In this document: piece after piece, positions 1 to 64,000 of the stretch
Layout: each line of letters begins with the position of its first letter
Numbering within the stretch: the first letter of the stretch is position 1
DNA from: Thermococcus chitonophagus
GTDB taxonomy: Archaea; Methanobacteriota_B; Thermococci; Thermococcales; Thermococcaceae
Reading direction: 5' to 3'
Assembly: GCF_002214605.1 (NCBI RefSeq)
Contig: NZ_CP015193.1
Span: forward strand, 1,406,978-1,470,977
Length of the DNA: 64,000 bases
Program-made: the position numbers and the translations under genes
Notes under the pieces: model-generated
Databases searched by the model: none
Told to the model about the DNA's origin: nothing
What the model saw: only the letters and a program-made list of their open reading frames with translations

Positions 1-672
1 GAGGGCAAAGTCCCAGATACGGTAAGGCTTTACGTCTTCAAGCCTAGTTCTGTGACCATAGGGAGATTTCAGAGCGTAAAGCACGATGTCAATCTAGAGA
101 AGGCTAGAGAGTTAGGTATTCCAGTCGTGAGGAGAATAACGGGAGGAGGAAGTGTTTTCCACGACGAATACGGTGAGATAACTTATTCTGTGATTATAGG
201 GGAAGACTACCACCCTGCCCTTAAGAACATTCAAGAGAGCTATAGATTCTTAGCAGGCCCCTTGGTCGATGCCCTTAAGGATCTAGGGTTGAAGGCAGAG
301 TTTTCAGGACTTAACGATATCATCGTTAACGGGAAGAAAATTAGTGGATCAGCCCAAACCAGAAGAAAGGGCGTCATTTTACAACACGGGACTTTCATGT
401 ACTCGACGAGACTTGAAATTCTGGCCTCTGTATTAAAGGTATCTAAGGAAAAACTGAAGGATAAGGGAGTGAAGAGCATATACGAGAGGGTAACCACCAT
501 AGAAAGGGAAGGAATAAAGCTGTCAAGGGAAGAAGCTTATGAGCTCCTGAAGAACAGCTTTTTCAGAGCATTTCCTTTGGAATTCGGAGAACTAACGGAC
601 TATGAGTTAGAGCTTGCGGAAAAGTTGATCGAGGAGAGATATGGGAACGAGAAGTGGAACTTCATGAAGTAA
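1..672 (+). CDS. lplA: Lipoate-protein ligase A family protein (5' end outside window)
   Basis: The frame is open from base 1, so the N-terminus lies outside the window; the internal GTG at 52 is not the start. The motif RRITGGGSVFHD (residues about 42-53 of the visible part) is the lipoyl/biotinyl-ligase signature RRxxGGGxVxHD, and the lysine in GLNDIIVNGKKISG is where the family keeps its catalytic lysine. The protein would attach lipoate or octanoate to a carrier domain such as GcvH. Its last 11 bases overlap the convergent CDF gene. Family assignment is strong; the exact acyl substrate is not readable. Confidence 0.85.
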   Translation, partial: EGKVPDTVRLYVFKPSSVTIGRFQSVKHDVNLEKARELGIPVVRRITGGGSVFHDEYGEITYSVIIGEDYHPALKNIQESYRFLAGPLVDALKDLGLKAEFSGLNDIIVNGKKISGSAQTRRKGVILQHGTFMYSTRLEILASVLKVSKEKLKDKGVKSIYERVTTIEREGIKLSREEAYELLKNSFFRAFPLEFGELTDYELELAEKLIEERYGNEKWNFMK

Positions 673-1522
673 CGCCCCTTATGTCCACGTGAACAAAGGC
701 AACTTCAACCTCTGGCAACTCCTCTATTTTCTTCTTAACTTCCTCACTAATATCGTGTGCCTCTTTAAGAGTCATCTCCGGAGGAACCTCTATGTGTAAC
801 TCAACATGTAGCCTATTTCCAACGTAGTGAGCCCTCAAATCATGAACTCCCAAAACCCCAGGAACGCTCTTGGCAACCTCCTCTATCCTTCTGCAAATTT
901 CATACGGAGGAGCTTTACCCGTTAAGTAGTGGACGTTCTCGAGGATTATTTCAACCGCAACTTTTCCTACGAACAGGGCAACTATAAATCCTGCAAGGGC
1001 ATCCCCAAAGCTTATTCCGACTTTCTCAAGGCCAAACCCAAAGAGAACAGCTATAGTACTCAGGACGTCGCTACGATGATGATAGGCATCGGCTATCAAT
1101 ATTTGATTGTTCGTTTTCTTTCCTACAGCTAGGGTGTACCTTGTCATACCTTCCTTAACGAGGATTGAGAGAACTGCAACACCAACCATTAAGGGAGTTA
1201 CCTCAATCCTCGTTCCGTGAATGATCCTTTCAAGGGAGTCTCTAGCTATTTCATAGGCAACTATAAGCAGGAGTTCGCCCATGAAGAACGCAAATAGAGG
1301 CTCAAATCTTGAATGACCAAATGGGTGGGAGCGGTCTGGGGGCTTTTTCGATATCTTCACCCCGATAAGTCCAATAATGCTCGTAAGGGTGTCACTGAAC
1401 GAATGAATGCCATCAGAAATTAGGGCTATGCTTGAATAGAGGAGGCCAACTAATATTTTAATAATTCCAAGTATCGTGTTCCCAACTATGCTCACCACTA
1501 TGGGCCTGTACTCCTCCCTCAT
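662..1522 (-). CDS. Cation diffusion facilitator (CDF) family metal exporter
   Basis: A 286-residue membrane protein with the CDF layout: several N-terminal transmembrane helices, HSFSDTLTS and DAYHHRSDVLS (the paired His/Asp metal-site motifs of helices 2 and 5), and a cytoplasmic C-terminal domain with VHDLRAHYVGNRLHVELHIEV. It would export Zn2+, Mn2+ or Fe2+ against protons; the metal cannot be told. The start at 1522 is chosen because GGTGA precedes it by four bases; an upstream ATG at 1543 would add seven residues. It is transcribed leftward and overlaps the lipoate-ligase stop. Confidence 0.88.
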   Translation of the reverse strand: MREEYRPIVVSIVGNTILGIIKILVGLLYSSIALISDGIHSFSDTLTSIIGLIGVKISKKPPDRSHPFGHSRFEPLFAFFMGELLLIVAYEIARDSLERIIHGTRIEVTPLMVGVAVLSILVKEGMTRYTLAVGKKTNNQILIADAYHHRSDVLSTIAVLFGFGLEKVGISFGDALAGFIVALFVGKVAVEIILENVHYLTGKAPPYEICRRIEEVAKSVPGVLGVHDLRAHYVGNRLHVELHIEVPPEMTLKEAHDISEEVKKKIEELPEVEVAFVHVDIRGVTS

Positions 1523-1615
1523 TTTATCACCTTGCATATGCACAAAATTTTCTGGGCAACAAAATTTTAGAGAAGAGGCTTATTAGGATTTCTTTTTGTT
1601 AGCCTAATCTAATTC

Positions 1616-1679
1616 CTGCGGTCAGTCCGTCACTCCCTCATCACGCATCAGCCTAGGCTGAACTCCTCATCCCGCGGTA
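1616..1679 (-). ncRNA. Candidate C/D box sRNA (double guide)
   Basis: Read leftward: C-like box GGGATGA (1673-1667, one mismatch to RTGATGA), a 15-nt guide, D' CTGA (1651-1648), three bases, C' GTGATGA (1644-1638), a 12-nt guide, D box CTGA (1625-1622). Flanking GCGG/CCGC (about 1675-1672 with 1621-1618) can form the terminal stem of a K-turn. This is the compact layout of Thermococcales guides for 2'-O-methylation, bound by L7Ae, Nop5 and fibrillarin. Targets were not worked out. Confidence 0.65.
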
Positions 1680-1687
1680 TTCCCTAA

Positions 1688-1746
1688 AAAGCTCAGAGAT
1701 CACCTACCATCATCACCACTCAGTTCGCCCATCAATCATCATTGCC
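1688..1746 (-). ncRNA. C/D box sRNA (double guide)
   Basis: Read leftward: C box ATGATGA (1742-1736), a 12-nt guide, D' CTGA (1723-1720), C' with core TGATGA (1715-1710), a 13-nt guide, D CTGA (1696-1693). All four boxes are canonical and spaced as in Pyrococcus sRNAs of about 55-60 nt. It lies about 10 bases upstream of a second C/D RNA on the same strand, so the two may come from one transcript. No open frame covers this stretch. Confidence 0.75.
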
Positions 1747-1776
1747 AAAATCTCAAAGAAGAGAGAGTTTAAAAAG

Positions 1777-2010
1777 TTAAACGTCCCAGCCGAACTCCTC
1801 CCTTACAAGCTTTACTAACTCCTTGAACTCTTCTTTCTTGATATTAACACTACTAGTAGCTCCAACGAGGGCAATTATTCCGTGAACTTCTTCTTGGATT
1901 TGTATAACGTCATCGCTAACTTTGGCCACCCTAAGTTCTCTCCTTGCAACTTCGTCTTCACTTATCTTGAACCTGTCCTCCCCTATCTTGTAGTACCTGA
2001 TCTCTGTCAT
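1777..2010 (-). CDS. Conserved-looking small protein of unknown function
   Basis: A 77-residue acidic protein starting MTEIRYYKIG. The start at 2010 has GGAGGTGA four bases upstream; a longer start at 2037 has no such support. It has a beta-rich N-terminal part with KISEDEVARRELRVAKV, then a hydrophobic strand GIIALVGATSS and a helical end. No enzyme motif is seen and I do not recognise the family. A TATA-like TTTATAAT lies upstream, so it is probably transcribed alone. Confidence 0.7.
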   Translation of the reverse strand: MTEIRYYKIGEDRFKISEDEVARRELRVAKVSDDVIQIQEEVHGIIALVGATSSVNIKKEEFKELVKLVREEFGWDV

Positions 2011-2128
2011 TTTACTCACCTCCCGAAGCCCTTCCAAATTTTAGTTACGAAACGGAAGATTATAAAGGTTTCTCAGCCCAGGAACCGTAATATTTATAAA
2101 GTCATTTCAGTGGTTATTTTTTGGACGC

Positions 2129-2204
2129 GCCGCCGTAGCTTAGCTGGTGGAGCGCCGGACTGTTAATCCGGCGGTCCCCGGTTCGAATCCGGGCGGCGGC
2201 GCCA
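2129..2204 (+). tRNA. tRNA-Asn (anticodon GTT)
   Basis: A full cloverleaf: acceptor GCCGCCG pairing with CGGCGGC, a normal D arm, anticodon stem CCGGA/TCCGG with loop CTGTTAA giving anticodon GTT, T arm with GGTTCGAAT, discriminator G and an encoded CCA at 2202-2204. No intron. A TATA-like TTTATAAA lies about 30 bases upstream. Confidence 0.97.
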
Positions 2205-2212
2205 AAAGGAAA

Positions 2213-2290
2213 GGGCCCGTAGCTCAGCCTGGTCAGAGCGCGCGGCTCATAACCGCGTGGTCCGGGGTTCAAATCCCCGCGGGCCCACCA
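2213..2290 (+). tRNA. tRNA with CAT anticodon (elongator Met or Ile2)
   Basis: A complete cloverleaf eight bases after tRNA-Asn: acceptor GGGCCCG pairing with CGGGCCC, anticodon loop CTCATAA, T arm GGTTCAAAT, discriminator A and an encoded CCA. Archaeal CAT tRNAs are initiator Met, elongator Met, or Ile2, where the wobble C becomes agmatidine through TiaS. The GGGCCC acceptor end and A73 favour Ile2, in my judgement, but elongator Met cannot be excluded by eye. Probably co-transcribed with tRNA-Asn. Confidence 0.93.
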
Positions 2291-2293
2291 GAA

Positions 2294-3130
2294 TTATTCC
2301 CTTCTTGAAAGCATTATTCCCAGGAGGATTAATGCAAGGCCTAGAAGTGTCGATTTCAAGATCTTCTCTCCAACTACAATTGATATGAACACCAAGGAAA
2401 GCACAGGAGTTAGGTAAACGAGAGATGCAACTTTTCCAGCGTCCTCTCTTTCCAACGCCTTAAGCCACAGAAGGAAAGTAAGACCCATCTCAAATGTCCC
2501 AATGTAAACTGCCCCAAGGATCCCAAGTGGATCGAACTTTATACCCCTTATGACTCCGAGAGCGAGAATGTAAAGAGAGCCAAAGAAGAAGTTCCAGAAC
2601 ATCTTCTCTTCAGCCTTTCTGGGATCTCTAAGGTTAAAGATCCAGTACATGGCCCACACCAACGCACTACTTAAGGCAAGGGCGTCGCCAAGGGGATTTG
2701 CAAAGCTTAAAGAGGAAAGGTTACCATGCGTTCCAATGACCAACGCTCCAAGGAATCCAACGATAACACCAAAGAACTCTTTAATAGTCAAAGGCTGGCC
2801 TAAAAAAGCTGAAGAGAATACCACGAGAATTATAGGCCATGTGTAGTTTAATGCCTGCGCCTCTTGAGCGGGCAGAAGGGAGTATGCGTTGAATAATACT
2901 AAGTAATACAGGAAGGGATTTATAAATCCTAAAAACGCTGAGTATAGATTTTCCCTTACAGAAAACTTCCTACCTTCTCTAAGATTCACTCCCAGGAATA
3001 TTATCGTCGATGTCAGGGAGGCATAAAGGAGCATACTTACAGGATCCAACCTCGAGAGAGTAAGCTTAAATGCCGAAGCTACGGTAGACCAGAAGATTAT
3101 GGCAAGTATGGCATAATGAACAGGGCGCAT
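2294..3130 (-). CDS. EamA/DMT-superfamily permease
   Basis: A 278-residue protein made of two similar halves of about five hydrophobic helices each, with PLTIKEFFGVIVGFLGALVI in the first half and a matching segment in the second, the pattern of the drug/metabolite transporter EamA family. Substrate unknown. The start ATG at 3128-3130 has no clear ribosome site and may be leaderless. Its stop lies three bases from the tRNA 3' end on the other strand. Confidence 0.85.
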   Translation of the reverse strand: MRPVHYAILAIIFWSTVASAFKLTLSRLDPVSMLLYASLTSTIIFLGVNLREGRKFSVRENLYSAFLGFINPFLYYLVLFNAYSLLPAQEAQALNYTWPIILVVFSSAFLGQPLTIKEFFGVIVGFLGALVIGTHGNLSSLSFANPLGDALALSSALVWAMYWIFNLRDPRKAEEKMFWNFFFGSLYILALGVIRGIKFDPLGILGAVYIGTFEMGLTFLLWLKALEREDAGKVASLVYLTPVLSLVFISIVVGEKILKSTLLGLALILLGIMLSRRE

Positions 3131-3160
3131 ATAGAAGGATAGAAGGGGAGGTTAATAACG

Positions 3161-3364
3161 TTACTTCTTCTTGGCCCTCTGAAGCTTGGCCTCTTGGTAA
3201 GCCTTGGTCCACTTAAGCTTCCTGGGGTTCCTGCCCATGAAGAAGTACCTCTCGCACTTCCTTGAGCAGAAGAAGAATACCCTCCCATCGTTTCTGACGA
3301 ACATCTTTCCAGTTCCCGGCTCGAATGGCTTCCCACAGTAGGAGCAGATGTTCCACCTTGCCAT
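3161..3364 (-). CDS. rpl24e: Large ribosomal subunit protein eL24
   Basis: 67 residues with the zinc-binding arrangement [15 protein letters not shown] then [11 protein letters not shown], where the four cysteines bind zinc, followed by the basic tail [14 protein letters not shown]. This is the archaeal L24e of normal length. GGAGGTGA lies five bases before ATG. It is the last gene of an L7Ae-S28e-L24e operon, an arrangement typical of Thermococcales. Confidence 0.97.
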
Positions 3365-3369
3365 TCAAT

Positions 3370-3585
3370 TCACCTCCTGCTCTTGATCTCCCTAGCCTCT
3401 CTTTCTGTCTCTCTAAGGATCAGTATGTCTCCAACCCTCACGGGACCTCTAACGTTCCTCCTAATTACTCTACCCTTATCCCTACCTTCAAGGATTCTAA
3501 CCTTTACCTGGGTCACGTCACCAGTTGTTCCCGTTCTCCCTATGATTTCGATAACTTCAGCTGGATACCCCTCATCCTCCGCCAT
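3370..3585 (-). CDS. rps28e: Small ribosomal subunit protein eS28
   Basis: 71 residues with the S28e core: [21 protein letters not shown], then [23 protein letters not shown] and the family ending [10 protein letters not shown]. An OB-fold protein of the 30S head. GGTGAGAG precedes the ATG. Only five bases separate it from rpl24e, so the two are co-transcribed. Confidence 0.97.
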
Positions 3586-3633
3586 TCTCTCTCACCCCTA
3601 AAGATGATCGTGAAAGGGGAAAGGAAGGGGAGC

Positions 3634-4008
3634 TCACTTCATGAGCTCCCTAACCTTCATTGCGATTTCCTCAACAAGCTCCCTAGCCTTACCGGGCTCG
3701 ATTATAGCAACACTAGCTGCAGCAACCTCAATTCCAGCTGCAGCACCAAGCTCCTTCTTGCTTGGGACGTAAATGTATGGAATCTCTTTCTCCTCACAGA
3801 GCGGTGGGAGGTGTGCAACGATCTCCTCTGGATCTACATCCTCAGCAATTATAACGAGCTTAGCCTGGCCCCTCTCAACAGCCTTCGTGGTCTCGTTGGT
3901 TCCCTTCCTTATCTTTCCAGTGTCCCTTGCTATTTCTACAGCCTGAAGGGCCTTCTCAGCGAGCTCCTTTGGAACCTCAAACTTCACGTAACTTGGCTTG
4001 GCCATCAT
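3634..4008 (-). CDS. rpl7ae: Ribosomal protein L7Ae / K-turn binding protein
   Basis: 124 residues with the L7Ae RNA-binding signature [16 protein letters not shown] and the later [12 protein letters not shown]. In archaea it is both a 50S protein and the K-turn-binding core of box C/D and H/ACA particles and of RNase P. Two adjacent ATGs follow AGGAGGG; the first is used. It heads the operon with rps28e and rpl24e. Its role links functionally with the C/D sRNAs and Nop10 elsewhere in the window. Confidence 0.97.
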
Positions 4009-4128
4009 CCATCCCTCCTTCAGTCATCGTTCATCTGTCGAGCTTGGTTGAGGTGGAGAATTTAAAAGGCTTGTGGTCCCTAGGAATGTTTTTAAAGACT
4101 GGGTATTTTTCAAGCCTTAGGGATCACC

Positions 4129-4716
4129 GTGAAGAAGGTTTGGAAGTACTTTCCTGGGACACTTACACTTCTCGTCCTTATAACGCTCGTATTTGCCTAT
4201 GAGCTTATAGTTGGATTTAACAGGGCGATATTTCAGCTTGCACAGATAAACTTCCTAGTTTTGTATAAAGGTGAGTGGTGGAGGCTGATAACTGCAATAT
4301 TCGTACATATGGGATTCGTTCACTTCGCGTTGAACGCATTCTGGCTGTTCTATCTCGGAATTGATCTAGAGGGAGTAGTTGGAACTAAGAGGTTTCTCGC
4401 GGTTTTCTTTATCTCAGCCTTAGTTGGGAACGTGTTAAGTCTGTTTACGCTTCCCCTCGATGTCGCCTCGGGGGGTGCCAGTGGAGGACTGTTTGGAATA
4501 GTCGGGGCATCTTTAGCGATAGAGGGAGTTTTAAGGAGGAACATGAGTAAGGCCCTAATGAACGCCCTCTTCCTGTTCCTGATAAACAGTATATTCCCTG
4601 GGGTGAATATAATAGCCCACTTCGGGGGTCTAGCAACAGGTTTAGCCCTGGGATACACCTACGGAAAATGGCTGAAGAGAAAGTTGATAGACATGAGCTA
4701 TTGGTCATTTGTCTGA
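4129..4716 (+). CDS. Rhomboid family intramembrane serine protease
   Basis: A 195-residue protein with about six membrane helices. The motif SGGASGGLFG holds the GASG box with nucleophile Ser118; IIAHFGG supplies the catalytic His164; VHFALNAFW supplies the HxxxN helix-2 motif. It would cut single-pass membrane proteins inside the bilayer. The GTG start at 4129 has no clear ribosome site; a TATA-like TTTTTAAAG about 40 bases upstream suggests a short-leader or leaderless message. Its 3' end overlaps the convergent frameshifted gene by 19 bases. Confidence 0.93.
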   Translation: MKKVWKYFPGTLTLLVLITLVFAYELIVGFNRAIFQLAQINFLVLYKGEWWRLITAIFVHMGFVHFALNAFWLFYLGIDLEGVVGTKRFLAVFFISALVGNVLSLFTLPLDVASGGASGGLFGIVGASLAIEGVLRRNMSKALMNALFLFLINSIFPGVNIIAHFGGLATGLALGYTYGKWLKRKLIDMSYWSFV

Positions 4717-5271
4717 TTTCGTTCTTTTTCATAGGCGATCATGCCCTTAGATAGCATTTCTTTCAACCTTCCCTTGCCCAGCACCTTTACTATATCATTG
4801 ACATTCATAAAATCTAGGTCAACACCCTCCTCCCTTGCTATTTCCTCTAGATCAATTCCCCTCTCCTTAGCGAACCTAATTAACAATTCACGGGCTTTTT
4901 CGTAGGTGATCTCCTCCTTAGTTTCCCACACATATTCACTCAGATTTCTGAAAAATTCTGTCATGTTCACCCCGTGTATCTCAGCAAACCTGTACAATGC
5001 GGCAAACCTTATCTCTTGAAAGCCGGGATATTCCTCTTCTCTTATGAGGGTTTCACCGTTGAGAGTTACCTCTTCGACTTCAATTTTTTCCCTCCATGAG
5101 AATTGTGTATGTGATGTTATCAAGGACGATCTCAACCGTAGAGTTCCCTATCTTTATGCCACTTCCACCTTCAGCGTTTCTACTTTGAAAAGAACTACCA
5201 TGTATAAATAAGACAACAAATAGCATAATACTAATAATAGCTACAATAACAATACCTTTGTTTTTTACCAT
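4698..5271 (-). pseudogene. Membrane-anchored protein of unknown function, split by a frameshift in an A6 run
   Basis: Two leftward frames look like one gene. The 63-residue N-part (5271-5080) has a start, one membrane helix IVIVAIISIMLFVVLFI and a short beta segment ending NITYTILMEGKN. The 145-residue frame continues with IEVEEVTLNGETL, an acidic helical domain (RFAALYRFAEIHGV, ELLIRFAKERGIDLEEIA). The frames meet at a run of six A (T6 at 5084-5089 on the plus strand); removing one A would read EGKIEVEEVTL without a break. The second frame has only weak TTG starts inside the first. Alternatives are two overlapping genes, ribosomal frameshifting or a base-calling error. Function unknown. Confidence 0.6.
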
Positions 5272-5295
5272 ACTTTTAACTGGGCTTAATAATAT

Positions 5296-5952
5296 TTAAA
5301 CCTTTCTAATCTCCACCTTTGGACACAGATTTTTAAGGGGACACACCTCACACCTAGGCTTTATAGGTCTGCAGATCCTTTTTCCATGGTCTACCATGGC
5401 ATGATTGACGTACAGCCACTCATCCTTAGGAATTAGTTGCTTCAACCTTTCTTCAACATCCTCGGGAGAGGCATCCTTAGGAACGAGCCCAAGCCTCTTG
5501 CTTATCCTGTTAACGTGGGTATCCACTGGGATAGCTGGAATTCCAAATCCATAGGCAAGGACTATGTTGGCACACTTCCTTCCGATCCCAGGAAGCTTAA
5601 TCAGCTCCTCAAACTTATCCGGAACTCTACCTCCGTACTTCTCGAGGATGATCCTTGAGGATTCAACTATCCACCTTCCCTTGCTCCTCCAAAGGCCAAC
5701 CTTAAGCGACCTCAAAAATTCCTGCATCTCCTCAACACTAGCCCTTGCGATGTCCTCGATGGTTGGGTATCGCTTAAAGAGCTCTTCGGCAACCCTATCC
5801 GTCACCTCATCCCTGTTCCTTTGGGAGATTATGCACTTAATTAGCGTTCTGTAGGGATCTCCTGAAACGTGCCTTTCCCTGGGGTAAGTTCTCTTGAGTA
5901 TCTTAACGATTTTGAGAGCCCTAGACCTTAATGAGCTTAAGTCTTCTTCCAT
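5296..5952 (-). CDS. nth: Endonuclease III (DNA glycosylase/AP lyase)
   Basis: 218 residues with the helix-hairpin-helix LPGIGRKCANIVL carrying the catalytic lysine, the aspartate of VDTHVNRISKRL, and the C-terminal 4Fe-4S loop C-x6-C-x2-C-x5-C (CRPIKPRCEVCPLKNLC). It removes oxidised pyrimidines and cuts the abasic strand. ATG at 5952 is preferred over the TTG just before it; GGTGG lies upstream. The start overlaps the upstream gene's end by 32 bases, so both are read from one message. Confidence 0.96.
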   Translation of the reverse strand: MEEDLSSLRSRALKIVKILKRTYPRERHVSGDPYRTLIKCIISQRNRDEVTDRVAEELFKRYPTIEDIARASVEEMQEFLRSLKVGLWRSKGRWIVESSRIILEKYGGRVPDKFEELIKLPGIGRKCANIVLAYGFGIPAIPVDTHVNRISKRLGLVPKDASPEDVEERLKQLIPKDEWLYVNHAMVDHGKRICRPIKPRCEVCPLKNLCPKVEIRKV

Positions 5953-6349
5953 CAACTACCACCAAGCCCGCCTTTGTCTGAATCACTTTAATTAAGTTTT
6001 CGAACTTTTCCCTGTATATCTCTTCAAGATTTTGGTTCAAAATTAGAACTTCATTTTCGAGAACCACGATAATATTATCACCATAAATGTACACATCCCT
6101 GGGCTTACCTGGGAGCTCGATCTCTAGAACATCAACCCCAGGCCTTGCAATAACAATTGCCGTCTTCTCAGAAACCCTGACGGGAGAGGGAACTGCTTGA
6201 ACCACCTTGAACTCCAAGGGCTTCCCCAGGATATTTACTGTTACAACTTCCCCAGTTTTTACCTCTCTCCCCTTAAGCTTGGCCCTTAGAACCTCAGCAA
6301 AATCCTGGGGTAGCTCTACATTTGTCAATGGTTTTAGAACTACCCTCAT
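5921..6349 (-). CDS. Protein with Cdc48 N-domain-like start, function unknown
   Basis: 142 residues, beta-rich. The segment GEVVTVNILGKPLEFKVV followed by SPVRVSEKTAIVI resembles the N-terminal barrel of archaeal Cdc48/VAT ATPases. The second half (DVYIYGDNIIVVLENEVLILN, then GLVVVDGRRLKLIKV) is a short repeat of strands. No ATPase module is attached. It sits between the Lrp-type regulator (one base upstream) and nth (overlapping), in one operon. The resemblance is by eye only. Confidence 0.7.
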   Translation of the reverse strand: MRVVLKPLTNVELPQDFAEVLRAKLKGREVKTGEVVTVNILGKPLEFKVVQAVPSPVRVSEKTAIVIARPGVDVLEIELPGKPRDVYIYGDNIIVVLENEVLILNQNLEEIYREKFENLIKVIQTKAGLVVVDGRRLKLIKV

Positions 6350-6796
6350 TTAGAACACCCTCGCATAGCCCCACTTCTTGACGCTCGTAAGGATTGAGGT
6401 TTCAGTGCTTTTAATTCCATCTATCTTGCCCAGCTTATCGAGGAGGAAGTTCTCAAGCTCCTCGAGGCTCCTCAGGGTTACCTGCATAAATATATCATGG
6501 GCCCCTGTGGCTATACCCAGAACATCAACTTCATCAAATTTAGCGAGCTTTTCGGCTACCTCTCTGACCTTGCTGGGCTCAACATCAACGGCTATAACGG
6601 CCACTATACTATAACCAGCCTTGAATGGATTTATAAGAGCAGCGAACTTCCTTATTATGCCCTTCTCAACGAGCCTTTTCACCCTAGCTCTAACTGTTGA
6701 CTCTGGAATCCCCAATATCCTTGCGACCTCCGAGTAGCTCATTCTTCCATCCTCCTGGAGTAAGTGGAGTATCCTTCTGTCAAGCTCATCCAACAT
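6350..6796 (-). CDS. Lrp/AsnC family transcription regulator
   Basis: 148 residues: an N-terminal helix-turn-helix (LDELDRRILHLLQEDGRMSY, then ARILGIPESTVRARVKRL) and a C-terminal RAM ligand domain (YSIVAVIAVDVEPSKV; GAHDIFMQVTLRSLEEL). Such proteins sense amino acids. GGTGAAG precedes ATG 6796. It is divergent from a class III aminotransferase 117 bases away, the usual sign of an Lrp protein controlling a neighbouring amino-acid gene as well as itself. Confidence 0.95.
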   Translation of the reverse strand: MLDELDRRILHLLQEDGRMSYSEVARILGIPESTVRARVKRLVEKGIIRKFAALINPFKAGYSIVAVIAVDVEPSKVREVAEKLAKFDEVDVLGIATGAHDIFMQVTLRSLEELENFLLDKLGKIDGIKSTETSILTSVKKWGYARVF

Positions 6797-6913
6797 TTTT
6801 ACTTCACCATTTCTACGGATTTAGTATCCATCCTAATAAATATTATGACGAATCGACAAAATCATGCCGAAAAAGTTATCGAATTCTAAAGAGTACAGTA
6901 TTAGGGGGAAACC

Positions 6914-8245
6914 ATGGATCCGTGGGAGATCGTTGAGAGGTACCATAGAGTTATCGCTCCAGCCAACAGGACAACTTACTTTCCCCTAGTTCCAGTAAAA
7001 GCCGAAAATGCAAAGGTCTGGGATGTAAATGGGAGGGAATATATAGACTTCCTGAGCGATGCAGCAGTTCAAAACGTAGGCCACAATAATCCTAGAGTTG
7101 TTAGGGCAATAAAGGAACAAGTTGAAAAGCTAGTTCATGCAACGTACATTTATTCCTTCCCACTAGAACCACTACTCTTAGCGGAGAAGCTTGTTGAGAT
7201 TGCCCCAATAGATAACGCTAAAGTCTCTCTTGGACTAAGCGGGGCAGATGCTAATGATGGTGCGATAAAGTTTGCAAGGGCCTATACTAAAAAGCATACT
7301 ATCCTGAGTTACATGAGGAGCTTTTACGGCTCAACATATGGTGCAATGAGTCTTACAGGATTAGACTTCCATGTCAGGGCAATGGTAGGTGAGCTAAGCG
7401 GAATTCATTACATTCCTTATCCAAACTGCTATCGCTGCCCGTTCGGTAAAGACCCAAAGAGTTGCAAGATGGAGTGCGTAGAGTACATAAAAGAAAAGTT
7501 TGAGGGGGAAGTCTATGCCGAAGGGGTTGCCGCGCTATTTGCTGAGCCCATTCAAGGTGACTCCGGTATGGTTGTCCCTCCCGAGAGTTACTTCAGGAAG
7601 ATCAAGAAGATACTCGATAATTATGGAATATTACTTGTGGTCGATGAGGTGCAGAGCGGTATGGGGAGAACGGGAAAGTGGTTTGCGATAGAGCACTTCG
7701 GCGTTAAGCCAGACATAATAACAATAGCAAAGCCCCTTGGAGGCGGATTGCCAATAAGTGCAACAATTGGAAGAGCTGAGATCATGGATTCCCTACCCCC
7801 TTTAAGTCATGCATTCACGCTCTCGGGCAATCCAACTGCAGCTAGAGCTGCATTGGCTGTCATAGAGGAGATCGAGGAGAAAGATCTCCTGAGAAGAGCC
7901 AAAAAGCTTGGAGACTATTCAAAAAAGAGGTTGGAAAAAATGAAAGAGGAGCATGAGCTCATTGGAGATGTTAGAGGGCTAGGGTTAATGCTTGGGGTTG
8001 AACTCGTGAAGAACAGGGAAACAAAGGAGAGAGCATTTGAGGAAGCGAAGAAGGTCGTATGGAGGGCATTTGAACTTGGTCTGATAGTGGCTTTCCTTCA
8101 GGGTAATGTTCTGAGGATCCAGCCTCCCTTAACCATTGAAGAAGATGTCCTCGATGAGGGCCTTAATATATTAGAGAGGGCCATAAGTGATGTTGAGGAG
8201 GGAAAAGTCCCAGATGACGTCGTGAAGAATGTGCAGGGATGGTAA
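6914..8245 (+). CDS. Class III PLP-dependent aminotransferase (GABA/ornithine aminotransferase or amino-acid racemase type)
   Basis: 443 residues with the class III hallmarks: the PLP-phosphate loop [13 protein letters not shown], the cofactor aspartate in [15 protein letters not shown] and the Schiff-base lysine in [12 protein letters not shown]-like context ([11 protein letters not shown]). The insert with [17 protein letters not shown] is common to Thermococcales members. Some close archaeal relatives are 4-aminobutyrate or omega-amino acid aminotransferases and others are amino-acid racemases; sequence alone does not decide. GGGGG lies six bases before ATG. Divergent from the Lrp gene. 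Confidence 0.9.
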
Positions 8246-8282
8246 GGCCTGTTTTGTGGTGAGAAAATGGTTAGTTGTTTAA

Positions 8283-8300
8283 ATTATTCTTTTTTTATTC
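8283..8300 (+). terminator. T-rich terminator after the aminotransferase
   Basis: The plus strand carries a run of seven T within TTCTTTTTTTATTC about 45 bases after the stop, the usual archaeal intrinsic termination signal. There is no strong hairpin. Confidence 0.5.
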
Positions 8301-8330
8301 TACACCTTAGATAATACTAACTTGGATCGT

Positions 8331-8341
8331 TCAAAAAAAGA
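8331..8341 (-). terminator. T7 terminator after the second chitinase gene
   Basis: Seven A on the plus strand (8333-8339) give TTTTTTT on the leftward transcript, about 18 bases after the chitinase stop at 8358. This would end the chitinase operon. Confidence 0.5.
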
Positions 8342-8357
8342 AGAGTTTAATAGAATT

Positions 8358-10139
8358 CTAAGAGTTTCTTTTTAGGAGGACAAAGAGTGCAACGATCAAA
8401 ATTGCAGCTGGCCCGCAAACTCCCCCTCTTTTTGTGGGCACAGTTTCTGGTTTAGGAATTGTGATATTACTGGGAACATTACTTCCTAGTACATATTTAT
8501 CAGGAATCCATACTGGAGGTTTCTCCTGCAATCCCTCAAGAACAGCAGCTAGCAGGGGGTGAGAACTTGTTCCTGGTTTCCTATCTGCAGTAATCTCCCA
8601 AATCATTACTCCACCAAGGCTCTGGTTTAGCATATATTGAGTTTTTATGAGTATACTCCTTGGATCATCGAACGTTATGAATATCCTTTTACTCTCTGAA
8701 TACAGCCAAGGAACCTTAGAGTAGTTGTCCCAAAAGTACTCATACTCCCCGGTCTTAGCTTTATCCGCTACATCCCAATAGTCCATTATACCATGAGTTT
8801 CTGCAGCTGATCCCCAAGTTCCGGCGGGAGTTCCTTTATATGGCTGGAATAGACCATGATTCTTTGGCGGGACATTAGCAAAGCTTCTAGCGTAAAATGG
8901 TATCCCAAGAACTATTTTGGTCCTATCAGGAACGTGCTCTATGTACCACTTGATTGTTTGATCAACAGAACCATAGTCAGGCCCATTTGGATTTCTGTAT
9001 AAGGGAGCATTGTGTCCAGTTACTGGGCTCCACGGCCCTATATAGTCATAAGTCATGACGTTTATGAAATCTAAGTACTTACTTGCCTCTTTCCAATCTA
9101 TCCTAGAAGCAATCTCAAGGTTTGCTGGTGCTGCAACCGTAAGTAGATAATGCTTATGATCTTCCCTTCCCACATCATCCAATGCTTTTCTGAATTCCTT
9201 GAGTAGGACTATGAAGTTCCTGGGATCATCTGGGCTAACGTAGTTGCCCTCCATCCCACCGCCGCCTGGATACTCCCAATCAATATCAATTCCATCGAGG
9301 TTATATTTCCGAATTATTGCTATCGCACTTTTAATGAATTCTTGTCTTTTCTTTGGATCTGCAGCTACTGGAGAGAAGTACTTGCTTAGAGTCCAACCTC
9401 CCACTGATATCAAAAACTTAACAGCTGGATACCTACTTTTAAGCTCCTTAAAGGCTTCCAAATTCATAGGATCGGCCCAAGGATCAGCCCATGTTACTGT
9501 TCCATTTTCTAGCAACTTTAGGAAGGCATAATTGACATGGGTCACGTTTTCAAAAGGAACATCATAAGGTGAAAATGCTCTCGCGTAGATTCCCCAGGAG
9601 ATATAATAAACAACAATTCTATACGGCTGTGGAGGAGTTGTCACTTTGATAACATTAGAGGGTGTCCCTCGCTTCCCATCCTTACCATCCTTAAATACTG
9701 GGACAACGATATAGTAATAAGTTGTATTCCCTGTAACATTGAAATAATCAACGGCGGTATTCGTCGGAGTTATTGGTCCTAATTTCTCCCAGTAATCTCC
9801 TTCTTGAGGAGGTTGGGATGTAACTTTCTTGGCTTTCCATAAATAACCCTGGTATTCCACGATCTCACCTGGGAGATAGTTCCAATTCTCCTTATATTTA
9901 GTATAGTTACTCCAATTAACAACGAAAATCAAGTTCGGGGAGGAATACACGTCTCTAGGGTTAGTGGATCTATATACCTCATAAGCTTTGACATTTGAAA
10001 GGGGAGTCCAGGTTAAGTTTACTGCATCCCATGCTATTGGCTGTGCCTTTAGCTTAATTTCTGACTTAGAGAGAACTGGGGTTGGAGTAGCAAATAATAT
10101 AACTATTACTACCAGAGTTAAAGCCAAGGCTCTTTTCAT
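8358..10139 (-). CDS. Secreted, anchored GH18 chitinase (ChiB-like)
   Basis: 593 residues from the ATG at 10139 (GGGGTGA five bases upstream; an in-frame start at 10163 is unsupported). Order: signal peptide (about 1-24); a fibronectin-III-like domain (TWTPLSNVKAYEVYRS) carrying a CBM5/12-like insert with Trp/Tyr residues (YLPGEIVEYQGYLWKAKKV); a GH18 catalytic barrel with DGIDIDWEYPGGGG, catalytic Glu289; and a C-terminal CGPAAILIVALFVLLKRN tail, a CGP-type archaeal sorting/anchor signal. It would cut chitin chains at the cell surface. The gene follows the GH12/GH18 enzyme by about 107 bases on the same strand, so they form an operon. Gene order matches the split chitinase locus I recall from P. 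furiosus. Confidence 0.93.
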   Translation of the reverse strand: MKRALALTLVVIVILFATPTPVLSKSEIKLKAQPIAWDAVNLTWTPLSNVKAYEVYRSTNPRDVYSSPNLIFVVNWSNYTKYKENWNYLPGEIVEYQGYLWKAKKVTSQPPQEGDYWEKLGPITPTNTAVDYFNVTGNTTYYYIVVPVFKDGKDGKRGTPSNVIKVTTPPQPYRIVVYYISWGIYARAFSPYDVPFENVTHVNYAFLKLLENGTVTWADPWADPMNLEAFKELKSRYPAVKFLISVGGWTLSKYFSPVAADPKKRQEFIKSAIAIIRKYNLDGIDIDWEYPGGGGMEGNYVSPDDPRNFIVLLKEFRKALDDVGREDHKHYLLTVAAPANLEIASRIDWKEASKYLDFINVMTYDYIGPWSPVTGHNAPLYRNPNGPDYGSVDQTIKWYIEHVPDRTKIVLGIPFYARSFANVPPKNHGLFQPYKGTPAGTWGSAAETHGIMDYWDVADKAKTGEYEYFWDNYSKVPWLYSESKRIFITFDDPRSILIKTQYMLNQSLGGVMIWEITADRKPGTSSHPLLAAVLEGLQEKPPVWIPDKYVLGSNVPSNITIPKPETVPTKRGGVCGPAAILIVALFVLLKRNS

Positions 10140-10246
10140 ACATGTCACCCCAATGAATCTCAAAGAAAACCCTTAAGGCGTTTGTTTTAAACCTATAAAA
10201 CAAGAATATAGGAAAAGAAAAGTGTTTCAAAAGAAATTAGAGGAAA

Positions 10247-13105
10247 TCAAGTTGAAGATACTGCTTGTTGAGTAACTGGTTGGTAGCCAAAGGCTTCCAT
10301 GAATTTTACGAAGACGTGGCTGTAAGCCCAGTCTGGGTCACTAGTACCCCTGTGGAGTGGTGAAACTTGGCCCTCTGGGCCTGGGTGATCCCTGTCTACA
10401 CTCCAGAACGCCAAAGCTCTTATCTTATACTGAATTGCCCAGTCTACAAGGGTCTGAGCATCCTGTAGTGTGAACACACTCTTGTCGTCATTGACTCCAA
10501 TCATTGGGGTCAGACCGATCATACCCCAGATCTCCTCATCAGTCTTGTTTGGATAAAGCTGCTTGAGCTGGTTGAATAAGTTCTGGGCAACCTTTATTGC
10601 GTTCTCAGCATTTGATGGGGTCCAGTAGTAATCCATAGTCATTGCATTGACCCTGTCTATCTTTACACCCTTCTCAACCATTGTCTTAATTAGGGAGTAT
10701 CCTGAGCCCGTTAATCCGACACCTGGATCACTTGGTAGGGTGAAGCTTATCTTAACCCATGGCCTTTCTCTCTGAACAATCAGGAGTGCATCTGCCAGCA
10801 TGTTTGCATCAACATAGGACTCAATGTCAAAGTCCAAGTACGTTGCATTGTACATGTCAATTATCTGGATGTACCACTGGGCTAACTGCTCAGCACTCTG
10901 AGCTTGCTGACAGAGGTATGGCCCAACGGCACCTCCGAAGGCTATGATGACCTCACCACCCATCTTCCTGAGGTCATTGACCTCCTGAACGAAGGTATCT
11001 AATGGCAATGCACCACCCCATGATGGACCGTAAGCGGAACTGTAGATGATGAATGCAAGCGTGAAGTACTTGGTTCCTGTAAGCTGAGCATACTCCGTGA
11101 GAGGCTTGTGGACTGAGAGTGTCATATCGATGTATGGAGCGAAGAAGTGCTCTGGAATAGGATTGGCACCCACTGGGGCTGGGACTTCAGTCTGAGTAGT
11201 GGTGGTAGTTGTGGTCTGGGTTGGAGTGCTCGTAGTTGTAGTGGTAGTAGTGGTTGTAGTTGGAGCTGGAGTTGCTGTGGTAGTAGTCGTAGTTGTTGTG
11301 GTAGTGGTTGTTGAGGTTGTTGTGGTGGCCTCGCCCGAGCTAGGCCACACATCCCAGATTTCTCCGTTTATTTCGAGGATTATTTGTTTGACTCCGCTGA
11401 CTGGGCCGTTGACGATGAATCCAAAGCTTGCCGTTGGACCCTTGTTCCAACTGAGTGGCGTGAAGACTACCCAATCACCCTCTTGGCTCTTCTGGACACC
11501 CCAGTAGTTGCCCATCTGGGTTGATGAATCAAGCTGGACTTTAACAACCCAATCGTACTGCCCACCAAGGTTTAGGGTAATGTCAAACTGCCCACCAGTA
11601 CCCCAATCATTAACCTTAACACTCATCGAACCAGGCTTAACCGGACTACCAGCCGAACTAGTAGTCGTAGTAGTCACAGTACTCGTAGTTGTTGAGGCAG
11701 TAGTTGTGCTGGTAACAGTAGTAGTGGTAGTGGTTGTAGTTGTAGTAGTTGTGACAGTGGTTGTTGAGGTTGTTGGAACTGACGTTGTAGTAGTCGTCGT
11801 AGTAGTGGTAACGGTTGTAGTACCCGTCTCAGACGGCACCTGAGACACCTCAGGCCACACATCCCAGACTTCCCCGTTTATAACAAGCACTATTGACTCA
11901 ACGGGCATATCTCCGGATGCTATGAATCCGAAGCTAGCTGTTGGGCCCTTGTTCCAGCTCTTTGGTGTGAATACTGCGGTCCCATCTTCCTTGTAGGTAA
12001 GATCAGCGCTCCAGTAACTTGTGATCTTTGAACCCTCCTTTAGCTTGACTTCAATAGTCCAGTCATATTGACCGTCAAGATAGAGGGTGCATGAGTATTG
12101 AGTAGCACTTCCCCAGCTATTTACCCTAACGTCAAGTGTTCCAGGTCTTATTGGATTCTGAATGTTTGAAGATGTCGTCTGGGTTTGTGATATGGAAGAC
12201 GTTGTTGAGGGTGATTCCACATCTTGTTGGAGTAAAGGTTGCTTGCTAACTTCGAAATTCTTTATACTCCAGTTAAAGAGTGCCGATGTAGTTGTAGGAT
12301 TTCCAAACTCTGTACCAATTTCCCAATCCTGCATGTAGAGATTTCCTATATCCACTTGTGTGTATTCTTGAACTTTTTTGACAAATAATGTTGGATCAAT
12401 TTCTATTTCTGCACTCTTCATTGGTGTTGTCAATCTAAAGGCAAAGTACGTCCATCCACTACCAATGCTATCTTTCTTCCAAACTTCAAATGTCCCGTTT
12501 ATGAGTTTTCCATTAATAATGATGGGTATCTTGACTGTGTCTATTATCCTACCAGCCGGATTTATCTTGTTATTATAAAGCCAGACCATGATCTCTACTT
12601 CTCCAGCCCTAACTCCAGTTGTCCTTAGTTGATCCGTTGTTAACCAAGTTTCCATTGCAAAATTAATTGGCAGATTAGGATCATGCTCAAGGTTGTAACT
12701 AAATTTTACAGTAAAGCCAGTAAGATCTGACACCTTCTTTGGTAGATCTATAAGTCCATCCGCTTTATTTCTGTTCCAAGGCTTGTTCCCAATGTATATC
12801 TCCGGGTATCCATGAACCCAAGTATTGGGATTTTTAGTAATGATGTTTGTTAAGTTGCTAAAGAACCGTATTTCATTACTAACAGGATCGTATTCCATGA
12901 TTTGCTTCCCATCTGCGTCTTGGATGTTCCATGGATTGATTTCCATTACGAAATCTGAAATGCCATCCCCATTCATATCGACAAACGCTGTAGGCCATTG
13001 GTTGCCTGGGAACTCTCGTATTATGGGCTCTTGGGCAGAGGCTGGAAAACTCATAATTGTTGCAAGTAGTGTCAGGACACTTAATATAATTGCAACTCTC
13101 TTCAT
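10247..13105 (-). CDS. Multidomain secreted glycosidase: GH12-CBM2-CBM2-GH18
   Basis: 952 residues. Signal peptide (1-24). Residues about 27-290 closely resemble the P. furiosus GH12 endoglucanase EglA as I recall it: WVHGYPEIYIGNKPWN, nucleophile Glu171 in EIMVWLY and acid/base Glu266 in WEIGTEFGNP. Two CBM2-type domains (about 318-420 and 490-590) share LGGQYDW/LDGQYDW, SWNKGPTASFGF and NGEVWDVWP. Thr-rich linkers at about 427-485 and 593-640. C-terminal GH18 domain (about 648-945) with YLDFDIES, catalytic Glu762. It has no membrane anchor, unlike the next gene. GH18 cuts chitin; GH12 would cut beta-1,4-glucans or mixed glycans. Start supported by GGGGAG and signal peptide. It is the first gene of the operon. 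Confidence 0.94.
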   Translation of the reverse strand: MKRVAIILSVLTLLATIMSFPASAQEPIIREFPGNQWPTAFVDMNGDGISDFVMEINPWNIQDADGKQIMEYDPVSNEIRFFSNLTNIITKNPNTWVHGYPEIYIGNKPWNRNKADGLIDLPKKVSDLTGFTVKFSYNLEHDPNLPINFAMETWLTTDQLRTTGVRAGEVEIMVWLYNNKINPAGRIIDTVKIPIIINGKLINGTFEVWKKDSIGSGWTYFAFRLTTPMKSAEIEIDPTLFVKKVQEYTQVDIGNLYMQDWEIGTEFGNPTTTSALFNWSIKNFEVSKQPLLQQDVESPSTTSSISQTQTTSSNIQNPIRPGTLDVRVNSWGSATQYSCTLYLDGQYDWTIEVKLKEGSKITSYWSADLTYKEDGTAVFTPKSWNKGPTASFGFIASGDMPVESIVLVINGEVWDVWPEVSQVPSETGTTTVTTTTTTTTTSVPTTSTTTVTTTTTTTTTTTTVTSTTTASTTTSTVTTTTTSSAGSPVKPGSMSVKVNDWGTGGQFDITLNLGGQYDWVVKVQLDSSTQMGNYWGVQKSQEGDWVVFTPLSWNKGPTASFGFIVNGPVSGVKQIILEINGEIWDVWPSSGEATTTTSTTTTTTTTTTTTATPAPTTTTTTTTTTSTPTQTTTTTTTQTEVPAPVGANPIPEHFFAPYIDMTLSVHKPLTEYAQLTGTKYFTLAFIIYSSAYGPSWGGALPLDTFVQEVNDLRKMGGEVIIAFGGAVGPYLCQQAQSAEQLAQWYIQIIDMYNATYLDFDIESYVDANMLADALLIVQRERPWVKISFTLPSDPGVGLTGSGYSLIKTMVEKGVKIDRVNAMTMDYYWTPSNAENAIKVAQNLFNQLKQLYPNKTDEEIWGMIGLTPMIGVNDDKSVFTLQDAQTLVDWAIQYKIRALAFWSVDRDHPGPEGQVSPLHRGTSDPDWAYSHVFVKFMEAFGYQPVTQQAVSST
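11190..11330 (-). repeat. ACN-codon repeat encoding Thr-rich linker 2
   Basis: Low-complexity DNA, on the coding strand mainly ACN threonine codons broken by Pro, Ser and Ala, linking CBM2-2 to the GH18 domain. It gives long spurious frames on the other strand. Such tracts vary in length between strains. Confidence 0.85.
11655..11830 (-). repeat. ACN-codon repeat encoding Thr-rich linker 1
   Basis: Threonine-codon repeat between the two CBM2 domains with embedded Val-Thr units. Likely O-glycosylated in the secreted protein, by analogy with linkers of other extracellular glycosidases (inference). Confidence 0.85.
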
Positions 13106-13232
13106 ACTCTCCCCTCCACGCCTTGATAGATTCTGAGGGATTCAGAACTTGGTGTATTTAAGAATTTTGAAGCAAATTATGTAGATATGACAAAAATAAA
13201 AGGTTCTAAGAGAGAAATAGTTACATCGCTGT

Positions 13233-14123
13233 CTATTTTATTATCTCCTGCTTAATAACCTCCGCTATCTCCCTTATTGCCTGCGAGGCTTTTGACTCTG
13301 GGAACGCTTCAATGAAGGGCCTAAGCATCGACATGCTCTTTGGAATTGCAGAGTCATAGGGTATCTCACCCAGAATTGGTATTCCCTCTTGCTCCGCCCA
13401 CTCCTTAAGGCCGGTGAACCCCGGATTTATATCGGCCTTATTTATTATCAGGTAGGCAGGCTCGTGGAAGTGCTGGACGACTTTGTATACTCTCTGAACA
13501 TCGCTCAACGAGGCTGGAGTTGGCTCAGCTATTAGAATTGCTACGTCGGCCCCTCCAACGCTCGCTATAACTTGGCATCCAATCCCTGCAGCCGAATCAA
13601 CGATCATATGCTCTAGATTTTGCTCCTTCATTATCTGCTTAGCCCACTCCTTCTCCTCCGTGACTAACTTACCGCTCTCTGGCCTTCCAACGTCGAGCTG
13701 TGCCGAGATTATCGGGAAGCCATACTTGGTTGTGGCCTTCCTTATAACTCCAGAGCGAACCTGCTCCAGCGTTATCGTTCCTGGGACAGGGCACACTAAA
13801 CCACAAACATTGCAACCCTCACAGGTGAGCTCGTTGACCACGTAATTACCTTCATCGTCAACGTAGATGCACTCGTAGGGACACCTCATCTGGCAGATTC
13901 CACAGCGGATGCACGTTTCCGTGTTAATTCTGGCTATCTTCGCCCCAACGTGCTCCCTCTCCTCCTCCCACTCAGTTACCCCCAGGAGTAGGCCAAGGTT
14001 TGGAGCTTCAGCATCTGCATCAACCGCTATTAGCCTGTACTCATCCTTGAGCAGGTAAAGTAGAGATGCTGTAACCGTGCTCTTGCCAACACCACCCTTA
14101 CCGCTCGCTATAACTATCTGCAT
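13233..14123 (-). CDS. MinD-superfamily P-loop ATPase with inserted ferredoxin domain (second of a tandem pair)
   Basis: 296 residues. Deviant Walker A GKGGVGKST (8-16), Switch I DADAEAPN, then two inserted 4Fe-4S clusters (CIRCGICQMRCPYEC and CEGCNVCGLVCPVPG, about 72-116), then the rest of the MinD/ParA fold (VDSAAGIGCQVIAS; INKADINPG). Such proteins are thought to bind or move Fe-S clusters or assist metallocofactor assembly, but the family is not well defined. GGGGGTGAT precedes ATG. Four bases separate it from the paralogue upstream. Confidence 0.93.
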   Translation of the reverse strand: MQIVIASGKGGVGKSTVTASLLYLLKDEYRLIAVDADAEAPNLGLLLGVTEWEEEREHVGAKIARINTETCIRCGICQMRCPYECIYVDDEGNYVVNELTCEGCNVCGLVCPVPGTITLEQVRSGVIRKATTKYGFPIISAQLDVGRPESGKLVTEEKEWAKQIMKEQNLEHMIVDSAAGIGCQVIASVGGADVAILIAEPTPASLSDVQRVYKVVQHFHEPAYLIINKADINPGFTGLKEWAEQEGIPILGEIPYDSAIPKSMSMLRPFIEAFPESKASQAIREIAEVIKQEIIK

Positions 14124-14127
14124 TTTA

Positions 14128-14991
14128 TCACCCCCTCAAGAACTCGTAAATCCTCTCGGCGATTTCCCGGAATATCTCGGCCTCGGGATAATCGGTCGTT
14201 ACAATCGGGGTTCCAGAAACGTACGTCTTCACGATGTTCTCACTGTACGGTATCTCGGCTATCACCTTGGCCTTGTACTTCTCAGCTCTCCTGTAGACTT
14301 CGTTAACGTCACCCAGATCTGCCCTGTTGATGACAACCCAGGTTTCAATTCCCATAAGCTTGCCGAGCTGTAAAATCAACTCAGTATCGTGGATTCCTAA
14401 AGGAGTTGGCTCGGTGACCGCTATTAAGAGCTGAGATCCCTCAATGGCCTTTGAAACTGTATTTCCGGTTCCAGCAGCTGTATCAACTATCAAGAGCTCG
14501 TAGTCAAGGTTTTTGAGCCTCTTCTTGGCGGCAACTACTAATGGCATCGATCTCTCTTCTCCTTCCCTGAGCTTTCCTGTCACAAGGGTAAAGCCGTAGG
14601 GGGTTGGCGTAACGTACGTGTGACCAATAAGCCTCGAGCCTTCCTGTATTGCCCCGGGAACCGGACAGACTATCTCACAGGCCCTGCAGCCCGAGCACAG
14701 TGTGGGCATTAGGAAGGGCGTTCCATCCTTCAGGGTTATTATCGCGTGCTCCTCACAGACCTCCGCGCACTTCCTGCACTTTATGCACTTTGAATAGTCG
14801 AACTTCGGCATGAACTGGTTTACCTCCTCCTCGTTTTGCAGCTCAACCCCTAAGAGGAGGTGATCGTTTGGGGCTTCAACGTCTAAATCAGCTAGGATAA
14901 GCTTGAATCTTTTAGCTAATTCAACTGCAACGTTTATGGCAACTGTTGATTTGCCCGTTCCGCCTTTCCCACCGCTTATCGCTATCTGCAT
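14128..14991 (-). CDS. MinD-superfamily P-loop ATPase with inserted ferredoxin domain (first of a tandem pair)
   Basis: 287 residues, paralogue of the next gene: GKGGTGKST (8-16), DLDVEAPN, clusters CIKCRKCAEVC and CSGCRACEIVCPVPG, VDTAAGTGNTVS, INRADLGDV. The pair could form a heterodimer, as ParA/MinD proteins dimerise across ATP (inference). GGAGGTGAG lies before ATG. Its promoter has a TATA element (15037-15024, AATTTTAAAAATAT on the minus strand) directly followed by the palindrome ATTAGG-n4-CCTAAT, where a repressor would block transcription. Confidence 0.93.
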   Translation of the reverse strand: MQIAISGGKGGTGKSTVAINVAVELAKRFKLILADLDVEAPNDHLLLGVELQNEEEVNQFMPKFDYSKCIKCRKCAEVCEEHAIITLKDGTPFLMPTLCSGCRACEIVCPVPGAIQEGSRLIGHTYVTPTPYGFTLVTGKLREGEERSMPLVVAAKKRLKNLDYELLIVDTAAGTGNTVSKAIEGSQLLIAVTEPTPLGIHDTELILQLGKLMGIETWVVINRADLGDVNEVYRRAEKYKAKVIAEIPYSENIVKTYVSGTPIVTTDYPEAEIFREIAERIYEFLRG

Positions 14992-15007
14992 CTCCTCACC
15001 TCCGAGA

Positions 15008-15023
15008 ATTAGGTCAGCCTAAT
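15008..15023. promoter_or_regulatory. ATTAGG-n4-CCTAAT palindrome, candidate metal-repressor operator
   Basis: ATTAGGTCAGCCTAAT: perfect six-base arms around four bases. It lies just downstream of the TATA element of the ATPase pair and 17 bases before the first ATG. The same arms recur at 16025-16040. TTAGG/CCTAA arms are typical of DtxR/IdeR-type iron-regulator boxes, so an iron-responsive repressor is the leading guess. Confidence 0.7.
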
Positions 15024-15067
15024 ATTTTTAAAATTTGTGCATATGCTCAAATCTGTTTAATCGTTAG

Positions 15068-16012
15068 TCAGAGCCTTGACTTTAACTTTCTCATGTAGAA
15101 CTTCACGCCGTTGTACTCGAGCTCGATGAGCTTGCCTTCCCTGATTAGCTTTTCAACTACATCCCAGGAAGCATTTGCCTTCTTAAGCAGTTCCCTAACT
15201 GCATCTTCCCTCATTGGGTGAACCGCGGTTATCGAGAGTAAGTCTTCCTCAACGTTGCCCGTGAATGCGAAGGCGTTGCCTTCGTACCCTATCAGGTATT
15301 CAACGTTTTCAGGTCCAATGGCCTCGCTGAACAGTTGATATGTTAGATGAATAACCTCCTCACTCGCCGGTTTGACCCACTTCTCCGCTGGTGGCCTTGT
15401 TGGGATTGCGATGTAAGCTTTGTCGGGCTTTAAATCTTTCAGAAACTCCGCGATTCTTTTAAGCTCATTACCGTAGTCTATGTTTATCAGCATCGTTTCC
15501 GTAACAACGACTCCTGGAAATTCGTCCTTTAACGTGAGCATTCCCTCCAAAATTCTCTCCAAGCTTAAGGATTTGTGGGGCCTGTCAACTTTCCTCCACA
15601 CATCCTGGGTTACCGCGTCAAGCTTCAGTGAGATGAAGTCAAAGTTCATTAGATCCTCCCTAACATCATCCCTCCACACGAGGGACGAGTTAGTTAGGAT
15701 GGCTAGCTTTATTCCAATATCTTTGAGCATCTCAGCTTCCTTTCCCAGGTTAATATCCAGAGTTGGCTCCCCATCGGGAACGAAGGTTATATACTCTATC
15801 TCTTCCCCCTTTTCCAAGGCCTCGTTTACCTTCCTTTCAACGTCCTCCACTATCTCCTTGGGATCGTAGAATTCCTGCCTCTCGATCTGCATCTTTATCG
15901 TCCTTCCAATCTGGCAGTAAACGCAGGCGTAGCTACAGACTTTGTCCGGAATGTTGTTCACTCCAAGGCTCTTTCCAAGCCTTCTTGAAGGAACTGGACC
16001 GAAGGCTATCAT
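15068..16012 (-). CDS. Radical SAM protein (COG0731-like)
   Basis: 314 residues. FGPVPSRRLGKSLGVNN precedes the cluster motif CSYACVYC (C-x3-C-x2-C) that binds the SAM-cleaving 4Fe-4S. ITFVPDGEPTLD matches the GGEP SAM-binding region. ATG 16012 is preferred because GGTGGTG lies just upstream; the longer frame to 16084 runs through the promoter region. Members are often found near MinD-type Fe-S ATPases in archaea. The exact reaction is unknown. It is divergent from the DUF364 gene across a shared palindrome. Confidence 0.9.
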   Translation of the reverse strand: MIAFGPVPSRRLGKSLGVNNIPDKVCSYACVYCQIGRTIKMQIERQEFYDPKEIVEDVERKVNEALEKGEEIEYITFVPDGEPTLDINLGKEAEMLKDIGIKLAILTNSSLVWRDDVREDLMNFDFISLKLDAVTQDVWRKVDRPHKSLSLERILEGMLTLKDEFPGVVVTETMLINIDYGNELKRIAEFLKDLKPDKAYIAIPTRPPAEKWVKPASEEVIHLTYQLFSEAIGPENVEYLIGYEGNAFAFTGNVEEDLLSITAVHPMREDAVRELLKKANASWDVVEKLIREGKLIELEYNGVKFYMRKLKSRL

Positions 16013-16024
16013 ACCACCACCAAA

Positions 16025-16040
16025 ATTAGGTTGGCCTAAT
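16025..16040. promoter_or_regulatory. ATTAGG-n4-CCTAAT palindrome between radical SAM and DUF364 genes
   Basis: ATTAGGTTGGCCTAAT, perfect six-base arms. It lies 13 bases upstream of the radical SAM start and next to a TATA-like TATAAGG (16045-16051) facing the DUF364 gene, so one bound repressor could control both divergent genes. Same arms as at 15008-15023. Confidence 0.7.
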
Positions 16041-16082
16041 CGCGTATAAGGATTTATGACGAATGATGTGAAGATAAAGAAC

Positions 16083-16820
16083 ATGATATTGGGAAAGATT
16101 AAGAAGAAGGCCCTTAAGCTTATTGACGACCTTGAGATAGTGGACTTTTCCTTTGGCCTTCCTTATACATGGGTTCTCGTCGGGGGTAAAAAAGGCGGAG
16201 CATTGGGTGTGGCCATGACTTTGCCGGAGGAAGTTCAGAGGTACAGAAACTCGATAAAAGAAATTTCCCTTGAAGAGTTTATTGAGAAAGCAGACAGTAT
16301 AAACGTAATTGAAAGAACGCTTGGCCTCGCCGCGATAAATGCAGTCTCCCAGTACCACATAGACCTGAGCAACGCGGAGTGGGTAGATGTTCTTGAGCTT
16401 ATTCCAGAAAATGCTGAGAAGATAGCGATAATTGGCAACATGCCTCCTCTAGTGAAGGCCCTAAAAGATAAGTACGAGATTTATGTTTTTGAGAGGAACG
16501 CGAAGCTCTGGGATAAGGATACATACAGTGATACCCTCGAGTACCACCTATTGCCGGAGATGGATATAGTAATTGCAAGTGCCAGTTGCCTAGTTAATGC
16601 CACAATAGATATGCTACTTGAGAGAGCCAAAAAGGCAAAACTGTTTGTTTTAACGGGCCCGACAGGTCAACTACTTCCAGAGTTCCTTAAGGGAACAGTG
16701 GTAACTCACCTAGCGGCGATGAAAGTCATCAATATAGAAAAGGCACTCCTCGGTCTAAAGCTGGGGAGTTTTAAAGGATTCGAGGAGGGAAATAAAAAGT
16801 ACGTGGTAGAGGTGCCCTAA
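16083..16820 (+). CDS. DUF364/DUF4213 family protein, putative heavy-metal chelation
   Basis: About 245 residues starting MILGKIKKKALKLI; an in-frame ATG at 16056 lies too near the TATA element and is less likely. The N-part (LPYTWVLVGGKKGGALGVAMTL) and the C-part (IAIIGNMPPLVKALK; DIVIASASCLVNATIDMLLERA; VLTGPTGQLLPEFL) fit the two-domain DUF4213-DUF364 proteins, whose structures suggested a metal-binding or enolase-like role. Function not proven. The palindrome in its promoter joins it with the radical SAM and Fe-S ATPase genes. Its stop overlaps the next convergent gene by four bases. Confidence 0.85.
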   Translation: MILGKIKKKALKLIDDLEIVDFSFGLPYTWVLVGGKKGGALGVAMTLPEEVQRYRNSIKEISLEEFIEKADSINVIERTLGLAAINAVSQYHIDLSNAEWVDVLELIPENAEKIAIIGNMPPLVKALKDKYEIYVFERNAKLWDKDTYSDTLEYHLLPEMDIVIASASCLVNATIDMLLERAKKAKLFVLTGPTGQLLPEFLKGTVVTHLAAMKVINIEKALLGLKLGSFKGFEEGNKKYVVEVP

Positions 16821-17038
16821 AGGAGCTTTCTGAAGTAGCTCTTTAGCGCGGCCCAATTCAAGTAGATGTGAACCACAGAAAGGCCGAAGAATGCGAAGCC
16901 TAAATAGATGTGGAGTGTATCAGATACTTCCACTGGTAGCGAAGGAAAGAGCCTTCCTAAAAGCAGTATAGTTCCAGTTATACCTGTTATCAGCCACAGG
17001 AAGAATAAGACTATTGAAACGAACATCCTCAGTCTCAT
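16817..17038 (-). CDS. DUF4405-like small membrane protein
   Basis: 73 residues with two hydrophobic helices; the second carries DTLHIYLGFAFFGLSVVHIYLNW, with two histidines one helix apart as in cytochrome-b-type membrane proteins of the DUF4405 kind. It might bind haem or serve as a membrane anchor, but this is not shown. GGAGGGG precedes ATG. One base separates it from the secreted-protein gene upstream on the same strand, so they share a message. Confidence 0.75.
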   Translation of the reverse strand: MRLRMFVSIVLFFLWLITGITGTILLLGRLFPSLPVEVSDTLHIYLGFAFFGLSVVHIYLNWAALKSYFRKLL

Positions 17039-17039
17039 T

Positions 17040-17813
17040 TTATCCCCTCCTCAACGTTGTTCCATCTATCTTTATTTCTTCGGCCTTCCAAGTTCCCTCC
17101 TCGTAAGTTGCGACGACTTCAACGTACTCTCCGACCTTCAGCATTCCAAGGACATCCTTCCAGTTATAGCTTCCCCATCTGCCCCTAACGTAGATCTTCG
17201 TTCCGTTCACCACGAAGTACCTGAGCTCAACGTTTACTTCCTCTATTTTACCTTTGAAGGTTTTAGTAACATTTTCTAAAACTATTGATTGAGTTTGATT
17301 GGCCTCCACGAGTTCAGTTTGAGTTGGAGTCCCAATGTAGAATCCTACCGTGACCCTTTCCTCTGTTCCATAAGGACAGCCAGTTCCGTACTTAAAAACT
17401 ACGTCTATGCTCCCATTGCCTAAGACTTTAATTTTGTACTGTTTGAAGGCAGTATAAGGGTCTTCAAGCTTTGTCTCTGTCTCTTCGATAACTTCAACGT
17501 TCTTAGAATTCTCAACTAATATTTTCCAGTCTGAGTAAGGACAAGGTTGGGCATGCTTGAAGCGGACGGTGACATTTAGCGTTACAACCTTGCCGGGCTC
17601 ATCCACATAGGCCTTGGCAGGGACAACGCATAGAATATCTGCACCCTCATGGGATGTTGCTGTGCCTACGTAGTAAACCCCTCCAACAATCATTGTGCTG
17701 TTTTCCTGGGGTGTTATTGCTTCTATCTGCTTCTTCTCCGCTATCTTCACTATAAACGGAAGGGCTGTAATCAGGATAGCAAGGATTATCGATGCCACAA
17801 GCCCCCTTTTCAT
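17040..17813 (-). CDS. Secreted or membrane-anchored beta-rich protein, unknown function
   Basis: 257 residues from ATG 17813 (GGTGA five bases upstream); a longer frame to 17843 would run into the operator. It begins with an uncleaved-looking hydrophobic helix (LVASIILAILITALPFIV), then beta-rich extracytoplasmic sequence with Cys pairs (AQPCPYSDWK, GTGCPYGTEE) and a C-terminal OB-like segment (KIYVRGRWGSYNWKDVLGML; YVEVVATYEEGTWKAEEI). Family not recognised. A perfect palindrome ATGAATG-AC-CATTCAT lies in its promoter and resembles the formate operon operator, which suggests joint control by the TetR protein encoded nearby. Confidence 0.75.
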   Translation of the reverse strand: MKRGLVASIILAILITALPFIVKIAEKKQIEAITPQENSTMIVGGVYYVGTATSHEGADILCVVPAKAYVDEPGKVVTLNVTVRFKHAQPCPYSDWKILVENSKNVEVIEETETKLEDPYTAFKQYKIKVLGNGSIDVVFKYGTGCPYGTEERVTVGFYIGTPTQTELVEANQTQSIVLENVTKTFKGKIEEVNVELRYFVVNGTKIYVRGRWGSYNWKDVLGMLKVGEYVEVVATYEEGTWKAEEIKIDGTTLRRG

Positions 17814-17827
17814 GGGCTCACCTGTAG

Positions 17828-17843
17828 ATGAATGACCATTCAT
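17828..17843. promoter_or_regulatory. Palindrome ATGAATG-AC-CATTCAT, candidate TetR operator
   Basis: Seven-base perfect arms around AC, 15 bases upstream of the secreted-protein start. It shares the core TGAATGACCA with the sequence at 19375-19392 in front of fdhA. Confidence 0.6.
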
Positions 17844-17963
17844 TTTTAATAAACATTAGGGAATTGGGGCATTTATGTAACCATTTTAGTTTTACATCAA
17901 GTTATTTAGTTTACATAAACGCTTAAATTCAGTGCATATGCAAATGCTCCTCCGGGTGGTCTA

Positions 17964-18636
17964 ATGAAGTTAGCTAAACCTACTGTAATCTTGTACCGGC
18001 TGTTATCCTCTTAGGAGCAGGAGGCTCGCTGAGGGAGCTACCAGTGGATAGATGAGGGTACTCCGAGTTAGGATTTCTTACCAATATCTCAACACCTATC
18101 AGTGGCCTAGGAAGGTTTCAGAAAGCCTATGATTTCGTATTATAGCCTCCGGCTGGCTTAAAAATGGGGAAAAGATCGTGTTTCCCTTGACGAGCACGAC
18201 GCTGGGGTATTAGATGGTCACATAAAGGCAAACTTCATAAAGCCCGAAATCTGGGATGAGGCCATAGCCTTGGCAGACATGTTCCTGAGCAACCCTGCCG
18301 GAGAGCTGGGAACAATGATAGTTGGCTCTGCCCTAAACCTGCTGTTATTATCTCCCACGTACGGGAGGAAAATTCAGGAAAAAGATCAAGGAAACTCTCG
18401 CCATGGACAAGAGCAAAACCTACCTCTTCACCGTCAACACCGACATCTTTCCAGAATGGGTGAGTGAGTTGGAAGAGGCATCGGATAACCTGATGTTCAG
18501 CAGAATGGAAAGGCCAATGAGGCTTTTCTTGAGAATAGAAAGAATGAAGGAGGTTCCGTTCAAGAGGGGAGAATTTGAGGTATCGTTGCCCGAAGAAGTG
18601 CTAAGGATGATTAAGAAAGAGGCCGAAAGGGGATGA
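17964..18636 (+). pseudogene. Decayed gene, several stops and frameshifts
   Basis: A ribosome site GGGTGGT and ATG (17964) start a frame that stops after 16 codons. Coding sequence resumes as LDGHIKANFIKPEIWDEA, continuing through FLSNPAGELGTMIVG to SPTYGRK, then shifts frame near 18370 to FRKKIKETLAMDKSKTYLF and ends FEVSLPEEVLRMIKKEAERG at 18636. The C-part faintly recalls Thermococcales RecA/KaiC-like proteins of the DUF257 kind, but I cannot assign it. No intact product is expected. It lies between the secreted-protein gene and the TetR gene and fills most of this 865-base gap. Confidence 0.55.
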
Positions 18637-18717
18637 AAGTGCTAATTCCAGAAATAAAGAAAGTCTAGGTATAATTTATTAATATACCTTTATTTATATT
18701 TGTAGCTGGTGATCGCT

Positions 18718-19296
18718 TTGGACACCCGAGAAAAACTCCTGCACTCGGCCAAGAAACTCTTCGCAAGTAAGGGCTTCGACAGGGTAACGGTTGATGAGAT
18801 AGTTAAAGATGCAGGAGTAGCAAAGGGAACCTTCTACCTCTACTTCAAGAGAAAGGAGGACATAATAAGGGAAGTTGCGATTATGGCAATGCCCTTTCAG
18901 GCCTTGAGCGATGTTTTCAAGTCCGTTGATAGGGAAAGCTTCAGAAATCTTGGGGATTACCTAAGGTTCCTGGGAGAGAAGTTCTTCGAGCACTACTCCG
19001 ACAGGGAGCTCGCGTGCATATTCTTCCATACAGTCTCAATAAAGAGTAGCATTACATCCCTAAACGACCTCCACAGGGAGCTGTGTTCTAAGTTAATCAA
19101 GGAGGGAACAAGGAGAGTTCTTGAGTTCGTAAACATCGAGGAGAAAAAGGCCGAGGTTCTCTTCAGAACTTTCCTTGGGAGCCTGCTCCACTACCTATAC
19201 TCTGAGGACTGTAGCCCAATAGACCACAAAGAATACTTGGAAAACCTCGTTCAGATTTTAACGAATTCGATTAACAATTCCACTAGCAGTAAATGA
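18718..19296 (+). CDS. TetR/AcrR family transcription regulator
   Basis: 192 residues starting at TTG 18718, four bases after GGTGA; GTG 18709 is the alternative. The N-terminal TetR helix-turn-helix is clear: KLLHSAKKLFASKGFDRVTV, DEIVKDAGVAKGTFYLYFKRKEDII. The C-terminal helical ligand domain is generic with several cysteines (ELACIFFH, LHRELCSKL, SEDCSPI). It sits directly before the formate operon. Two similar palindromes, one in front of fdhA and one in front of the secreted-protein gene, are its likely operators. Ligand unknown. Confidence 0.93.
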   Translation: MDTREKLLHSAKKLFASKGFDRVTVDEIVKDAGVAKGTFYLYFKRKEDIIREVAIMAMPFQALSDVFKSVDRESFRNLGDYLRFLGEKFFEHYSDRELACIFFHTVSIKSSITSLNDLHRELCSKLIKEGTRRVLEFVNIEEKKAEVLFRTFLGSLLHYLYSEDCSPIDHKEYLENLVQILTNSINNSTSSK

Positions 19297-19345
19297 ACCA
19301 AATTAACCTTTGATGTTCTAAGGTGTTCATCCTTGCATATAAATC

Positions 19346-19356
19346 CGAAAAATATT
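19346..19356 (+). promoter_or_regulatory. TATA element of the formate dehydrogenase operon
   Basis: AAAATATTTAAAAT around 19349-19361 is a strong archaeal TATA box about 55-60 bases before the fdhA ATG; the TetR-like operator follows about 15-20 bases downstream, near the expected transcription start, which suits repression. Confidence 0.5.
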
Positions 19357-19374
19357 TAAAATTGCTCATCGAAC

Positions 19375-19392
19375 ACTGAATGACCAGTCAGT
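19375..19392. promoter_or_regulatory. Candidate TetR operator in front of fdhA
   Basis: ACTGAATGACCAGTCAGT: five-base perfect outer arms (ACTGA/TCAGT) around the core ATGACCAG. The core TGAATGACCA is identical to that of the palindrome at 17828-17843. Position downstream of the TATA box suggests repression. Confidence 0.6.
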
Positions 19393-19414
19393 CATAAAAT
19401 TCAAGGTGGTAAGC

Positions 19415-21463
19415 ATGGAGGAACTCGTGCCAGTTGTATGTCCGTGGTGCTCCGTTGGGTGTAGGCTGTACATAGTCTCAGTAAACGGCCATCCCAGAAA
19501 GATCGAGTGGGATTACGATCACCCAAACACACCAAACAAGGGTAAGCTATGCCCCAAGGGCGTTGCCTCCTACCAATTCACCATAAGCCCGGACAGGCTT
19601 AAGAAACCCCTAATTAAGAGGAACGGTAAGTTTGAGGAGGTTTCTTGGGAGGAGGCAATAAGGTACGTTGCCCAGAAGTTTAAGGAAATTATCGAGGAGC
19701 ATGGGCCGGAGGCCTTAGCCTTCCTGGGGAGCGAGAGATGTTCCCTCGAAGATAACTACGTTCTCCAGAAGCTTGCTAGGGCCTTGGGAACGAACAATGT
19801 AGAATTTGCTGGAAGGCTCTGTCAGTCCTCAAACTTCGTCGCTAGGAGCAAGGTGTTTGGGAGCCCCGCGCAGACTAATCCCTTCGAGGATATAGTTAAG
19901 TCCAAGGTCATCTTAGTCTGGGGCTACAACCCTGCCGAAACCAATCCCGTTCTCTTCGGTCAGTACTTCGAGAAAGCCCTAGACAACGGAGCGAAGATAA
20001 TAGTAGTTGATCCAATAAAGACTAAGACGGCCAAGTTTGCCGACATTCACCTCCAGCCCTACCCAGGAACGGATCTTGCGGTTGCCTTGGCGATGCTCAA
20101 TTACATAATAAAGAACGAGCTCTACGACAGGAAGTTTGTTGAGGAAAGAACGGACAACTTCGAGGAGCTCGCAAAGTCCGTGGAGGAGTACACTCCAGAG
20201 TGGGCCGAGAAGGTAAGCGAAGTGCCGGCGGGGATGATAAAGAGGGCAGCGGAGCTCTTAGCTACGGGAGGCAACGCAACTATAGTGCTTAACGAGGGGG
20301 TGAACCAGCACGCGAATGGAACGATGACTGCTTTGGCAATAGCTAACTTGATCGCGATAACTGGAAACATAGGGAAGGAAGGAGTGTTCTCAGGAGTAAT
20401 TCCTGGGGCCCACTGTGGCCTCTGTGCTGCGGTTCCTGGGGTTAACTGCGCTCAGCTCCCTGGGCCAGTCCCGCTGAATGAGGAAAATGCGAAGAAGTTC
20501 AGCGAACTCTGGGGATTTGAAGTTCCGAGAAAGCCCGGCCTCCACTATCAGGCTATATTCAAGGCCATGGCCGAGGGAAAGATGAAGGGAATATTTATCA
20601 TGGGTCAAAATCCGGCCAGATCCCTTGCAAACTCAAGCTTAATTGAGGAAGCCCTTGAGAAGGCCTTCGTCGTCGTAAGCGACATCTTCCCGACGGAAAC
20701 AACGAAGTTCGCTGACGTAATACTACCAGCGGCAAGCTGGTATGAGAAGACGGGAACCGTGATAACCCAGAACAGGAGGGTAATGAGGAGCTTCAAGGCA
20801 GTTAAACCGCCGGGAGAGGCAAAGCCCGACTGGGAGATACTTGTCATGTTGGCCAGGGAACTCGGCGTTGGGGAGTACTTCAACTACTCGAGCGTCGACG
20901 ACATCCTTAGGGAAATCAACAGGGCAATTCCTGCCCTTAAAGGAGCAACACCCGAAAGGCTGAACTCAAATTTGGAGGGCTGCTTCTACCCATGCCCAGA
21001 TGAAAAGTCGGAAACACCGAGGCTGTTCTTGAATGGCTTCCCGACTAAGACCGGGAGGGCCCAGCTTGCACCGGTTAAGTGGATCCAGCCGGGAGAAGTT
21101 CCGGACGAGGAGTATCCGCTGTGGTTGACCAACTTCAGGCAGGTGGGTCACTTCCACACGGGAACGATGAGCATGAGGAGCAAGAGCCTGATCAAGAGGT
21201 GGCCAGAGGGCTTCCTGATGATAAACCCAGAGGATGCCAAAGCACTCGGGATAAGGGATGGAGACAGGGTTAGGGTTGAGACGAGGAGGGGTTCTCTCGT
21301 TGTTAGGGCCATGGTTACGGATAGGATAAGGAAGGGTGTTGTCGCGATGCCCTGGCACTGGGGAGTTAATTTCCTCACGAAAGATGATGCGATAGATGAA
21401 TTCTCCAAGATGCCAGAGCTGAAGGCAGTAACCTGCAGGGTCACCAAGGAGGTGGTAGAATGA
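19415..21463 (+). CDS. fdhA: Formate dehydrogenase alpha subunit (Mo/W bis-MGD)
   Basis: 682 residues from ATG 19415, after AGGTGGT. N-terminal 4Fe-4S ligands Cys9, Cys12, Cys16 and Cys46, then molybdopterin oxidoreductase domains and a C-terminal MGD-binding domain (RQVGHFHTGTMSMRSKSL; RVRVETRRGSLVVRAMV). The probable metal ligand is Cys136 in GRLCQSSNF; most formate dehydrogenases have His after this Cys/Sec, here it is Gln. The enzyme would oxidise formate to CO2 and pass electrons through the next gene's ferredoxin-like subunit to the hydrogenase. First gene of a long operon that ends with mobA, needed for its guanine-dinucleotide cofactor. Confidence 0.92.
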   Translation: MEELVPVVCPWCSVGCRLYIVSVNGHPRKIEWDYDHPNTPNKGKLCPKGVASYQFTISPDRLKKPLIKRNGKFEEVSWEEAIRYVAQKFKEIIEEHGPEALAFLGSERCSLEDNYVLQKLARALGTNNVEFAGRLCQSSNFVARSKVFGSPAQTNPFEDIVKSKVILVWGYNPAETNPVLFGQYFEKALDNGAKIIVVDPIKTKTAKFADIHLQPYPGTDLAVALAMLNYIIKNELYDRKFVEERTDNFEELAKSVEEYTPEWAEKVSEVPAGMIKRAAELLATGGNATIVLNEGVNQHANGTMTALAIANLIAITGNIGKEGVFSGVIPGAHCGLCAAVPGVNCAQLPGPVPLNEENAKKFSELWGFEVPRKPGLHYQAIFKAMAEGKMKGIFIMGQNPARSLANSSLIEEALEKAFVVVSDIFPTETTKFADVILPAASWYEKTGTVITQNRRVMRSFKAVKPPGEAKPDWEILVMLARELGVGEYFNYSSVDDILREINRAIPALKGATPERLNSNLEGCFYPCPDEKSETPRLFLNGFPTKTGRAQLAPVKWIQPGEVPDEEYPLWLTNFRQVGHFHTGTMSMRSKSLIKRWPEGFLMINPEDAKALGIRDGDRVRVETRRGSLVVRAMVTDRIRKGVVAMPWHWGVNFLTKDDAIDEFSKMPELKAVTCRVTKEVVE

Positions 21464-21954
21464 GCAAGAAGATCTTCATAGACTTCAAGCGTTGCATTGG
21501 CTGCAGGGCCTGTGAAGTAGCCTGCGAAATGGAGCACGGAGAAGCGAGGATAAGGGTCTTTGAGTTTCCAGACTTAACGACGATACCCTTCAACTGCAGG
21601 CACTGTGAAAAAGCCCCCTGTCTGGAGGTCTGTCCAACGGGTGCATTGTACAGAGATCAGGATGGGGCCGTAGCCTTCGATCCCCTCAAGTGCATTGGCT
21701 GTCTGATGTGTGCCGTTGCCTGTCCATTTGGTGTTCCGAAGATAGATGAGGTAAACAAGATCATGGACAAGTGTGACCTCTGCTCAGAGAGAAGAGCGGA
21801 AGGAAAGCTTCCGGCCTGCGTTTCTTCATGCCCAACTGAAGCACTGAAGTTCGGCGAGATAAACGAGCTACTTTGGGACAGGGAGGGAAGCTTCGTTTCT
21901 CGCCTCAAAGAGGCGAGGGAGAGGGGAGAGAAGGAGCCGATATACCTGCTGTGA
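21460..21954 (+). CDS. fdhB: Formate dehydrogenase beta subunit, four 4Fe-4S ferredoxin-like
   Basis: 164 residues with four cysteine clusters in HycB/HydN style: CIGCRACEVAC, CRHCEKAPCLEVC, CIGCLMCAVAC and CDLCSERRAEGKLPACVSSC. It carries electrons from FdhA to the membrane hydrogenase. GGAGGTGG lies before ATG; the start overlaps the fdhA stop by four bases. It has no membrane helix. Confidence 0.93.
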   Translation: MSKKIFIDFKRCIGCRACEVACEMEHGEARIRVFEFPDLTTIPFNCRHCEKAPCLEVCPTGALYRDQDGAVAFDPLKCIGCLMCAVACPFGVPKIDEVNKIMDKCDLCSERRAEGKLPACVSSCPTEALKFGEINELLWDREGSFVSRLKEARERGEKEPIYLL

Positions 21955-21963
21955 GGTGGAAGC

Positions 21964-23358
21964 ATGGATCCCATTATTCTTTCCTTTTTAGTTCCCATAC
22001 TCGCGGGAATTTTTGCGTTTAAGCTCGAAGGTAAGAGAGCCGATGCCCTGTTGGTAGGAGCTTCAGGCTTTTCCCTCCTCGCGATAACTTACTCGCTCAC
22101 AACTTTCACGCCCAGGCACGTTGTTCTTGCGGAGGTTGGGGGTTTTGGTGAAGTTTACGGCCTGATGGTTGATGATATATCCCTCCCGATAGCATTTGTG
22201 GTTTCCCTCGTGGGCTTCCTCTTCATGCTGTACTCCATCGACTATCTCTCACCTCAAAACAGGGAAAAACCTGTACATGAGGGGAAGGGAAGGTTCCACG
22301 GGTGGATGCTTATATTCCTGGGCTCAACTCTAGGTTTCCTGTTCTCATCCTCAATGCTACAGATGCTCGTGTTCTTTGAGCTCATGAGCCTTGCCTGCTG
22401 GGGCGTCGTTGGCTTCTATGGAACGAAGGAAGCTATAAGATCTGCTTATAAGGCTCTCCTCATGCCCAACTTCGGCGCGCTCGTCGGTCTTTACTCTGCT
22501 TTCGCCCTTGCATACCTGAAAACCCATAACCTGTCCCTGCTCTCCCTCTCGGGCCTGCCCCAGGATATTAAGCTCTTAGTCTTCCTAGGGGCCATGATAG
22601 CGGCGTTTACGAAGAGCGCTCAATTCCCACTATACTCGTGGCTTCCTGATGCCATGGAAGCTCCAACGCCAGCCAGCGCATTTCTCCATGGAGCGGCGAT
22701 GATAGAGATGGGTGTTTTCCTCCTAGCGAGGGTGGTTCAGTTTATGAGCCCAATTCCAAAGATTGGTGGCTTCGTGATGCTTTTCCTCCTCGCGATTACC
22801 CTCCTGATTACCACGATAGCCTATCCAATGCAGAAAGATGCCAAGAGGTTGCTCGCCTATTCAACGATGGCCGAAGCGGCGGTGATGTACAGTGGGGTTC
22901 TCTTTGCCGTCTTCGGTTCCGAGCTTGGAATAAAGCTTGCGATGTTTCAGATATTCACCCACGCTTTCGTTAAAGGCTTGGGCTTCTTAACCGCGGGGAC
23001 GTTCAGCTACTCCCTGGGAACCCGAAACATGGGCAAAATAAAGGTGAGCGGTTTAGTGGGGGCAGTTTGGATGCTTTCCCTCTTTGGCCTAGCCGGAGCT
23101 CCTCCATTCGGAATATTCTTCAGCAAGGCCCTTCTCCTCAGATCTGGAGCTCAAATAGGGGGGATGTGCTGGGCGATCGTCTTGCTGATCCTTCTGGATT
23201 CAACAGTGTTCTTCGTTGTCTCAGCTCTAAGGGTTAGAGATATGCTGGGAGGCAGGGACTTGAAGGTTACTAGCCTCATGAGGGGAATAATCACGATCCT
23301 TGCTGTCTTGGCCGTTATTGCTCCAGCGTTGGGTTACAAGCTCATAGTGGGGTGGTAA
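21964..23358 (+). CDS. Proton/sodium-translocating membrane subunit of the formate hydrogenlyase (HyfB/MrpD-like, first copy)
   Basis: 464 residues, about 14 helices. It has the antiporter-like motif AAFTKSAQFPLYSWLPDAMEAPTP-type region (lysine in FTKSAQ, WLPDAMEAP), the glutamate of VFFELMSLACWG and HAFVKGLGFL. These residues form the ion path in complex I ND2/4/5 homologues. RBS GAGGTGG. It lies in the operon with a second, longer paralogue one base downstream. Confidence 0.92.
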   Translation: MDPIILSFLVPILAGIFAFKLEGKRADALLVGASGFSLLAITYSLTTFTPRHVVLAEVGGFGEVYGLMVDDISLPIAFVVSLVGFLFMLYSIDYLSPQNREKPVHEGKGRFHGWMLIFLGSTLGFLFSSSMLQMLVFFELMSLACWGVVGFYGTKEAIRSAYKALLMPNFGALVGLYSAFALAYLKTHNLSLLSLSGLPQDIKLLVFLGAMIAAFTKSAQFPLYSWLPDAMEAPTPASAFLHGAAMIEMGVFLLARVVQFMSPIPKIGGFVMLFLLAITLLITTIAYPMQKDAKRLLAYSTMAEAAVMYSGVLFAVFGSELGIKLAMFQIFTHAFVKGLGFLTAGTFSYSLGTRNMGKIKVSGLVGAVWMLSLFGLAGAPPFGIFFSKALLLRSGAQIGGMCWAIVLLILLDSTVFFVVSALRVRDMLGGRDLKVTSLMRGIITILAVLAVIAPALGYKLIVGW

Positions 23359-23359
23359 A

Positions 23360-25060
23360 ATGGAAGTCGTCCCTTACCTACTGGCCCTAGCATCGCTTGT
23401 AGGATTCATGGGCTTTGCAAGGGTGGGGCTTGGGATAGCCTCAATTTCCTCGCTCATCATGATAGGCTTAGCTGTTGAAGACTTGGGGAGCGTTGAGAAC
23501 TACTTCCTCCTAATCCTGGGGGTTTCTTCACTGGCGGTCTTCGTGTACTCAATGACCTACACCAAAGACAAGCCTCAGTCAGCGCTCCTTCCCCTATTCG
23601 TGCTCTCGATGTACGGGGTTTTGGTTAGCGAGAACTTACTCCTCTTCGTGTTTTCCTGGGAACTAATGACGTTGCTCTCCTACGTCTTCATAAGAGATAG
23701 AGATGTTGGAGCTAAGTACTTCATAACCATGCACATCTTCACCACAATCCCTCTCCTCTTATTAGTTGCACTCGCTCCCTCACTCTCACTCAGCTCGCTT
23801 AAAGGCGATCTTCCCTTCCTGCTGGTAATGATAGCGTCCATGGCAAAGTCCGGGATAGTCCCACTGCACTTCTGGGTTGCGGAAACCTACGACAGTGCAC
23901 CAAGTAATGTTTCCTCACTCTTTGCAGGGGCCATGGAGAAAGTTGCACTATTTGCCCTCGTTAAAGCCTATCTAACTTTTAATCCAAGCAGGGAGCTGGG
24001 AGTGATCGTTGCAGTCTTGGGGGCATTGAGCCTAACCGTGGGAACGCTCTTCGCCCTGAAGCAGAAAAACGCGAAGAGATTACTCGCCTACCACAGTGTT
24101 GGCCAGATGGGGTATATGTGGCTCGGCATAGGCATCGGCATCTACCTAATTCCCAGTAGAGTTGGCTACTTGGCGTTGGCCGCGGGCCTCTTCCATGCAC
24201 TAAACCACTCCCTCTTCAAGGGCTCCCTGTTCCTTACAGCTGGAGCCTTCGAGTACTCAAAGGGGACCGTAGATCTGGACAAGCTCGGTGGCTTGTTTAG
24301 GGCGATGCCGTACACGGGAGTATTTGCCTTACTATCTTCGCTAGCGATTTCAGGTGTTCCTCCGTTTAACGGCTTCTTAAGCAAGCTACTCCTCTATGAA
24401 GCAGGCTATTCCTCAGGAGATCCAGTGCTACAGTTGGCGACAGTCTTTGCGTTTTTCATAAGCGCCGCAACGCTGGCATCTTTCATTAAGTTCTACTCTT
24501 CAGCATTCCTGGGAGGGGAAGCTGAGGGGAGTGAAGTTCCAGCCCCGATGGTAGTTGGTCAGGGCATACTCTCGATCCTCTGCCTGCTCTTGGGCCTCTT
24601 CCCCTTAACCCCAGGAATAAACCCCTACTCTTACTTCTCCTCCATCATCTTCCTCCTAGTGCTCACGGTGCTCGCGGTTGGTGTTCTAGTGGCAATTCCC
24701 TTCAATGGGGTTAAAGCCAAGCCCTGGAACTGCGGGGCCACGGGCTTCCCCGAGGAGAGATTTAGGCTGAAGGCCTCTTCCTACTACCACCAGTACGAGG
24801 AGAAGATAGGTGCCCTCTATTCCCTGTCCAGCTACCTTAGAAAGGCTGGCTCTGCCTTAGTCAACGCTGTGGCATCGGCATATTGGTGGATCTCCAAGTA
24901 CTTCGAGGAGTACATAGATGAGGCAGTTATAACGCCCGCTGTCAGGTTCCTTACCTCCCTGATGATAGTTTTCAGGGACTTCAGCATGGCTATGGAGGTT
25001 GCGATGGTTTTGAGCATGATAATCCTTGCCGGAGTTATTGTGTTGCTTGTGGGGTGGTGA
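23360..25060 (+). CDS. Proton/sodium-translocating membrane subunit (HyfB/NuoL-like, second copy)
   Basis: 566 residues. Antiporter-like features: FSWELMTLLSYVF (membrane Glu), MAKSGIVPLHFWVAETYDSAPS (Lys helix), HALNHSLFKGSLFL. The C-terminal extension with KPWNCGATGFPEERFRLKASSYYH and a last helix is typical of HyfB/HycC-type subunits. It would couple hydrogenase electron flow to ion translocation. GGGGTGGT lies before ATG. Confidence 0.92.
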   Translation: MEVVPYLLALASLVGFMGFARVGLGIASISSLIMIGLAVEDLGSVENYFLLILGVSSLAVFVYSMTYTKDKPQSALLPLFVLSMYGVLVSENLLLFVFSWELMTLLSYVFIRDRDVGAKYFITMHIFTTIPLLLLVALAPSLSLSSLKGDLPFLLVMIASMAKSGIVPLHFWVAETYDSAPSNVSSLFAGAMEKVALFALVKAYLTFNPSRELGVIVAVLGALSLTVGTLFALKQKNAKRLLAYHSVGQMGYMWLGIGIGIYLIPSRVGYLALAAGLFHALNHSLFKGSLFLTAGAFEYSKGTVDLDKLGGLFRAMPYTGVFALLSSLAISGVPPFNGFLSKLLLYEAGYSSGDPVLQLATVFAFFISAATLASFIKFYSSAFLGGEAEGSEVPAPMVVGQGILSILCLLLGLFPLTPGINPYSYFSSIIFLLVLTVLAVGVLVAIPFNGVKAKPWNCGATGFPEERFRLKASSYYHQYEEKIGALYSLSSYLRKAGSALVNAVASAYWWISKYFEEYIDEAVITPAVRFLTSLMIVFRDFSMAMEVAMVLSMIILAGVIVLLVGW

Positions 25061-25061
25061 A

Positions 25062-25928
25062 ATGCTGGGCGTAGCGCTCTCCCTCCTTATATCCCCCCTA
25101 TTCGACGGCATAGCGAGGAAGATAAAGGCAAGGGTCCAGTTTAGGGTTGGCCCTCCAATACTCCAGACGTACTACGATATAGCTAAGTTGCTCTCCCTCC
25201 AGCCCAGGATACCAACGAAGAATAAGCTCTTCGTAATTGCCCCATACTTAGCCTTAGCTTCTGCCTTGGCTTCAGTGAGCATTCTGCCCTTCGGCAAGTT
25301 CTGGGTAAGCTTCAGCTGGGACGTAGTAGCTTTTATCTACGTCCTCGCGATGGTCAGCGTGTTCTTCATGCTTGGGGCGTTCTCAGTTAGGAGCGCCTTC
25401 TCCCATATAGGGGCCCACAGGGAGATGATGCTTGTCCTCAGCACGGAACCGATACTCGCGGTAGCCCTCGCCATGCTCTCCGCCAGTGCCGGAAGCCTGA
25501 AGATGAGCGAGGTGCTATCGCCTCCACTGAGCCCGCTCTCACTCCTTGGGGTGCTCTTCTTAGTGTACTCAGCGTACGTTGAGGGCTCGTTCGTCCCATT
25601 TGACGTTGCCGAGGCCGAAACCGAGATAGCTGGGGGGATATTCGTCGAGTACAGTGGAAAGCTCCTTGGGATCTCGCTTTATGCACTTTTAATTAAGAGG
25701 CTCGCTTTAACGTGGCTTTTGGCATCGATCTTAACCTACAGGTTCCTCCTAGGTGTGAGCTGGCCAATTGTGCTTCTTGTCCAGCTCGCGGTTTCTGTGG
25801 CAATATACTCGATGTTTGCTCTCGTCGAAGCGACGAGTGCTAGACTTAGGATCGACCAGATAGTCTCGATGAACGTCCGCGTGTTCTTCCTGGCAGTTAT
25901 CGCATTCATAGTGGGGTGGTTCGCGTGA
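25062..25928 (+). CDS. Membrane anchor subunit of the [NiFe] hydrogenase (HycD/NuoH-like)
   Basis: 288 residues starting MLGVALSLLISPLFDGIARK at ATG 25062 after GGTGA; the longer frame into the previous gene is not used. Conserved NuoH features: ARVQFRVGPPILQTYYD, EGSFVPFDVAEAETEIAGGIFVEYSG. It connects the soluble hydrogenase module to the ion-pumping subunits. Confidence 0.94.
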   Translation: MLGVALSLLISPLFDGIARKIKARVQFRVGPPILQTYYDIAKLLSLQPRIPTKNKLFVIAPYLALASALASVSILPFGKFWVSFSWDVVAFIYVLAMVSVFFMLGAFSVRSAFSHIGAHREMMLVLSTEPILAVALAMLSASAGSLKMSEVLSPPLSPLSLLGVLFLVYSAYVEGSFVPFDVAEAETEIAGGIFVEYSGKLLGISLYALLIKRLALTWLLASILTYRFLLGVSWPIVLLVQLAVSVAIYSMFALVEATSARLRIDQIVSMNVRVFFLAVIAFIVGWFA

Positions 25929-27604
25929 TTGAAGAGTTTGAGGCAGAGTTCAAAGATCACATCCTGGAGAAGAAAACTCCAGCGAGAAATCAAATCCTCT
26001 ACGTGGTTAAAAAGGAGGCCCTCCCCGAGATGGTTGAGTACTGGCAGTGGCATCCCCAGGCCAGAGAGACTCACTACTCCATGGGCGTTGGAACCGATGA
26101 AAGGCAAATAAGCGGTGGTTTTGTCTACATGCCCGTGATAAGCGTCGTTAACCATGAGACGGGCGAGGAGTTCTGGATAATGCTCAAGGCCTATCTCGAC
26201 CCCGAGAACCCTGAATTCCCCTCTGTGGCATCGAAGGTTCCGGCAGCTTTGTGGGCCGAGAGGGAGGTTCACGATCTCCTAGGTTTAAAGCCCAAAGGAC
26301 ATCCTGATCTGAGGAGGTTAATACTCCCCGAAGACTGGCCCGAGGGGATCTATCCATTAAGAAAGGACATGGACTACTCCTACTCTCCTATGGGAACCCC
26401 TAAGTGCGCCTACCGTGAAGGTCCTCCCGACACAAGCTTAGTTCCTATAGGCCCGTACCACATGGCCCTCGATGAGCCGGCCCACTTCAGGCTCTTCGTC
26501 AAGGGAGAGGAGATAGTGGATGTTGACTACAGGGGCTTCTACTCCCACAGGGGGATAGAGAAGATAGGAGAAGGCAGGCTAACATACAACCAGATATTCT
26601 TCATAGCAGAAAGGATCTGCGGCATATGCGGTTTCCAGCACTCGGTAAGCTATGCCATGACTATAGAGAACCTTGCGGGAGTTGAAGTTCCTGAAAGGGC
26701 CCAATACATAAGGGTCATTCTCCTTGAGATAGAGAGGATCCACAGCCACCTCCTGTGGGCTGGTGTTGCGGCACACTTGGCGGGCTTTGACACGGGCTTC
26801 ATGTACGCGTGGAGGATAAGGGAAAGGGTAATGTGGCTGGCGGAGAGGCTTACCGGAAACAGGAAGACCTACGGAATGAACATCGTTGGTGGTGTGAGGA
26901 GGGACATCCTCGAGTACAGAAAGGAGCTGATACTTGAGGCAGTTAAGGAACTGAAGAAGGATGTTGAGAAGTTCTATGAGATAGTAACGAACACGAGAAC
27001 TCTGCTCAAGAGGGCGGAAGGAGTTGGTATTCTACCGTACAAGGTGGCAAAGGCCTACTCAGTTCTAGGGCCTACGGCGAGGGCCTCTGGAAGGGATATA
27101 GACACGAGAAGGGATCACAACGTTCTTGTCTACAATGAACTCGACTGGAAGGTTCCAGTTTATAAGGAGGGCGATGTCCTCGCGAGAATCCTCGTTAGGC
27201 TTGATGAGGTTCTAGAGAGCATCTGGATAATCGAGCAGGCCGTGGATCAGCTACCGGGAGGGGAAATCTTCACGCCAGTAGGTAAAATTCCTGAGTATGA
27301 AGAAGGCCTTGGATACACCGAGGCCCATCGCGGCGAAGTAGTTCACTACGTCATGACGGGAGAGAAGAACAAGGTCTACAGGTGGAAGGTCAGGGCTCCA
27401 ACGTACAACAACCTACCTGCCGTCCCGGAGATGCTGAAGGGCTACAGTGTCGCAGATGCCCCGCTGATAATAGCCAGCATAGACCCATGCTACTCATGCA
27501 CGGAGAGGGTTCAGATAGTAGATGCTGAGACGGGCAAGGTTAGGGTTCTCACGGAGAGCGAGTTTAACGAGCTTTCCATAAAGAAGGGGAGGGAAATGAG
27601 TTGA
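25925..27604 (+). CDS. [NiFe] hydrogenase large subunit, NuoC-NuoD fusion (HycE-like)
   Basis: About 559 residues. The N-terminal NuoC-like domain (about 1-170, with HDLLGLKPKGHPDLRRLILPEDWP) is fused to a NuoD/HycE domain. Both Ni-Fe ligand pairs are present: RICGICGF and DPCYSC near the C-terminus, so this is a real hydrogenase and not complex I. The GTG at 25925 overlaps the previous stop and has GGTGG five bases upstream. No long tail follows DPCYSC-type processing, yet about 25 residues come after it, and a HycI-like protease gene is at the operon end on the other strand. Confidence 0.94.
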   Translation: MIEEFEAEFKDHILEKKTPARNQILYVVKKEALPEMVEYWQWHPQARETHYSMGVGTDERQISGGFVYMPVISVVNHETGEEFWIMLKAYLDPENPEFPSVASKVPAALWAEREVHDLLGLKPKGHPDLRRLILPEDWPEGIYPLRKDMDYSYSPMGTPKCAYREGPPDTSLVPIGPYHMALDEPAHFRLFVKGEEIVDVDYRGFYSHRGIEKIGEGRLTYNQIFFIAERICGICGFQHSVSYAMTIENLAGVEVPERAQYIRVILLEIERIHSHLLWAGVAAHLAGFDTGFMYAWRIRERVMWLAERLTGNRKTYGMNIVGGVRRDILEYRKELILEAVKELKKDVEKFYEIVTNTRTLLKRAEGVGILPYKVAKAYSVLGPTARASGRDIDTRRDHNVLVYNELDWKVPVYKEGDVLARILVRLDEVLESIWIIEQAVDQLPGGEIFTPVGKIPEYEEGLGYTEAHRGEVVHYVMTGEKNKVYRWKVRAPTYNNLPAVPEMLKGYSVADAPLIIASIDPCYSCTERVQIVDAETGKVRVLTESEFNELSIKKGREMS

Positions 27605-28134
27605 TATTCTCTTCTTGGAAGAGGAGGGATCTCAGGCAGGGAGTTCCTGTAACGGTAACTTACCCGTTCACGGACACGGAAAAGCCACCTGAGTACAGAG
27701 GAATTCCGCACATAAATCCTGAACTGTGCATAGGTTGCGGTGCCTGCGTTAGGGCCTGCCCTCCCGATGCCCTCAGCATAGAGTGGGACTTTGAAAACGG
27801 AAAGAAGAGGATAGTGTTCAATGCAGCAAGGTGCATAAGGTGCCACCGTTGCGTTGAAGTATGCCCAACCGAGGCGATGGAAGAGACTACGAGGTTCGAG
27901 ATAGCCACGGACAATAAGGAGGACTTGATAGAGGTTGTAGAACATGACCTATACAGATGTCCCCATTGCGGAAGGTACGAGGAGTTCACCGAGAGGCAGA
28001 TCTACAAAATGCTGCAGATTTTACCCAAGGAGATTTTCGATGAATCCTCTCTTCTCGAGAGGGTTCTGCTATGCAGGGAGTGCAGGATGAGGGAGGAAGT
28101 TGAGAGGGTAAGGGGTGGTGGGGATGAGGTATAA
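27601..28134 (+). CDS. Ferredoxin-like hydrogenase subunit (HycF/NuoI-like)
   Basis: 177 residues with two 4Fe-4S motifs (CIGCGACVRACPPDAL; CIRCHRCVEVCPTEAM) and an extra C-terminal zinc- or iron-type Cys set (CPHCGRYEEF; CRECRM). It bridges electrons to the small subunit. TTG start at 27601 within ATGAGTTGATA overlaps the large-subunit stop, indicating translational coupling. Confidence 0.92.
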   Translation: MIFSSWKRRDLRQGVPVTVTYPFTDTEKPPEYRGIPHINPELCIGCGACVRACPPDALSIEWDFENGKKRIVFNAARCIRCHRCVEVCPTEAMEETTRFEIATDNKEDLIEVVEHDLYRCPHCGRYEEFTERQIYKMLQILPKEIFDESSLLERVLLCRECRMREEVERVRGGGDEV

Positions 28135-28939
28135 GTCCGTATGGGTGTTTCACGTTGACAGCGGTAGCTGTAACGGGTGCGATATAGAGATACTTGACGT
28201 TTTGACCCCTTACTATGACGTCGAGAGGTTTGGAATAAAGCTCGTCGGAAGTCCAAGGCATGCTGACGCCTTACTTGTCTCTGGCCCCCTCACTAGGCAG
28301 ACGTACTATGCAGTCAAAGCGGTGTATGAGGCAATGCCCCCAAAGCCCAGGATAGTGGTCGCCATAGGAACCTGTGCCTCAAGCGGAGGGATATTTTACA
28401 ACGGCTACCCGATATACAACCCCACTAAGGAGAGGGGAAGGGACAGGCTGAGAACCGGCGGAATTGAAGTTCTCCTGCAGGAATACGGAACGAAACCAGA
28501 CCTGTACATTCCCGGATGTCCTCCAAGCCCGGAGGAAATACTCTACGGCCTCTCCCTCCTCTTAGGGATCAAGGAGAAGAAGATGAAAGGTGAGAGGTGG
28601 ACAGCATCCCCACCCGGAAAGGAGGAGGGGGTTCCCTTCAGGCTCCCCGTTAGGCCCGTAAACGAGAGGATATACCTGACATTAAGGGAGGAGCTCAGGA
28701 GAGTTATCGGCTACTTCGACAGGAAACTCGTCCTTGAAGAATTTCTGAGGATGGTGAACAAGGCAGAGAAAAGTGAAAATCCGAGGGAAACTCTGCACTC
28801 TCTAATTCAGGAGTTCCTGAAAAAGGAGAAGGATTGTAGGATTAGATTCGCGATGCAGTTCTTAGAAAAAGAGTACTGGAGGCTTAGAGATGAGTATGAA
28901 AGGAGGCACGTGGGCCTTGTTAAGGTTGAGGTACCTTAG
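28124..28939 (+). CDS. [NiFe] hydrogenase small subunit (HycG/NuoB-like)
   Basis: 271 residues from ATG 28124 (GGTGGTG upstream). The proximal 4Fe-4S ligands are visible: GSCNGCDIE, GTCASSGG and GCPPSPEE. It has an unusually long C-terminal extension after the NuoB core (from about residue 165 on) rich in charged helices (LRRVIGYFDRKLVLEEFLRMV), as in some archaeal Mfh enzymes. Start overlaps the HycF-like stop. Confidence 0.93.
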   Translation: MRYKSVWVFHVDSGSCNGCDIEILDVLTPYYDVERFGIKLVGSPRHADALLVSGPLTRQTYYAVKAVYEAMPPKPRIVVAIGTCASSGGIFYNGYPIYNPTKERGRDRLRTGGIEVLLQEYGTKPDLYIPGCPPSPEEILYGLSLLLGIKEKKMKGERWTASPPGKEEGVPFRLPVRPVNERIYLTLREELRRVIGYFDRKLVLEEFLRMVNKAEKSENPRETLHSLIQEFLKKEKDCRIRFAMQFLEKEYWRLRDEYERRHVGLVKVEVP

Positions 28940-29180
28940 CGACATCTACCTCTCAAAGGTAACCTCTCACTTCGCGGGGGACATGCTGATCATGGAGGAA
29001 ATCGGTGAGGTAAGCGAGCTAACCGCGAGGAAGATCCTCAAGATGGGCGAAGTTACTCCTGAAACACTCTCGGCTCTAAACCTTAACGAGCTTCCCGAAG
29101 AGGACAGGAAAGTCATCGAGAGGGCAATATCAGGAGAGTGGAAGGCTCTAAAGGTGGTCAGGAGGGAGAAAGATGATTGA
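28917..29180 (+). CDS. Small accessory protein in the hydrogenase operon, unknown function
   Basis: About 87 residues, LRYLSDIYLSKVTSHFAGDM then EVSELTARKILKMGEVTPETLSALNLNELPEEDRKVIERAI and a basic-acidic end. Start uncertain: TTG 28917 lies ten bases after AAAGGAGG (28899-28906); ATG 28890 or TTG 28926 are alternatives. It is soluble and helical with no metal motif. Position between the hydrogenase small subunit and the Mrp genes suggests an assembly or linker role, which is inference. Confidence 0.75.
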   Translation: MLRLRYLSDIYLSKVTSHFAGDMLIMEEIGEVSELTARKILKMGEVTPETLSALNLNELPEEDRKVIERAISGEWKALKVVRREKDD

Positions 29181-29439
29181 GAGTGTTGTAAAGCTGATAG
29201 TTCCGATATTCTCCCTCGCGATAGTTATGTACCTGATAAGGGCCGTTAAGGGGCCCACAATTCCCGATATAGTTCTCGCAATAGACTGTATAGGCTACGA
29301 TCTAGCGGCGTTCATGGGGATTCTCTCGCTCTATTTCAAGTCCCCCTACCTTATTTCAGGAGCGATAGTCCTTGCCCTCTGGTCCTACCTCCTCGACATC
29401 TACGTCTCCAGGTACCTCCTGAGGGAGGTGAGAGGATGA
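29173..29439 (+). CDS. mnhF: Mrp antiporter subunit F (MnhF-like)
   Basis: 88 residues with three membrane helices and the MrpF pattern RAVKGPTIPDIVLAIDCIGYDL (the family's GPT-x2-DR/DxV region). Part of the cation/proton antiporter half of the operon. Overlaps the preceding stop by eight bases. Confidence 0.9.
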   Translation: MIESVVKLIVPIFSLAIVMYLIRAVKGPTIPDIVLAIDCIGYDLAAFMGILSLYFKSPYLISGAIVLALWSYLLDIYVSRYLLREVRG

Positions 29440-29780
29440 TCCTACTCTACATCGGTGCAGGCCTCATGATCATCGGTGCCCTCTGCGACCTCTTAGCGGG
29501 AATAGGTATGCTGAAGTTTAGGAACTTCTACCTAAGGCTGCACGCCGCCACCATAGGCACAGTGGGCGGTGCGGTTGTCCCGCTAATCGGCGTTGCATTG
29601 GCAGCCCTAGACATGCCCGGCTTACCAGGAAGGTTCGCCATAGCCGGGGCAAGCTTCATAACTGCCTTGATAATCCTTCTAGTTGCGCCCGCGGGCAGCA
29701 CAGCACTAGCCTACGCCGCTCACCGCTCAGGAGTCGAGGGAAACTTCTACTTTGATCACCTGAGGGGTGAGGAGAGGTGA
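29436..29780 (+). CDS. mnhG: Mrp antiporter subunit G (MnhG-like)
   Basis: 114 residues, three helices, with GIGMLKFRNFYLRLHAATIGTVGGAVV, the MrpG signature (phase F/LRLHA-T). Start overlaps mnhF by four bases (ATGA). Confidence 0.9.
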   Translation: MILLYIGAGLMIIGALCDLLAGIGMLKFRNFYLRLHAATIGTVGGAVVPLIGVALAALDMPGLPGRFAIAGASFITALIILLVAPAGSTALAYAAHRSGVEGNFYFDHLRGEER

Positions 29781-30019
29781 TGGCTCTGTTAGCGTTCTTC
29801 TCCCTCATCGGCCTCATCATGGCGTACCTTGCCGTAACGGAGAGAGATCTCATAAAGGCCGTGGGCTTCTCTGCCCTCCAAGCCATAGCCTATGCTGGGA
29901 TATTCTACCTTCTGATGGCCCCTGACATAGTTCTGGCCTACGTTGCCATCTCGGTGGGAATATACACGGCTCTCCTGGTCTTCGTGATTATGAAAACCGG
30001 AAGGTACGAGGTGAGCTGA
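29780..30019 (+). CDS. DUF4040/MbhD-like subunit (MrpA C-terminal part)
   Basis: 79 residues with three helices and ERDLIKAVGFSALQAIAYAGIFYLL plus DIVLAYVAISVGIYTAL, corresponding to the piece that follows the MrpA core in bacteria. In Thermococcales Mrp modules MrpA is broken into such pieces. Start at ATG 29780 overlaps the mnhG stop. Confidence 0.85.
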   Translation: MALLAFFSLIGLIMAYLAVTERDLIKAVGFSALQAIAYAGIFYLLMAPDIVLAYVAISVGIYTALLVFVIMKTGRYEVS

Positions 30020-30020
30020 A

Positions 30021-30728
30021 ATGAAAAGGCTAATATTTGGAATTATACTCACCCTAACACCATTCGTCGTTGCCTACCTCTACCCCCTCTCGGTCCCGAG
30101 CTCCATCCACTCCCTTGGCGAGTTCTACCTTAAGAACAGCCTGACTTCGGTTAGGAGCCCAGAGGTTGTTACTTCGATCTTATGGGACTACCGTGGCCTT
30201 GACACGGTGTTCGAGACTGCAGTGTTCTTCTTAGCTATAATGGGAGGCTTGGCAATATTCCGGGAGCTGAAGCTTGAATATTCCTCCTGGGAGGAGTTCC
30301 CACTGCCCGTTAAAGTTGTGACCAAGGTTACAGCAGTCCTGATAGTGACGGTTGCAGCTTCCCTCGCACTCCACGGACAGCTCACCCCAGGAGGAGGCTT
30401 TCAGGGGGGTTCAACGTTAGCGGTTGCTCCGCTCCTAGTTATCGGGGCTGTCTCACTGGCATCCCTCAAGAGAACTGGGATAACTTTAGAGAGGGCTGTA
30501 CTGATTAGAATCCTCGGCCTCACGGGGATTGTAATCCTTGCACTTATTCCACTCGCCCTTGGAGGCTACGCGGTTCAAAACCAGCCGTACTTTCCGAGCG
30601 AGTTCCTGGGGACGCTCCTTGGAGGATCTCTTCTGTGGTACAACATCTTCGAGTTCTTGGCCGTAGGAGCTGGATTCACGGCGGTGTTCTTGATTCTAGC
30701 GGTGGCAGGGGGTGGTAGGGATGATTAA
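30021..30728 (+). CDS. mnhB: Mrp antiporter subunit B with MbhE-like N-part (MnhB)
   Basis: 235 residues. The first about 75 residues (IPSSIHSLGEFYLKNSLTSVRSPEVVTSILWDYRGLDTVFE) match the MbhE/MrpA tail; the rest is MnhB with LHGQLTPGGGFQGGSTLAVAPLL. So MrpA's end and MrpB are fused here. Part of the Na+/H+ antiporter. Confidence 0.9.
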   Translation: MKRLIFGIILTLTPFVVAYLYPLSVPSSIHSLGEFYLKNSLTSVRSPEVVTSILWDYRGLDTVFETAVFFLAIMGGLAIFRELKLEYSSWEEFPLPVKVVTKVTAVLIVTVAASLALHGQLTPGGGFQGGSTLAVAPLLVIGAVSLASLKRTGITLERAVLIRILGLTGIVILALIPLALGGYAVQNQPYFPSEFLGTLLGGSLLWYNIFEFLAVGAGFTAVFLILAVAGGGRDD

Positions 30729-31050
30729 CCTCTGGAGCGTGGCGATAGTTTCCCTAGTCCTCACGATGGTCTTGGGCATTTATGGCGTTACCGCGAGGAA
30801 AGATCTTGTAAAGAAGCTGATCTCTCTAACGATACTTGGGGATTCAGCAAACGCTTTTGTCGTGGCTTTAGGTTACAGAATCAACGGCAAGCCCCCGATT
30901 CTTCCATCCGGGGAATCCGTTGCAACGTTCGCTAAGACCGCCGTTGATCCCCTACCTCAAGCCCTAGTGATAACGGCCGTCGTAATTGGGATGGCAATAA
31001 ACGTGCTCTTAGCTTTCGCGATAGTCCAGCTGAGGAGGGTTGAGACATGA
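30721..31050 (+). CDS. mnhC: Mrp antiporter subunit C (MnhC/NuoK-like)
   Basis: 109 residues, three helices, with a NuoK-like core (GIYGVTARKDLVKKLI) and the MrpC loop VDPLPQALVITAVVIGMA. ATG 30721 follows GGTGGT and overlaps the mnhB end by eight bases. Confidence 0.91.
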   Translation: MINLWSVAIVSLVLTMVLGIYGVTARKDLVKKLISLTILGDSANAFVVALGYRINGKPPILPSGESVATFAKTAVDPLPQALVITAVVIGMAINVLLAFAIVQLRRVET

Positions 31051-31529
31051 GGGAGTTGCCCGTGTTCCTTCTAGTCCTGGGGGCCTACCTAATATTCACG
31101 GGCTCTGCAAAACCGTACGACTTAGTTACTGGAGCCCTCGTTGCCCTCGTGATATCAGCTCTTACATCCAAATACTTGGTTAAGATGCCAGGAAAGGCCC
31201 TGAACCCGTTAAGGTGGCTCTGGGCTCTGATTTACTTCCTGTGGTACATGATTGTTGCCGAGGTTAAAGCCCATGTTGACGTGATAGTCAGGATATTCAC
31301 CGGAAACGTCAGGCCCGCAATAGTCAAAGTCCCCGTTAATTTGGCCTCCGACTACTCGAAAATGCTCGTTGCGAACTCCATAACAAACACCCCAGGAACG
31401 GTCGTCGTTGACGTTGATGATGAGTACCTCTATGTAAACTGGATATACGCAACTACGGACAGACCGGAGGAGGCTAGAGAGAGAATTTCCAAGGAATTTG
31501 AGAAGTTCGCCTCGAAGATTTTTGAGTGA
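31047..31529 (+). CDS. mnhE: Mrp antiporter subunit E (MnhE-like)
   Basis: 160 residues: two or three N-terminal helices and a soluble C-domain with MLVANSITNTPGTVVVDVDDEYLYVNWIY, the MnhE signature NSITLTPGT. Overlaps mnhC by four bases. Confidence 0.92.
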   Translation: MRELPVFLLVLGAYLIFTGSAKPYDLVTGALVALVISALTSKYLVKMPGKALNPLRWLWALIYFLWYMIVAEVKAHVDVIVRIFTGNVRPAIVKVPVNLASDYSKMLVANSITNTPGTVVVDVDDEYLYVNWIYATTDRPEEARERISKEFEKFASKIFE

Positions 31530-31539
31530 GGTGGTGGAA

Positions 31540-33000
31540 ATGAACCCGGTTCCTCTGGCAGTCTTGATCCCAATTGCTTTCGCGTTCACCCTGCCCCTCA
31601 TTGGAAAGCTGTCAAAAAGCGTTGCTAAGGCGTACGCCGTGCTTGGAACATTCCTTACGATGCTCTTCACGTTTGATATATTCAGATCCTCTGAAGGTGG
31701 CCCATTAACATACACCTTCGGAGGGTGGAGGGCCCCCGTAGGGATAGTTTACGAAGTAGACACGATGAGCGCGTTCCTTGCCCTCGTAACATCAACTCTG
31801 CTCTTCCTAATAGCCATCTACAGCCTCGAGTACATAAGGAGCGGGGAGGTTTGGTACTTCACCCTGTACCTTGGCCTCGAGGCCGGGCTGATCGGCGTCC
31901 TCTATACGGGAGATATGTTCAACCTCTTCGTAATGCTCGAGGTAACGAGCGTCGCTGCCTACGCCCTCGTAATGTTCAATAGAGATCCTCAATCCCTGAG
32001 GGCCGGCTTGAAGTACGCCTTCATAGGGGCCATTGGAACAACTCTCTACTTCATCGCAATGGGCCTACTTTATAGAACGTACGGGACGCTGAACATGGCC
32101 CAGCTGGCTGAGATAGTCCATTCCTCTGATGTAGTCAACGCTTCCCTTGCCATCCTTCTCTTAGCCACTTGGGCCTTCCTGATAAAGGCGGCAATATTCC
32201 CCAATCACTTCTGGCTTCCAGATGCGCATCCAGCAGCCCCAAGTCCAATTTCAGCGGTTCTCTCTGGTTTAGTCGTCAATGTGGGAATTTACTCAATAGG
32301 GAGGCTTTACTTCACACTGTACTCAGGCCTTCCCGAGGTCAAATCCCTGGGAACCCTGCTAATTATCCTAGGGGTGATTTCGGCGTTCTTGGGTGCGATC
32401 ATGATGAACGTCCACTCAGACATCAAGAGGGTCATAGCGTACTCAACGATAATGCACATGGGTTACTTGGCAATGGCCCTCGGGATTGGGAGTAGCTTGG
32501 CCTTGGCATCTGCAGTCTTCCACACCTTCAACCATGCCGTTGCGAAAGCCCTGCTATTCCTCTCCGCCGGAATAATGATCCAAATCGGTGGATCTAGGGA
32601 TCTCAAAGATTTAGGGGGAATTGGGAGGGCAAATCCGTTTGCAATGTTTTCCTTCGCAGTTGCAGCCCTGAGTTTAGCTGGAATACCTCCATTGAACGTG
32701 TTTTCGAGTAAAGTAATGTTGTTTACGGCCTTCCTAGATTGGAACCCAGCGCTTGCGGGAGTTCTCGTTGTAACGTCGATAATGAGCCTGGTAGCTTACA
32801 TCAAGATGATGAGGGTTCTGTGGCTTGGAGGCGGGAAGAAGGAGAGCAGAGGTATGCCGGTAATGACGGGCGTGGTTGTGGCTATTTCAATAGCGGTTGT
32901 AGTCTTGGGCCTGGTCGGCCCATGGATATTCAAGAGCGTAGCACTTCCCGCCGTTGCCCAGGGATGGAAGAGCTACGTCGCGGGAGGGCTGGGAGGATGA
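31540..33000 (+). CDS. mnhD: Mrp antiporter subunit D (MnhD-like)
   Basis: 486 residues from ATG 31540 (GAGGTGG upstream). Features: MLEVTSVAAYALV with the membrane glutamate, FLIKAAIFPNHFWLPDAHPAAPSPISA, and HTFNHAVAKALLF. These are the ion-channel motifs of the MrpD/NuoN/NuoM family. It is the last antiporter subunit in the operon. Two small cofactor genes follow with ATGA overlaps. Confidence 0.93.
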   Translation: MNPVPLAVLIPIAFAFTLPLIGKLSKSVAKAYAVLGTFLTMLFTFDIFRSSEGGPLTYTFGGWRAPVGIVYEVDTMSAFLALVTSTLLFLIAIYSLEYIRSGEVWYFTLYLGLEAGLIGVLYTGDMFNLFVMLEVTSVAAYALVMFNRDPQSLRAGLKYAFIGAIGTTLYFIAMGLLYRTYGTLNMAQLAEIVHSSDVVNASLAILLLATWAFLIKAAIFPNHFWLPDAHPAAPSPISAVLSGLVVNVGIYSIGRLYFTLYSGLPEVKSLGTLLIILGVISAFLGAIMMNVHSDIKRVIAYSTIMHMGYLAMALGIGSSLALASAVFHTFNHAVAKALLFLSAGIMIQIGGSRDLKDLGGIGRANPFAMFSFAVAALSLAGIPPLNVFSSKVMLFTAFLDWNPALAGVLVVTSIMSLVAYIKMMRVLWLGGGKKESRGMPVMTGVVVAISIAVVVLGLVGPWIFKSVALPAVAQGWKSYVAGGLGG

Positions 33001-33398
33001 AGGAGGAGATAGTTAAGAGGATACTCGAGGTTTATGGGGACGACGTCCTCTCAATAGTTTTTTATGGGGGCCACTTGAAGGGACTGATCGATGAGGTAGA
33101 TGTCTTGGTGATACTAAGGGAGCATGAAGATCCCGTAAAGGTAAACAGGCTTGCGGAGTTTATAACCAAGGTGAAGGATCCAGTGGAGCGCGAGCTTGGC
33201 ATAAAGCTTGCCTTTGAGCTCTACACGCTGGAGGAGATGGAGAACTTTCACGCTTCCCTCTTAGATATTTTGAAGTGCCACGAGGTTGTTTACGATCCCG
33301 AAGGGTACTTCAGGAGGCTCGCCGAGGAGGTGAAGGATCCCTATAAAAACCTGAAAAGGATGAAGTACCTAACAACGATAGAGGTAGTTAGGGGATGA
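32997..33398 (+). CDS. Nucleotidyltransferase-fold protein (probably inactive MNT type)
   Basis: 133 residues. [22 protein letters not shown] has the shape of the minimal nucleotidyltransferase motif GS-x10-DxD, but GS is GG and only one aspartate pair is left (DEVDVL), so catalytic activity is doubtful. The rest is helical with a Cys ([14 protein letters not shown]). ATG overlaps the mnhD stop and its own stop overlaps mobA, so it is co-translated within the operon. Role unknown. Confidence 0.75.
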
Positions 33399-33967
33399 TA
33401 GGGGCAGTGCTAGCCGGAGGAAGGGCAAAAAGATTTGGGGAGGATAAGCTACTCTTCAAAATCAACGGGAAGCCCTTAGTGCTCCATGCCATAGAGAGGT
33501 TAGAGAGTAGCAGGCTGATCGATGAAATTGTGATCGTTGCATCTAAGTTCAACGCCGAGAAGCTCCGAACCCTTGGGTACAGCGTCGTGATTGATGAGCT
33601 AATAGTGGGGCCGATAAGTGGCATTTTCACCGCACTATCGTTGGGAGATGCCTTCGTTGTGGGCGGGGATATGCCTTCTTTAATTCCAGAATTCATTGAT
33701 TACATAATTAAGCAATTCAATAATTCTGGAAAAATTGTGTGCGTTCCCAGGTGGAGCAACGGCTACCTTGAGCCCCTCCATTCAGCTTACGCCCAGGAGT
33801 TCCGGGACATCCTGGGAAAGAGGATAAATGATGGGAAGTACAAGCTGTACGATGCGATAACTTCCTCTGATGCATGCTACATCGACATAGAGGCCCTGCC
33901 CCAAGAATGGCAGGTTAGCTTTTTCAACGTCAATAAGAAGGAGGATTTAAAGGATCTCACAAAATAA
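33395..33967 (+). CDS. mobA: Molybdenum cofactor guanylyltransferase
   Basis: 190 residues with the GTP-binding start [20 protein letters not shown] and the metal-site motif [17 protein letters not shown]. It attaches GMP to molybdopterin, making the MGD cofactor that FdhA needs. Last gene of the formate operon; its 3' end overlaps the convergent hycI-like gene by 21 bases. Confidence 0.93.
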
Positions 33968-34411
33968 TGATATCAGTTTTTCTAATGCTTTTTTAACCTC
34001 CTCACTGACCTCCCCAAACATCTCTAGGCTTTTTGGCTGACAGCCAATGAGGATGGCCTTGGCATTTATGTGCCCCTTTATGAACTTCATCAAGATTTTC
34101 AGGGGCATCCCGTGGGTTGATATTGTGTCTCCAAGCGTCCCCTCAGGATCAGCTATAATCAATTCCCCGGGCTTTCCATTAAAGTGCACTGCATCAACGA
34201 ATATTATCAAATCCGGCTTAAACTCAATTATCTTACCCAGGAAGCTCTCCGGAACCGGGCCACAATTTAAGATTAAAATATTTTCGTTACTTACCTTCTC
34301 TTTTAGTTTCTCTACGAATACAATTCCAAAAGCATCATCCCCTCTCAACTCATTTCCAATTCCACAGATAACGATTCTCTTGCTTTCTTTGATTAATTTT
34401 TCAATATCCAT
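33947..34411 (-). CDS. hycI: Hydrogenase maturation protease (HycI type)
   Basis: 154 residues: [21 protein letters not shown] carries the N-terminal GxGNxxxxDD metal motif; [15 protein letters not shown] gives the middle Asp; [11 protein letters not shown] gives the His. This endopeptidase trims the C-terminus of the large subunit after nickel insertion, so it likely matures the HycE-like protein of the operon next to it. It has its own promoter (TATA-like GTATATAAG upstream) and convergent orientation. Confidence 0.93.
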
Positions 34412-34473
34412 GTATGTTGAATCGAGAACTCAAACTTATATACCTTACCTAATATAAAAGTCTAAAAAGAGGA

Positions 34474-35811
34474 TTAATCAAGTTCTTCAGCCAATGGGGA
34501 ACCTTCTTCAATCTTGATTCCACTTAACATCTCTTGTAAATCCCTTTCGGGTTCAGTTATCAATCTTAGGTCGAACTCCTTCTTAAGGATCTCGAACACT
34601 TTGGGAGTCAAGAATTCTGGGGCTTTTGGTCCAATGTAAATTCCTTTAATCCCGAGATATAGGAGGGAGTATAGTATTGCTATTGCCTTCTGTTCCATCC
34701 AGCTGAGAACTATTGTAACGGGAAGTGAATTCACATCAGTTCCAAGTTCATTAGCTAAAGCTATTGCTATCTCAATTATTGAGTACACGTTGTTGCACTG
34801 ACCAAAGTCTAAGAACCTTGGAATTCCCTCTATTGTTCCATAGTCCCTTTGGTTGTATCTAAACTTACCGCATGCAGCTGATAGAATAATTGCATCCTTA
34901 GGAATTATCTCGGTAAGCTTTTCGTAGTAGCTCATCTTTGGATTCGGAACATCACATCCCCCAACAACGAATATATGCCTTATCTTTCCTTCCTGTATTA
35001 GCCCTATTAGCTTATCCTTCATTGCGAGGACGTTAGTATGGTGGAATCCGGTGAGGATTTTACTTCCTTCCCTTTTCTCCATCTTGGGAGTTTCTAGTGC
35101 CCTCTTAATTGCTGGTTCAAAGTTGTAGTCCTCTATGTGAGGGACTCCTTCAAGGCCTGCTATACCAACTGTGAAAATCCTATCTTGATACGCCTTCGTT
35201 GGTTGCTGAACACAGTTGCTTGTCCCAATAATAACCCCAGGAAATTCTGCAAATTCCTTTCTCTGATAAACCCATGATCCACCCCAGTTTCCGTAAAGAC
35301 TTGAGAATTCTTTTAGTTTTGGATAGGAGTGAGCTGGAAGCATTTCAGAGTGAGTATACACTCTAATCTCGTTTTCAAGCCCCATATCCCTTATCTGCTT
35401 AAGGAGCTCGTAAAGGGCTTTGTAACTGTGCCCAGTGACTAGAATACCATGCCCTTCCTCCGTTCCAGTGGGAACTTCAACAGGCCTAGGCAGTCCAAAG
35501 GTTTCCGTATAAGCCTTGTCGAGTAACTTCATGGCCTCAAGGTGAACTCTACCATTTTCTAGTATTAACTGAAGAAATCTGTTCTTATCAAAATTGACAT
35601 TTGTAAGTGTCGAATACAATGCTTCTGCGAGGAAGTGGCCTATCTCAGGATTATCGTATCCCATTTCAAGTGCGTGGTAATAATAGGCTGCTGTTCCCTT
35701 TATTCCATACAACAAAGCCTCCTGTAGGGAGTTTAAGTCTGGATCCTTTCCACAGACTCCTCTAACCGTACATCCTCCAATTAAGCTCATCGAACACTGA
35801 TTGCACAGCAT
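34474..35811 (-). CDS. hcp: Hydroxylamine reductase / hybrid cluster protein
   Basis: 445 residues from ATG 35811 (GGAGGTGG five bases upstream; the longer frame to 35847 overlaps the operator). CNQCSMSLIGGCTVRGVCGK holds the N-terminal cubane ligands. Hybrid-cluster ligands appear later as His/Glu/Cys in GILVTGHSYKAL, VVGGCDVPNPK, ILSAACGKFRYN and LDFGQCNN. Short internal length fits archaeal-type Hcp. It reduces hydroxylamine or NO and handles redox stress. A palindrome lies just upstream. Confidence 0.94.
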   Translation of the reverse strand: MLCNQCSMSLIGGCTVRGVCGKDPDLNSLQEALLYGIKGTAAYYYHALEMGYDNPEIGHFLAEALYSTLTNVNFDKNRFLQLILENGRVHLEAMKLLDKAYTETFGLPRPVEVPTGTEEGHGILVTGHSYKALYELLKQIRDMGLENEIRVYTHSEMLPAHSYPKLKEFSSLYGNWGGSWVYQRKEFAEFPGVIIGTSNCVQQPTKAYQDRIFTVGIAGLEGVPHIEDYNFEPAIKRALETPKMEKREGSKILTGFHHTNVLAMKDKLIGLIQEGKIRHIFVVGGCDVPNPKMSYYEKLTEIIPKDAIILSAACGKFRYNQRDYGTIEGIPRFLDFGQCNNVYSIIEIAIALANELGTDVNSLPVTIVLSWMEQKAIAILYSLLYLGIKGIYIGPKAPEFLTPKVFEILKKEFDLRLITEPERDLQEMLSGIKIEEGSPLAEELD

Positions 35812-35824
35812 TTTTCCACCTCCT

Positions 35825-35838
35825 ATGACGCGTGTCAT
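35825..35838. promoter_or_regulatory. Palindrome ATGAC-GCGT-GTCAT upstream of hcp
   Basis: Perfect five-base arms with a four-base spacer, 14 bases upstream of the hcp start. A second copy with the same arms lies exactly 80 bases away at 35905-35918. Together they flank the divergent promoter region of hcp and the ferritin-like genes. Confidence 0.7.
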
Positions 35839-35904
35839 ATCTTTCAATGTATAAGTGAATCTGCATTCATAAAAAGGTTGCGGTTGTTTAACCTAAAGCA
35901 CTTT

Positions 35905-35918
35905 ATGACGTGTGTCAT
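35905..35918. promoter_or_regulatory. Palindrome ATGAC-GTGT-GTCAT, second copy
   Basis: Same arms and spacing as the copy at 35825-35838; a TATA-like ATTTATATAAAA lies about 20 bases to the right (around 35936), facing the ferritin-like genes. Confidence 0.7.
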
Positions 35919-36015
35919 ATAATGAAATCTGTAGATTTATATAAAAACAAACTTAGGTCAAGAATTAGTCCAATGTTAATATGTAGAAAAGCCGATAGAG
36001 GGGATGGTGAAGTGA

Positions 36016-36536
36016 ATGGAAGTAAATAGCAAGGATGTTTTTGAGATAGCAATTAGCACAGAAATAAAGGCAAAGGAAGCTTATGAGAGGCTAGCTCCTA
36101 TAGTTAAGAGCGATATTATTAAGGATGAATTATTGTTCTTGGCTAGAGAAGAAGAAAAGCACCGAAGAATAGTTGAAAAGATGGCCGAGAAATTCCAAGA
36201 AGGGGGAGAGTAGAAAAAGATTAAACTTGAGGTTATAGGGGAATTCACAGTTATAGCTGAGAAGATGAAAGAGGCAATTGAAGAACCTGAGCTTAATATC
36301 GACAGAGTTATGAAATTGCTATGGAAGCGGAGCTCGTGAGTAAGAAGTTTTACAAAGAGCTTGCCAAATATGCCGGAACGGAAAATACCAAGTTAATTCT
36401 TGAGATGGTGGCCGATATGGAACGTAACCACTACAATATTATCCGCAAGCAGTACGAGTACATAACAAGGTATCCCGACATATATAAGGAAGAATTCTAC
36501 GACGAGCTCATGAAAGGTATCAACTTCAACTTTTAG
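36016..36536 (+). pseudogene. Ferritin-like/rubrerythrin-related diiron protein, broken by a stop and a frameshift
   Basis: Starts well: GGTGAAGTGA then ATG, and MEVNSKDVFEIAISTEIKAK to LAREEEKHRRIVEKMAEKF with diiron E and ExxH (EEEKH) residues. After 65 codons a TAG (36211-36213) interrupts; the same frame goes on as KKIKLEVIGEFTVIAEKM, then shifts near 36310 (one T missing in GTTATGAAATT) to IAMEAELVSKKFYKELAKYA and MVADMERNHYNIIRKQYEYI with a second ExxRNH site, ending at 36536. The full protein would be about 173 residues with two ferritin-like helix pairs. As it stands it gives no complete product. Confidence 0.75.
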
Positions 36537-36546
36537 GTGATTTTAA

Positions 36547-36698
36547 ATGAATGTCATTGAAGCCTTAGCATTGGCCCTTGAAGTTGACTTACAAAAATAG
36601 AGAAAAGTCACTATGAACTCTTAAAAGCTCAATATGATTCCATAATGAGAACTGGGATATGGATGGATTACCAAGACTTTAGTTTGGAAGTCGAGTAG
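36547..36698 (+). pseudogene. Remnant of a second ferritin-like gene
   Basis: GGTGAT and ATG start MNVIEALALALEVDLQK, then a TAG. The C-terminal part follows in another frame: IEKSHYELLKAQYDSI, ending WMDYQDFSLEVE and TAG (36696-36698). About 100 residues between them, including the first metal-binding helix pair, are missing, so this is an internally deleted copy of a gene related to the previous one. Confidence 0.65.
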
Positions 36699-36710
36699 GA
36701 GGTGGTTTTG

Positions 36711-37013
36711 ATGTTGGCTGAAAAACCCTTTCTGTTGAGTAGGGAAAAGCCCCTGACAAAGAAGGAAATTGCCCAAGCTTTGCGTTGGGCGATAGAGGCT
36801 GAATTAGACGCGATAAGCTTCTATGAGCAACTTGCAGAACTAATAGAGGACGAAAAGATTAGACATGTTTTCTACGATGTAGCAAATGAGGAGAAAGAAC
36901 ACGTTGGAGAGTTCCTGGCTGTTTTACTGGAAGTTGATCCAGAGCTTGCAGAATACATAAAGAAGGGCTTTAAGGAGGTTGAGGAAGAAACTGGAATAAG
37001 AGCCAAACTTTAA
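36711..37013 (+). CDS. Stand-alone encapsulin-cargo-like ferritin domain protein
   Basis: 100 residues from ATG 36711, five bases after AGGAGGTGG. The sequence (REKPLTKKEIAQALRWAIEA, ELDAISFYEQLAELIEDEKI, DVANEEKEHVGEFLAVLLEVDPE) closely resembles, as I recall it, the ferritin-like N-terminal domain that is fused to the encapsulin shell protein of P. furiosus. Diiron ligands Glu and the ExxH of EEKEH are present. Here there is no shell domain after it. Such domains dimerise into decamers and oxidise Fe2+. It probably acts in iron storage or oxidant defence. Confidence 0.85.
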   Translation: MLAEKPFLLSREKPLTKKEIAQALRWAIEAELDAISFYEQLAELIEDEKIRHVFYDVANEEKEHVGEFLAVLLEVDPELAEYIKKGFKEVEEETGIRAKL

Positions 37014-37020
37014 TTTCCAT

Positions 37021-37365
37021 TTATCCTTCAGCTAGCAATAGGCCAAGTTCATTATACACCTTTACTTTCTTGAAGCCTGCGTCCTTCAGTGCAGTGATGC
37101 AACCTGCAACTATCTTTCTTTGAACCTGGAGTGCTATCATTCTACAGAAATGACAATGAGGAGTTGAGCTAGCCATTAAAAGGAACACATCCACACTTTC
37201 ATTTCTAACTGTCACTCCATATAGAAGACCCTCATGGACAATATTAATTCCAGTTTCTGGATCTTCAACTTTCTTAAGAATGTCAACTACCTTTTTAACG
37301 TCCTCTGGTAGCTTTTTTGATTGTTTGTTGGGCTTACGCCTTCTAAAGATTTTGAAAGTAAACAT
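37021..37365 (-). CDS. DUF59/MIP18-family Fe-S assembly-like protein
   Basis: 114 residues. KLPEDVKKVVDILKKVEDPETGINIVHEGLLYGVTV is the DUF59 core (DPE-x-G-NIV). SSTPHCHFCRMIALQVQRKI carries the T-P and Cys residues of the family. Related proteins (SufT, PaaD, MIP18) help Fe-S cluster assembly. The basic tip FRRRKPNKQSKK precedes the domain. GGTG lies five bases before ATG 37365. Its position among diiron and Fe-S redox genes fits. Confidence 0.85.
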   Translation of the reverse strand: MFTFKIFRRRKPNKQSKKLPEDVKKVVDILKKVEDPETGINIVHEGLLYGVTVRNESVDVFLLMASSTPHCHFCRMIALQVQRKIVAGCITALKDAGFKKVKVYNELGLLLAEG

Positions 37366-37400
37366 AAACACACCTGATAAATATTCACTGCTTTATCCTT

Positions 37401-37640
37401 AAAAGTTCTCAACTTACCAAAAAGGCATAGCTATGAACTCCGATGTTTGCGAAAGCCCCCCCATAAAAAGTGTCCCACAGAGGGGCTCGTATTTAACGCG
37501 GACTTGTTGGAGCCTCCAACATCTTAAGAAATGTGGTGAGGAGAATAACTGGGGGAAGACCTTCCCAGAGGGGCTGACCAGTGAAAAGTTCTCAAACTTC
37601 CCCATGAACTCCCACCAAAAGGAGGAGGTCAGATTGTAAT
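37401..37640. other. Non-coding stretch with two hairpins and imperfect direct repeats
   Basis: No credible gene in 37366-37701. It contains GTTGGA-GCC-TCCAAC (37506-37520) and GGGAAG-AC-CTTCCC (37553-37566) hairpins. Two blocks at its ends share AAAAGTTCTCAA (37401, 37584) followed by ATGAACTCC (37433, 37604). It could be a structured RNA or a remnant of a mobile element; neither is shown. Confidence 0.4.
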
Positions 37641-37701
37641 CGTCTGGTTAGCCTTATCAGCGTATATTAAAAATCGTATATTAAAAATAGAGAAGAGGCT
37701 A

Positions 37702-38217
37702 CTACTCAAAAACAACGAACATATCCTTTGGAGCTCCGCATATTGGGCACTTATCTGGAGCTTCGTCGATGGCAGTATACCCACATACCGGACAGATATA
37801 AACCTTCTTTATTTCAATGTCCTTTCCATCTTTAACGGCTTCCTTAGCCTTCTTATATAACTCCGCATGTATTTTTTCTGCTTCTAATGCAAAATTAGTA
37901 CTTCTCACAGCCTCTTGCTCATTTTGAAATTCAGCTGCATTCTTAAATACTGGATACATCTCTTCAACTTCATAGGTTTCTCCGTCTATTCCGGCTTGGA
38001 GATTTTCCTCAGTTTTGCCAACTTTTCCTAGTGCTTTTAAATGATTCTTAGCATGGACAAACTCAGCGTATGCTATGGCCTTAAACAGCTTTGCTATATT
38101 TTTAAATCCTTCTTTCTCTGCCTCTTCAGCAAATATTAGGTACTTCATGTGGGCCATGCTCTCCCCAGCAAAGGCGTCCTCTAAAAACTTCTTTGTCATC
38201 TTTCTTTGCACCACCAT
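37702..38217 (-). CDS. rbr: Rubrerythrin
   Basis: 171 residues from ATG 38217 (GGAGGGAGG upstream), the same length as P. furiosus rubrerythrin. N-terminal diiron domain (FLEDAFAGESMAHMKYLIFAEEAE; AYAEFVHAKNHLKAL; ALEAEKIHAELYKKA) and a C-terminal rubredoxin-type Fe site (CPVCGYTAIDEAPDKCPICG). It reduces hydrogen peroxide with electrons from rubredoxin. Confidence 0.97.
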   Translation of the reverse strand: MVVQRKMTKKFLEDAFAGESMAHMKYLIFAEEAEKEGFKNIAKLFKAIAYAEFVHAKNHLKALGKVGKTEENLQAGIDGETYEVEEMYPVFKNAAEFQNEQEAVRSTNFALEAEKIHAELYKKAKEAVKDGKDIEIKKVYICPVCGYTAIDEAPDKCPICGAPKDMFVVFE

Positions 38218-38462
38218 ATTTCCTCCCTCCCAATTAGCATTAGTGTTTTTGCAGATATCATATATAACGATTTTCCAAACTAAAGGTTTCATAATGGTAA
38301 TTTACTAGTTTATTTTTAGCCCATTTCTAATCATTTTTTCGAACTTCCCCACTTTTCTAATATCTAACAATGACAGGGCCCCTACGATGATGAGGATAAA
38401 TGGTTCGCGTTGCCCAGGAACTTTCGGTGAATATTTTTATTCTTCTCCCAAACTTTTCCGTG

Positions 38463-38888
38463 ATGAGGGAGGTAATAAGGTGCAGAGGACACCCAAACGT
38501 AAAGGCAACCCACCGCTCCACCCTTGAGATAACGAAGGAGAACTACCTAACACCGAGGGGAGACTGCATAATATGCGTTTCAGCCGATAAGGCGCTGGCA
38601 GACCTTGGCCCTAAGATAAAGGAGGCAATAAGACAGGGAAAGAAAATCAAGATAAGAATAATTGTTGGTGAGCTGATAGATGAGGTTATAGCCCAAGGAG
38701 ATCCAAGGCTAACTCTTGAAAGCGAAGTTTCAATGGTAATTAGAAAGAGCAACTACGTAGACAGAAGGACGCTCGCGATAAAGGCGAATAAGGCTGCAAA
38801 GGACATAGATAGGAGGCTCATTGAGAAGCTAAAGAACCCAAACACCGAGGCAGTGATTGAGATTATCATCGAAGAGGAAGGTATATAA
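38463..38888 (+). CDS. DUF371 family protein
   Basis: 141 residues, beginning MREVIRCRGHPNVKATHRST, the signature of the archaeal DUF371 proteins, then DCIICVSADKALADL. Function unknown. No ribosome site is seen at ATG 38463, while ATTTTTAT lies about 30 bases upstream, so the message is probably leaderless; the longer frame to 38400 would run through the promoter. Confidence 0.85.
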   Translation: MREVIRCRGHPNVKATHRSTLEITKENYLTPRGDCIICVSADKALADLGPKIKEAIRQGKKIKIRIIVGELIDEVIAQGDPRLTLESEVSMVIRKSNYVDRRTLAIKANKAAKDIDRRLIEKLKNPNTEAVIEIIIEEEGI

Positions 38889-38904
38889 ATGATAATTTGA
38901 ATTA

Positions 38905-38922
38905 TGATAATCATGATTATCA
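38905..38922. promoter_or_regulatory. Perfect 18-bp palindrome centred on the start codon of an ATPase gene
   Basis: TGATAATCATGATTATCA, dyad centre at 38913/38914, exactly on the ATG of the following gene. Just upstream is ATAATT-TG-AATTAT (38892-38905). Both overlap the 5' end of the message and would suit an autorepressor. Confidence 0.65.
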
Positions 38923-40232
38923 AATTTGTCGATAGGGAGGAAGAGCTGAAGGCCTTAAGGGAGAGGCTAAAGAGCGAGAAGTTTGAGCTCATAATAATTT
39001 ACGGGCGGAGAAGGGTTGGCAAGACAAGACTTATCATCGAGGCTATAAGAGATACACCTCACCTTTATTACTTAGCAACCGAAGGCGACAATCTGAGGTA
39101 CTTCAAGGCAATAGCAGAGAGAGCATTTCCCCACATTAAGTACATCAAGGAAGACTGGGAAGCGCTTCTTCATGCCCTTAAAGACAAGGTTATAGTGATA
39201 GATGAATTTCCAAACCTAATAAAGGAAAACCCAGGAATAATCTCGACATTCCAGAGGGCGATTGATATGGAGCTTCAAAATTCTAAGACGAAGCTGATCC
39301 TTCTAGGCTCATCAGTGAGCATGATCAAAGAGAAAGTGCTGAGCTATAAAAGTCCCCTCTACGGGAGAAGAACTGCGTCGCTGAGGCTAAGACCTCTAAG
39401 CTTTTTCTCCCTTCGAGACTTCTTCCCAGAAGCAGACACTAGAGAGCTCGTTGAAGTGTACGGACTAACCGATGGAATTCCATACTATATAGCCCAGGTC
39501 AAACTGCCTTTCTGGGAATGGCTCGACGAGGAGATAAAAAGCCCCCTAACCTTTTTCAGGGACGAAGTTGATTTCCTCCTTAAATACGAGTTCTCGGAAC
39601 CAACAAAGTACAGGAGGATCTTGGAGGCAATAGCCTTTGGAAAAACAACTCTCAAAGAGATAAAAGACTTTTCCGGTCTGAAACATTCTGATATAACCCC
39701 GTATTTAAGGAATCTCATCGAGACGGACCTCGTTAAGAGAGAAGTTCCGATAACGGAAAGACCGACATCAAAGAAGGGCCGGTACTCTCTAGCTGACAAC
39801 TTCCTCGCGTTCTGGTTCAGGTTCATAGGGCCGAACCTCTCGAGAATAGAGGAAGGCACCTTCAGCGCTGAGGAAATCAAGGAGAGCTATGATGATTACT
39901 TAGGCCAAGTTTTTGAGAAAGTAGCGAGACAGTTCCTCCTAAGAATAAATAAGCAGGAGAAGCCACCCTTTAAATTCACGAGAATTGGGAAGTGGTGGCA
40001 TAAGGGGGAAGAGATAGACCTAATAGCTCTAAACGATAAGGAGAAGAAAGCTCTATTTGTAGAGGTTAAGTGGAAGGATCTAAACTTGAGAGAGGCTAAG
40101 GGCATAATTAAGGATCTCAAGAGGAAAAGCGAGCTTACGGGAATTAAATATGAAAAACACTACGGAATCATCGCGAGGAAAATTAAAGGAAAAGAAAGGC
40201 TTGAGCTTGCCTGGGATCTTGAGGATTTTTAA
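38913..40232 (+). CDS. ATPase_2/DUF234 family AAA protein (ATPase-wHTH-nuclease-like)
   Basis: 439 residues from ATG 38913 (homologues in the window begin in the same way: M-x2-KFVDRE). Order: Walker A GRRRVGKT (about 29-36), Walker B VIVIDEFP, sensor LLGSSVSMIKE, winged-helix region (TLKEIKDFSGLKHSDITPYL), then DUF234 with WWHKGEEIDLIAL and ALFVEVKWK, the D-(x)n-ExK pattern of PD-(D/E)XK nucleases. Function of the family is unknown; it is abundant and variable in Thermococcales. Intact here. Followed by a C/D sRNA. Confidence 0.9.
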   Translation: MIIKFVDREEELKALRERLKSEKFELIIIYGRRRVGKTRLIIEAIRDTPHLYYLATEGDNLRYFKAIAERAFPHIKYIKEDWEALLHALKDKVIVIDEFPNLIKENPGIISTFQRAIDMELQNSKTKLILLGSSVSMIKEKVLSYKSPLYGRRTASLRLRPLSFFSLRDFFPEADTRELVEVYGLTDGIPYYIAQVKLPFWEWLDEEIKSPLTFFRDEVDFLLKYEFSEPTKYRRILEAIAFGKTTLKEIKDFSGLKHSDITPYLRNLIETDLVKREVPITERPTSKKGRYSLADNFLAFWFRFIGPNLSRIEEGTFSAEEIKESYDDYLGQVFEKVARQFLLRINKQEKPPFKFTRIGKWWHKGEEIDLIALNDKEKKALFVEVKWKDLNLREAKGIIKDLKRKSELTGIKYEKHYGIIARKIKGKERLELAWDLEDF

Positions 40233-40249
40233 ATCGCTCTCATTAGGAA

Positions 40250-40312
40250 GTTATTGATGATGAGTAGTTGGAAGGCTGAAGTGTGATGAGGGACGCCCAG
40301 GCTGACCGCGCT
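40250..40312 (+). ncRNA. C/D box sRNA (double guide)
   Basis: C ATGATGA (40257-40263), 12-nt guide, D' CTGA (40276-40279), three bases, C' GTGATGA (40283-40289), 12-nt guide, D CTGA (40302-40305), with all boxes canonical. It fits between the ATPase stop and the end of the propeller gene. Targets would be positions five nucleotides upstream of D and D'; they were not identified. Confidence 0.75.
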
Positions 40313-42345
40313 TATCTCCTTTTTATAATTCCAAAAATCACTGCTACCGTCACAAGCCCAACTCCTATTATCAAGAATTCCATCGGGAACGAGCCCGAAG
40401 TCGACTCTCTATGCGTGGTCTTTAGGGGTGAATGTACCGAAGAGGTTTCCTGTCTAGTTTCTACCTCAGTCTCAGTTTCCGTCTTAGCCTGCTCAACTTC
40501 CACTTTTGGAGGCGTTTGAGATAGGAGCACGAGGGAGTGCTCGGTTCCTATTGCAATAACCTTCATGTCCGGAGAAATGTAAAAGATCTTGGGGGTGGGA
40601 TCTACCTCAAGGATAGGGCTGATATAGCCGCCATCTACATCCACGGCGAGGAGATGGTTCCCAGTGGATACAATCAGAGTTCCATTCAGCCACTGAACGT
40701 GCCCTACAGATGAGTTAAAGGAGAGTTGCTTAACTTCATTAGTTCCATTGAAAACGTAAACGACATTCCCCGATACAATCGCCAGCAACCCCTTATAGTT
40801 GGATACAAGCTTCTGAATCCCTCTCCCAGGCTCAACCTTTGACTCAGCAATGAGCTTGTCCGGGATCTCATAGAAATAAAGGTCTCCGTATGAGGGCGAA
40901 GCTACTACGAACGCCGTAGAGTTAAGCCACTCCCCAATTGCCCCTCCGGAGAATCTTCCAACGTTTATCGTTCTGTTGCCCTTAATGTGGCAAAGATACA
41001 CCTTGCCGTCACTTTCTTTTATAACTAGGGAATAATCTCCATTGGGGCTTGGAACGAGTTTTCCTCCGTATACAGGGGTTGGAACCCTTGCTATCGTGCT
41101 TCCTTCCAAGTTCTCAACTGTGAGCTTACTTCCGTTCAAGTACAGAAGCACTCCCTTACTCAATAAGGCGACCTTGCTTCCCGATCCCTCATAGGTTATC
41201 ATCCCCGTAGCTACATTTACGATATACATTTTCTCCTCTCTGGTGGGGAAGAACGAGAAGAATGACACCGCAACTTCCCCATTCCATCCGGCAAGGTACT
41301 TTAGCTTTGAAGTCCCTAACGACCACTCAGTTTTCCCTCTCCTAACGTCAATAACGGTAACTCCCTCTCCAATGATCCCAACTTTTCCTTCCTTGAGCTC
41401 AATAAATCTCGTAGGGGACGGTACAGAGTAGGCCTTCCACACCGTTGATGATCCCTTTATGCAGTAAATGTACTCTCCTCCTATCGCCAAGATGCAGTCT
41501 CCCAGGGCTAGCAAGTCCCCTCCCTTATAGGCTATCCGCTTCTTAGACATCACGGCACCAGCAGGGGACAGCTCCATGAGGTAGCCCCAATAATTGAGCA
41601 CCCACAGTTTTCCATTTCTCCAATCAAAACCCCTCACGAACCCAAGATTTTTCACAATGCCTCTCTCCCTCGTCAAGTTCCATATAAAGATGAACCTCTC
41701 CGAAATGCCCGCAATGAAGTTATCATCGTCGCTCCACTTTATCTCTGTTAGGACTATTCCCGGATCCGTCTCCCTAATTATCTTCCCCGAGGCATCAAAA
41801 ACCGTTAGGAGACCATTATGAGATACGGCAAGGTAGCCATTCTTATTTCCCCAAGCAAGGCCTCCAATCCTCGTCATGTTGGCTTCCCATATAACATTCC
41901 CATCTTTGAGGTTGAGGGCAACGATCTTGTCCTCGCACGCTACCACGATGATTTCACCATTCGAAGACAAATTCCTCAGGGGGCAGAGTGTAGCTTGCCA
42001 CATTTCCCTTCTCGATGTGAGCTCAATCGCCTGCACCCTCCCGTTTCTATATCCCACCACCAATGTTTCTCCGATGAGGCTTATCCTTTCAACGTTTTCC
42101 GTAGACATTCTCCAGGCAATCTTTCCATCCTTTATTATGAGGATAAGATCTGTGGATCTATTATTGACCGTGAGGACCTCGATAAGTAGTGCAATAGTGT
42201 CATCTGAGGCTGAAGCATCCTTTATGTTTCCCACGATCTCGCTGGGAGATACTATCTTAGATATGTAATATTGTTGCCCAGCACGTGTTTGTGGTATTAT
42301 CAAAAGCAGAACTAAAATTATACCAATAGCATACTCTACCCTCAT
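40312..42345 (-). CDS. Secreted, membrane-anchored beta-propeller (PQQ/WD40-like) protein
   Basis: 677 residues: signal peptide (about 1-22), then many blade-like repeats (KDGKIAWRMSTENV; KDGNVIWEANM; RRGKTEWSLGTS; NGTLIVSTGNHLLAVDVDGG), a linker rich in Glu/Thr, and a C-terminal helix FLIIGVGLVTVAVIFGII followed by KRR as an anchor. Faces outside. Probably a surface or cell-wall protein; no catalytic residue is seen. GGTGG lies before ATG. Confidence 0.88.
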   Translation of the reverse strand: MRVEYAIGIILVLLLIIPQTRAGQQYYISKIVSPSEIVGNIKDASASDDTIALLIEVLTVNNRSTDLILIIKDGKIAWRMSTENVERISLIGETLVVGYRNGRVQAIELTSRREMWQATLCPLRNLSSNGEIIVVACEDKIVALNLKDGNVIWEANMTRIGGLAWGNKNGYLAVSHNGLLTVFDASGKIIRETDPGIVLTEIKWSDDDNFIAGISERFIFIWNLTRERGIVKNLGFVRGFDWRNGKLWVLNYWGYLMELSPAGAVMSKKRIAYKGGDLLALGDCILAIGGEYIYCIKGSSTVWKAYSVPSPTRFIELKEGKVGIIGEGVTVIDVRRGKTEWSLGTSKLKYLAGWNGEVAVSFFSFFPTREEKMYIVNVATGMITYEGSGSKVALLSKGVLLYLNGSKLTVENLEGSTIARVPTPVYGGKLVPSPNGDYSLVIKESDGKVYLCHIKGNRTINVGRFSGGAIGEWLNSTAFVVASPSYGDLYFYEIPDKLIAESKVEPGRGIQKLVSNYKGLLAIVSGNVVYVFNGTNEVKQLSFNSSVGHVQWLNGTLIVSTGNHLLAVDVDGGYISPILEVDPTPKIFYISPDMKVIAIGTEHSLVLLSQTPPKVEVEQAKTETETEVETRQETSSVHSPLKTTHRESTSGSFPMEFLIIGVGLVTVAVIFGIIKRR

Positions 42346-42392
42346 TTATGCCACCAAGTTGAGTAAGAGATAACTGGTATAAATATTTTGAG

Positions 42393-43652
42393 CTACAGCC
42401 TCGCCTTCTCGAACTCTTCCTTTCTGTCGAGTGGCTTCGTGGCGTCTATGCCCCACTTAGCTGTTAATCCGTCTTTACCGGAGGGATCAAGCGAAGATCC
42501 TCTTGCATTTGGAATTACCACGAGATCCCTGTCGGGCTGGAACCTCGTTGCTATCGCCCACTCAACCTCCCTGTCATCATAGATATTAACGTCCTCATCT
42601 ACCACAACAACCCTCTTCAGGCTTGGATGGCCCGTAAAGGCTGCAAGTATAGCGTTCTTTCCGTCCCCTTCGTGCTGCTTCGTAATCGAAACTACAGCGT
42701 GTAGCCACATGCATCCCCCCTCTGTGAGCCTGACCCCGTGAACCTTTGGAACAATCCTCTTAACGGCAGAATATATCTGAGGCTCCTTCGGAAGGCCCAT
42801 AAGCATGTAGTGCTCGTAGCCGCCCGGTAAAAGAGCGTGAAACACGGGATCATCAACGTGGTACATCCTCTCGAAGACGATCACGGGCTGCTTCCTGACT
42901 ATGTCGTAGGTTCCGGTTATGTCGACGAAGGGGCCTTCATCAACTAGCTCATCGGTAATCTTGGCTTTAAAGACGAACTCGCTCTCAACGGGAACGGGGA
43001 TTCCATCGAGCTCGACAACCTCCACGGGCCTTCCAAAGGCGTGGAGGCTTATCGCAGAGGCTATCTTAAGCTCGCTAACGCCGTAGGCAACGCTCGTTGC
43101 TCCTGCCAGCAACAGATGAACTGGATTTCCCACGACTATTCTCACGTCAAGCTCCTCCCCCCTCTCCACGGCATCTCTCCACATGGCGTAGAGGTGCCTC
43201 GGGACTAACCTTATCGCCGCCCTTGTTTCATCGAGGACCATCATCCTGTGGAAGGAGACGTTGACGAAGTCCCCACTTTTGGCTATGACCATCGCTGATG
43301 TGAAGTACCTCCCCCCATCCCTGGGGTAGAACTTTGGAACTGGAAGCTCGAGAAGGTTGACCTCGCTTTTGTTCTTCAGAAAATCGGCTCTATCAACAAT
43401 TATGTAGTCTTCGGGCTCCTCCATGCCCTTAACTAGTAGCTCAAGCAATCCCCTGTTATCGGTATTGAGGAACTTAGCTATCCTCTCCCTCTTGGACCAG
43501 ACGTTTCCAACGACCTCCCATCCCTCAACATCTTTAAAGAGGACTGGCCTGTCCCTGTACTTGAGGAGGTACTTGGTTATCTCGAGCTCCTTTTTTACCG
43601 GCTTATCCACAACGACGAGATCATCAAACTTCTCAACTATCTCCCTCAACAT
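42393..43652 (-). CDS. UbiD-family prenyl-FMN decarboxylase
   Basis: 419 residues starting [16 protein letters not shown]; nearby in-frame ATGs to 43661 are possible. Family features: [52 protein letters not shown], and E-R-E-type residues around [18 protein letters not shown]. In archaea a UbiD protein makes isopentenyl precursors as anhydromevalonate phosphate decarboxylase; this is the most likely role but cannot be proven here. Overlaps the pus10 end by 20 bases, in one operon. Confidence 0.88.
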
Positions 43653-44805
43653 CTGCATCATCCTCCAGAACCTCTAAAACATCCAGAAGCTCACACCAAG
43701 CTTCCTTCCCCAGGATCTCAGATACCGAAGGCGTAGTCCTTCCTTTATCGCCAGAAATCAGCTCCTTTATGTAGAGACCTCCATCAGTGAGTAGCCTTAA
43801 TTTGAAATGCTTGTCATCGATAAGCTCACCCTCGGCCTTGTAGACCTTTCTAACCCTCACGAGATCTGCCCTGCTGTTCAACACTCTCCTCGGGGTTCTC
43901 TGTCTTATTTCCGCTCCTGTCAGCTCCCTAACTACTTTTTCAACTTCCTCCCTACTTACTCCATCCTTTACGTAAACTAATGCCTCGTAGAGCTTCCTGT
44001 GCCGCCTCGTGAGTATCTCTTCGGCCTCCCTGGGAGTTATGAGCCTTAAATCGAGCACCTCAACCTTTCTAGAAGAGTTTATCTCCCTTTCAACATCCTC
44101 CAAGTCTATCTTCCTCTTCTTGGGCCTCTTAATCTCAACGACGAAAGGTCTTCCCCTGCCAAGCATCCTTACATCTACATCCTCCCTCCCAGCACCCTTA
44201 AACACGCACTTTCCGTTAAAGTGCTTCCTGAAGGCTCGGCATATTATCGTCGCAACGCTCTCCTTGAACCCTGGGGCTGGTGTTTGGGGAATTCCCCTAA
44301 CGAGCTTCCTGTACCTGCCAGCAACATAAATTGGATTCACCTGCAACTCAACCTTTTTAGAGAAAGGCTCAACAACTATAACTAAATCAGGATTCGTTGA
44401 GGGCTTCTTTCCAGTCTTCACAGCAAATGCCTTGCCCAACTCCCTGTTGAACTCCCTGTTTATCGGCTCTCCCGTTTCTATTTTAAATTTCGTCCATATC
44501 TCCCTTTCCTTCTCAATGATTTCCTGGGGAAACCTTGAGCCAATCCTGAAGGTTTCGAACTCATAATCTTTGACAGCTTCAATGCATAAATCGACGAACT
44601 CTGGAATCTTCCTAAAAACTCCCCCGCAGAGGTCGCACTCATCGGGCTCTTCAAAGTTCAAGCCAGTTTCCATCTCCAACACTAGCCTTATAGCCTTGCC
44701 CCTCTCCTCGTTGCTCCCCGTGCCCAGTTTAGCAAATAGCCTTCCCAGGCAGTGGTTGCACAGCCCGTACTCCTCAAGGACTTCCTTGGCCTTCTCGAGT
44801 ATCAT
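43633..44805 (-). CDS. pus10: tRNA pseudouridine synthase Pus10
   Basis: 390 residues: N-terminal zinc-binding domain ([20 protein letters not shown]) with THUMP-like part, and the Pus10 catalytic region [22 protein letters not shown] with the catalytic Asp. It makes pseudouridine 54 and 55 in archaeal tRNA. No clear ribosome site before ATG 44805. It is divergent from aIF2-alpha. Confidence 0.94.
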
Positions 44806-44870
44806 CGCTCAAATCTCGGTAGGCAAATTTAAAAGGGTGTCCACGAAAGCCAATTCTGGAGGGTGAAACT

Positions 44871-45698
44871 ATGCCGAGGAGAGCAAGAGAATACCCCGAA
44901 GAGGGAGAGTTCGTCGTTGCAACGGTTAAGAGAGTTCACAATTACGGTGCATTCCTCGAGCTTGACGAGTATCCCGGCAAGGAGGGCTTCATGCACATAA
45001 GTGAAGTGGCCTCAACATGGGTGAAGAACATCAGGGACTACCTAAGGGAGGGCCAAAAGGTAGTTGCTAAGGTAATTAGAGTTGATCCAAGGAAGGGGCA
45101 CATAGACTTGAGCCTGAGGAGGGTCACCCAGCAGCAGAGGAAGGCCAAGCTTCAGGAGTACAAGAGGGCTCAGAAGGCCGAGAACCTGCTAAAGATGGCT
45201 GCGGAAAAGCTAGGAAAGGACTTTGAGACTGCTTGGAGGGAAGTATGGGTTCCCCTTGAGGAGGAGTGGGGCGAGGTTTATGCTGCGTTTGAAGATGCTG
45301 CGAAGGAAGGAATTGACGTTTTGAAAGGTCACGTCCCCGATGAATGGTTGCCAGTTCTCAAGGAGATAATAGACAACTACGTTGAGGTTCCCACTGTGAC
45401 AATAGATGCCGAGTTCGAGATCACCGTTCCGAAGCCGAACGGAATCGAAATAATAAAGGAGGCACTAATTAGGGCCAGGGACAGGGCGAACAAGGAGAAG
45501 GACATAGAGGTGAAGTTCACCTACCAGGGAGCCCCGAGGTACAGAATAGACATCACTGCCCCGGACTACTACAAGGCCGAAGAAGTCCTTGAGGACATAG
45601 CCGAGGAGATACTTAGGGTTATAAAGCAGGCAGGAGGAGAGGCCACGCTGTTAAGGAAGGAGAAGAGGATCAGAAAGGTCAAGAAGAGGAAGAAGTGA
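44871..45698 (+). CDS. Translation initiation factor aIF2 subunit alpha
   Basis: 275 residues: N-terminal S1 domain (GEFVVATVKRVHNYGAFLEL; GFMHISEVASTWVKNIRDYL; GHIDLSLRRV), helical domain, and C-terminal alpha-beta domain that binds aIF2-gamma, with a basic tail. Normal length. It heads a translation/proteasome operon with nop10 and a PAC2 gene. Confidence 0.97.
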   Translation: MPRRAREYPEEGEFVVATVKRVHNYGAFLELDEYPGKEGFMHISEVASTWVKNIRDYLREGQKVVAKVIRVDPRKGHIDLSLRRVTQQQRKAKLQEYKRAQKAENLLKMAAEKLGKDFETAWREVWVPLEEEWGEVYAAFEDAAKEGIDVLKGHVPDEWLPVLKEIIDNYVEVPTVTIDAEFEITVPKPNGIEIIKEALIRARDRANKEKDIEVKFTYQGAPRYRIDITAPDYYKAEEVLEDIAEEILRVIKQAGGEATLLRKEKRIRKVKKRKK

Positions 45699-45703
45699 TG
45701 AGG

Positions 45704-45886
45704 ATGAGATTCAGGATAAGGAAGTGCCCAAAGTGCGGGAGGTACACCCTTAAGGAGATATGCCCAGTCTGCGGGGAAAAGACTAAAGTAGCACATCCAC
45801 CAAGGTTCTCACCTGAAGACCCGTATGGGGAGTACAGGAGGAGGCTCAAGAGGGAGCTCCTCGGGATAGGGAGGAAGGAAAAATGA
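45704..45886 (+). CDS. nop10: Ribosome biogenesis protein Nop10 (H/ACA RNP)
   Basis: 60 residues with the zinc-ribbon CPKCGRYTLKEICPVCGEKT and AHPPRFSPEDPYGEYRR, diagnostic for archaeal Nop10. ATG 45704 gives the normal family length; a GTG at 45695 would overlap the aIF2-alpha stop. It binds Cbf5 in pseudouridylation complexes. Confidence 0.97.
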   Translation: MRFRIRKCPKCGRYTLKEICPVCGEKTKVAHPPRFSPEDPYGEYRRRLKRELLGIGRKEK

Positions 45887-46686
45887 AGGAAACGATAATT
45901 GTTGTACACGAGAGGCCCGATATTTACGACCCAATCTTTATAGAGGGCCTTCCTGGGATCGGCCTAGTTGGAAAGCTTGCAGCTGAGCACTTAATTCAGG
46001 AGCTAAAAGCGAAGAAGTTTGCCGAGCTTTATTCTCCTCACTTCATGCACCAAGTGCTGATCAGGAAGGGCTCGATAGTTGAGCTCATGAAGAACGAGTT
46101 CTACTACTGGAAGAGCCCCGACGATGAGCACAGGGATCTGATAATAATAACTGGAGATACACAAGTGCCCCCGACAGATAGTTACGGTCACTTCGAGGTA
46201 GTCGGGAAGATGCTTGACTTCGTTCAGGAGTTCGGAACGAGGGAGATAATCACGATGGGAGGTTATCAAGTCCCAGAGCTACAGGGAGAGCCCAGGGTTT
46301 TAGCGGCTGTAACACACCCAGATCTCGTGGGCTATTATCAGGAGAAGCTCAAGGACTGCAACGTTGAGGTGATATGGAGGGAAGATGAAGGAGGAGCAAT
46401 AGTCGGTGCAGCGGGCCTTCTTTTAGGAATTGGAAAGCTTAGGGGAATGTTCGGGATAAGCCTCCTGGGGGAGAGCTTAGGCTACATAGTTGACGCCAAG
46501 GCCGCAAAGGCAGTTCTGTCCGCTGTGGCTAAGATACTCAACCTCGAGATAGACATGACTGCACTGGATGAGAGGGCCAAGGAGACTGAGGAGATACTGA
46601 GAAAGGTAGAAGAGATGCAGAGGGCAATGATGGAGCAGCAGCTTCCAAGGCCAAGCCACGAAGAGGAGGATAGGGGCTACCTCTGA
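45883..46686 (+). CDS. PAC2-family proteasome assembly chaperone
   Basis: 267 residues with the PAC2 pattern: DPIFIEGLPGIGLVGKLAAEHLI, ITGDTQVPPTDSYGHFEV, GGYQVPELQGEPRVL and GAAGLLLGIGKLRGM. Such proteins assist proteasome alpha-subunit assembly. A C-terminal coiled helix (ERAKETEEILRKVEEMQRAM) follows. ATGA overlap with nop10. Convergent with the next ATPase, overlapping by 10 bases. Confidence 0.9.
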   Translation: MKETIIVVHERPDIYDPIFIEGLPGIGLVGKLAAEHLIQELKAKKFAELYSPHFMHQVLIRKGSIVELMKNEFYYWKSPDDEHRDLIIITGDTQVPPTDSYGHFEVVGKMLDFVQEFGTREIITMGGYQVPELQGEPRVLAAVTHPDLVGYYQEKLKDCNVEVIWREDEGGAIVGAAGLLLGIGKLRGMFGISLLGESLGYIVDAKAAKAVLSAVAKILNLEIDMTALDERAKETEEILRKVEEMQRAMMEQQLPRPSHEEEDRGYL

Positions 46687-47987
46687 TCCTCTTCTATATT
46701 TAAGTTTAATAACCACCTCCACAGTGGAATGAACTCTACCTTCTTTCTCCCATAAGCTTCAACTGCCTCATAGTCCCATGTGACGACCTTGAGGTTGCTG
46801 CATTTCAGTTCTTTTGAGGCCCTCAACAGTGCCTCAACTTCTCTCTTTTTGGTATCTGGTTCATCAACACTATAGGACACTTGAATCAGCTCTTTAACCC
46901 TGAATCCCAGGGAAACTACAAAGTCAACTTCCCCTTTGGAGTCCATCCAGTAGCTCACGCTCAATCTTGGTTCGCGGTAGTGCTTTCTCCTTAATAACTC
47001 GATAGCTACTATGTTCTCAATCCTGTAACCAATATCCTCTATTCCAAAAACCGATGCAAAGCCGACATCAGCAATGTAAAGCTTGGGTATGCTTCTAATG
47101 GACTCAATCTCGCTTAAGTGAAACTTTCTCACTGGAAACACGAAGCCTATGTCCTCAAGATATGAGAAGTACTCATAAACTTTGCTTTTGCTTAGAGTTA
47201 GGCCGAGTGAAGACAGCATTCCATGGAACTTTCTTATGGAAGTCCTTCTCGCAAAGTTTTTTGTTATAACGCGTATAAGACCTTTCATAGCTCCCGTTTT
47301 TTCTATTCCGTACCTCTCGATTAGGTCTTTGTACATTATCAGATCGAGGTACTCTTGGAGAATCCTTATCTTGAGGAGCGGGGGAGCATCAACGAGCTCG
47401 GGAAATCCTCCGTATTTAATGTACTCTTCAAGATATCGTCTAATTAATCCCCGCTCCCGCTCTATCAACGGTTTATTTATTTGCACACCTTTGAAGTGCA
47501 AAAATTCAGCGAATGACAACGGGAAGAGTCCAAAGCTGAGGCTACGTCCCCTCAGTGCCGTCGCTATTTCCTGTGATAAGAGCTTTGAAGATGAACCCGT
47601 GATAAAGATGTACGCGCTTTTTCTCTCAATGAGGCGTCTCACGAAGAGCTCCCATCCCTTAACAACCTGAACTTCGTCTAGGAAAAGGTACATCTTTTTA
47701 GCCTTGGGATTGTGCTTATAATACAGCTCCACGATCCTCCCAAGATCTTGAGCCTTTAATCCGGCCAGCCTTTCATCCTCAAAGTTAATGTAGAACAGCC
47801 TTTCTATTGGCATTCCCTTCCTAATCAGCTCAAGCATTGTCTGGTATAGGAGGTACGTTTTACCAGATCTTCTAAGACCGTAAACGATCACCGCTCTTTC
47901 AAGGTTAGTTGGAAGTTTAAGCTCCCTCTCTTTAACCTCGGGAATGCCGAGCTTGTGGAACTCAATGATGACTTCTTCAATGTCCAT
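46677..47987 (-). CDS. AAA ATPase with DUF4143 (AAA_14 type)
   Basis: 436 residues from ATG 47987 (GGTGA four bases upstream). Walker A VYGLRRSGKTYLL, Walker B MYLFLDEVQ, sensor IFITGSSSKLLSQE with RGRSLSFGLFPLSF, then a winged-helix part (LSSLGLTLSKSKVYEYFSYL) and the C-terminal DUF4143 end with GEVDFVVSL. Differs from the DUF234 group in the window. Function unknown; common near toxin-antitoxin-like genes. Intact. Palindromes lie in its promoter region. Confidence 0.9.
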   Translation of the reverse strand: MDIEEVIIEFHKLGIPEVKERELKLPTNLERAVIVYGLRRSGKTYLLYQTMLELIRKGMPIERLFYINFEDERLAGLKAQDLGRIVELYYKHNPKAKKMYLFLDEVQVVKGWELFVRRLIERKSAYIFITGSSSKLLSQEIATALRGRSLSFGLFPLSFAEFLHFKGVQINKPLIERERGLIRRYLEEYIKYGGFPELVDAPPLLKIRILQEYLDLIMYKDLIERYGIEKTGAMKGLIRVITKNFARRTSIRKFHGMLSSLGLTLSKSKVYEYFSYLEDIGFVFPVRKFHLSEIESIRSIPKLYIADVGFASVFGIEDIGYRIENIVAIELLRRKHYREPRLSVSYWMDSKGEVDFVVSLGFRVKELIQVSYSVDEPDTKKREVEALLRASKELKCSNLKVVTWDYEAVEAYGRKKVEFIPLWRWLLNLNIEEDQR

Positions 47988-47999
47988 GTGTTCACCAAT

Positions 48000-48020
48000 T
48001 TGTCCTATTGTAATATGACA
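48000..48020. promoter_or_regulatory. Near-palindrome upstream of the DUF4143 ATPase
   Basis: TGTCCTATTGTAATATGACA, eight of ten base pairs symmetric, about 13 bases upstream of the ATPase start. It may be an autoregulatory site. Confidence 0.35.
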
Positions 48021-48083
48021 TATTTTAAGATTTTGTGTTATTTGGGTGGTAAATATTTGGGTCAAGCTCATAACATAACGACA

Positions 48084-48103
48084 TCCCTTAACTAGTTAAG
48101 GGA
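48084..48103. promoter_or_regulatory. Perfect 20-bp palindrome
   Basis: TCCCTTAACTAGTTAAGGGA at the far side of the ATPase promoter region, about 97 bases upstream of its ATG. Perfect symmetry of 20 bases makes chance unlikely. No terminator-like T run follows it. Confidence 0.55.
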
Positions 48104-48144
48104 GGTTGTGCAATTATAAGTGACGCTATGGTAAAGTTATGTCA

Positions 48145-48336
48145 TTACGACAATAGGGAATAATCAAAGAGCTTCAATGGTTCTTTAAGTTTCTCAATGT
48201 ATCTTTCTTCCCCACGTTTTCTTGGGAACACATCCTCAATAACTACATACCCGAGCTTTTCCAGCTCATTCCTGTACTTGTTCTTGCTAATAGAGGCAAC
48301 TATATGCTTGAGGTTATTTCTTGAATAGCTTAGCAT
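48145..48336 (-). CDS. Small hypothetical protein
   Basis: 63 residues, basic: RNNLKHIVASISKNKYRNELEKLGYVVIEDVFPRKRGEERYI. AGGA lies eight bases before ATG. It could be a real small protein or the end of a broken longer one; I recognise no family. It sits 16 bases downstream of the ASCH gene on the same strand. Confidence 0.4.
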   Translation of the reverse strand: MLSYSRNNLKHIVASISKNKYRNELEKLGYVVIEDVFPRKRGEERYIEKLKEPLKLFDYSLLS

Positions 48337-48352
48337 AGTTAATTCCTAGAAA

Positions 48353-48688
48353 CTATTCTTTCTCCAGAGGCTCGATCTCTATCGCCACTACTCCATACTT
48401 CTTCTCCCTTTCCTCATCGTAGAACTGCCTGTATACTTGAACACCCTCCTCAATGCTCTCGACCCCAGGAAGAACGTTTTCTAACCCTTCTTTCTCAAGC
48501 ATCTCTCTGAAGGATTTGTAAACTCTAATCGCCTTAACCCTGACCTTCAACCTTCCCCCTTCAAAGGAGATTATATCCCCAGGCTTTATCTGCCTTCTCT
48601 TCTCGTCGTAAAGCCTCCCCTCAATTTTCTTCTTCCCGGCCTTTATGAGCTCGAGGTACTCCTCCTGAAGCCCCATCTCCCACTCCAT
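48353..48688 (-). CDS. ASCH-domain protein (putative RNA-binding)
   Basis: 111 residues from ATG 48688 (GGGGTGG upstream). LQEEYLELIKAGKKKIEGRLYDEKRRQIKPGDIISF matches the ASCH fold's conserved GxKxxExR and W/G-D positions, followed by VYKSFREMLEKEGLENVLPG. ASCH domains bind RNA and may act in translation or in nucleoside deamination; the function here is unknown. Confidence 0.85.
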   Translation of the reverse strand: MEWEMGLQEEYLELIKAGKKKIEGRLYDEKRRQIKPGDIISFEGGRLKVRVKAIRVYKSFREMLEKEGLENVLPGVESIEEGVQVYRQFYDEEREKKYGVVAIEIEPLEKE

Positions 48689-48689
48689 T

Positions 48690-48877
48690 TTAACCACCCC
48701 TCACCTCAAGGTACAGCTCTATCGCCTCGTCTTATATTCTTAAGGGCTTCCTCTCCGATCTCTCCCTGGCTTAGACATCCTGGGAGCTCTGGAACATAGG
48801 CGACGTACCCCCTCCACTTAGGATTCAAGGACTACTTTAAACGTCTTTGACTCTACAAAAAGCTCAACGATCCTCAT
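48690..48877 (-). pseudogene. Broken HicB-like antitoxin
   Basis: Starts MRIVELFVESKTFKVVLES, then a TAA; the next frame gives KWRGYVAYVPELPGCLSQGE and IGEEALKNI, the typical HicB core (GYxAxVPELPGCxSQG), and the end IELYLEVRGG appears in yet another frame. At least two frameshifts. Its start overlaps the end of the metallo-hydrolase gene and its last bases form the ribosome site of the ASCH gene. No HicA is seen. Confidence 0.75.
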
Positions 48878-49730
48878 TTCCTTCACCCAAATACTCCATA
48901 ATTCCCTTAATTGAATTCACTATTCCTTGCATCTCCCTAAACTTTATGTCCTCTTCAAGCTTCTCATAAGGCTTTAGGAGTTTATCTTCCTCTAAGAGTT
49001 CTTCAATTATTGAATTAATGTCCTTTCCCATGTTCCTCCTCACTACATCAACCCACAGCTCCACCTGCTCCTTATGCCTTTCCAGTATCTTTGGATCTTC
49101 CAGCATTCCAAAGTGAGCGAAGCATATCTCCCTGCTCCCCAATGACAGCATCTTTTCAAGGGATTCAACGTAAAGTTCTTTGATAAACCTCGGAGGAGTC
49201 GCTGGCCTGAGGTACACCTCTTCCTCAACCTCCAAGTACACTCCCGCCGAGTCTCCAGTAAAGAGGTACTCACCAAAGAGGTAGCTTTGATGGTGGGAGG
49301 CATGTCCGGGAGTTTCAACAACTTCAATCCTCCCGGGCGGTTTTGTGATGCTCTCTTCTGGAATTGGGAGAGGTTTTCCATATGCCAAAGCTAATTCACC
49401 GAGAACTCTCTTGCTCGCCTTCCACAGCTTCTCAGGATTAACTAAATGCCTGACTCCTCTCTCGTGGACAACGACTTTAGCCTTGGGATACAGCCTAAGG
49501 AAGTGTCCTATTCCTCCCGCGTGGTCGAGGTGGATATGAGTAAGCAGAACGTACTCCACCTTAATCCCCAGGGAATCTAGGGCACGCTTAAGGCTTTTCA
49601 CCGTCGATGCTGGACCAACATCAACTATCACGTTGAGATCTTTTATCACCCAGGAGCCAATGAACTTCTTGTAGCCCTTCAATTTGAGAGGAAGCTCAAC
49701 CAAGTATAAGTCTCCATACTCGATTATCAT
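48864..49730 (-). CDS. Metallo-beta-lactamase fold hydrolase
   Basis: 288 residues with the HxHxDH-type motif LLTHIHLDHAGGIGHF, VVHERGVRHLVNP, VETPGHASHHQSYLF, the aspartate in LFTGDSAGVYL and the last His in CFAHFGML. A dinuclear zinc or iron hydrolase of the glyoxalase II type; substrate unknown. GGAGGAGG precedes ATG. Confidence 0.9.
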   Translation of the reverse strand: MIIEYGDLYLVELPLKLKGYKKFIGSWVIKDLNVIVDVGPASTVKSLKRALDSLGIKVEYVLLTHIHLDHAGGIGHFLRLYPKAKVVVHERGVRHLVNPEKLWKASKRVLGELALAYGKPLPIPEESITKPPGRIEVVETPGHASHHQSYLFGEYLFTGDSAGVYLEVEEEVYLRPATPPRFIKELYVESLEKMLSLGSREICFAHFGMLEDPKILERHKEQVELWVDVVRRNMGKDINSIIEELLEEDKLLKPYEKLEEDIKFREMQGIVNSIKGIMEYLGEGNEDR

Positions 49731-49811
49731 CTTCTTCCTCCTCCCCTTAGCTTATTGACAAAAAGCTTAATTAACATTTTAAAATTATCAAATATTTTGA
49801 GGTGGTTATGT

Positions 49812-51113
49812 ATGCCTGCTGAGGAAGAAATATACAACGATGTTCAGACGAACGGAATAATAGGGCCTCACACGAAGATGCTTGGCCCTGTGGCAGATGG
49901 GGGGAGAATAATCTTTGTAACGGCCCCGGGATGCTGGGGCCCAATGATAACGCCCACTATAAGAGGTGGCCACGAGGTTAACGTTCCAGTTGCCGTTGAT
50001 GGGGCAGAAGTTGGAGATGCCATTGCAATAAAAATTGAAAAAATTAGGATCCTTTCAAAAGCAGCGTCTTCAGGAGTAGATGAATTTAGGGAAGGAGCTT
50101 ACGTTGGTGATCCATACGTCGCCAAGAAGTGTCCAACGTGTAATGAACCATGGCCCGAATTTGAAGTTGTCGGAATAGGGGAAGACGCCATAAGATGTAA
50201 GAAGTGTGGCTCCCCAGCTTCCCCCTTTAAGATGAAGCATGGATATACAATGGTTTTTGACCATGACCTCGGAATTGGTATAACTGTAGACAAGAGCAAG
50301 GCAGAAGAGATAGCGAAAAACGCTTGGGAGTGGCATGCTCTGCCCAAGAATTCAAAGCAAGTACCAATCTTGATATTTGCAAAGGCAGACCTTGTCGGTA
50401 TACCATCAAGAATAAGGCCATTCTTAGGCCAATTAGGCACTGTTCCAGCAGTTGATATTCCAGACTCTCACAACGCAGGTGACTTCGGCTACTTTTTAAT
50501 TGATGCTCCTCACCCCTACGCGATTACAAAAGAAGACTATGAGACCAAGCTGACTGACGGTCACTTAGACGTTGACTCCGTTAGGGAAGGGGCCATAGTA
50601 ATAGCCCCAGTGAAGATCAAGGGTGGGGGAATTTACGCTGGAGATGCCCATGCAATGCAGGGCGATGGAGAAGTTGCAGGCCATACAACTGATGTGACTG
50701 CAGAGACAACGGTAAGTGTTTCTGTAATAAAGAACCTAAGACTTGATGGCCCTCTACTCCTTCCGCCAGAAGAAGACCTACCGCCATTAGCGAAGCCATG
50801 GAGGAAGGATGAATGGGAAAAAGTAGAGGAATTGGCAAAGAAAATGGGAATTGAGATTGAGCCGGTAGCTCCAATTCAAGTTATAGGGTCGGGGCCAAAC
50901 ATCAATAACGCCGCGATTAATGGCTTCAAGAGGGCCGCAGAGCTCTTCGAAATGAGCATTGAAGAGGTAAGAAATAGGGTGACGATAACCGGGGCTGTTG
51001 AGATAGGCAGGCTTCCAGGGATAGTTCAGGTCACTCTCCAGGTTCCCCTTAGGATACTTGAGAAGCTTGGCATTGATGAAATTGTCGTTGAGCACTACAA
51101 GCTTCCTTTCTGA
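49812..51113 (+). CDS. Acetamidase/formamidase family protein
   Basis: 433 residues from ATG 49812 after GAGGTGG. Family features: GPVADGGRIIFVTAPGCWGP, HEVNVPVAVDGAEVGDAI, IPDSHNAGDFG, GGGIYAGDAHAMQGDGEVAGHT and TVSVSVIKNLRLDGP. A zinc-ribbon-like insert (CPTCNEPWPE, CKKCGSPASPF) interrupts the N-part. It would hydrolyse formamide or a short amide to ammonia and acid. If formamide is the substrate, formate would feed the formate operon; this is inference. Confidence 0.88.
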   Translation: MPAEEEIYNDVQTNGIIGPHTKMLGPVADGGRIIFVTAPGCWGPMITPTIRGGHEVNVPVAVDGAEVGDAIAIKIEKIRILSKAASSGVDEFREGAYVGDPYVAKKCPTCNEPWPEFEVVGIGEDAIRCKKCGSPASPFKMKHGYTMVFDHDLGIGITVDKSKAEEIAKNAWEWHALPKNSKQVPILIFAKADLVGIPSRIRPFLGQLGTVPAVDIPDSHNAGDFGYFLIDAPHPYAITKEDYETKLTDGHLDVDSVREGAIVIAPVKIKGGGIYAGDAHAMQGDGEVAGHTTDVTAETTVSVSVIKNLRLDGPLLLPPEEDLPPLAKPWRKDEWEKVEELAKKMGIEIEPVAPIQVIGSGPNINNAAINGFKRAAELFEMSIEEVRNRVTITGAVEIGRLPGIVQVTLQVPLRILEKLGIDEIVVEHYKLPF

Positions 51114-51236
51114 TTCGCTTCTTTTCTCTAACCATAACCATTAATAAAAGGAGGGCGCTATTAAGTTATTGAGCCTTTGAAAAGTGTAAACCTCAAGGAG
51201 CATTCGCGTGTTACTATAAGGATAAACTGACGTCAA

Positions 51237-51250
51237 CTTAAGCTTAAGTG
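51237..51250. promoter_or_regulatory. Palindrome ACTTAAGCTTAAGT upstream of panB
   Basis: Perfect 14-bp palindrome about 80 bases before the panB start, flanked by CGTCA and GACG so that a longer imperfect dyad of about 23 bases is present. It lies in the 217-base gap between the formamidase gene and panB. Confidence 0.45.
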
Positions 51251-51330
51251 ACGAAAAAGCGCATGAACTTGTGTAGCTAACCAAATTCTGAAACAAATAG
51301 TTTGGATGTAAAATCGATGGAGGAGGTAGT

Positions 51331-52128
51331 ATGAGAGAAGTAACACCCAGGAAAATAATGGAAATGAAGGGTAGGGAAAAGATAACCATGATCACGGCTT
51401 ACGACTATCCATCCGCACTTTTGGCAGATAAGGCGGGCTTCGACATCGTGTTCGTGGGAGATTCCCTAGGGATGGTAGTTTACGGTGACGAGAACACCCT
51501 AAACGTGACAATGGAGCAAATGATCTTCCACACTAGAGCTGTAGCAAAGGCCGTAAAGAGGGCCCTTGTCTTGGCAGACATGCCCTTCGGGAGCTATGAG
51601 GTTAGCGTTGAAGAGGGAGTAAAGAACGCGATAAAGCTTATTCAGGCCGGAGCAGATGCCGTGAAGATCGAGGGCGGGGCTGATCATGAAAAGCTTGTGA
51701 GGAAGCTCGTGAGGATGGGAATTCCCGTCATGGGGCATACAGGTTTAACACCGCAGAGGTACCTCAGGCTTGGGGGCTACAGGATAATTGGCGGCAACGA
51801 TGAGGAAGTTGAGGAGATAATAAGGGATGCAAAAGCCTTGGAGAGAGCAGGGGCCTTCGCGGTAGTTCTGGAGTTCGTTTATGCGGATGTTGCTAAAATA
51901 GTTACCGAGGAAGTTTCAATACCGACAATTGGCATTGGAGCTGGTCCATGGGTTGATGGTCAAGTTTTAGTTTGGCACGACGTCCTCGGCTTGATAGACT
52001 TCTCACCACCGTTCGCGAAGAGGTATGCAAACCTAAAGGAGGAGATACTTAAGGCGATAAGCGAGTTCAGGAGGGAAGTTAAGGAGGGCAGGTTCCCGGA
52101 GAAAGAGCACTACTGGATGAGGAAGTGA
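51331..52128 (+). CDS. panB: 3-methyl-2-oxobutanoate hydroxymethyltransferase
   Basis: 265 residues with [58 protein letters not shown] and [12 protein letters not shown], the PanB metal- and ketopantoate-site motifs. It makes ketopantoate for coenzyme A. GGAGGAGGT before ATG. Normal length. Confidence 0.97.
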
Positions 52129-52144
52129 ATTTTCTTTATTCATG

Positions 52145-52318
52145 TTAAACCTGCCTCAAAAGCTCCTTTACGATGTCACCTAGTTTTACCCCTATAAACA
52201 ACTCCAGTATTCTTGCCAGTGGCTTAGGGAACTTAACTGTAAAGACTTCGGAAGGTTTTGAAAACGCCAAGAGTATATCCTTTCCTTCGTGGTTCTCCAC
52301 TATATAACCGAGAAACAA
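52145..52318 (-). CDS. Small hypothetical protein, possible fragment
   Basis: 57 residues from a TTG: FLGYIVENHEGKDILLAFSK, then VFTVKFPKPLARILELFIGV and KLGDIVKELLRQV. A G-rich stretch lies seven bases upstream, and the start sits in the last codons of the preceding gene fragment. The hydrophobic, regular sequence reads as protein-coding. It may be the end of the same decayed locus. Family not recognised. Confidence 0.4.
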   Translation of the reverse strand: MFLGYIVENHEGKDILLAFSKPSEVFTVKFPKPLARILELFIGVKLGDIVKELLRQV

Positions 52319-52319
52319 G

Positions 52320-52808
52320 TCAATGCCCCCTAGCAGTGCTTAATATTTCCAGTGCCTCCTCGTCTATCTCACCAGCCTTTATCCTCTCTTCGGCCTCCCT
52401 AATTTTCTGATTATTTAACCCTAAGGCATCGTAGTAGGCCCTTTTGAACTTCTCTCTAAGAGCCCTGACAGCTTCCTGGGTTTTCGCCCTTCTCCTGAGA
52501 GTTATTCCATTGATTACAAGTTCATCCTTTGTGAACCTCGGCGTAAAAAGTGGAAGTGGATAGTCCTCGAAGCAGTAGGGCAAGAAAGCAGTGCTCATGC
52601 TTTCAGTGCTTTTCCTGTATAGAGCCTCTATCTCCTCATCGAACTTATGGCAGAATATCGCCTTATAATCTGCTAAAGTTATTGCCTCCTTCTTCTCAAG
52701 TTTCTCCTTTATAACCTCGATAACCTCTGGACAATCAAGGAATGCATCAAATATTATGAGCTCGTGGAACTTCAGGACGCCAGCTGTACGAGATAGGATT
52801 CGCGAGCT
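52320..52808 (-). pseudogene. 5'-truncated gene of unknown function
   Basis: An open frame of 163 codons with no usable start codon before its middle. It begins right after the upstream ATPase stop with RTAGVLKFHELIIFDAF and goes on through KLEKKEAITLADYKAIF, YCFEDYPLPLFTPRFTKDEL and GITLRRRAKTQEAVRALREK to ILSTARGH. The first ATG (52598) would cut off half of the coding-like sequence. It looks like the C-terminal half of a protein whose 5' part was lost, perhaps when the ATPase gene moved in. Confidence 0.5.
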
Positions 52809-52812
52809 TTAG

Positions 52813-54192
52813 CTAAAAGCGCCCATTAAAGTCCCTCAGATCCCACACAAAATAACCATCTTCCCTCAATTTATCCTTTCTCTTAACGACTTTACCTATA
52901 AGGCCATAGTATTTTTCCCACCCCTTTAATCCAACTCTCTCAGCCTTCCTTTCGAGATCTCTAAGTATCTTTTTCGCGTTATTAACTTCCTTCCACTTGA
53001 CTTCAACGAAAAGAGCTTTCTTCTCCCGCTCGTTTAGAGTAACAACATCAATCTCTTCTCCCTTATGCCACCACCTTCCAATCTTCAGGAACTTGAATGG
53101 CAACTTATTTCGCTCGTTTAAGCATCTAAGAAACTGCAGAGCCACGTCCTCAAATACATACCCTAGGTAATTGTCTAAATCCTCAAGAACTACCTCAACG
53201 AGCTCTTCCCCTCTCCAAGATTCTATTAAATCGGCATTAGGCGAAACATATCGGAACCAGAAGGCAAAGTAGTTGTCCTTTATGTAGTACCTCCCCTTCC
53301 TACTCTTCCAGCTTTCCGTTATGGGGATCTCCCTCTTAACAAAATCAAGGTCAATCAAAACGCTCAGGTACTTCCCAACCTTTGTCCTTTCAAGGCCGGT
53401 CTCATTCATGATCTCCCCCAAAGTGTTCTTCCCCCTTGCGATGGCCTCCATTATCGCGAAGTAGTTTCTGGGCTCATCAAGTTCTTCCCTAAAGATGAAC
53501 ATTGCATCTCCGTAAAGGAAAGAGTCCGGCCTAAAGTACCTCCTGAGGTTTTCCTCTATGCTAACGCTATCATCAAACTGAAGGAGGTAAGCTGGAGTGC
53601 CACCGAGGATTCCATAAGCCTTTACGAAGTCCTCAATTGGATACCTGGGCAAGAACTTCCTTGCACTGAAGAAGTCAAGAGAGGTAATCTTTATCTGTCC
53701 AGTCCTCCTTCCGTAAAGCGGGTTTTTGTAGCCAAGGAGCCTTTCCATCATTGAAATGCTCGAACCACATATAACTAAGAATATCTTCGTTTTTGATAGT
53801 TTGAGATCCCAGTATTCCTGAAGGATAGAGGGCAGGGAAGGGTTAGCCTTAACGAGATAGGGAAACTCATCTATGACAACCACTAACCTCTCCTTGGCTC
53901 GTGCCGAAAGATACTCAAAGAAGGCATCCCACGACCTAAACGGATTTAAAGAGAGAAATTCATCCTTAAAGTACTCGGCAAGCCTCTTTGAAAACCTTCC
54001 AAGGTTCTCGAATTCGCTCGTTTCCCTTGCCAAGAGGTATATTCCGCCATGCCTTCTTAGGAACTCTAAAAGCAGGGTAGTCTTACCTACTCTCCTCCTT
54101 CCGTAAACGAAAATAAGCTCAGCCTTATCACTCCTATACCTCTCCTCAAGGGCCGAGAGTTCGTTCTCCCTATCAACAAACAATATACTCAC
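52813..54192 (-). CDS. ATPase_2/DUF234 family AAA protein
   Basis: 459 residues from GTG 54192, the point matching the family start M-SILFVDREN; the longer frame to 54330 runs through the promoter. Walker A GRRRVGKT (31-38), Walker B LVVVIDEFP, sensor VICGSSISMMER, wHTH part (TLGEIMNETGLERTKVGKYL), DUF234 with WWHKGEEIDVVTL and ALFVEVKWK. Intact. A 16-bp inverted repeat lies seven bases upstream of the start. Confidence 0.88.
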   Translation of the reverse strand: MSILFVDRENELSALEERYRSDKAELIFVYGRRRVGKTTLLLEFLRRHGGIYLLARETSEFENLGRFSKRLAEYFKDEFLSLNPFRSWDAFFEYLSARAKERLVVVIDEFPYLVKANPSLPSILQEYWDLKLSKTKIFLVICGSSISMMERLLGYKNPLYGRRTGQIKITSLDFFSARKFLPRYPIEDFVKAYGILGGTPAYLLQFDDSVSIEENLRRYFRPDSFLYGDAMFIFREELDEPRNYFAIMEAIARGKNTLGEIMNETGLERTKVGKYLSVLIDLDFVKREIPITESWKSRKGRYYIKDNYFAFWFRYVSPNADLIESWRGEELVEVVLEDLDNYLGYVFEDVALQFLRCLNERNKLPFKFLKIGRWWHKGEEIDVVTLNEREKKALFVEVKWKEVNNAKKILRDLERKAERVGLKGWEKYYGLIGKVVKRKDKLREDGYFVWDLRDFNGRF

Positions 54193-54198
54193 CAGTAA

Positions 54199-54214
54199 TT
54201 TACTTTGGAGTAAA
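54199..54214. promoter_or_regulatory. Inverted repeat TTTACT-n4-AGTAAA at an ATPase start
   Basis: TTTACTTTGGAGTAAA, perfect six-base arms with a four-base spacer, seven bases upstream of the GTG of the leftward ATPase gene; likely autoregulatory site. Confidence 0.55.
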
Positions 54215-54229
54215 TAAATAAAAGGTTTT

Positions 54230-55600
54230 TCACCCGAGTATGTCTCCAAGATCCCAGGTGTTTTTGATCTTCTTTCCCTTAATTTTCTTTGCAACCACTC
54301 CGAACTCCTTTTCCCACCCCTCAAGACCAACTAATTCTGACTTCCTCCTCAGCTCGGTAAGTATCCTCCTAACGTCATTTCTCCCAAGCTCCTTCCACTT
54401 GACCTCCACGAACAGTGCTTTCTTCTCCCTCTCGTTTAGGGCAACAACATCAATCTCTTCTCCCCTGCGCCACCACTTGCCAATTTTCGTAAACCTAAAA
54501 CCAGCAATCTTGGCGAATATTTCAGGGTTCCTTACAAGCTCTTCAAACACGTGGCCTAAGTACGCGTTGAAGTCCTCCCTTGAAGAACTCCAGACATCCT
54601 CGGCCAGCCCAGCCTCTAGGTGAATCTTGTTGGGAAAGACGTACCTAAACCAGAAGGCAAAGTAGTTATCCTCTATCACGTAAAGACCCCTTTTACTCGC
54701 CTCCTTTGCGGTGGAAGTAACTGGAACCTCCCTTTTCACTATGCCTAATCTTTGAAGGACGCTTAAGTACTTGGAAACCAAGCTTTTATCCAAGCCCGTG
54801 GCATTCACTATCTCCCAAAACCTGCTCCTGCCACTCGCTATGGCCTCAAGTATAGCGAAATAATTGGCCAGCTCCCTCAGCTCTTCCCTTAAGAGTACTT
54901 CAGCCTCCTCATATAGGAAAGTGCCCTTGGAGAGCACATTATTAACGACATTGGAATCAAAGTCATCATTTGGGTTGAACTTGAGCAGATACTCAGGAAC
55001 TCCCCCAACGACTCCCCACACCTTCACTAAATCCTCTCCAGAATACCTGGGAAAGAACTCGCGAATGTATGGAAAGGGTATCCCCGTCAGTAGCCACTGG
55101 CCGGTTCTCCTTCCATAAAGGGGGCTCTTGTATCCCAAAACATCCGTCTCCATAGCTGAGATGCTTGAACCACAGAGAATCAGCATTATCTTGGTTTTGG
55201 ACAGCTTCAAGTCCCATGCCTTCTGCAGGAGTGAGAGAACTGGGCGGTAGTGCTTTATCAGCAGTGGAAACTCATCTATTATCAGGATCACCCGATCTTT
55301 AACCCTCTCGGAAAAGGCCATTAGGAGTTCGTCTATATCCCTGAACTGTACCTTTCCAAAAAGCTAATCGCCCAGGAACTCTGCCAGCAACTTTTGAAGA
55401 TCCCTAAGATTTTCGCGATAGGGCTTTTCCGTTGCGAGGAAGTACACGTGAGGTTTGCCTTTCGCAAAGTGGAGGAGGAGTGCTGTCTTTCCGATTCTCC
55501 TCCTACCGTAAATTATTATTAGTTCAGCCCTACCGCTCCTATACCTCTCCTCAAGGAACTTGAGTTCCGTTTCCCTGTCTACGAATTTTTGTATACTCAT
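54230..55600 (-). pseudogene. ATPase_2/DUF234 gene interrupted by an in-frame TAG
   Basis: From ATG 55600 the frame reads MSIQKFVDRETELKFLEERY with Walker A GRRRIGKT, then meets TAG at 55366-55364 after codon 78. The same frame continues LFGKVQFRDIDELLMAFSER, then VILIIDEFP, LCGSSISAMETD, a wHTH part and DUF234 (WWRRGEEIDVVAL, ALFVEVKWK) to 54230. One base change would restore 456 residues. Either a young pseudogene or two pieces made separately. Confidence 0.8.
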
Positions 55601-55607
55601 GAGTATA
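55592..55607. promoter_or_regulatory. Perfect 16-bp palindrome centred on an ATPase start codon
   Basis: TATACTCATGAGTATA; the dyad centre lies on the ATG of the leftward gene (55600-55598), as in the palindrome at 38905-38922, but with a different sequence. Confidence 0.65.
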
Positions 55608-55615
55608 ATACCCAT

Positions 55616-55774
55616 GCTTCAACTATTTAAGGCTGTTGGTGGCAGAATCGCTGGCTTGTTGTGAGCTTATGGTGTAGCCTAAACAATGGCAGGGGATTTA
55701 CACATTAGAACATTAGATAGTAGAAAAACCAAGCCTATTCTCTAAACACGTGTCTTCTAAGGGCTAACTTTCAG
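55616..55774. other. Gap with no visible feature
   Basis: No coding frame, hairpin or repeat of note between the broken ATPase gene and the MazF-like gene. Confidence 0.4.
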
Positions 55775-56128
55775 TTAGAGTAAAACCGCTCTAAATTTCT
55801 CAAATACCTCTTCAAGCTTCCCCTCTTTTAACATGCCAATTTTCTTCATGATGAGCCTCTTATTAATTGAAAAGATTACGTAGGGTTTGATAATACTTGG
55901 GATTATTGGCTTTGTCCCAGGATACCTGTTAATGTCTTTATCATCGATTAGAACGTTTAATTCTTGAAATCCACTCTTCAGATTAGACGTTATCTCAACA
56001 ACTATTACTGTTCGACTAATTCGATTAAAGTCATTTGATGAAACAATTAATGCAGGTCTCGTTTTAGCTTTAGTTAAATCATCAAAAGGGAAAGGCAGAA
56101 GAACTATTTCGCCCCGCTTAAATTCCAC
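55775..56128 (-). CDS. MazF/PemK-type toxin (putative mRNA interferase)
   Basis: 117 residues from GTG 56128 (a G-rich ribosome site lies seven bases upstream; GTG 56137 is the alternative). FKRGEIVLLPFPFDDLTKAKTRPALIVSSNDFN is the PemK/MazF start, with ITSNLKSGFQELNVLI and PSIIKPYVIFSINKRLI. MazF proteins cut single-stranded RNA. It directly follows the RHH antitoxin gene. Confidence 0.9.
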   Translation of the reverse strand: MEFKRGEIVLLPFPFDDLTKAKTRPALIVSSNDFNRISRTVIVVEITSNLKSGFQELNVLIDDKDINRYPGTKPIIPSIIKPYVIFSINKRLIMKKIGMLKEGKLEEVFEKFRAVLL

Positions 56129-56140
56129 CTTTAGCACCCC

Positions 56141-56386
56141 CTAATACTCATCCCAGAACTTGTCCTCTTTGCTGTTCCAATCCTCGGCCAGAATTGGCTG
56201 AACCATGTTCAAAACCCATTTTTCTTCTTCGGTGAGCTCTTCTTTCCTTAGCTCTCTAAGATAATGTCTAACAGCCTCCTTAATAAAATCACTCCTACTA
56301 CTGAATACCCCATTTTGAACTAATCTGTCAATTTCTTCAACTATTTTTGGAGGAAGCCTTACTGAGATCTTAATTGTGGTAGCCAT
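56141..56386 (-). CDS. Ribbon-helix-helix (CopG-type) antitoxin
   Basis: 81 residues from ATG 56386, four bases after TAGGTGGG. The N-terminal RHH fold is clear (IKISVRLPPKIVEEIDRLV, FSSRSDFIKEAVRHYLREL). The C-terminal tail (MVQPILAEDWNSKEDKFWDEY) would bind the MazF-like toxin. Such proteins repress their own operon; the tandem repeat upstream is a likely site. Confidence 0.9.
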   Translation of the reverse strand: MATTIKISVRLPPKIVEEIDRLVQNGVFSSRSDFIKEAVRHYLRELRKEELTEEEKWVLNMVQPILAEDWNSKEDKFWDEY

Positions 56387-56417
56387 TTGTCCCACCTAAG
56401 GAGATTTTTTGTCAGAC

Positions 56418-56455
56418 ATTTTTAATAAATCTATCGATTTTTAATAAATCTATCG
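56418..56455. repeat. Two perfect tandem 19-bp units at the toxin-antitoxin promoter
   Basis: The unit ATTTTTAATAAATCTATCG occurs at 56418-56436 and 56437-56455. On the leftward strand each unit holds a TATA-like TTTATTAAAAAT. They lie 32 bases upstream of the antitoxin start and may act as twin promoters or operators. Confidence 0.7.
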
Positions 56456-56548
56456 ATTGACTCTTTTCAGAGAGTGTCCAAGTGTTTCAATCATCACCTT
56501 ATCATCTCGTTCCCTAAAATCTTTTCAACATGAGTCGAGAGCAAATTT

Positions 56549-56564
56549 TGTAGTCATGGATACA
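56549..56564. promoter_or_regulatory. TGTAGTCATGGATACA, repeated near-palindrome (copy 1)
   Basis: First of two copies of TTTTGTAGTCATG-n2-TACA, 39 bases apart, upstream of the nucleotidyltransferase gene. TGTA/TACA arms surround a TCATG core. Confidence 0.5.
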
Positions 56565-56587
56565 AGGGAAGCTTGATACCTCTATTT

Positions 56588-56603
56588 TGTAGTCATGCCT
56601 ACA
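56588..56603. promoter_or_regulatory. TGTAGTCATGCCTACA, repeated near-palindrome (copy 2)
   Basis: Seven of eight base pairs symmetric. Lies 44 bases before the nucleotidyltransferase ATG. A related sequence GGTAGTCATGATACC occurs in the 3' end of that gene (57147-57161). Confidence 0.5.
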
Positions 56604-56647
56604 GATAGGGAAAAGGAACAACAAAGAGGAAGCGGGGGCGTTGAGGA

Positions 56648-57256
56648 ATGCGGTTCTCAGGCTTACCGATAGGATTAGGTGAGCTTGTTAGGGTGGTTAG
56701 GGAGTTCAAGGAGAAGAGGGAGAAGGTCTTTGATATAGTCTTATATGGATCAGTTGCTCTTGGGAAGGAGGAGCCGAACGACTATGATTTCATGCTTATC
56801 TTGAAGGATGCCTCCGCGGAGGAGAGGTTTGAGCTTGCGTTTGAGTTCAAGCAGGCCCTCCTTGACTTGGGTTTTCCTCACGAGAAGCTTGACGTGAAGG
56901 CCATAAACCTCGACCACCTCTTTGACCAAAACTACTTGGCAACCCCGGGGATAATAATCCACGGTTATTCCCTCACCAGGGGAGAGTTCCTTCACAAGCT
57001 CATGAACGGGGAAGCTTATGCACTGTTCATAATCAGGCTTGCGGGCTTTGACAGGAACTCTAAAAACAAGTTCTCCTTCGCCCTCAAGGGGAGGGATGGG
57101 AAGAGTGGGATACTGAAAGAGCTGAACGGGAAGTTCATAGCCCATGGGTAGTCATGATACCAGTCGAGAACACCTAACAAGTTCACTAGACTACTGGAGA
57201 GTTGATTACGAAGCCTACGGAGTGAAAGCATCAATAAAAGATATCCTAAACGCTTA
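56648..57256 (+). pseudogene. Nucleotidyltransferase-domain gene with a frameshifted C-terminus
   Basis: The first 167 codons (to TAG at 57149-57151) read well: VRVVREFKEKREKVFDIVLY, GSVALGKEEPNDYDFMLIL (the GS-x10-DxD catalytic motif of minimal nucleotidyltransferases), KLMNGEAYALFIIRLAGFDR and GKSGILKELNGKFIAHG. Adding one G there continues VVMIPVENT, and the last part appears in a third frame as LDYWRVDYEAYGVKASIKDI to 57256. The N-terminal domain is intact, so a shortened product may still be active as an MNT-type protein. Confidence 0.65.
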
Positions 57257-57283
57257 AGTATTCGAATCGTGTTTATTATAATC

Positions 57284-58651
57284 ATGATCCGAAAATTTGT
57301 AAAGCGGGAGAGAGAACTCGAAGTTCTTGAAGAAGCGTGGAAAGAGGGCTCCAGACTTTTCATAGTATATGGAAGGAGGAGAGTTTGGAAAAACAGCGCT
57401 TTTAAGAAAATTCCTTGAGAATAAGAGAGGCATATACTTCCTCTGCTCTCAGAGAAGACACGAAAAAGACGTGGAAAGGTTCTCCCGCGAAGTGAGCTCT
57501 TTCATTGGTGCTCCAATACAATTCAAAAGCTTCAAAGATGCGTTCGAGTTTTTAAAGAAACATGGGAAACTCATAATAATTTTCGTCGAGTTTCCATATC
57601 TAATAGAGGCAGACAAAGGAATTCCTTCTGAGTTCCAAGAGATAATGGACATAGTGCTTGAGGGTTCGGAGATAATGCTTGTACTCTGTGGTTCAAGCAT
57701 CGGAATGATGGAGCGGGAGGTTCTCAGCTATAAAAGTCCCCTCTACGGAAGAGCCAGCGGAATTCTGAAGGTTAAGCCTTTCCGCTTCTTTGACATGGTA
57801 GAATGGTTTGGGAAAGATTTCGAAAGACTTGTAAGGCTTTATGGGGTAACGTGGGGAATCCCCAGATATATGGAGTTCTTCAAGACTGGGGATGATAAAG
57901 AAATAATCAGCAATTTCTTTGAGCCGAGTACATTCCTATTCAATGAGGCGAGACTTCTCCTCATGGAGGAACTGAGGAACCCAATTAGGTACATGCAGAT
58001 TATCGAGGCAATAGCTATGGGAAAAACTAAACTCAGTGAAATTGCTCAGTACGTTGGAATTGAAGCCAAGGATCTCTCGGCATACCTTAAAGTCCTGTCA
58101 GATCTCGGAATCGTGAAGAGGGAAGTGCCAATAACTGAGAGGAAGGCCAAGAGGTGGATTTACGTTATAGAGGATGAGTACTTCCGCTTTTACCACCGCT
58201 TCGTTAGTCCGCACTATGAGGAGATAGACTCTCTAAATCCCGAGCCGGCGATCCAAGACTTCCTAAAAAACTTCAACACATACCTCGAAGGGACATTTGA
58301 GAAAGTAGCCAAGGAGTTCTTAATAGAGCTCAACAAGCTCGGAAGATTGCCGTTCAAGTTTACTGATATTGGGAAGTGGTGGCACAAGAAAGAGGAAATT
58401 GACCTCGTTGCAGTGGACAGAATTAAAAACAGGGCCCTATTCGTTGAAGTGAAGTGGAAAGATGCAGCGAGAAAGAATCTAGAAGAATTCTAAGAAGGTT
58501 AGAGCGCAAAAGCAAGCTTGTTGGGCTGGAAAACTGGGAAAAATACTACGGATTAATAGCCAAGAGAATTGAAAACAAGAAACAAGAGGAGAGCTGGCTC
58601 CTGTGGGATCTGAAAGACTTTGAACTTGTCAGCGCTGAAAGACCCTCTTAA
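57284..58651 (+). pseudogene. ATPase_2/DUF234 gene with two frameshifts
   Basis: ATG 57284 starts MIRKFVKRERELEVLEEAWK, GSRLFIVYGRRRV, then an extra T in GTTTGG shifts the frame just at Walker A; the main frame resumes as FGKTALLRKFLENKRGIYFL. It goes on through IIIFVEFP (Walker B Asp replaced by Val), LCGSSIGMME, wHTH, and WWHKKEEIDLVAV/ALFVEVKWKD, stopping at 58493. A second shift restores EKESRRILRRLERKSKLVG to 58651. Non-functional as read. The palindrome ATCATGAT (57281-57288) is centred on its ATG. Confidence 0.8.
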
Positions 58652-59708
58652 CGACTGGGTCAGGGATGTAGTACTCCCCGTAGCCTGTGTGCTCTAGGAA
58701 GCCGTAGTCAACCAATCTCATGAGGTACTTCCTCAGATCCTTGCTATCTATTTCCTTCCCTTCACGGAGTGTTAAAGCGTTAAGGATATCTTTCCTGCGG
58801 GCCGTTGGCTGTGTTGATGTTATCGTTGCAACTATCTCCATTATCGCCCTGTACCTTGGACTTAATTCATCTAATTCCTTAAATTCAGACTCTATATACC
58901 CTTTTGCCTCCTCAAGCACTTTCTCTATTGCATCCCAGTGGGAGAGGCCGTCAACTCTATACGCCCCGTAATGGGTTAACCACCCAGGAACACCATCCAA
59001 CGTTTTAACTGCTGAGAGAAGCTCCCGAGTTGGAACGTTCATATTGTATTCGGCAAATCCCCTCTCAAGGAACTCAAGGGCCTCCGAAGGATTGAAGCGG
59101 GGAAGCTTTATCCTTACATGATATCTCCCGTATAAAGGAGCTTTATAATCATTAAAGCGGAGGAACTTTTCGAGTACTCCGACTTGAGAGCCCGTCAGAA
59201 CTATCACGAGGTTCTGGAGGTTATCGTAAATCCAAGCAAGGAGTAGCGTGAAATCCCTCTGCGCAAACCTCAGGTACTGAGCCTCATCAAAGGCAACTAT
59301 TGCCCTCTCGTACTTTTCATTAATCTTCTCAAGGATCTCCGTAAGCTCCCTACTTTTGCTCCTAAGCCTTATTCCATACCCTCTCACGGTAATTTCCTCA
59401 AGTCTTGACAACGTTCTTGAAATCTTGCCCTGTGCTAATTTCAGGATGTCCTTTGCTATAACTTCGCCCGGATTATGTGCGTTAACTGAGATCACCTTCC
59501 TTGCGTCAACTATTATGTATGGGATCTTTTTCATTCTATATATTTCATTCAGGCTGGCATAGAGAAAGCTCGTTTTTCCAATTCTCCTTGGGCCGGTTAT
59601 AACGAACAGTCTTCTCCCATTTTCAAGCTTCTCAAGGAAATCTAAGAATTCAGCTTTCCTCCCAAATACATCCTTTATAGATGTCTTAGGTTCAACGCTG
59701 AACAGCAT
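58629..59708 (-). CDS. AAA ATPase (ATPase_2 family, no DUF234)
   Basis: 359 residues: FGRKAEFLDFLEKLENGRRLF, Walker A GPRRIGKTSFL, Walker B AIVAFDEAQYLRF, sensor VLTGSQVGVLEKFL with APLYGRYHV, lid, and a winged-helix end (RRKDILNALTLREGKEIDSKDL, YLMRLVDYGFLEHTGYGEYY). Intact. It lacks the nuclease-like DUF234 end. Its 3' end overlaps the broken ATPase by 23 bases. Confidence 0.9.
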   Translation of the reverse strand: MLFSVEPKTSIKDVFGRKAEFLDFLEKLENGRRLFVITGPRRIGKTSFLYASLNEIYRMKKIPYIIVDARKVISVNAHNPGEVIAKDILKLAQGKISRTLSRLEEITVRGYGIRLRSKSRELTEILEKINEKYERAIVAFDEAQYLRFAQRDFTLLLAWIYDNLQNLVIVLTGSQVGVLEKFLRFNDYKAPLYGRYHVRIKLPRFNPSEALEFLERGFAEYNMNVPTRELLSAVKTLDGVPGWLTHYGAYRVDGLSHWDAIEKVLEEAKGYIESEFKELDELSPRYRAIMEIVATITSTQPTARRKDILNALTLREGKEIDSKDLRKYLMRLVDYGFLEHTGYGEYYIPDPVVKRVFQR

Positions 59709-59714
59709 GGGAGG

Positions 59715-59731
59715 TACCCCAAAAGGGGGTA
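59715..59731. promoter_or_regulatory. Inverted repeat TACCCC-n5-GGGGTA before an ATPase start
   Basis: TACCCC at 59715 and GGGGTA ending at 59731, seven bases upstream of the leftward ATG 59708, between it and a TATA-like TTTATAAATAT (about 59735-59746). Confidence 0.5.
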
Positions 59732-59778
59732 GGGATATTTATAAATAAAAATCTTGCCCCAAAAATAAGAAAAGGAAA

Positions 59779-61101
59779 TCATTTGGTAGCCCTAGTTATT
59801 CCCACCTCTTTCACCAGAACGTACGGAGTAGTTACCGGCCTCGAAACCTCCCACCAGTGGATGTGATATGAATCCTTCGTTAAAGCAACTACATTCTGGA
59901 GAATTCTGAGCATGTTGTCACTCACTCTAATGTTCCTTATCGGCTTTAGTTCACCGTTCTCAACGAGGAATATTCCGTCCCTGGGTATCGTCGAGAAATC
60001 ACCGGTCATGTAGTTCTGGAACCTAGTGTACCAGACGTTCGTGATGTAGATTCCCTTCTTCACCTCCTGGAAGAGCTCATCCTTGGTGTAGTCTCCGGGC
60101 TCGAGGACTATGTTCCATGCCCTCGGGGCAATTAAACCAGCGTTTGCTGTTGTCTCCCTCTTGTACTTCTTGGCCAAGCTCGTATTGAAGAGATAAGTCT
60201 TCAGGACGCCGTTCTCTATGAGGGTAGTTTCCCTAGTGGGAACTCCCTCGTCATCGAACTTCCTCGTTGCGTAGCCGTTGGGCAGATTGCCGATGTCCTT
60301 TATCGTTACCACATCACTCGCGACTTTCTGGTCGAGCTTGTTGGCGAAGTAGCTGAAGCCAGCTTCAACGGCGAAGGCTGAAAACGCCCAGCCCATGTAG
60401 CTGAGCAGGTTGGCGAAGGCCAGTGGATCGAAGATTACATCAAACCTTCCCTCGGGCCCCTGCTCGGGGTTCCTTGCCAGCTTGGCTATCTCTCCAGCCT
60501 TCCTTCCCGCGGATTCTGGATCGAACTTCTTGAGAACCCTGACTGAGTTCGTCCCGTGTCCGCTCTCGAGGTCGCCGATGAAGGCCCTAACGCTTATCTC
60601 TATTCCGGTTCCTTCATCGAATGCCTCAACGCCATTGCTCGTCGTTAAGTACAGCTTGTTGTGATCTGTGTAGAGAACTCCAGCAACCCTCTTGGCTCCC
60701 TCTTCAAGCGCCGCATTTATCGCCCTCTCAACGTACTCGCTAGGATCGTCAAGCTCTACTATCGCCTTGTCAAAGGTCTCGGGGATGTCCTTGTACTTGA
60801 AGGGCCCCTCGGCGATTCCGTAGTAGTCCTCCTTGGGCTTCATCTTCTCGAGGTTGGCCTTTAGGGTCTTGAGGGTCTTCTCTATGTTCTCCTCGCTCAA
60901 GTCGGTAATGCTCGTCCCCGCGATTCTCTTCTCCCACTCGACGAACAGCTCCACCTTCTTCTCGTGCCAGTGCTTCGCAACGGTGACCTCGTTGTTCGCG
61001 AACCTAACCTGCCTCCTGTTCATCTCATAGCTCAAAACTACGACATCTCCAAAGCCGAGCTCCTTGGCCTTCTTAAGGATGAGCTCGTTAACATCAAACA
61101 T
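59779..61101 (-). CDS. tldE: TldE/PmbA-type metalloprotease partner
   Basis: 440 residues from ATG 61101 (GGTGG upstream). Family features: EMNRRQVRFANNEVTV, GTGIEISVRAFIGDLESGHGTNS, PEGRFDVIFDPLAFANLL, and the C-terminal KGIYITNVWYTRFQNYMTGDFSTIPRDGIFLV. It lacks the HExxxH zinc motif, as usual for TldE, which pairs with TldD to cleave unfolded or modified peptides. Follows tldD by 10 bases. Confidence 0.95.
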   Translation of the reverse strand: MFDVNELILKKAKELGFGDVVVLSYEMNRRQVRFANNEVTVAKHWHEKKVELFVEWEKRIAGTSITDLSEENIEKTLKTLKANLEKMKPKEDYYGIAEGPFKYKDIPETFDKAIVELDDPSEYVERAINAALEEGAKRVAGVLYTDHNKLYLTTSNGVEAFDEGTGIEISVRAFIGDLESGHGTNSVRVLKKFDPESAGRKAGEIAKLARNPEQGPEGRFDVIFDPLAFANLLSYMGWAFSAFAVEAGFSYFANKLDQKVASDVVTIKDIGNLPNGYATRKFDDEGVPTRETTLIENGVLKTYLFNTSLAKKYKRETTANAGLIAPRAWNIVLEPGDYTKDELFQEVKKGIYITNVWYTRFQNYMTGDFSTIPRDGIFLVENGELKPIRNIRVSDNMLRILQNVVALTKDSYHIHWWEVSRPVTTPYVLVKEVGITRATK

Positions 61102-61111
61102 CTCCACCACC

Positions 61112-62533
61112 TCACGGCCTCCTTAAGGGAATGTCCCTAAGCCTCGCGTGCGCTCCACCCATCCAAACGGGAACTCCTTGGCCTGGCTCACCTTTACCGC
61201 AGGTTCCTGGGTGGAACTCAACTTCCTTGCCCACGGCATCAACGCTACTCCACAGCCCTCTGGTTGTGATCTCAAGAATCGGCCTCTTCACGGGATGCTT
61301 TATCTCGCCGTTCTCGATCAGGTAGGCTTCCCTGCCGATGTACCTCTGCTGGTATCTTCTATCGTCGATGTTCCACTCGTTGAAGGAGACCATGTAGACG
61401 CCGAGCTTTATGTCCTCGATGAGCTCCTCGAAGGAGTAATCACCGGGCGCGAGGTAGGTGTTGGCCATCCTAACTATCGGCTCCCTGTTGTAGTTGATCG
61501 CCCTAGCTGCGGCGTTTGATTTAAGGCCAAGCTTGTAAGCGTACTCCCTGTTCATGAGGAATTCAGTTATTATTCCGTTCCTTATCAGGTACCTCGGTCT
61601 CGCTTTTACGCCCTCGTCATCGTAGAGGTAGAAGCCCCAGCTGTTTGGAATCGTTGGATCATCTATTACAGTTACAACTTCACTTCCGATTCTCTCTCCA
61701 AGCATGTCCGGCTTAACGAAGCTCTCCCCTGCCTGAGCGGCCTCCCTTCCCATTATCCTGTCGAGCTCATAGGGGTGCCCAACGCTCTCATGAACCGCAA
61801 TTCCGGCTACCTCAGGGCTTATAACGAGATCAACTTTGCCCTCTGGAGGCCTCTTTCCTTCAACTATCAGCTTTCTTAAGGTCTCAACTTCCCTCTTGGC
61901 CCTCTCCCAGGGTTCATCCCTCTCAATCAGCTCAAGCCCTCCTGAGAAAGCCCTAGAAATGAAGGGGGCCTGTTCCATCTGGCCGTTCTCAAAGACTACC
62001 AAGTTGTACATTACGGAAACCCTTGGGATTAAGCTCTCAACCAACGCTCCTTCGCTGTTCATGAATATCTTGTGCCAAACATGGTCAGAATATGCAAGAT
62101 ACCTCATTGGCACCTTTATTCCAGTCCCCGTAACCTCCTCCTCGATCTTCTTTAGGAGTTCAAGCTTCTCTTCCGGAGGAACATCCCTAAAATCCTTCTT
62201 CATCTTGACCTCGTACTTGACCTGGTGAAAGTACTCTTCGCTGAACTTTATCGGCTCTTTCCTGAGCTTTGAAGCAGATTTAGCAAGCTTTACAGCTCTT
62301 TCAACAGCTTCAGCAACGCTCTCCTTAGTTAGGACGTTCGTGCTTGCGAAACCCATTCCGCCGTTGACGAGAACTCTAATTCCAATTCCCCTGTCAGAGA
62401 GCAGGCTTAATCCCTCTGGAACACCATTCTTCATTGCAATTGAAGTTCCCTGTTTTTCCTCAAACCTTGCCTCCGCATACTCTGCCCCTAGATTTAGAGC
62501 CCTCTCTACCGCGAACTCAACTAAGTCATGCAT
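61112..62533 (-). CDS. tldD: TldD-type metalloprotease
   Basis: 473 residues from ATG 62533 (GAGGTGATGAGC upstream; in-frame starts to 62542 are possible). Zinc motif AVHESVGHPYELDRIMG (HExxxH) and C-terminal GKGEPGQGVPVWMGGAHARL, where TldD keeps its third ligand Cys (GTCGKGEPGQ). With TldE it forms the active heterodimer. Confidence 0.95.
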   Translation of the reverse strand: MHDLVEFAVERALNLGAEYAEARFEEKQGTSIAMKNGVPEGLSLLSDRGIGIRVLVNGGMGFASTNVLTKESVAEAVERAVKLAKSASKLRKEPIKFSEEYFHQVKYEVKMKKDFRDVPPEEKLELLKKIEEEVTGTGIKVPMRYLAYSDHVWHKIFMNSEGALVESLIPRVSVMYNLVVFENGQMEQAPFISRAFSGGLELIERDEPWERAKREVETLRKLIVEGKRPPEGKVDLVISPEVAGIAVHESVGHPYELDRIMGREAAQAGESFVKPDMLGERIGSEVVTVIDDPTIPNSWGFYLYDDEGVKARPRYLIRNGIITEFLMNREYAYKLGLKSNAAARAINYNREPIVRMANTYLAPGDYSFEELIEDIKLGVYMVSFNEWNIDDRRYQQRYIGREAYLIENGEIKHPVKRPILEITTRGLWSSVDAVGKEVEFHPGTCGKGEPGQGVPVWMGGAHARLRDIPLRRP

Positions 62534-62649
62534 GCTCATCACCTCGTAGTGGTGTATACATCTATGCGCTCGGAAGTATAAAAGTCTTTCCGTTAAGATT
62601 TATATCGAAAGAGAAAAACTTAATAAAGATTCATGTGAAAAGCTAGGTC

Positions 62650-63793
62650 ATGGATTATGTTAAGCGTTTCTACATCTCCAGCCTACTTCATTTAACGTTT
62701 TATTCTGGCTTTTACCTCATCTACCTCCAGTCGCTTTCATTATCAAAGTCCCAGATTGGGTTTTTGATAGGGCTTTCCTTGATTCTCGTTGCCCTCTTTG
62801 AGATTCCAACTGGAATTGTCGCAGACAAGATATCAAAAAAGACTAGCGTCCTTCTGTCAAAGATACTTCTGATCCCAGGAACGCTACTCCTCTACTTGGC
62901 TAACTCATTTTGGCATGTTCTTTTTGCAACTATATTCAACTCCCTCGCAGTAGCATTTCTTACTGGAGCGGAGACTGGTTGGCTCTACGAACTCCTTTCC
63001 CGGAATGGAAGGAGAGATGAGTATCCAAAGATCTACGGTAGGCTTAGAGCATTCGAAATGGCAGGTAGCTTCCTGGGTGCCACCCTGGGAGGGTTCATGG
63101 CAAGGCTCTTAGGCATGAGGGTGACAATTCTGCTGAGCGTCCCCTTCATCTTGATGTCCTTTTTGATAGTGCTCACAGTACCTTCCGATACCGCAAAGAG
63201 TAGGCTTCCTTATGGTTATCACCTAATAGAGACTTTTAGATTTCTGAGAAGCTCACGCGTGTTAACACTCCTCTTTGCATATGCAAGCTTAATAGGGCTA
63301 TCGCTGGCAAGCTTTACCTCCTTCATGCAACTCTACTTCTACGAATTTATGCCTTCAATACTTGGAGTATCTTGGCTTTTCGGCCTTTACACGCTAATCA
63401 ACGGAATTTCGTGGTACGTTGACGTTGGTGAAAATCGTAGGAAGGTTTTGTACATATACTCCCCAGTTTTAATTCCAGGTTTAACGGTATTGGCTGGACT
63501 AAGCTCTTGGTTCGGCTTTTTAACTTTGGTGTTGGGAAGTTTAATCTTTGCCCAAGCATTTAAGGAATGGCAGAGGGTATTCCAGGGAGCAATCCCCGAT
63601 GATAAGAGGGCAACTCTTGGCTCATTTTACTCATTATTCGCGTCTTTGATCAACGGAACTTATATCTCCCTCCTAGGAACAATACTTGGGAAAAATTGGA
63701 ATAAAAGCGGGGCTCGTGGTAGTTTCACTGATGTTCCTGGGGGCCGGGCTCGTGGTTCGTAAGCACGTCCCTATGGAACAGCCAGTAGTATAG
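62650..63793 (+). pseudogene. MFS transporter with a C-terminal frameshift in an A5 run
   Basis: About 12-helix major facilitator protein: IGFLIGLSLILVALFEIPTGIVADKI (motif-A region), EMAGSFLGATLGGFMARLLGM. The frame stops at 63762 with a hydrophilic tail that does not look like protein. Dropping one A from 63691-63695 changes the end to GKIGIKAGLVVVSLMFLGAG and LVVRKHVPMEQPVV, a natural last helix, stopping at 63793. Likely an inactivating shift or an assembly error; only the last helix is affected. Confidence 0.75.
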
Positions 63794-64000
63794 CACAACT
63801 GCTCCCATTCCTACCCAGAGTAATGCCGAGACCTTCCATGCCCCTAAGTGATCAATCAGCGGACCGACGATAACTAAGCCTATGGGAACAGTTAGATTGG
63901 CCAGAACTCCCAAGGCTGAGAAAACTCTTCCCCTGAACTCCGTTGGAACGGCCCTCTGCAGGTTGGAGTTTATGGGGACGTTTATCATGGCATTCGACAT
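63725..64000 (-). CDS. MFS transporter, C-terminal part (5' end outside window)
   Basis: 91 codons in view, with NSNLQRAVPTEFRGRVFSALGV (the central MFS loop that resembles motif A), two helices (LTVPIGLVIVGPLIDHLGAW; VSALLWVGMGAVVLYYWLF) and a short tail. The frame is open at the right edge and the real start probably lies outside. Its 3' end overlaps the convergent MFS gene by up to 69 bases. Confidence 0.8.
   Translation of the reverse strand: MSNAMINVPINSNLQRAVPTEFRGRVFSALGVLANLTVPIGLVIVGPLIDHLGAWKVSALLWVGMGAVVLYYWLFHRDVLTNHEPGPQEHQ

Follow-up and report, generated by a model that had tools for sequence, protein, structure and literature searches.

Two rare palindromes in a 64,000-nucleotide stretch of the Thermococcus chitonophagus genome (hereafter the window) are, with high probability, operators of the TetR-family regulator encoded between them, which would repress the formate hydrogenlyase (fhl) operon and, in this genome, a DUF5666-DUF4405 gene pair. 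The preliminary description of this DNA had reported symmetric sequences at 17828–17843 (ATGAATGACCATTCAT) and 19375–19392 (ACTGAATGACCAGTCAGT) flanking a tetR gene. Both prove to be inverted repeats placed in promoters, and an open reading frame with a Pfam TetR_N match, ending at 19296, lies between them.

The DUF5666 site contains a perfect 6+2+6 inverted repeat, TGAATG-AC-CATTCA (17829–17842), whose arms reach 7 bp each when the flanking A/T is counted. At the fdhA site the corresponding repeat, TGAATG-AC-CAGTCA (19377–19390, TGAATGACCAGTCA), has a single asymmetric pair and is overlapped by a second repeat, TGACCAGTCAGTCA (19381–19394), in a frame shifted by 4 bp, the two together forming a putative operator at 19377–19394 on the + strand. 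The palindrome is remarkable because the 1.96 Mb genome matches TGAMTGACYAKTCA exactly at these two sites and nowhere else, and the backwards control has no match. We rejected the 10-mer shared by the two sites as evidence by itself, since it recurs by chance: it occurs five times in the genome, and its third copy in the window (position 1310) is intragenic, lacks symmetry and lies in a gene that, from its translation, presumably encodes a cation-efflux protein. The palindrome, unlike the 10-mer, is strong evidence. Its relaxed form, TGAMYRNNYRKTCA, is found at three further places in the genome, each within an open reading frame; outside genes, just the fdhA and DUF5666 sites match. A wider regulon in this genome was rejected because these remaining relaxed palindromes are all intragenic.

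The fdhA gene (19415–21463, + strand; TIGR01591 above the curated cutoff) encodes the formate dehydrogenase alpha subunit and is the first gene of the fhl operon, followed by fdhB-like, hydrogenase and antiporter-type genes. Its promoter consists, in order, of a TATA-like element, ATATTTAA (19352–19359, + strand), the palindrome, a AAGGTGGT ribosome-binding site and the ATG at 19415, and almost every orthologous promoter likewise has a TATA-like element ahead of the operator. The palindrome begins about 17 nt past ATATTTAA, in agreement with the earlier placement of the fdhA site just downstream of its TATA box. As the centre of the TATA box lies about 27 nt upstream of the start site (PMC5316973), fdhA transcription is predicted to start at about 19383, inside the palindrome, a position that fits a repressor. 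The leftward DUF5666 promoter is arranged similarly, with a TATA-like element recognised by inspection (TTTATTAA, 17846–17853, − strand), the palindrome, AGGTGA and the ATG at 17813, and a predicted start near 17823. We infer that both palindromes are placed where a bound protein would block initiation. One orthologous fdhA promoter (G016, L074:9270–9360) is without the TATA-like element usual among its relatives and has an additional palindrome, TGACCATATGGTCA, some 84 nt ahead of the start.

Conservation of the motif upstream of fdhA, proposed earlier as a check, was borne out. A protein search of 94 Thermococcaceae genomes identified TetR (E ≤ 1e-20) in 39, comprising this genome, which by its gene content and relatives appears to be a Pyrococcus-like member of the family, and 38 relatives. 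In 39 of 39 TetR genomes, which are related and hence not independent trials, a TGAMYR-N2-YRKTCA palindrome ends about 20–26 nt before the fdhA start codon, most commonly in the form TGACTGGTCAGTCA or TGACTAGTCAGTCA. None of 17 control fdhA genes without an adjacent TetR (the second copy in G026, which has no tetR beside it, and 16 loci from TetR-less genomes) has the palindrome. The site is kept where TetR identity falls as low as 36%, and also in G001, whose inverted fdh operon has tetR at its far end, about 15 kb away. Among 81 genomes compared, an fdhA of at least about 60% identity occurs in 14, and precisely these 14 have TetR (E < 1e-20). The 497 kb of sequence scanned contain 100 relaxed matches; 94 of them fall inside promoter windows totalling 13.5 kb, and of the six outside, four precede tetR at loci with no detected DUF302 gene. 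A 14-bp match preserved among promoters this divergent far exceeds the background.

The regulator itself (18718–19296, + strand) is predicted to be 192 aa long and to start at TTG 18718, which orthologue alignment favours over GTG 18709. Its 38 homologues in Thermococcaceae lie next to fdhA or close to it, and its TetR_N match (E = 1.4e-16) is an N-terminal TetR-type helix-turn-helix at residues 7–53 (PF00440, 60.5 bits against a cutoff of 24). Its best PDB sequence matches are the TetR-family entries 1z77/2id6 (E about 6e-11), and an AlphaFold single-sequence model has a mean pLDDT of 53. In keeping with the family, the conserved palindrome would provide a palindromic operator in the promoter of the neighbouring target in each of the 39 genomes. 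The protein falls outside the FadR-type (acyl-CoA) regulators, scoring 48.4 bits against a cutoff of 200 for NF053878. A scan of genome contigs with TetR gave one match, a distant one. Cys123 is conserved without exception in the 39 proteins, and 38 of them have a further cysteine (Cys165 or its equivalent) about 42–44 residues on.

Palindromes also occur directly upstream of tetR in 33 of the 39 genomes (29 exact, four with one mismatch), which points to autoregulation; this genome, G003, G006, G022, G038 and G101 have no site directly upstream of tetR. A DUF302 gene precedes tetR in 20 genomes and carries the site upstream, exactly in 19 and with a single mismatch in one. We rejected the idea of a conserved gene upstream of tetR, because what is found there varies (DUF302, a membrane protein, an HTH protein or remnants); a 155-aa open reading frame at this place in G006 is spurious and spans deletion remnants. 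Genome-wide scans of 12 relatives placed every match but one at the tetR-fhl locus, and on these grounds the common regulon is taken to be a small, local one made up of fhl, tetR and no more than one accessory gene. Because the site is co-conserved with TetR, absent at fdhA genes without TetR and present before tetR and the DUF302 gene, it is very likely that TetR binds it and represses the fhl operon. Recognition of the palindromes by a DNA-binding protein other than the adjacent TetR is highly improbable, given their strict co-occurrence with TetR, the sites at tetR promoters and the whole-genome scans, which confine the site to the tetR-fhl locus.

As we picture it, a TetR dimer bound between the TATA box and the transcription start would block initiation of the fhl operon. 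Two dimers might bind at fdhA, where the repeats overlap with the 4 bp shift, and in this genome TetR would also cover the DUF5666-DUF4405 promoter. A signal would bind the C-terminal domain and release the protein from DNA. A TetR-family protein could act as an activator instead. The mechanism proposed here is that of an ordinary TetR repressor, in which the operator and the targets are new and the kind is known.

SurR, a regulator of hydrogenase operons in Thermococcales, belongs to a protein family different from that of TetR. The present system resembles it as a hydrogenase-gene regulator with a possible link to sulfur and differs in that SurR recognises GTTn3AAC, and a 2023 review found no SurR site at Group 2–4 operons (PMC10025317). 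The same review reported the linkage of TetR/AcrR genes to fhl operons, called the mechanism unknown, and stated that the regulation of Group 2–5 formate dehydrogenase genes of Thermococci is unknown (PMC10025317). In its Group 4, tetR precedes, at a short distance and in the same orientation, an fhl operon that has no formate transporter gene (PMC10025317); here tetR ends at 19296, fdhA starts at 19415 in the same direction and the operon genes follow, and the two are very probably the same system. The review gives gene linkage only, to which operator, autoregulation and accessory targets are added here, and our literature search found no published operator for an fhl-linked TetR. FadR of Sulfolobus acidocaldarius, going by its published description, is likewise an archaeal repressor of the TetR family that has few sites and acts on a single local gene cluster, with a 16-bp dyad motif and both single-dimer and dimer-of-dimers binding; it differs in controlling fatty-acid genes and responding to acyl-CoA (PMC6449355). 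QacR-type operators, as cited in that paper (PMC6449355), similarly have two overlapping inverted repeats that could take up two dimers; the overlap at fdhA is a feature of the sequence. The question of Group 2–5 regulation now has a candidate operator, a candidate regulator, a short target list and an argument against formate as inducer. The fhl operons are one H2-forming route of hyperthermophilic archaea.

The preliminary description envisaged a ligand-controlled TetR repressor of formate hydrogenlyase and, through the expression assay it proposed, implied formate as the ligand. The repressor part is supported by an operator conserved in every TetR genome and by its promoter position; formate as ligand is not supported, published expression of these operons being lower on formate in two Thermococcus species. 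For one of them, we take G087, in which tetR and fdhA lie near 250 kb, to be T. onnurineus NA1, where tetR is predicted to be TON_0282, and the fdh1 cluster of this strain is therefore presumably the TetR-linked one by cluster matching. The fdh1 cluster (Hyg4-I) is expressed less on formate or on CO than in a rich medium with sulfur (PMC5316973), and the Fdh1A and Fdh1B proteins were detected in sulfur-grown cells only, while some maturation proteins of the wider cluster were down on sulfur in the same proteomic comparison (PMC4463584). In Thermococcus paralvinellae, expression fell on formate (PMC10025317). The published media differ in several ways, so that these data argue against formate and do not identify an inducer; the inducing signal is probably not formate. 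We set aside the T. litoralis fdh-mhy operon as a comparator, as it probably belongs to another group, and rejected the metal-stress induction in T. gammatolerans as evidence because it concerns an operon with a formate transporter and not the TetR-linked one. The two conserved cysteines of TetR make a thiol, sulfur or redox cue a possible signal; an amino-acid-derived metabolite is another possibility. A fuller scheme, in which TetR would be a cysteine-based sensor of sulfur or redox state controlling an fhl operon run in peptide/sulfur growth and not on formate, together with DUF302 in Thermococcus and DUF5666-DUF4405 in this lineage, is doubtful as a whole.

The DUF5666 gene (17040–17813, − strand; PF18914, E = 4.2e-7) encodes a probably exported protein, with a probable ATG at 17813 after the AGGTGA ribosome-binding site, and is probably co-transcribed with the gene for a small DUF4405 membrane protein (16817–17038, − strand; PF14358, E = 1.3e-6). 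The pair is also conserved elsewhere in the Thermococcaceae, where radical-SAM, NifX-like or DUF364 genes are often nearby. The earlier suggestion that a secreted protein and its DUF4405 partner are tied to TetR gains from the perfect palindrome in the right promoter position and loses from the other genomes: no intact DUF5666 homologue with readable upstream sequence has a TetR-type site before it, including those in the TetR genomes G016, G018, G026 and G048. In the two closest relatives, G003 and G006, the DUF5666 and DUF4405 genes are damaged fragments and the palindrome-bearing stretch is deleted; these remnants (G006 L064:7740–8420; G003 L065:11690–12400) accompany an intact tetR and fdhA operator. 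The putative second operator is thus specific to this genome, plausibly through lineage-specific capture of the pair by the repressor, the reading we prefer, or as a relic.

One alternative is that only the fdhA site works as a TetR operator, the DUF5666 palindrome being a relic or a chance occurrence and DUF5666 being controlled otherwise, for example by a factor reading GTGCATATGCAA at 17932. The absence of a TetR-type site at every other DUF5666 gene examined favours it, as does the presence of GTGCATATGCAC before DUF5666/NifX-like, Mrp-type ATPase and SufC-like genes in Pyrococcus; it is nevertheless unlikely, because a perfect palindrome with the same core lies between TATA and ATG, 0.9 kb from tetR, and the lack of any further exact match in 1.96 Mb makes a chance origin very unlikely. 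Another alternative, which we regard as quite improbable, takes the 17828 site as originally the operator of a rightward unit (a decayed gene plus tetR) that serves autoregulation and not DUF5666. Many relatives do have the site before a DUF302 gene upstream of tetR and before tetR, and the DNA at about 18.0–18.6 kb resembles gene remnants. Against this, the site abuts the TATA element and ATG of the leftward DUF5666 gene, the nearest plausible rightward start codon is about 120 nt further on, and G003 and G006 likewise have no site directly before tetR. Control of DUF5666 by TetR remains the reading we favour and is fairly probable, and the DUF5666-DUF4405 pair appears to have joined the regulon in this lineage.

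The DNA between the DUF5666 promoter and tetR (17965–18650) consists of apparent decayed-gene remnants, including a 77-aa open reading frame (18403–18636) of which just the final part is retained in G003 and G006. In DUF4405 homologues two histidines spaced 14 residues apart are invariant, and there is a weak match to proteins of the cytochrome b561 type, which makes a small haem-binding membrane protein possible. The rare palindrome GTGCATATGCAA upstream of DUF5666 (17932–17943) is common to other genes in relatives. KTGCATATGCAM occurs at three places in the genome, all in the window (1532–1543, 17932–17943 and 63275–63286), the copy at 63275 being apparently intragenic, and a palindrome of this type also precedes a probable cation-efflux gene here. 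Based on this gene and on those downstream of GTGCATATGCAC in Pyrococcus, all named from their translations, KTGCATATGCAM/GTGCATATGCAC may be the operator of an Fe-S or metal regulon.
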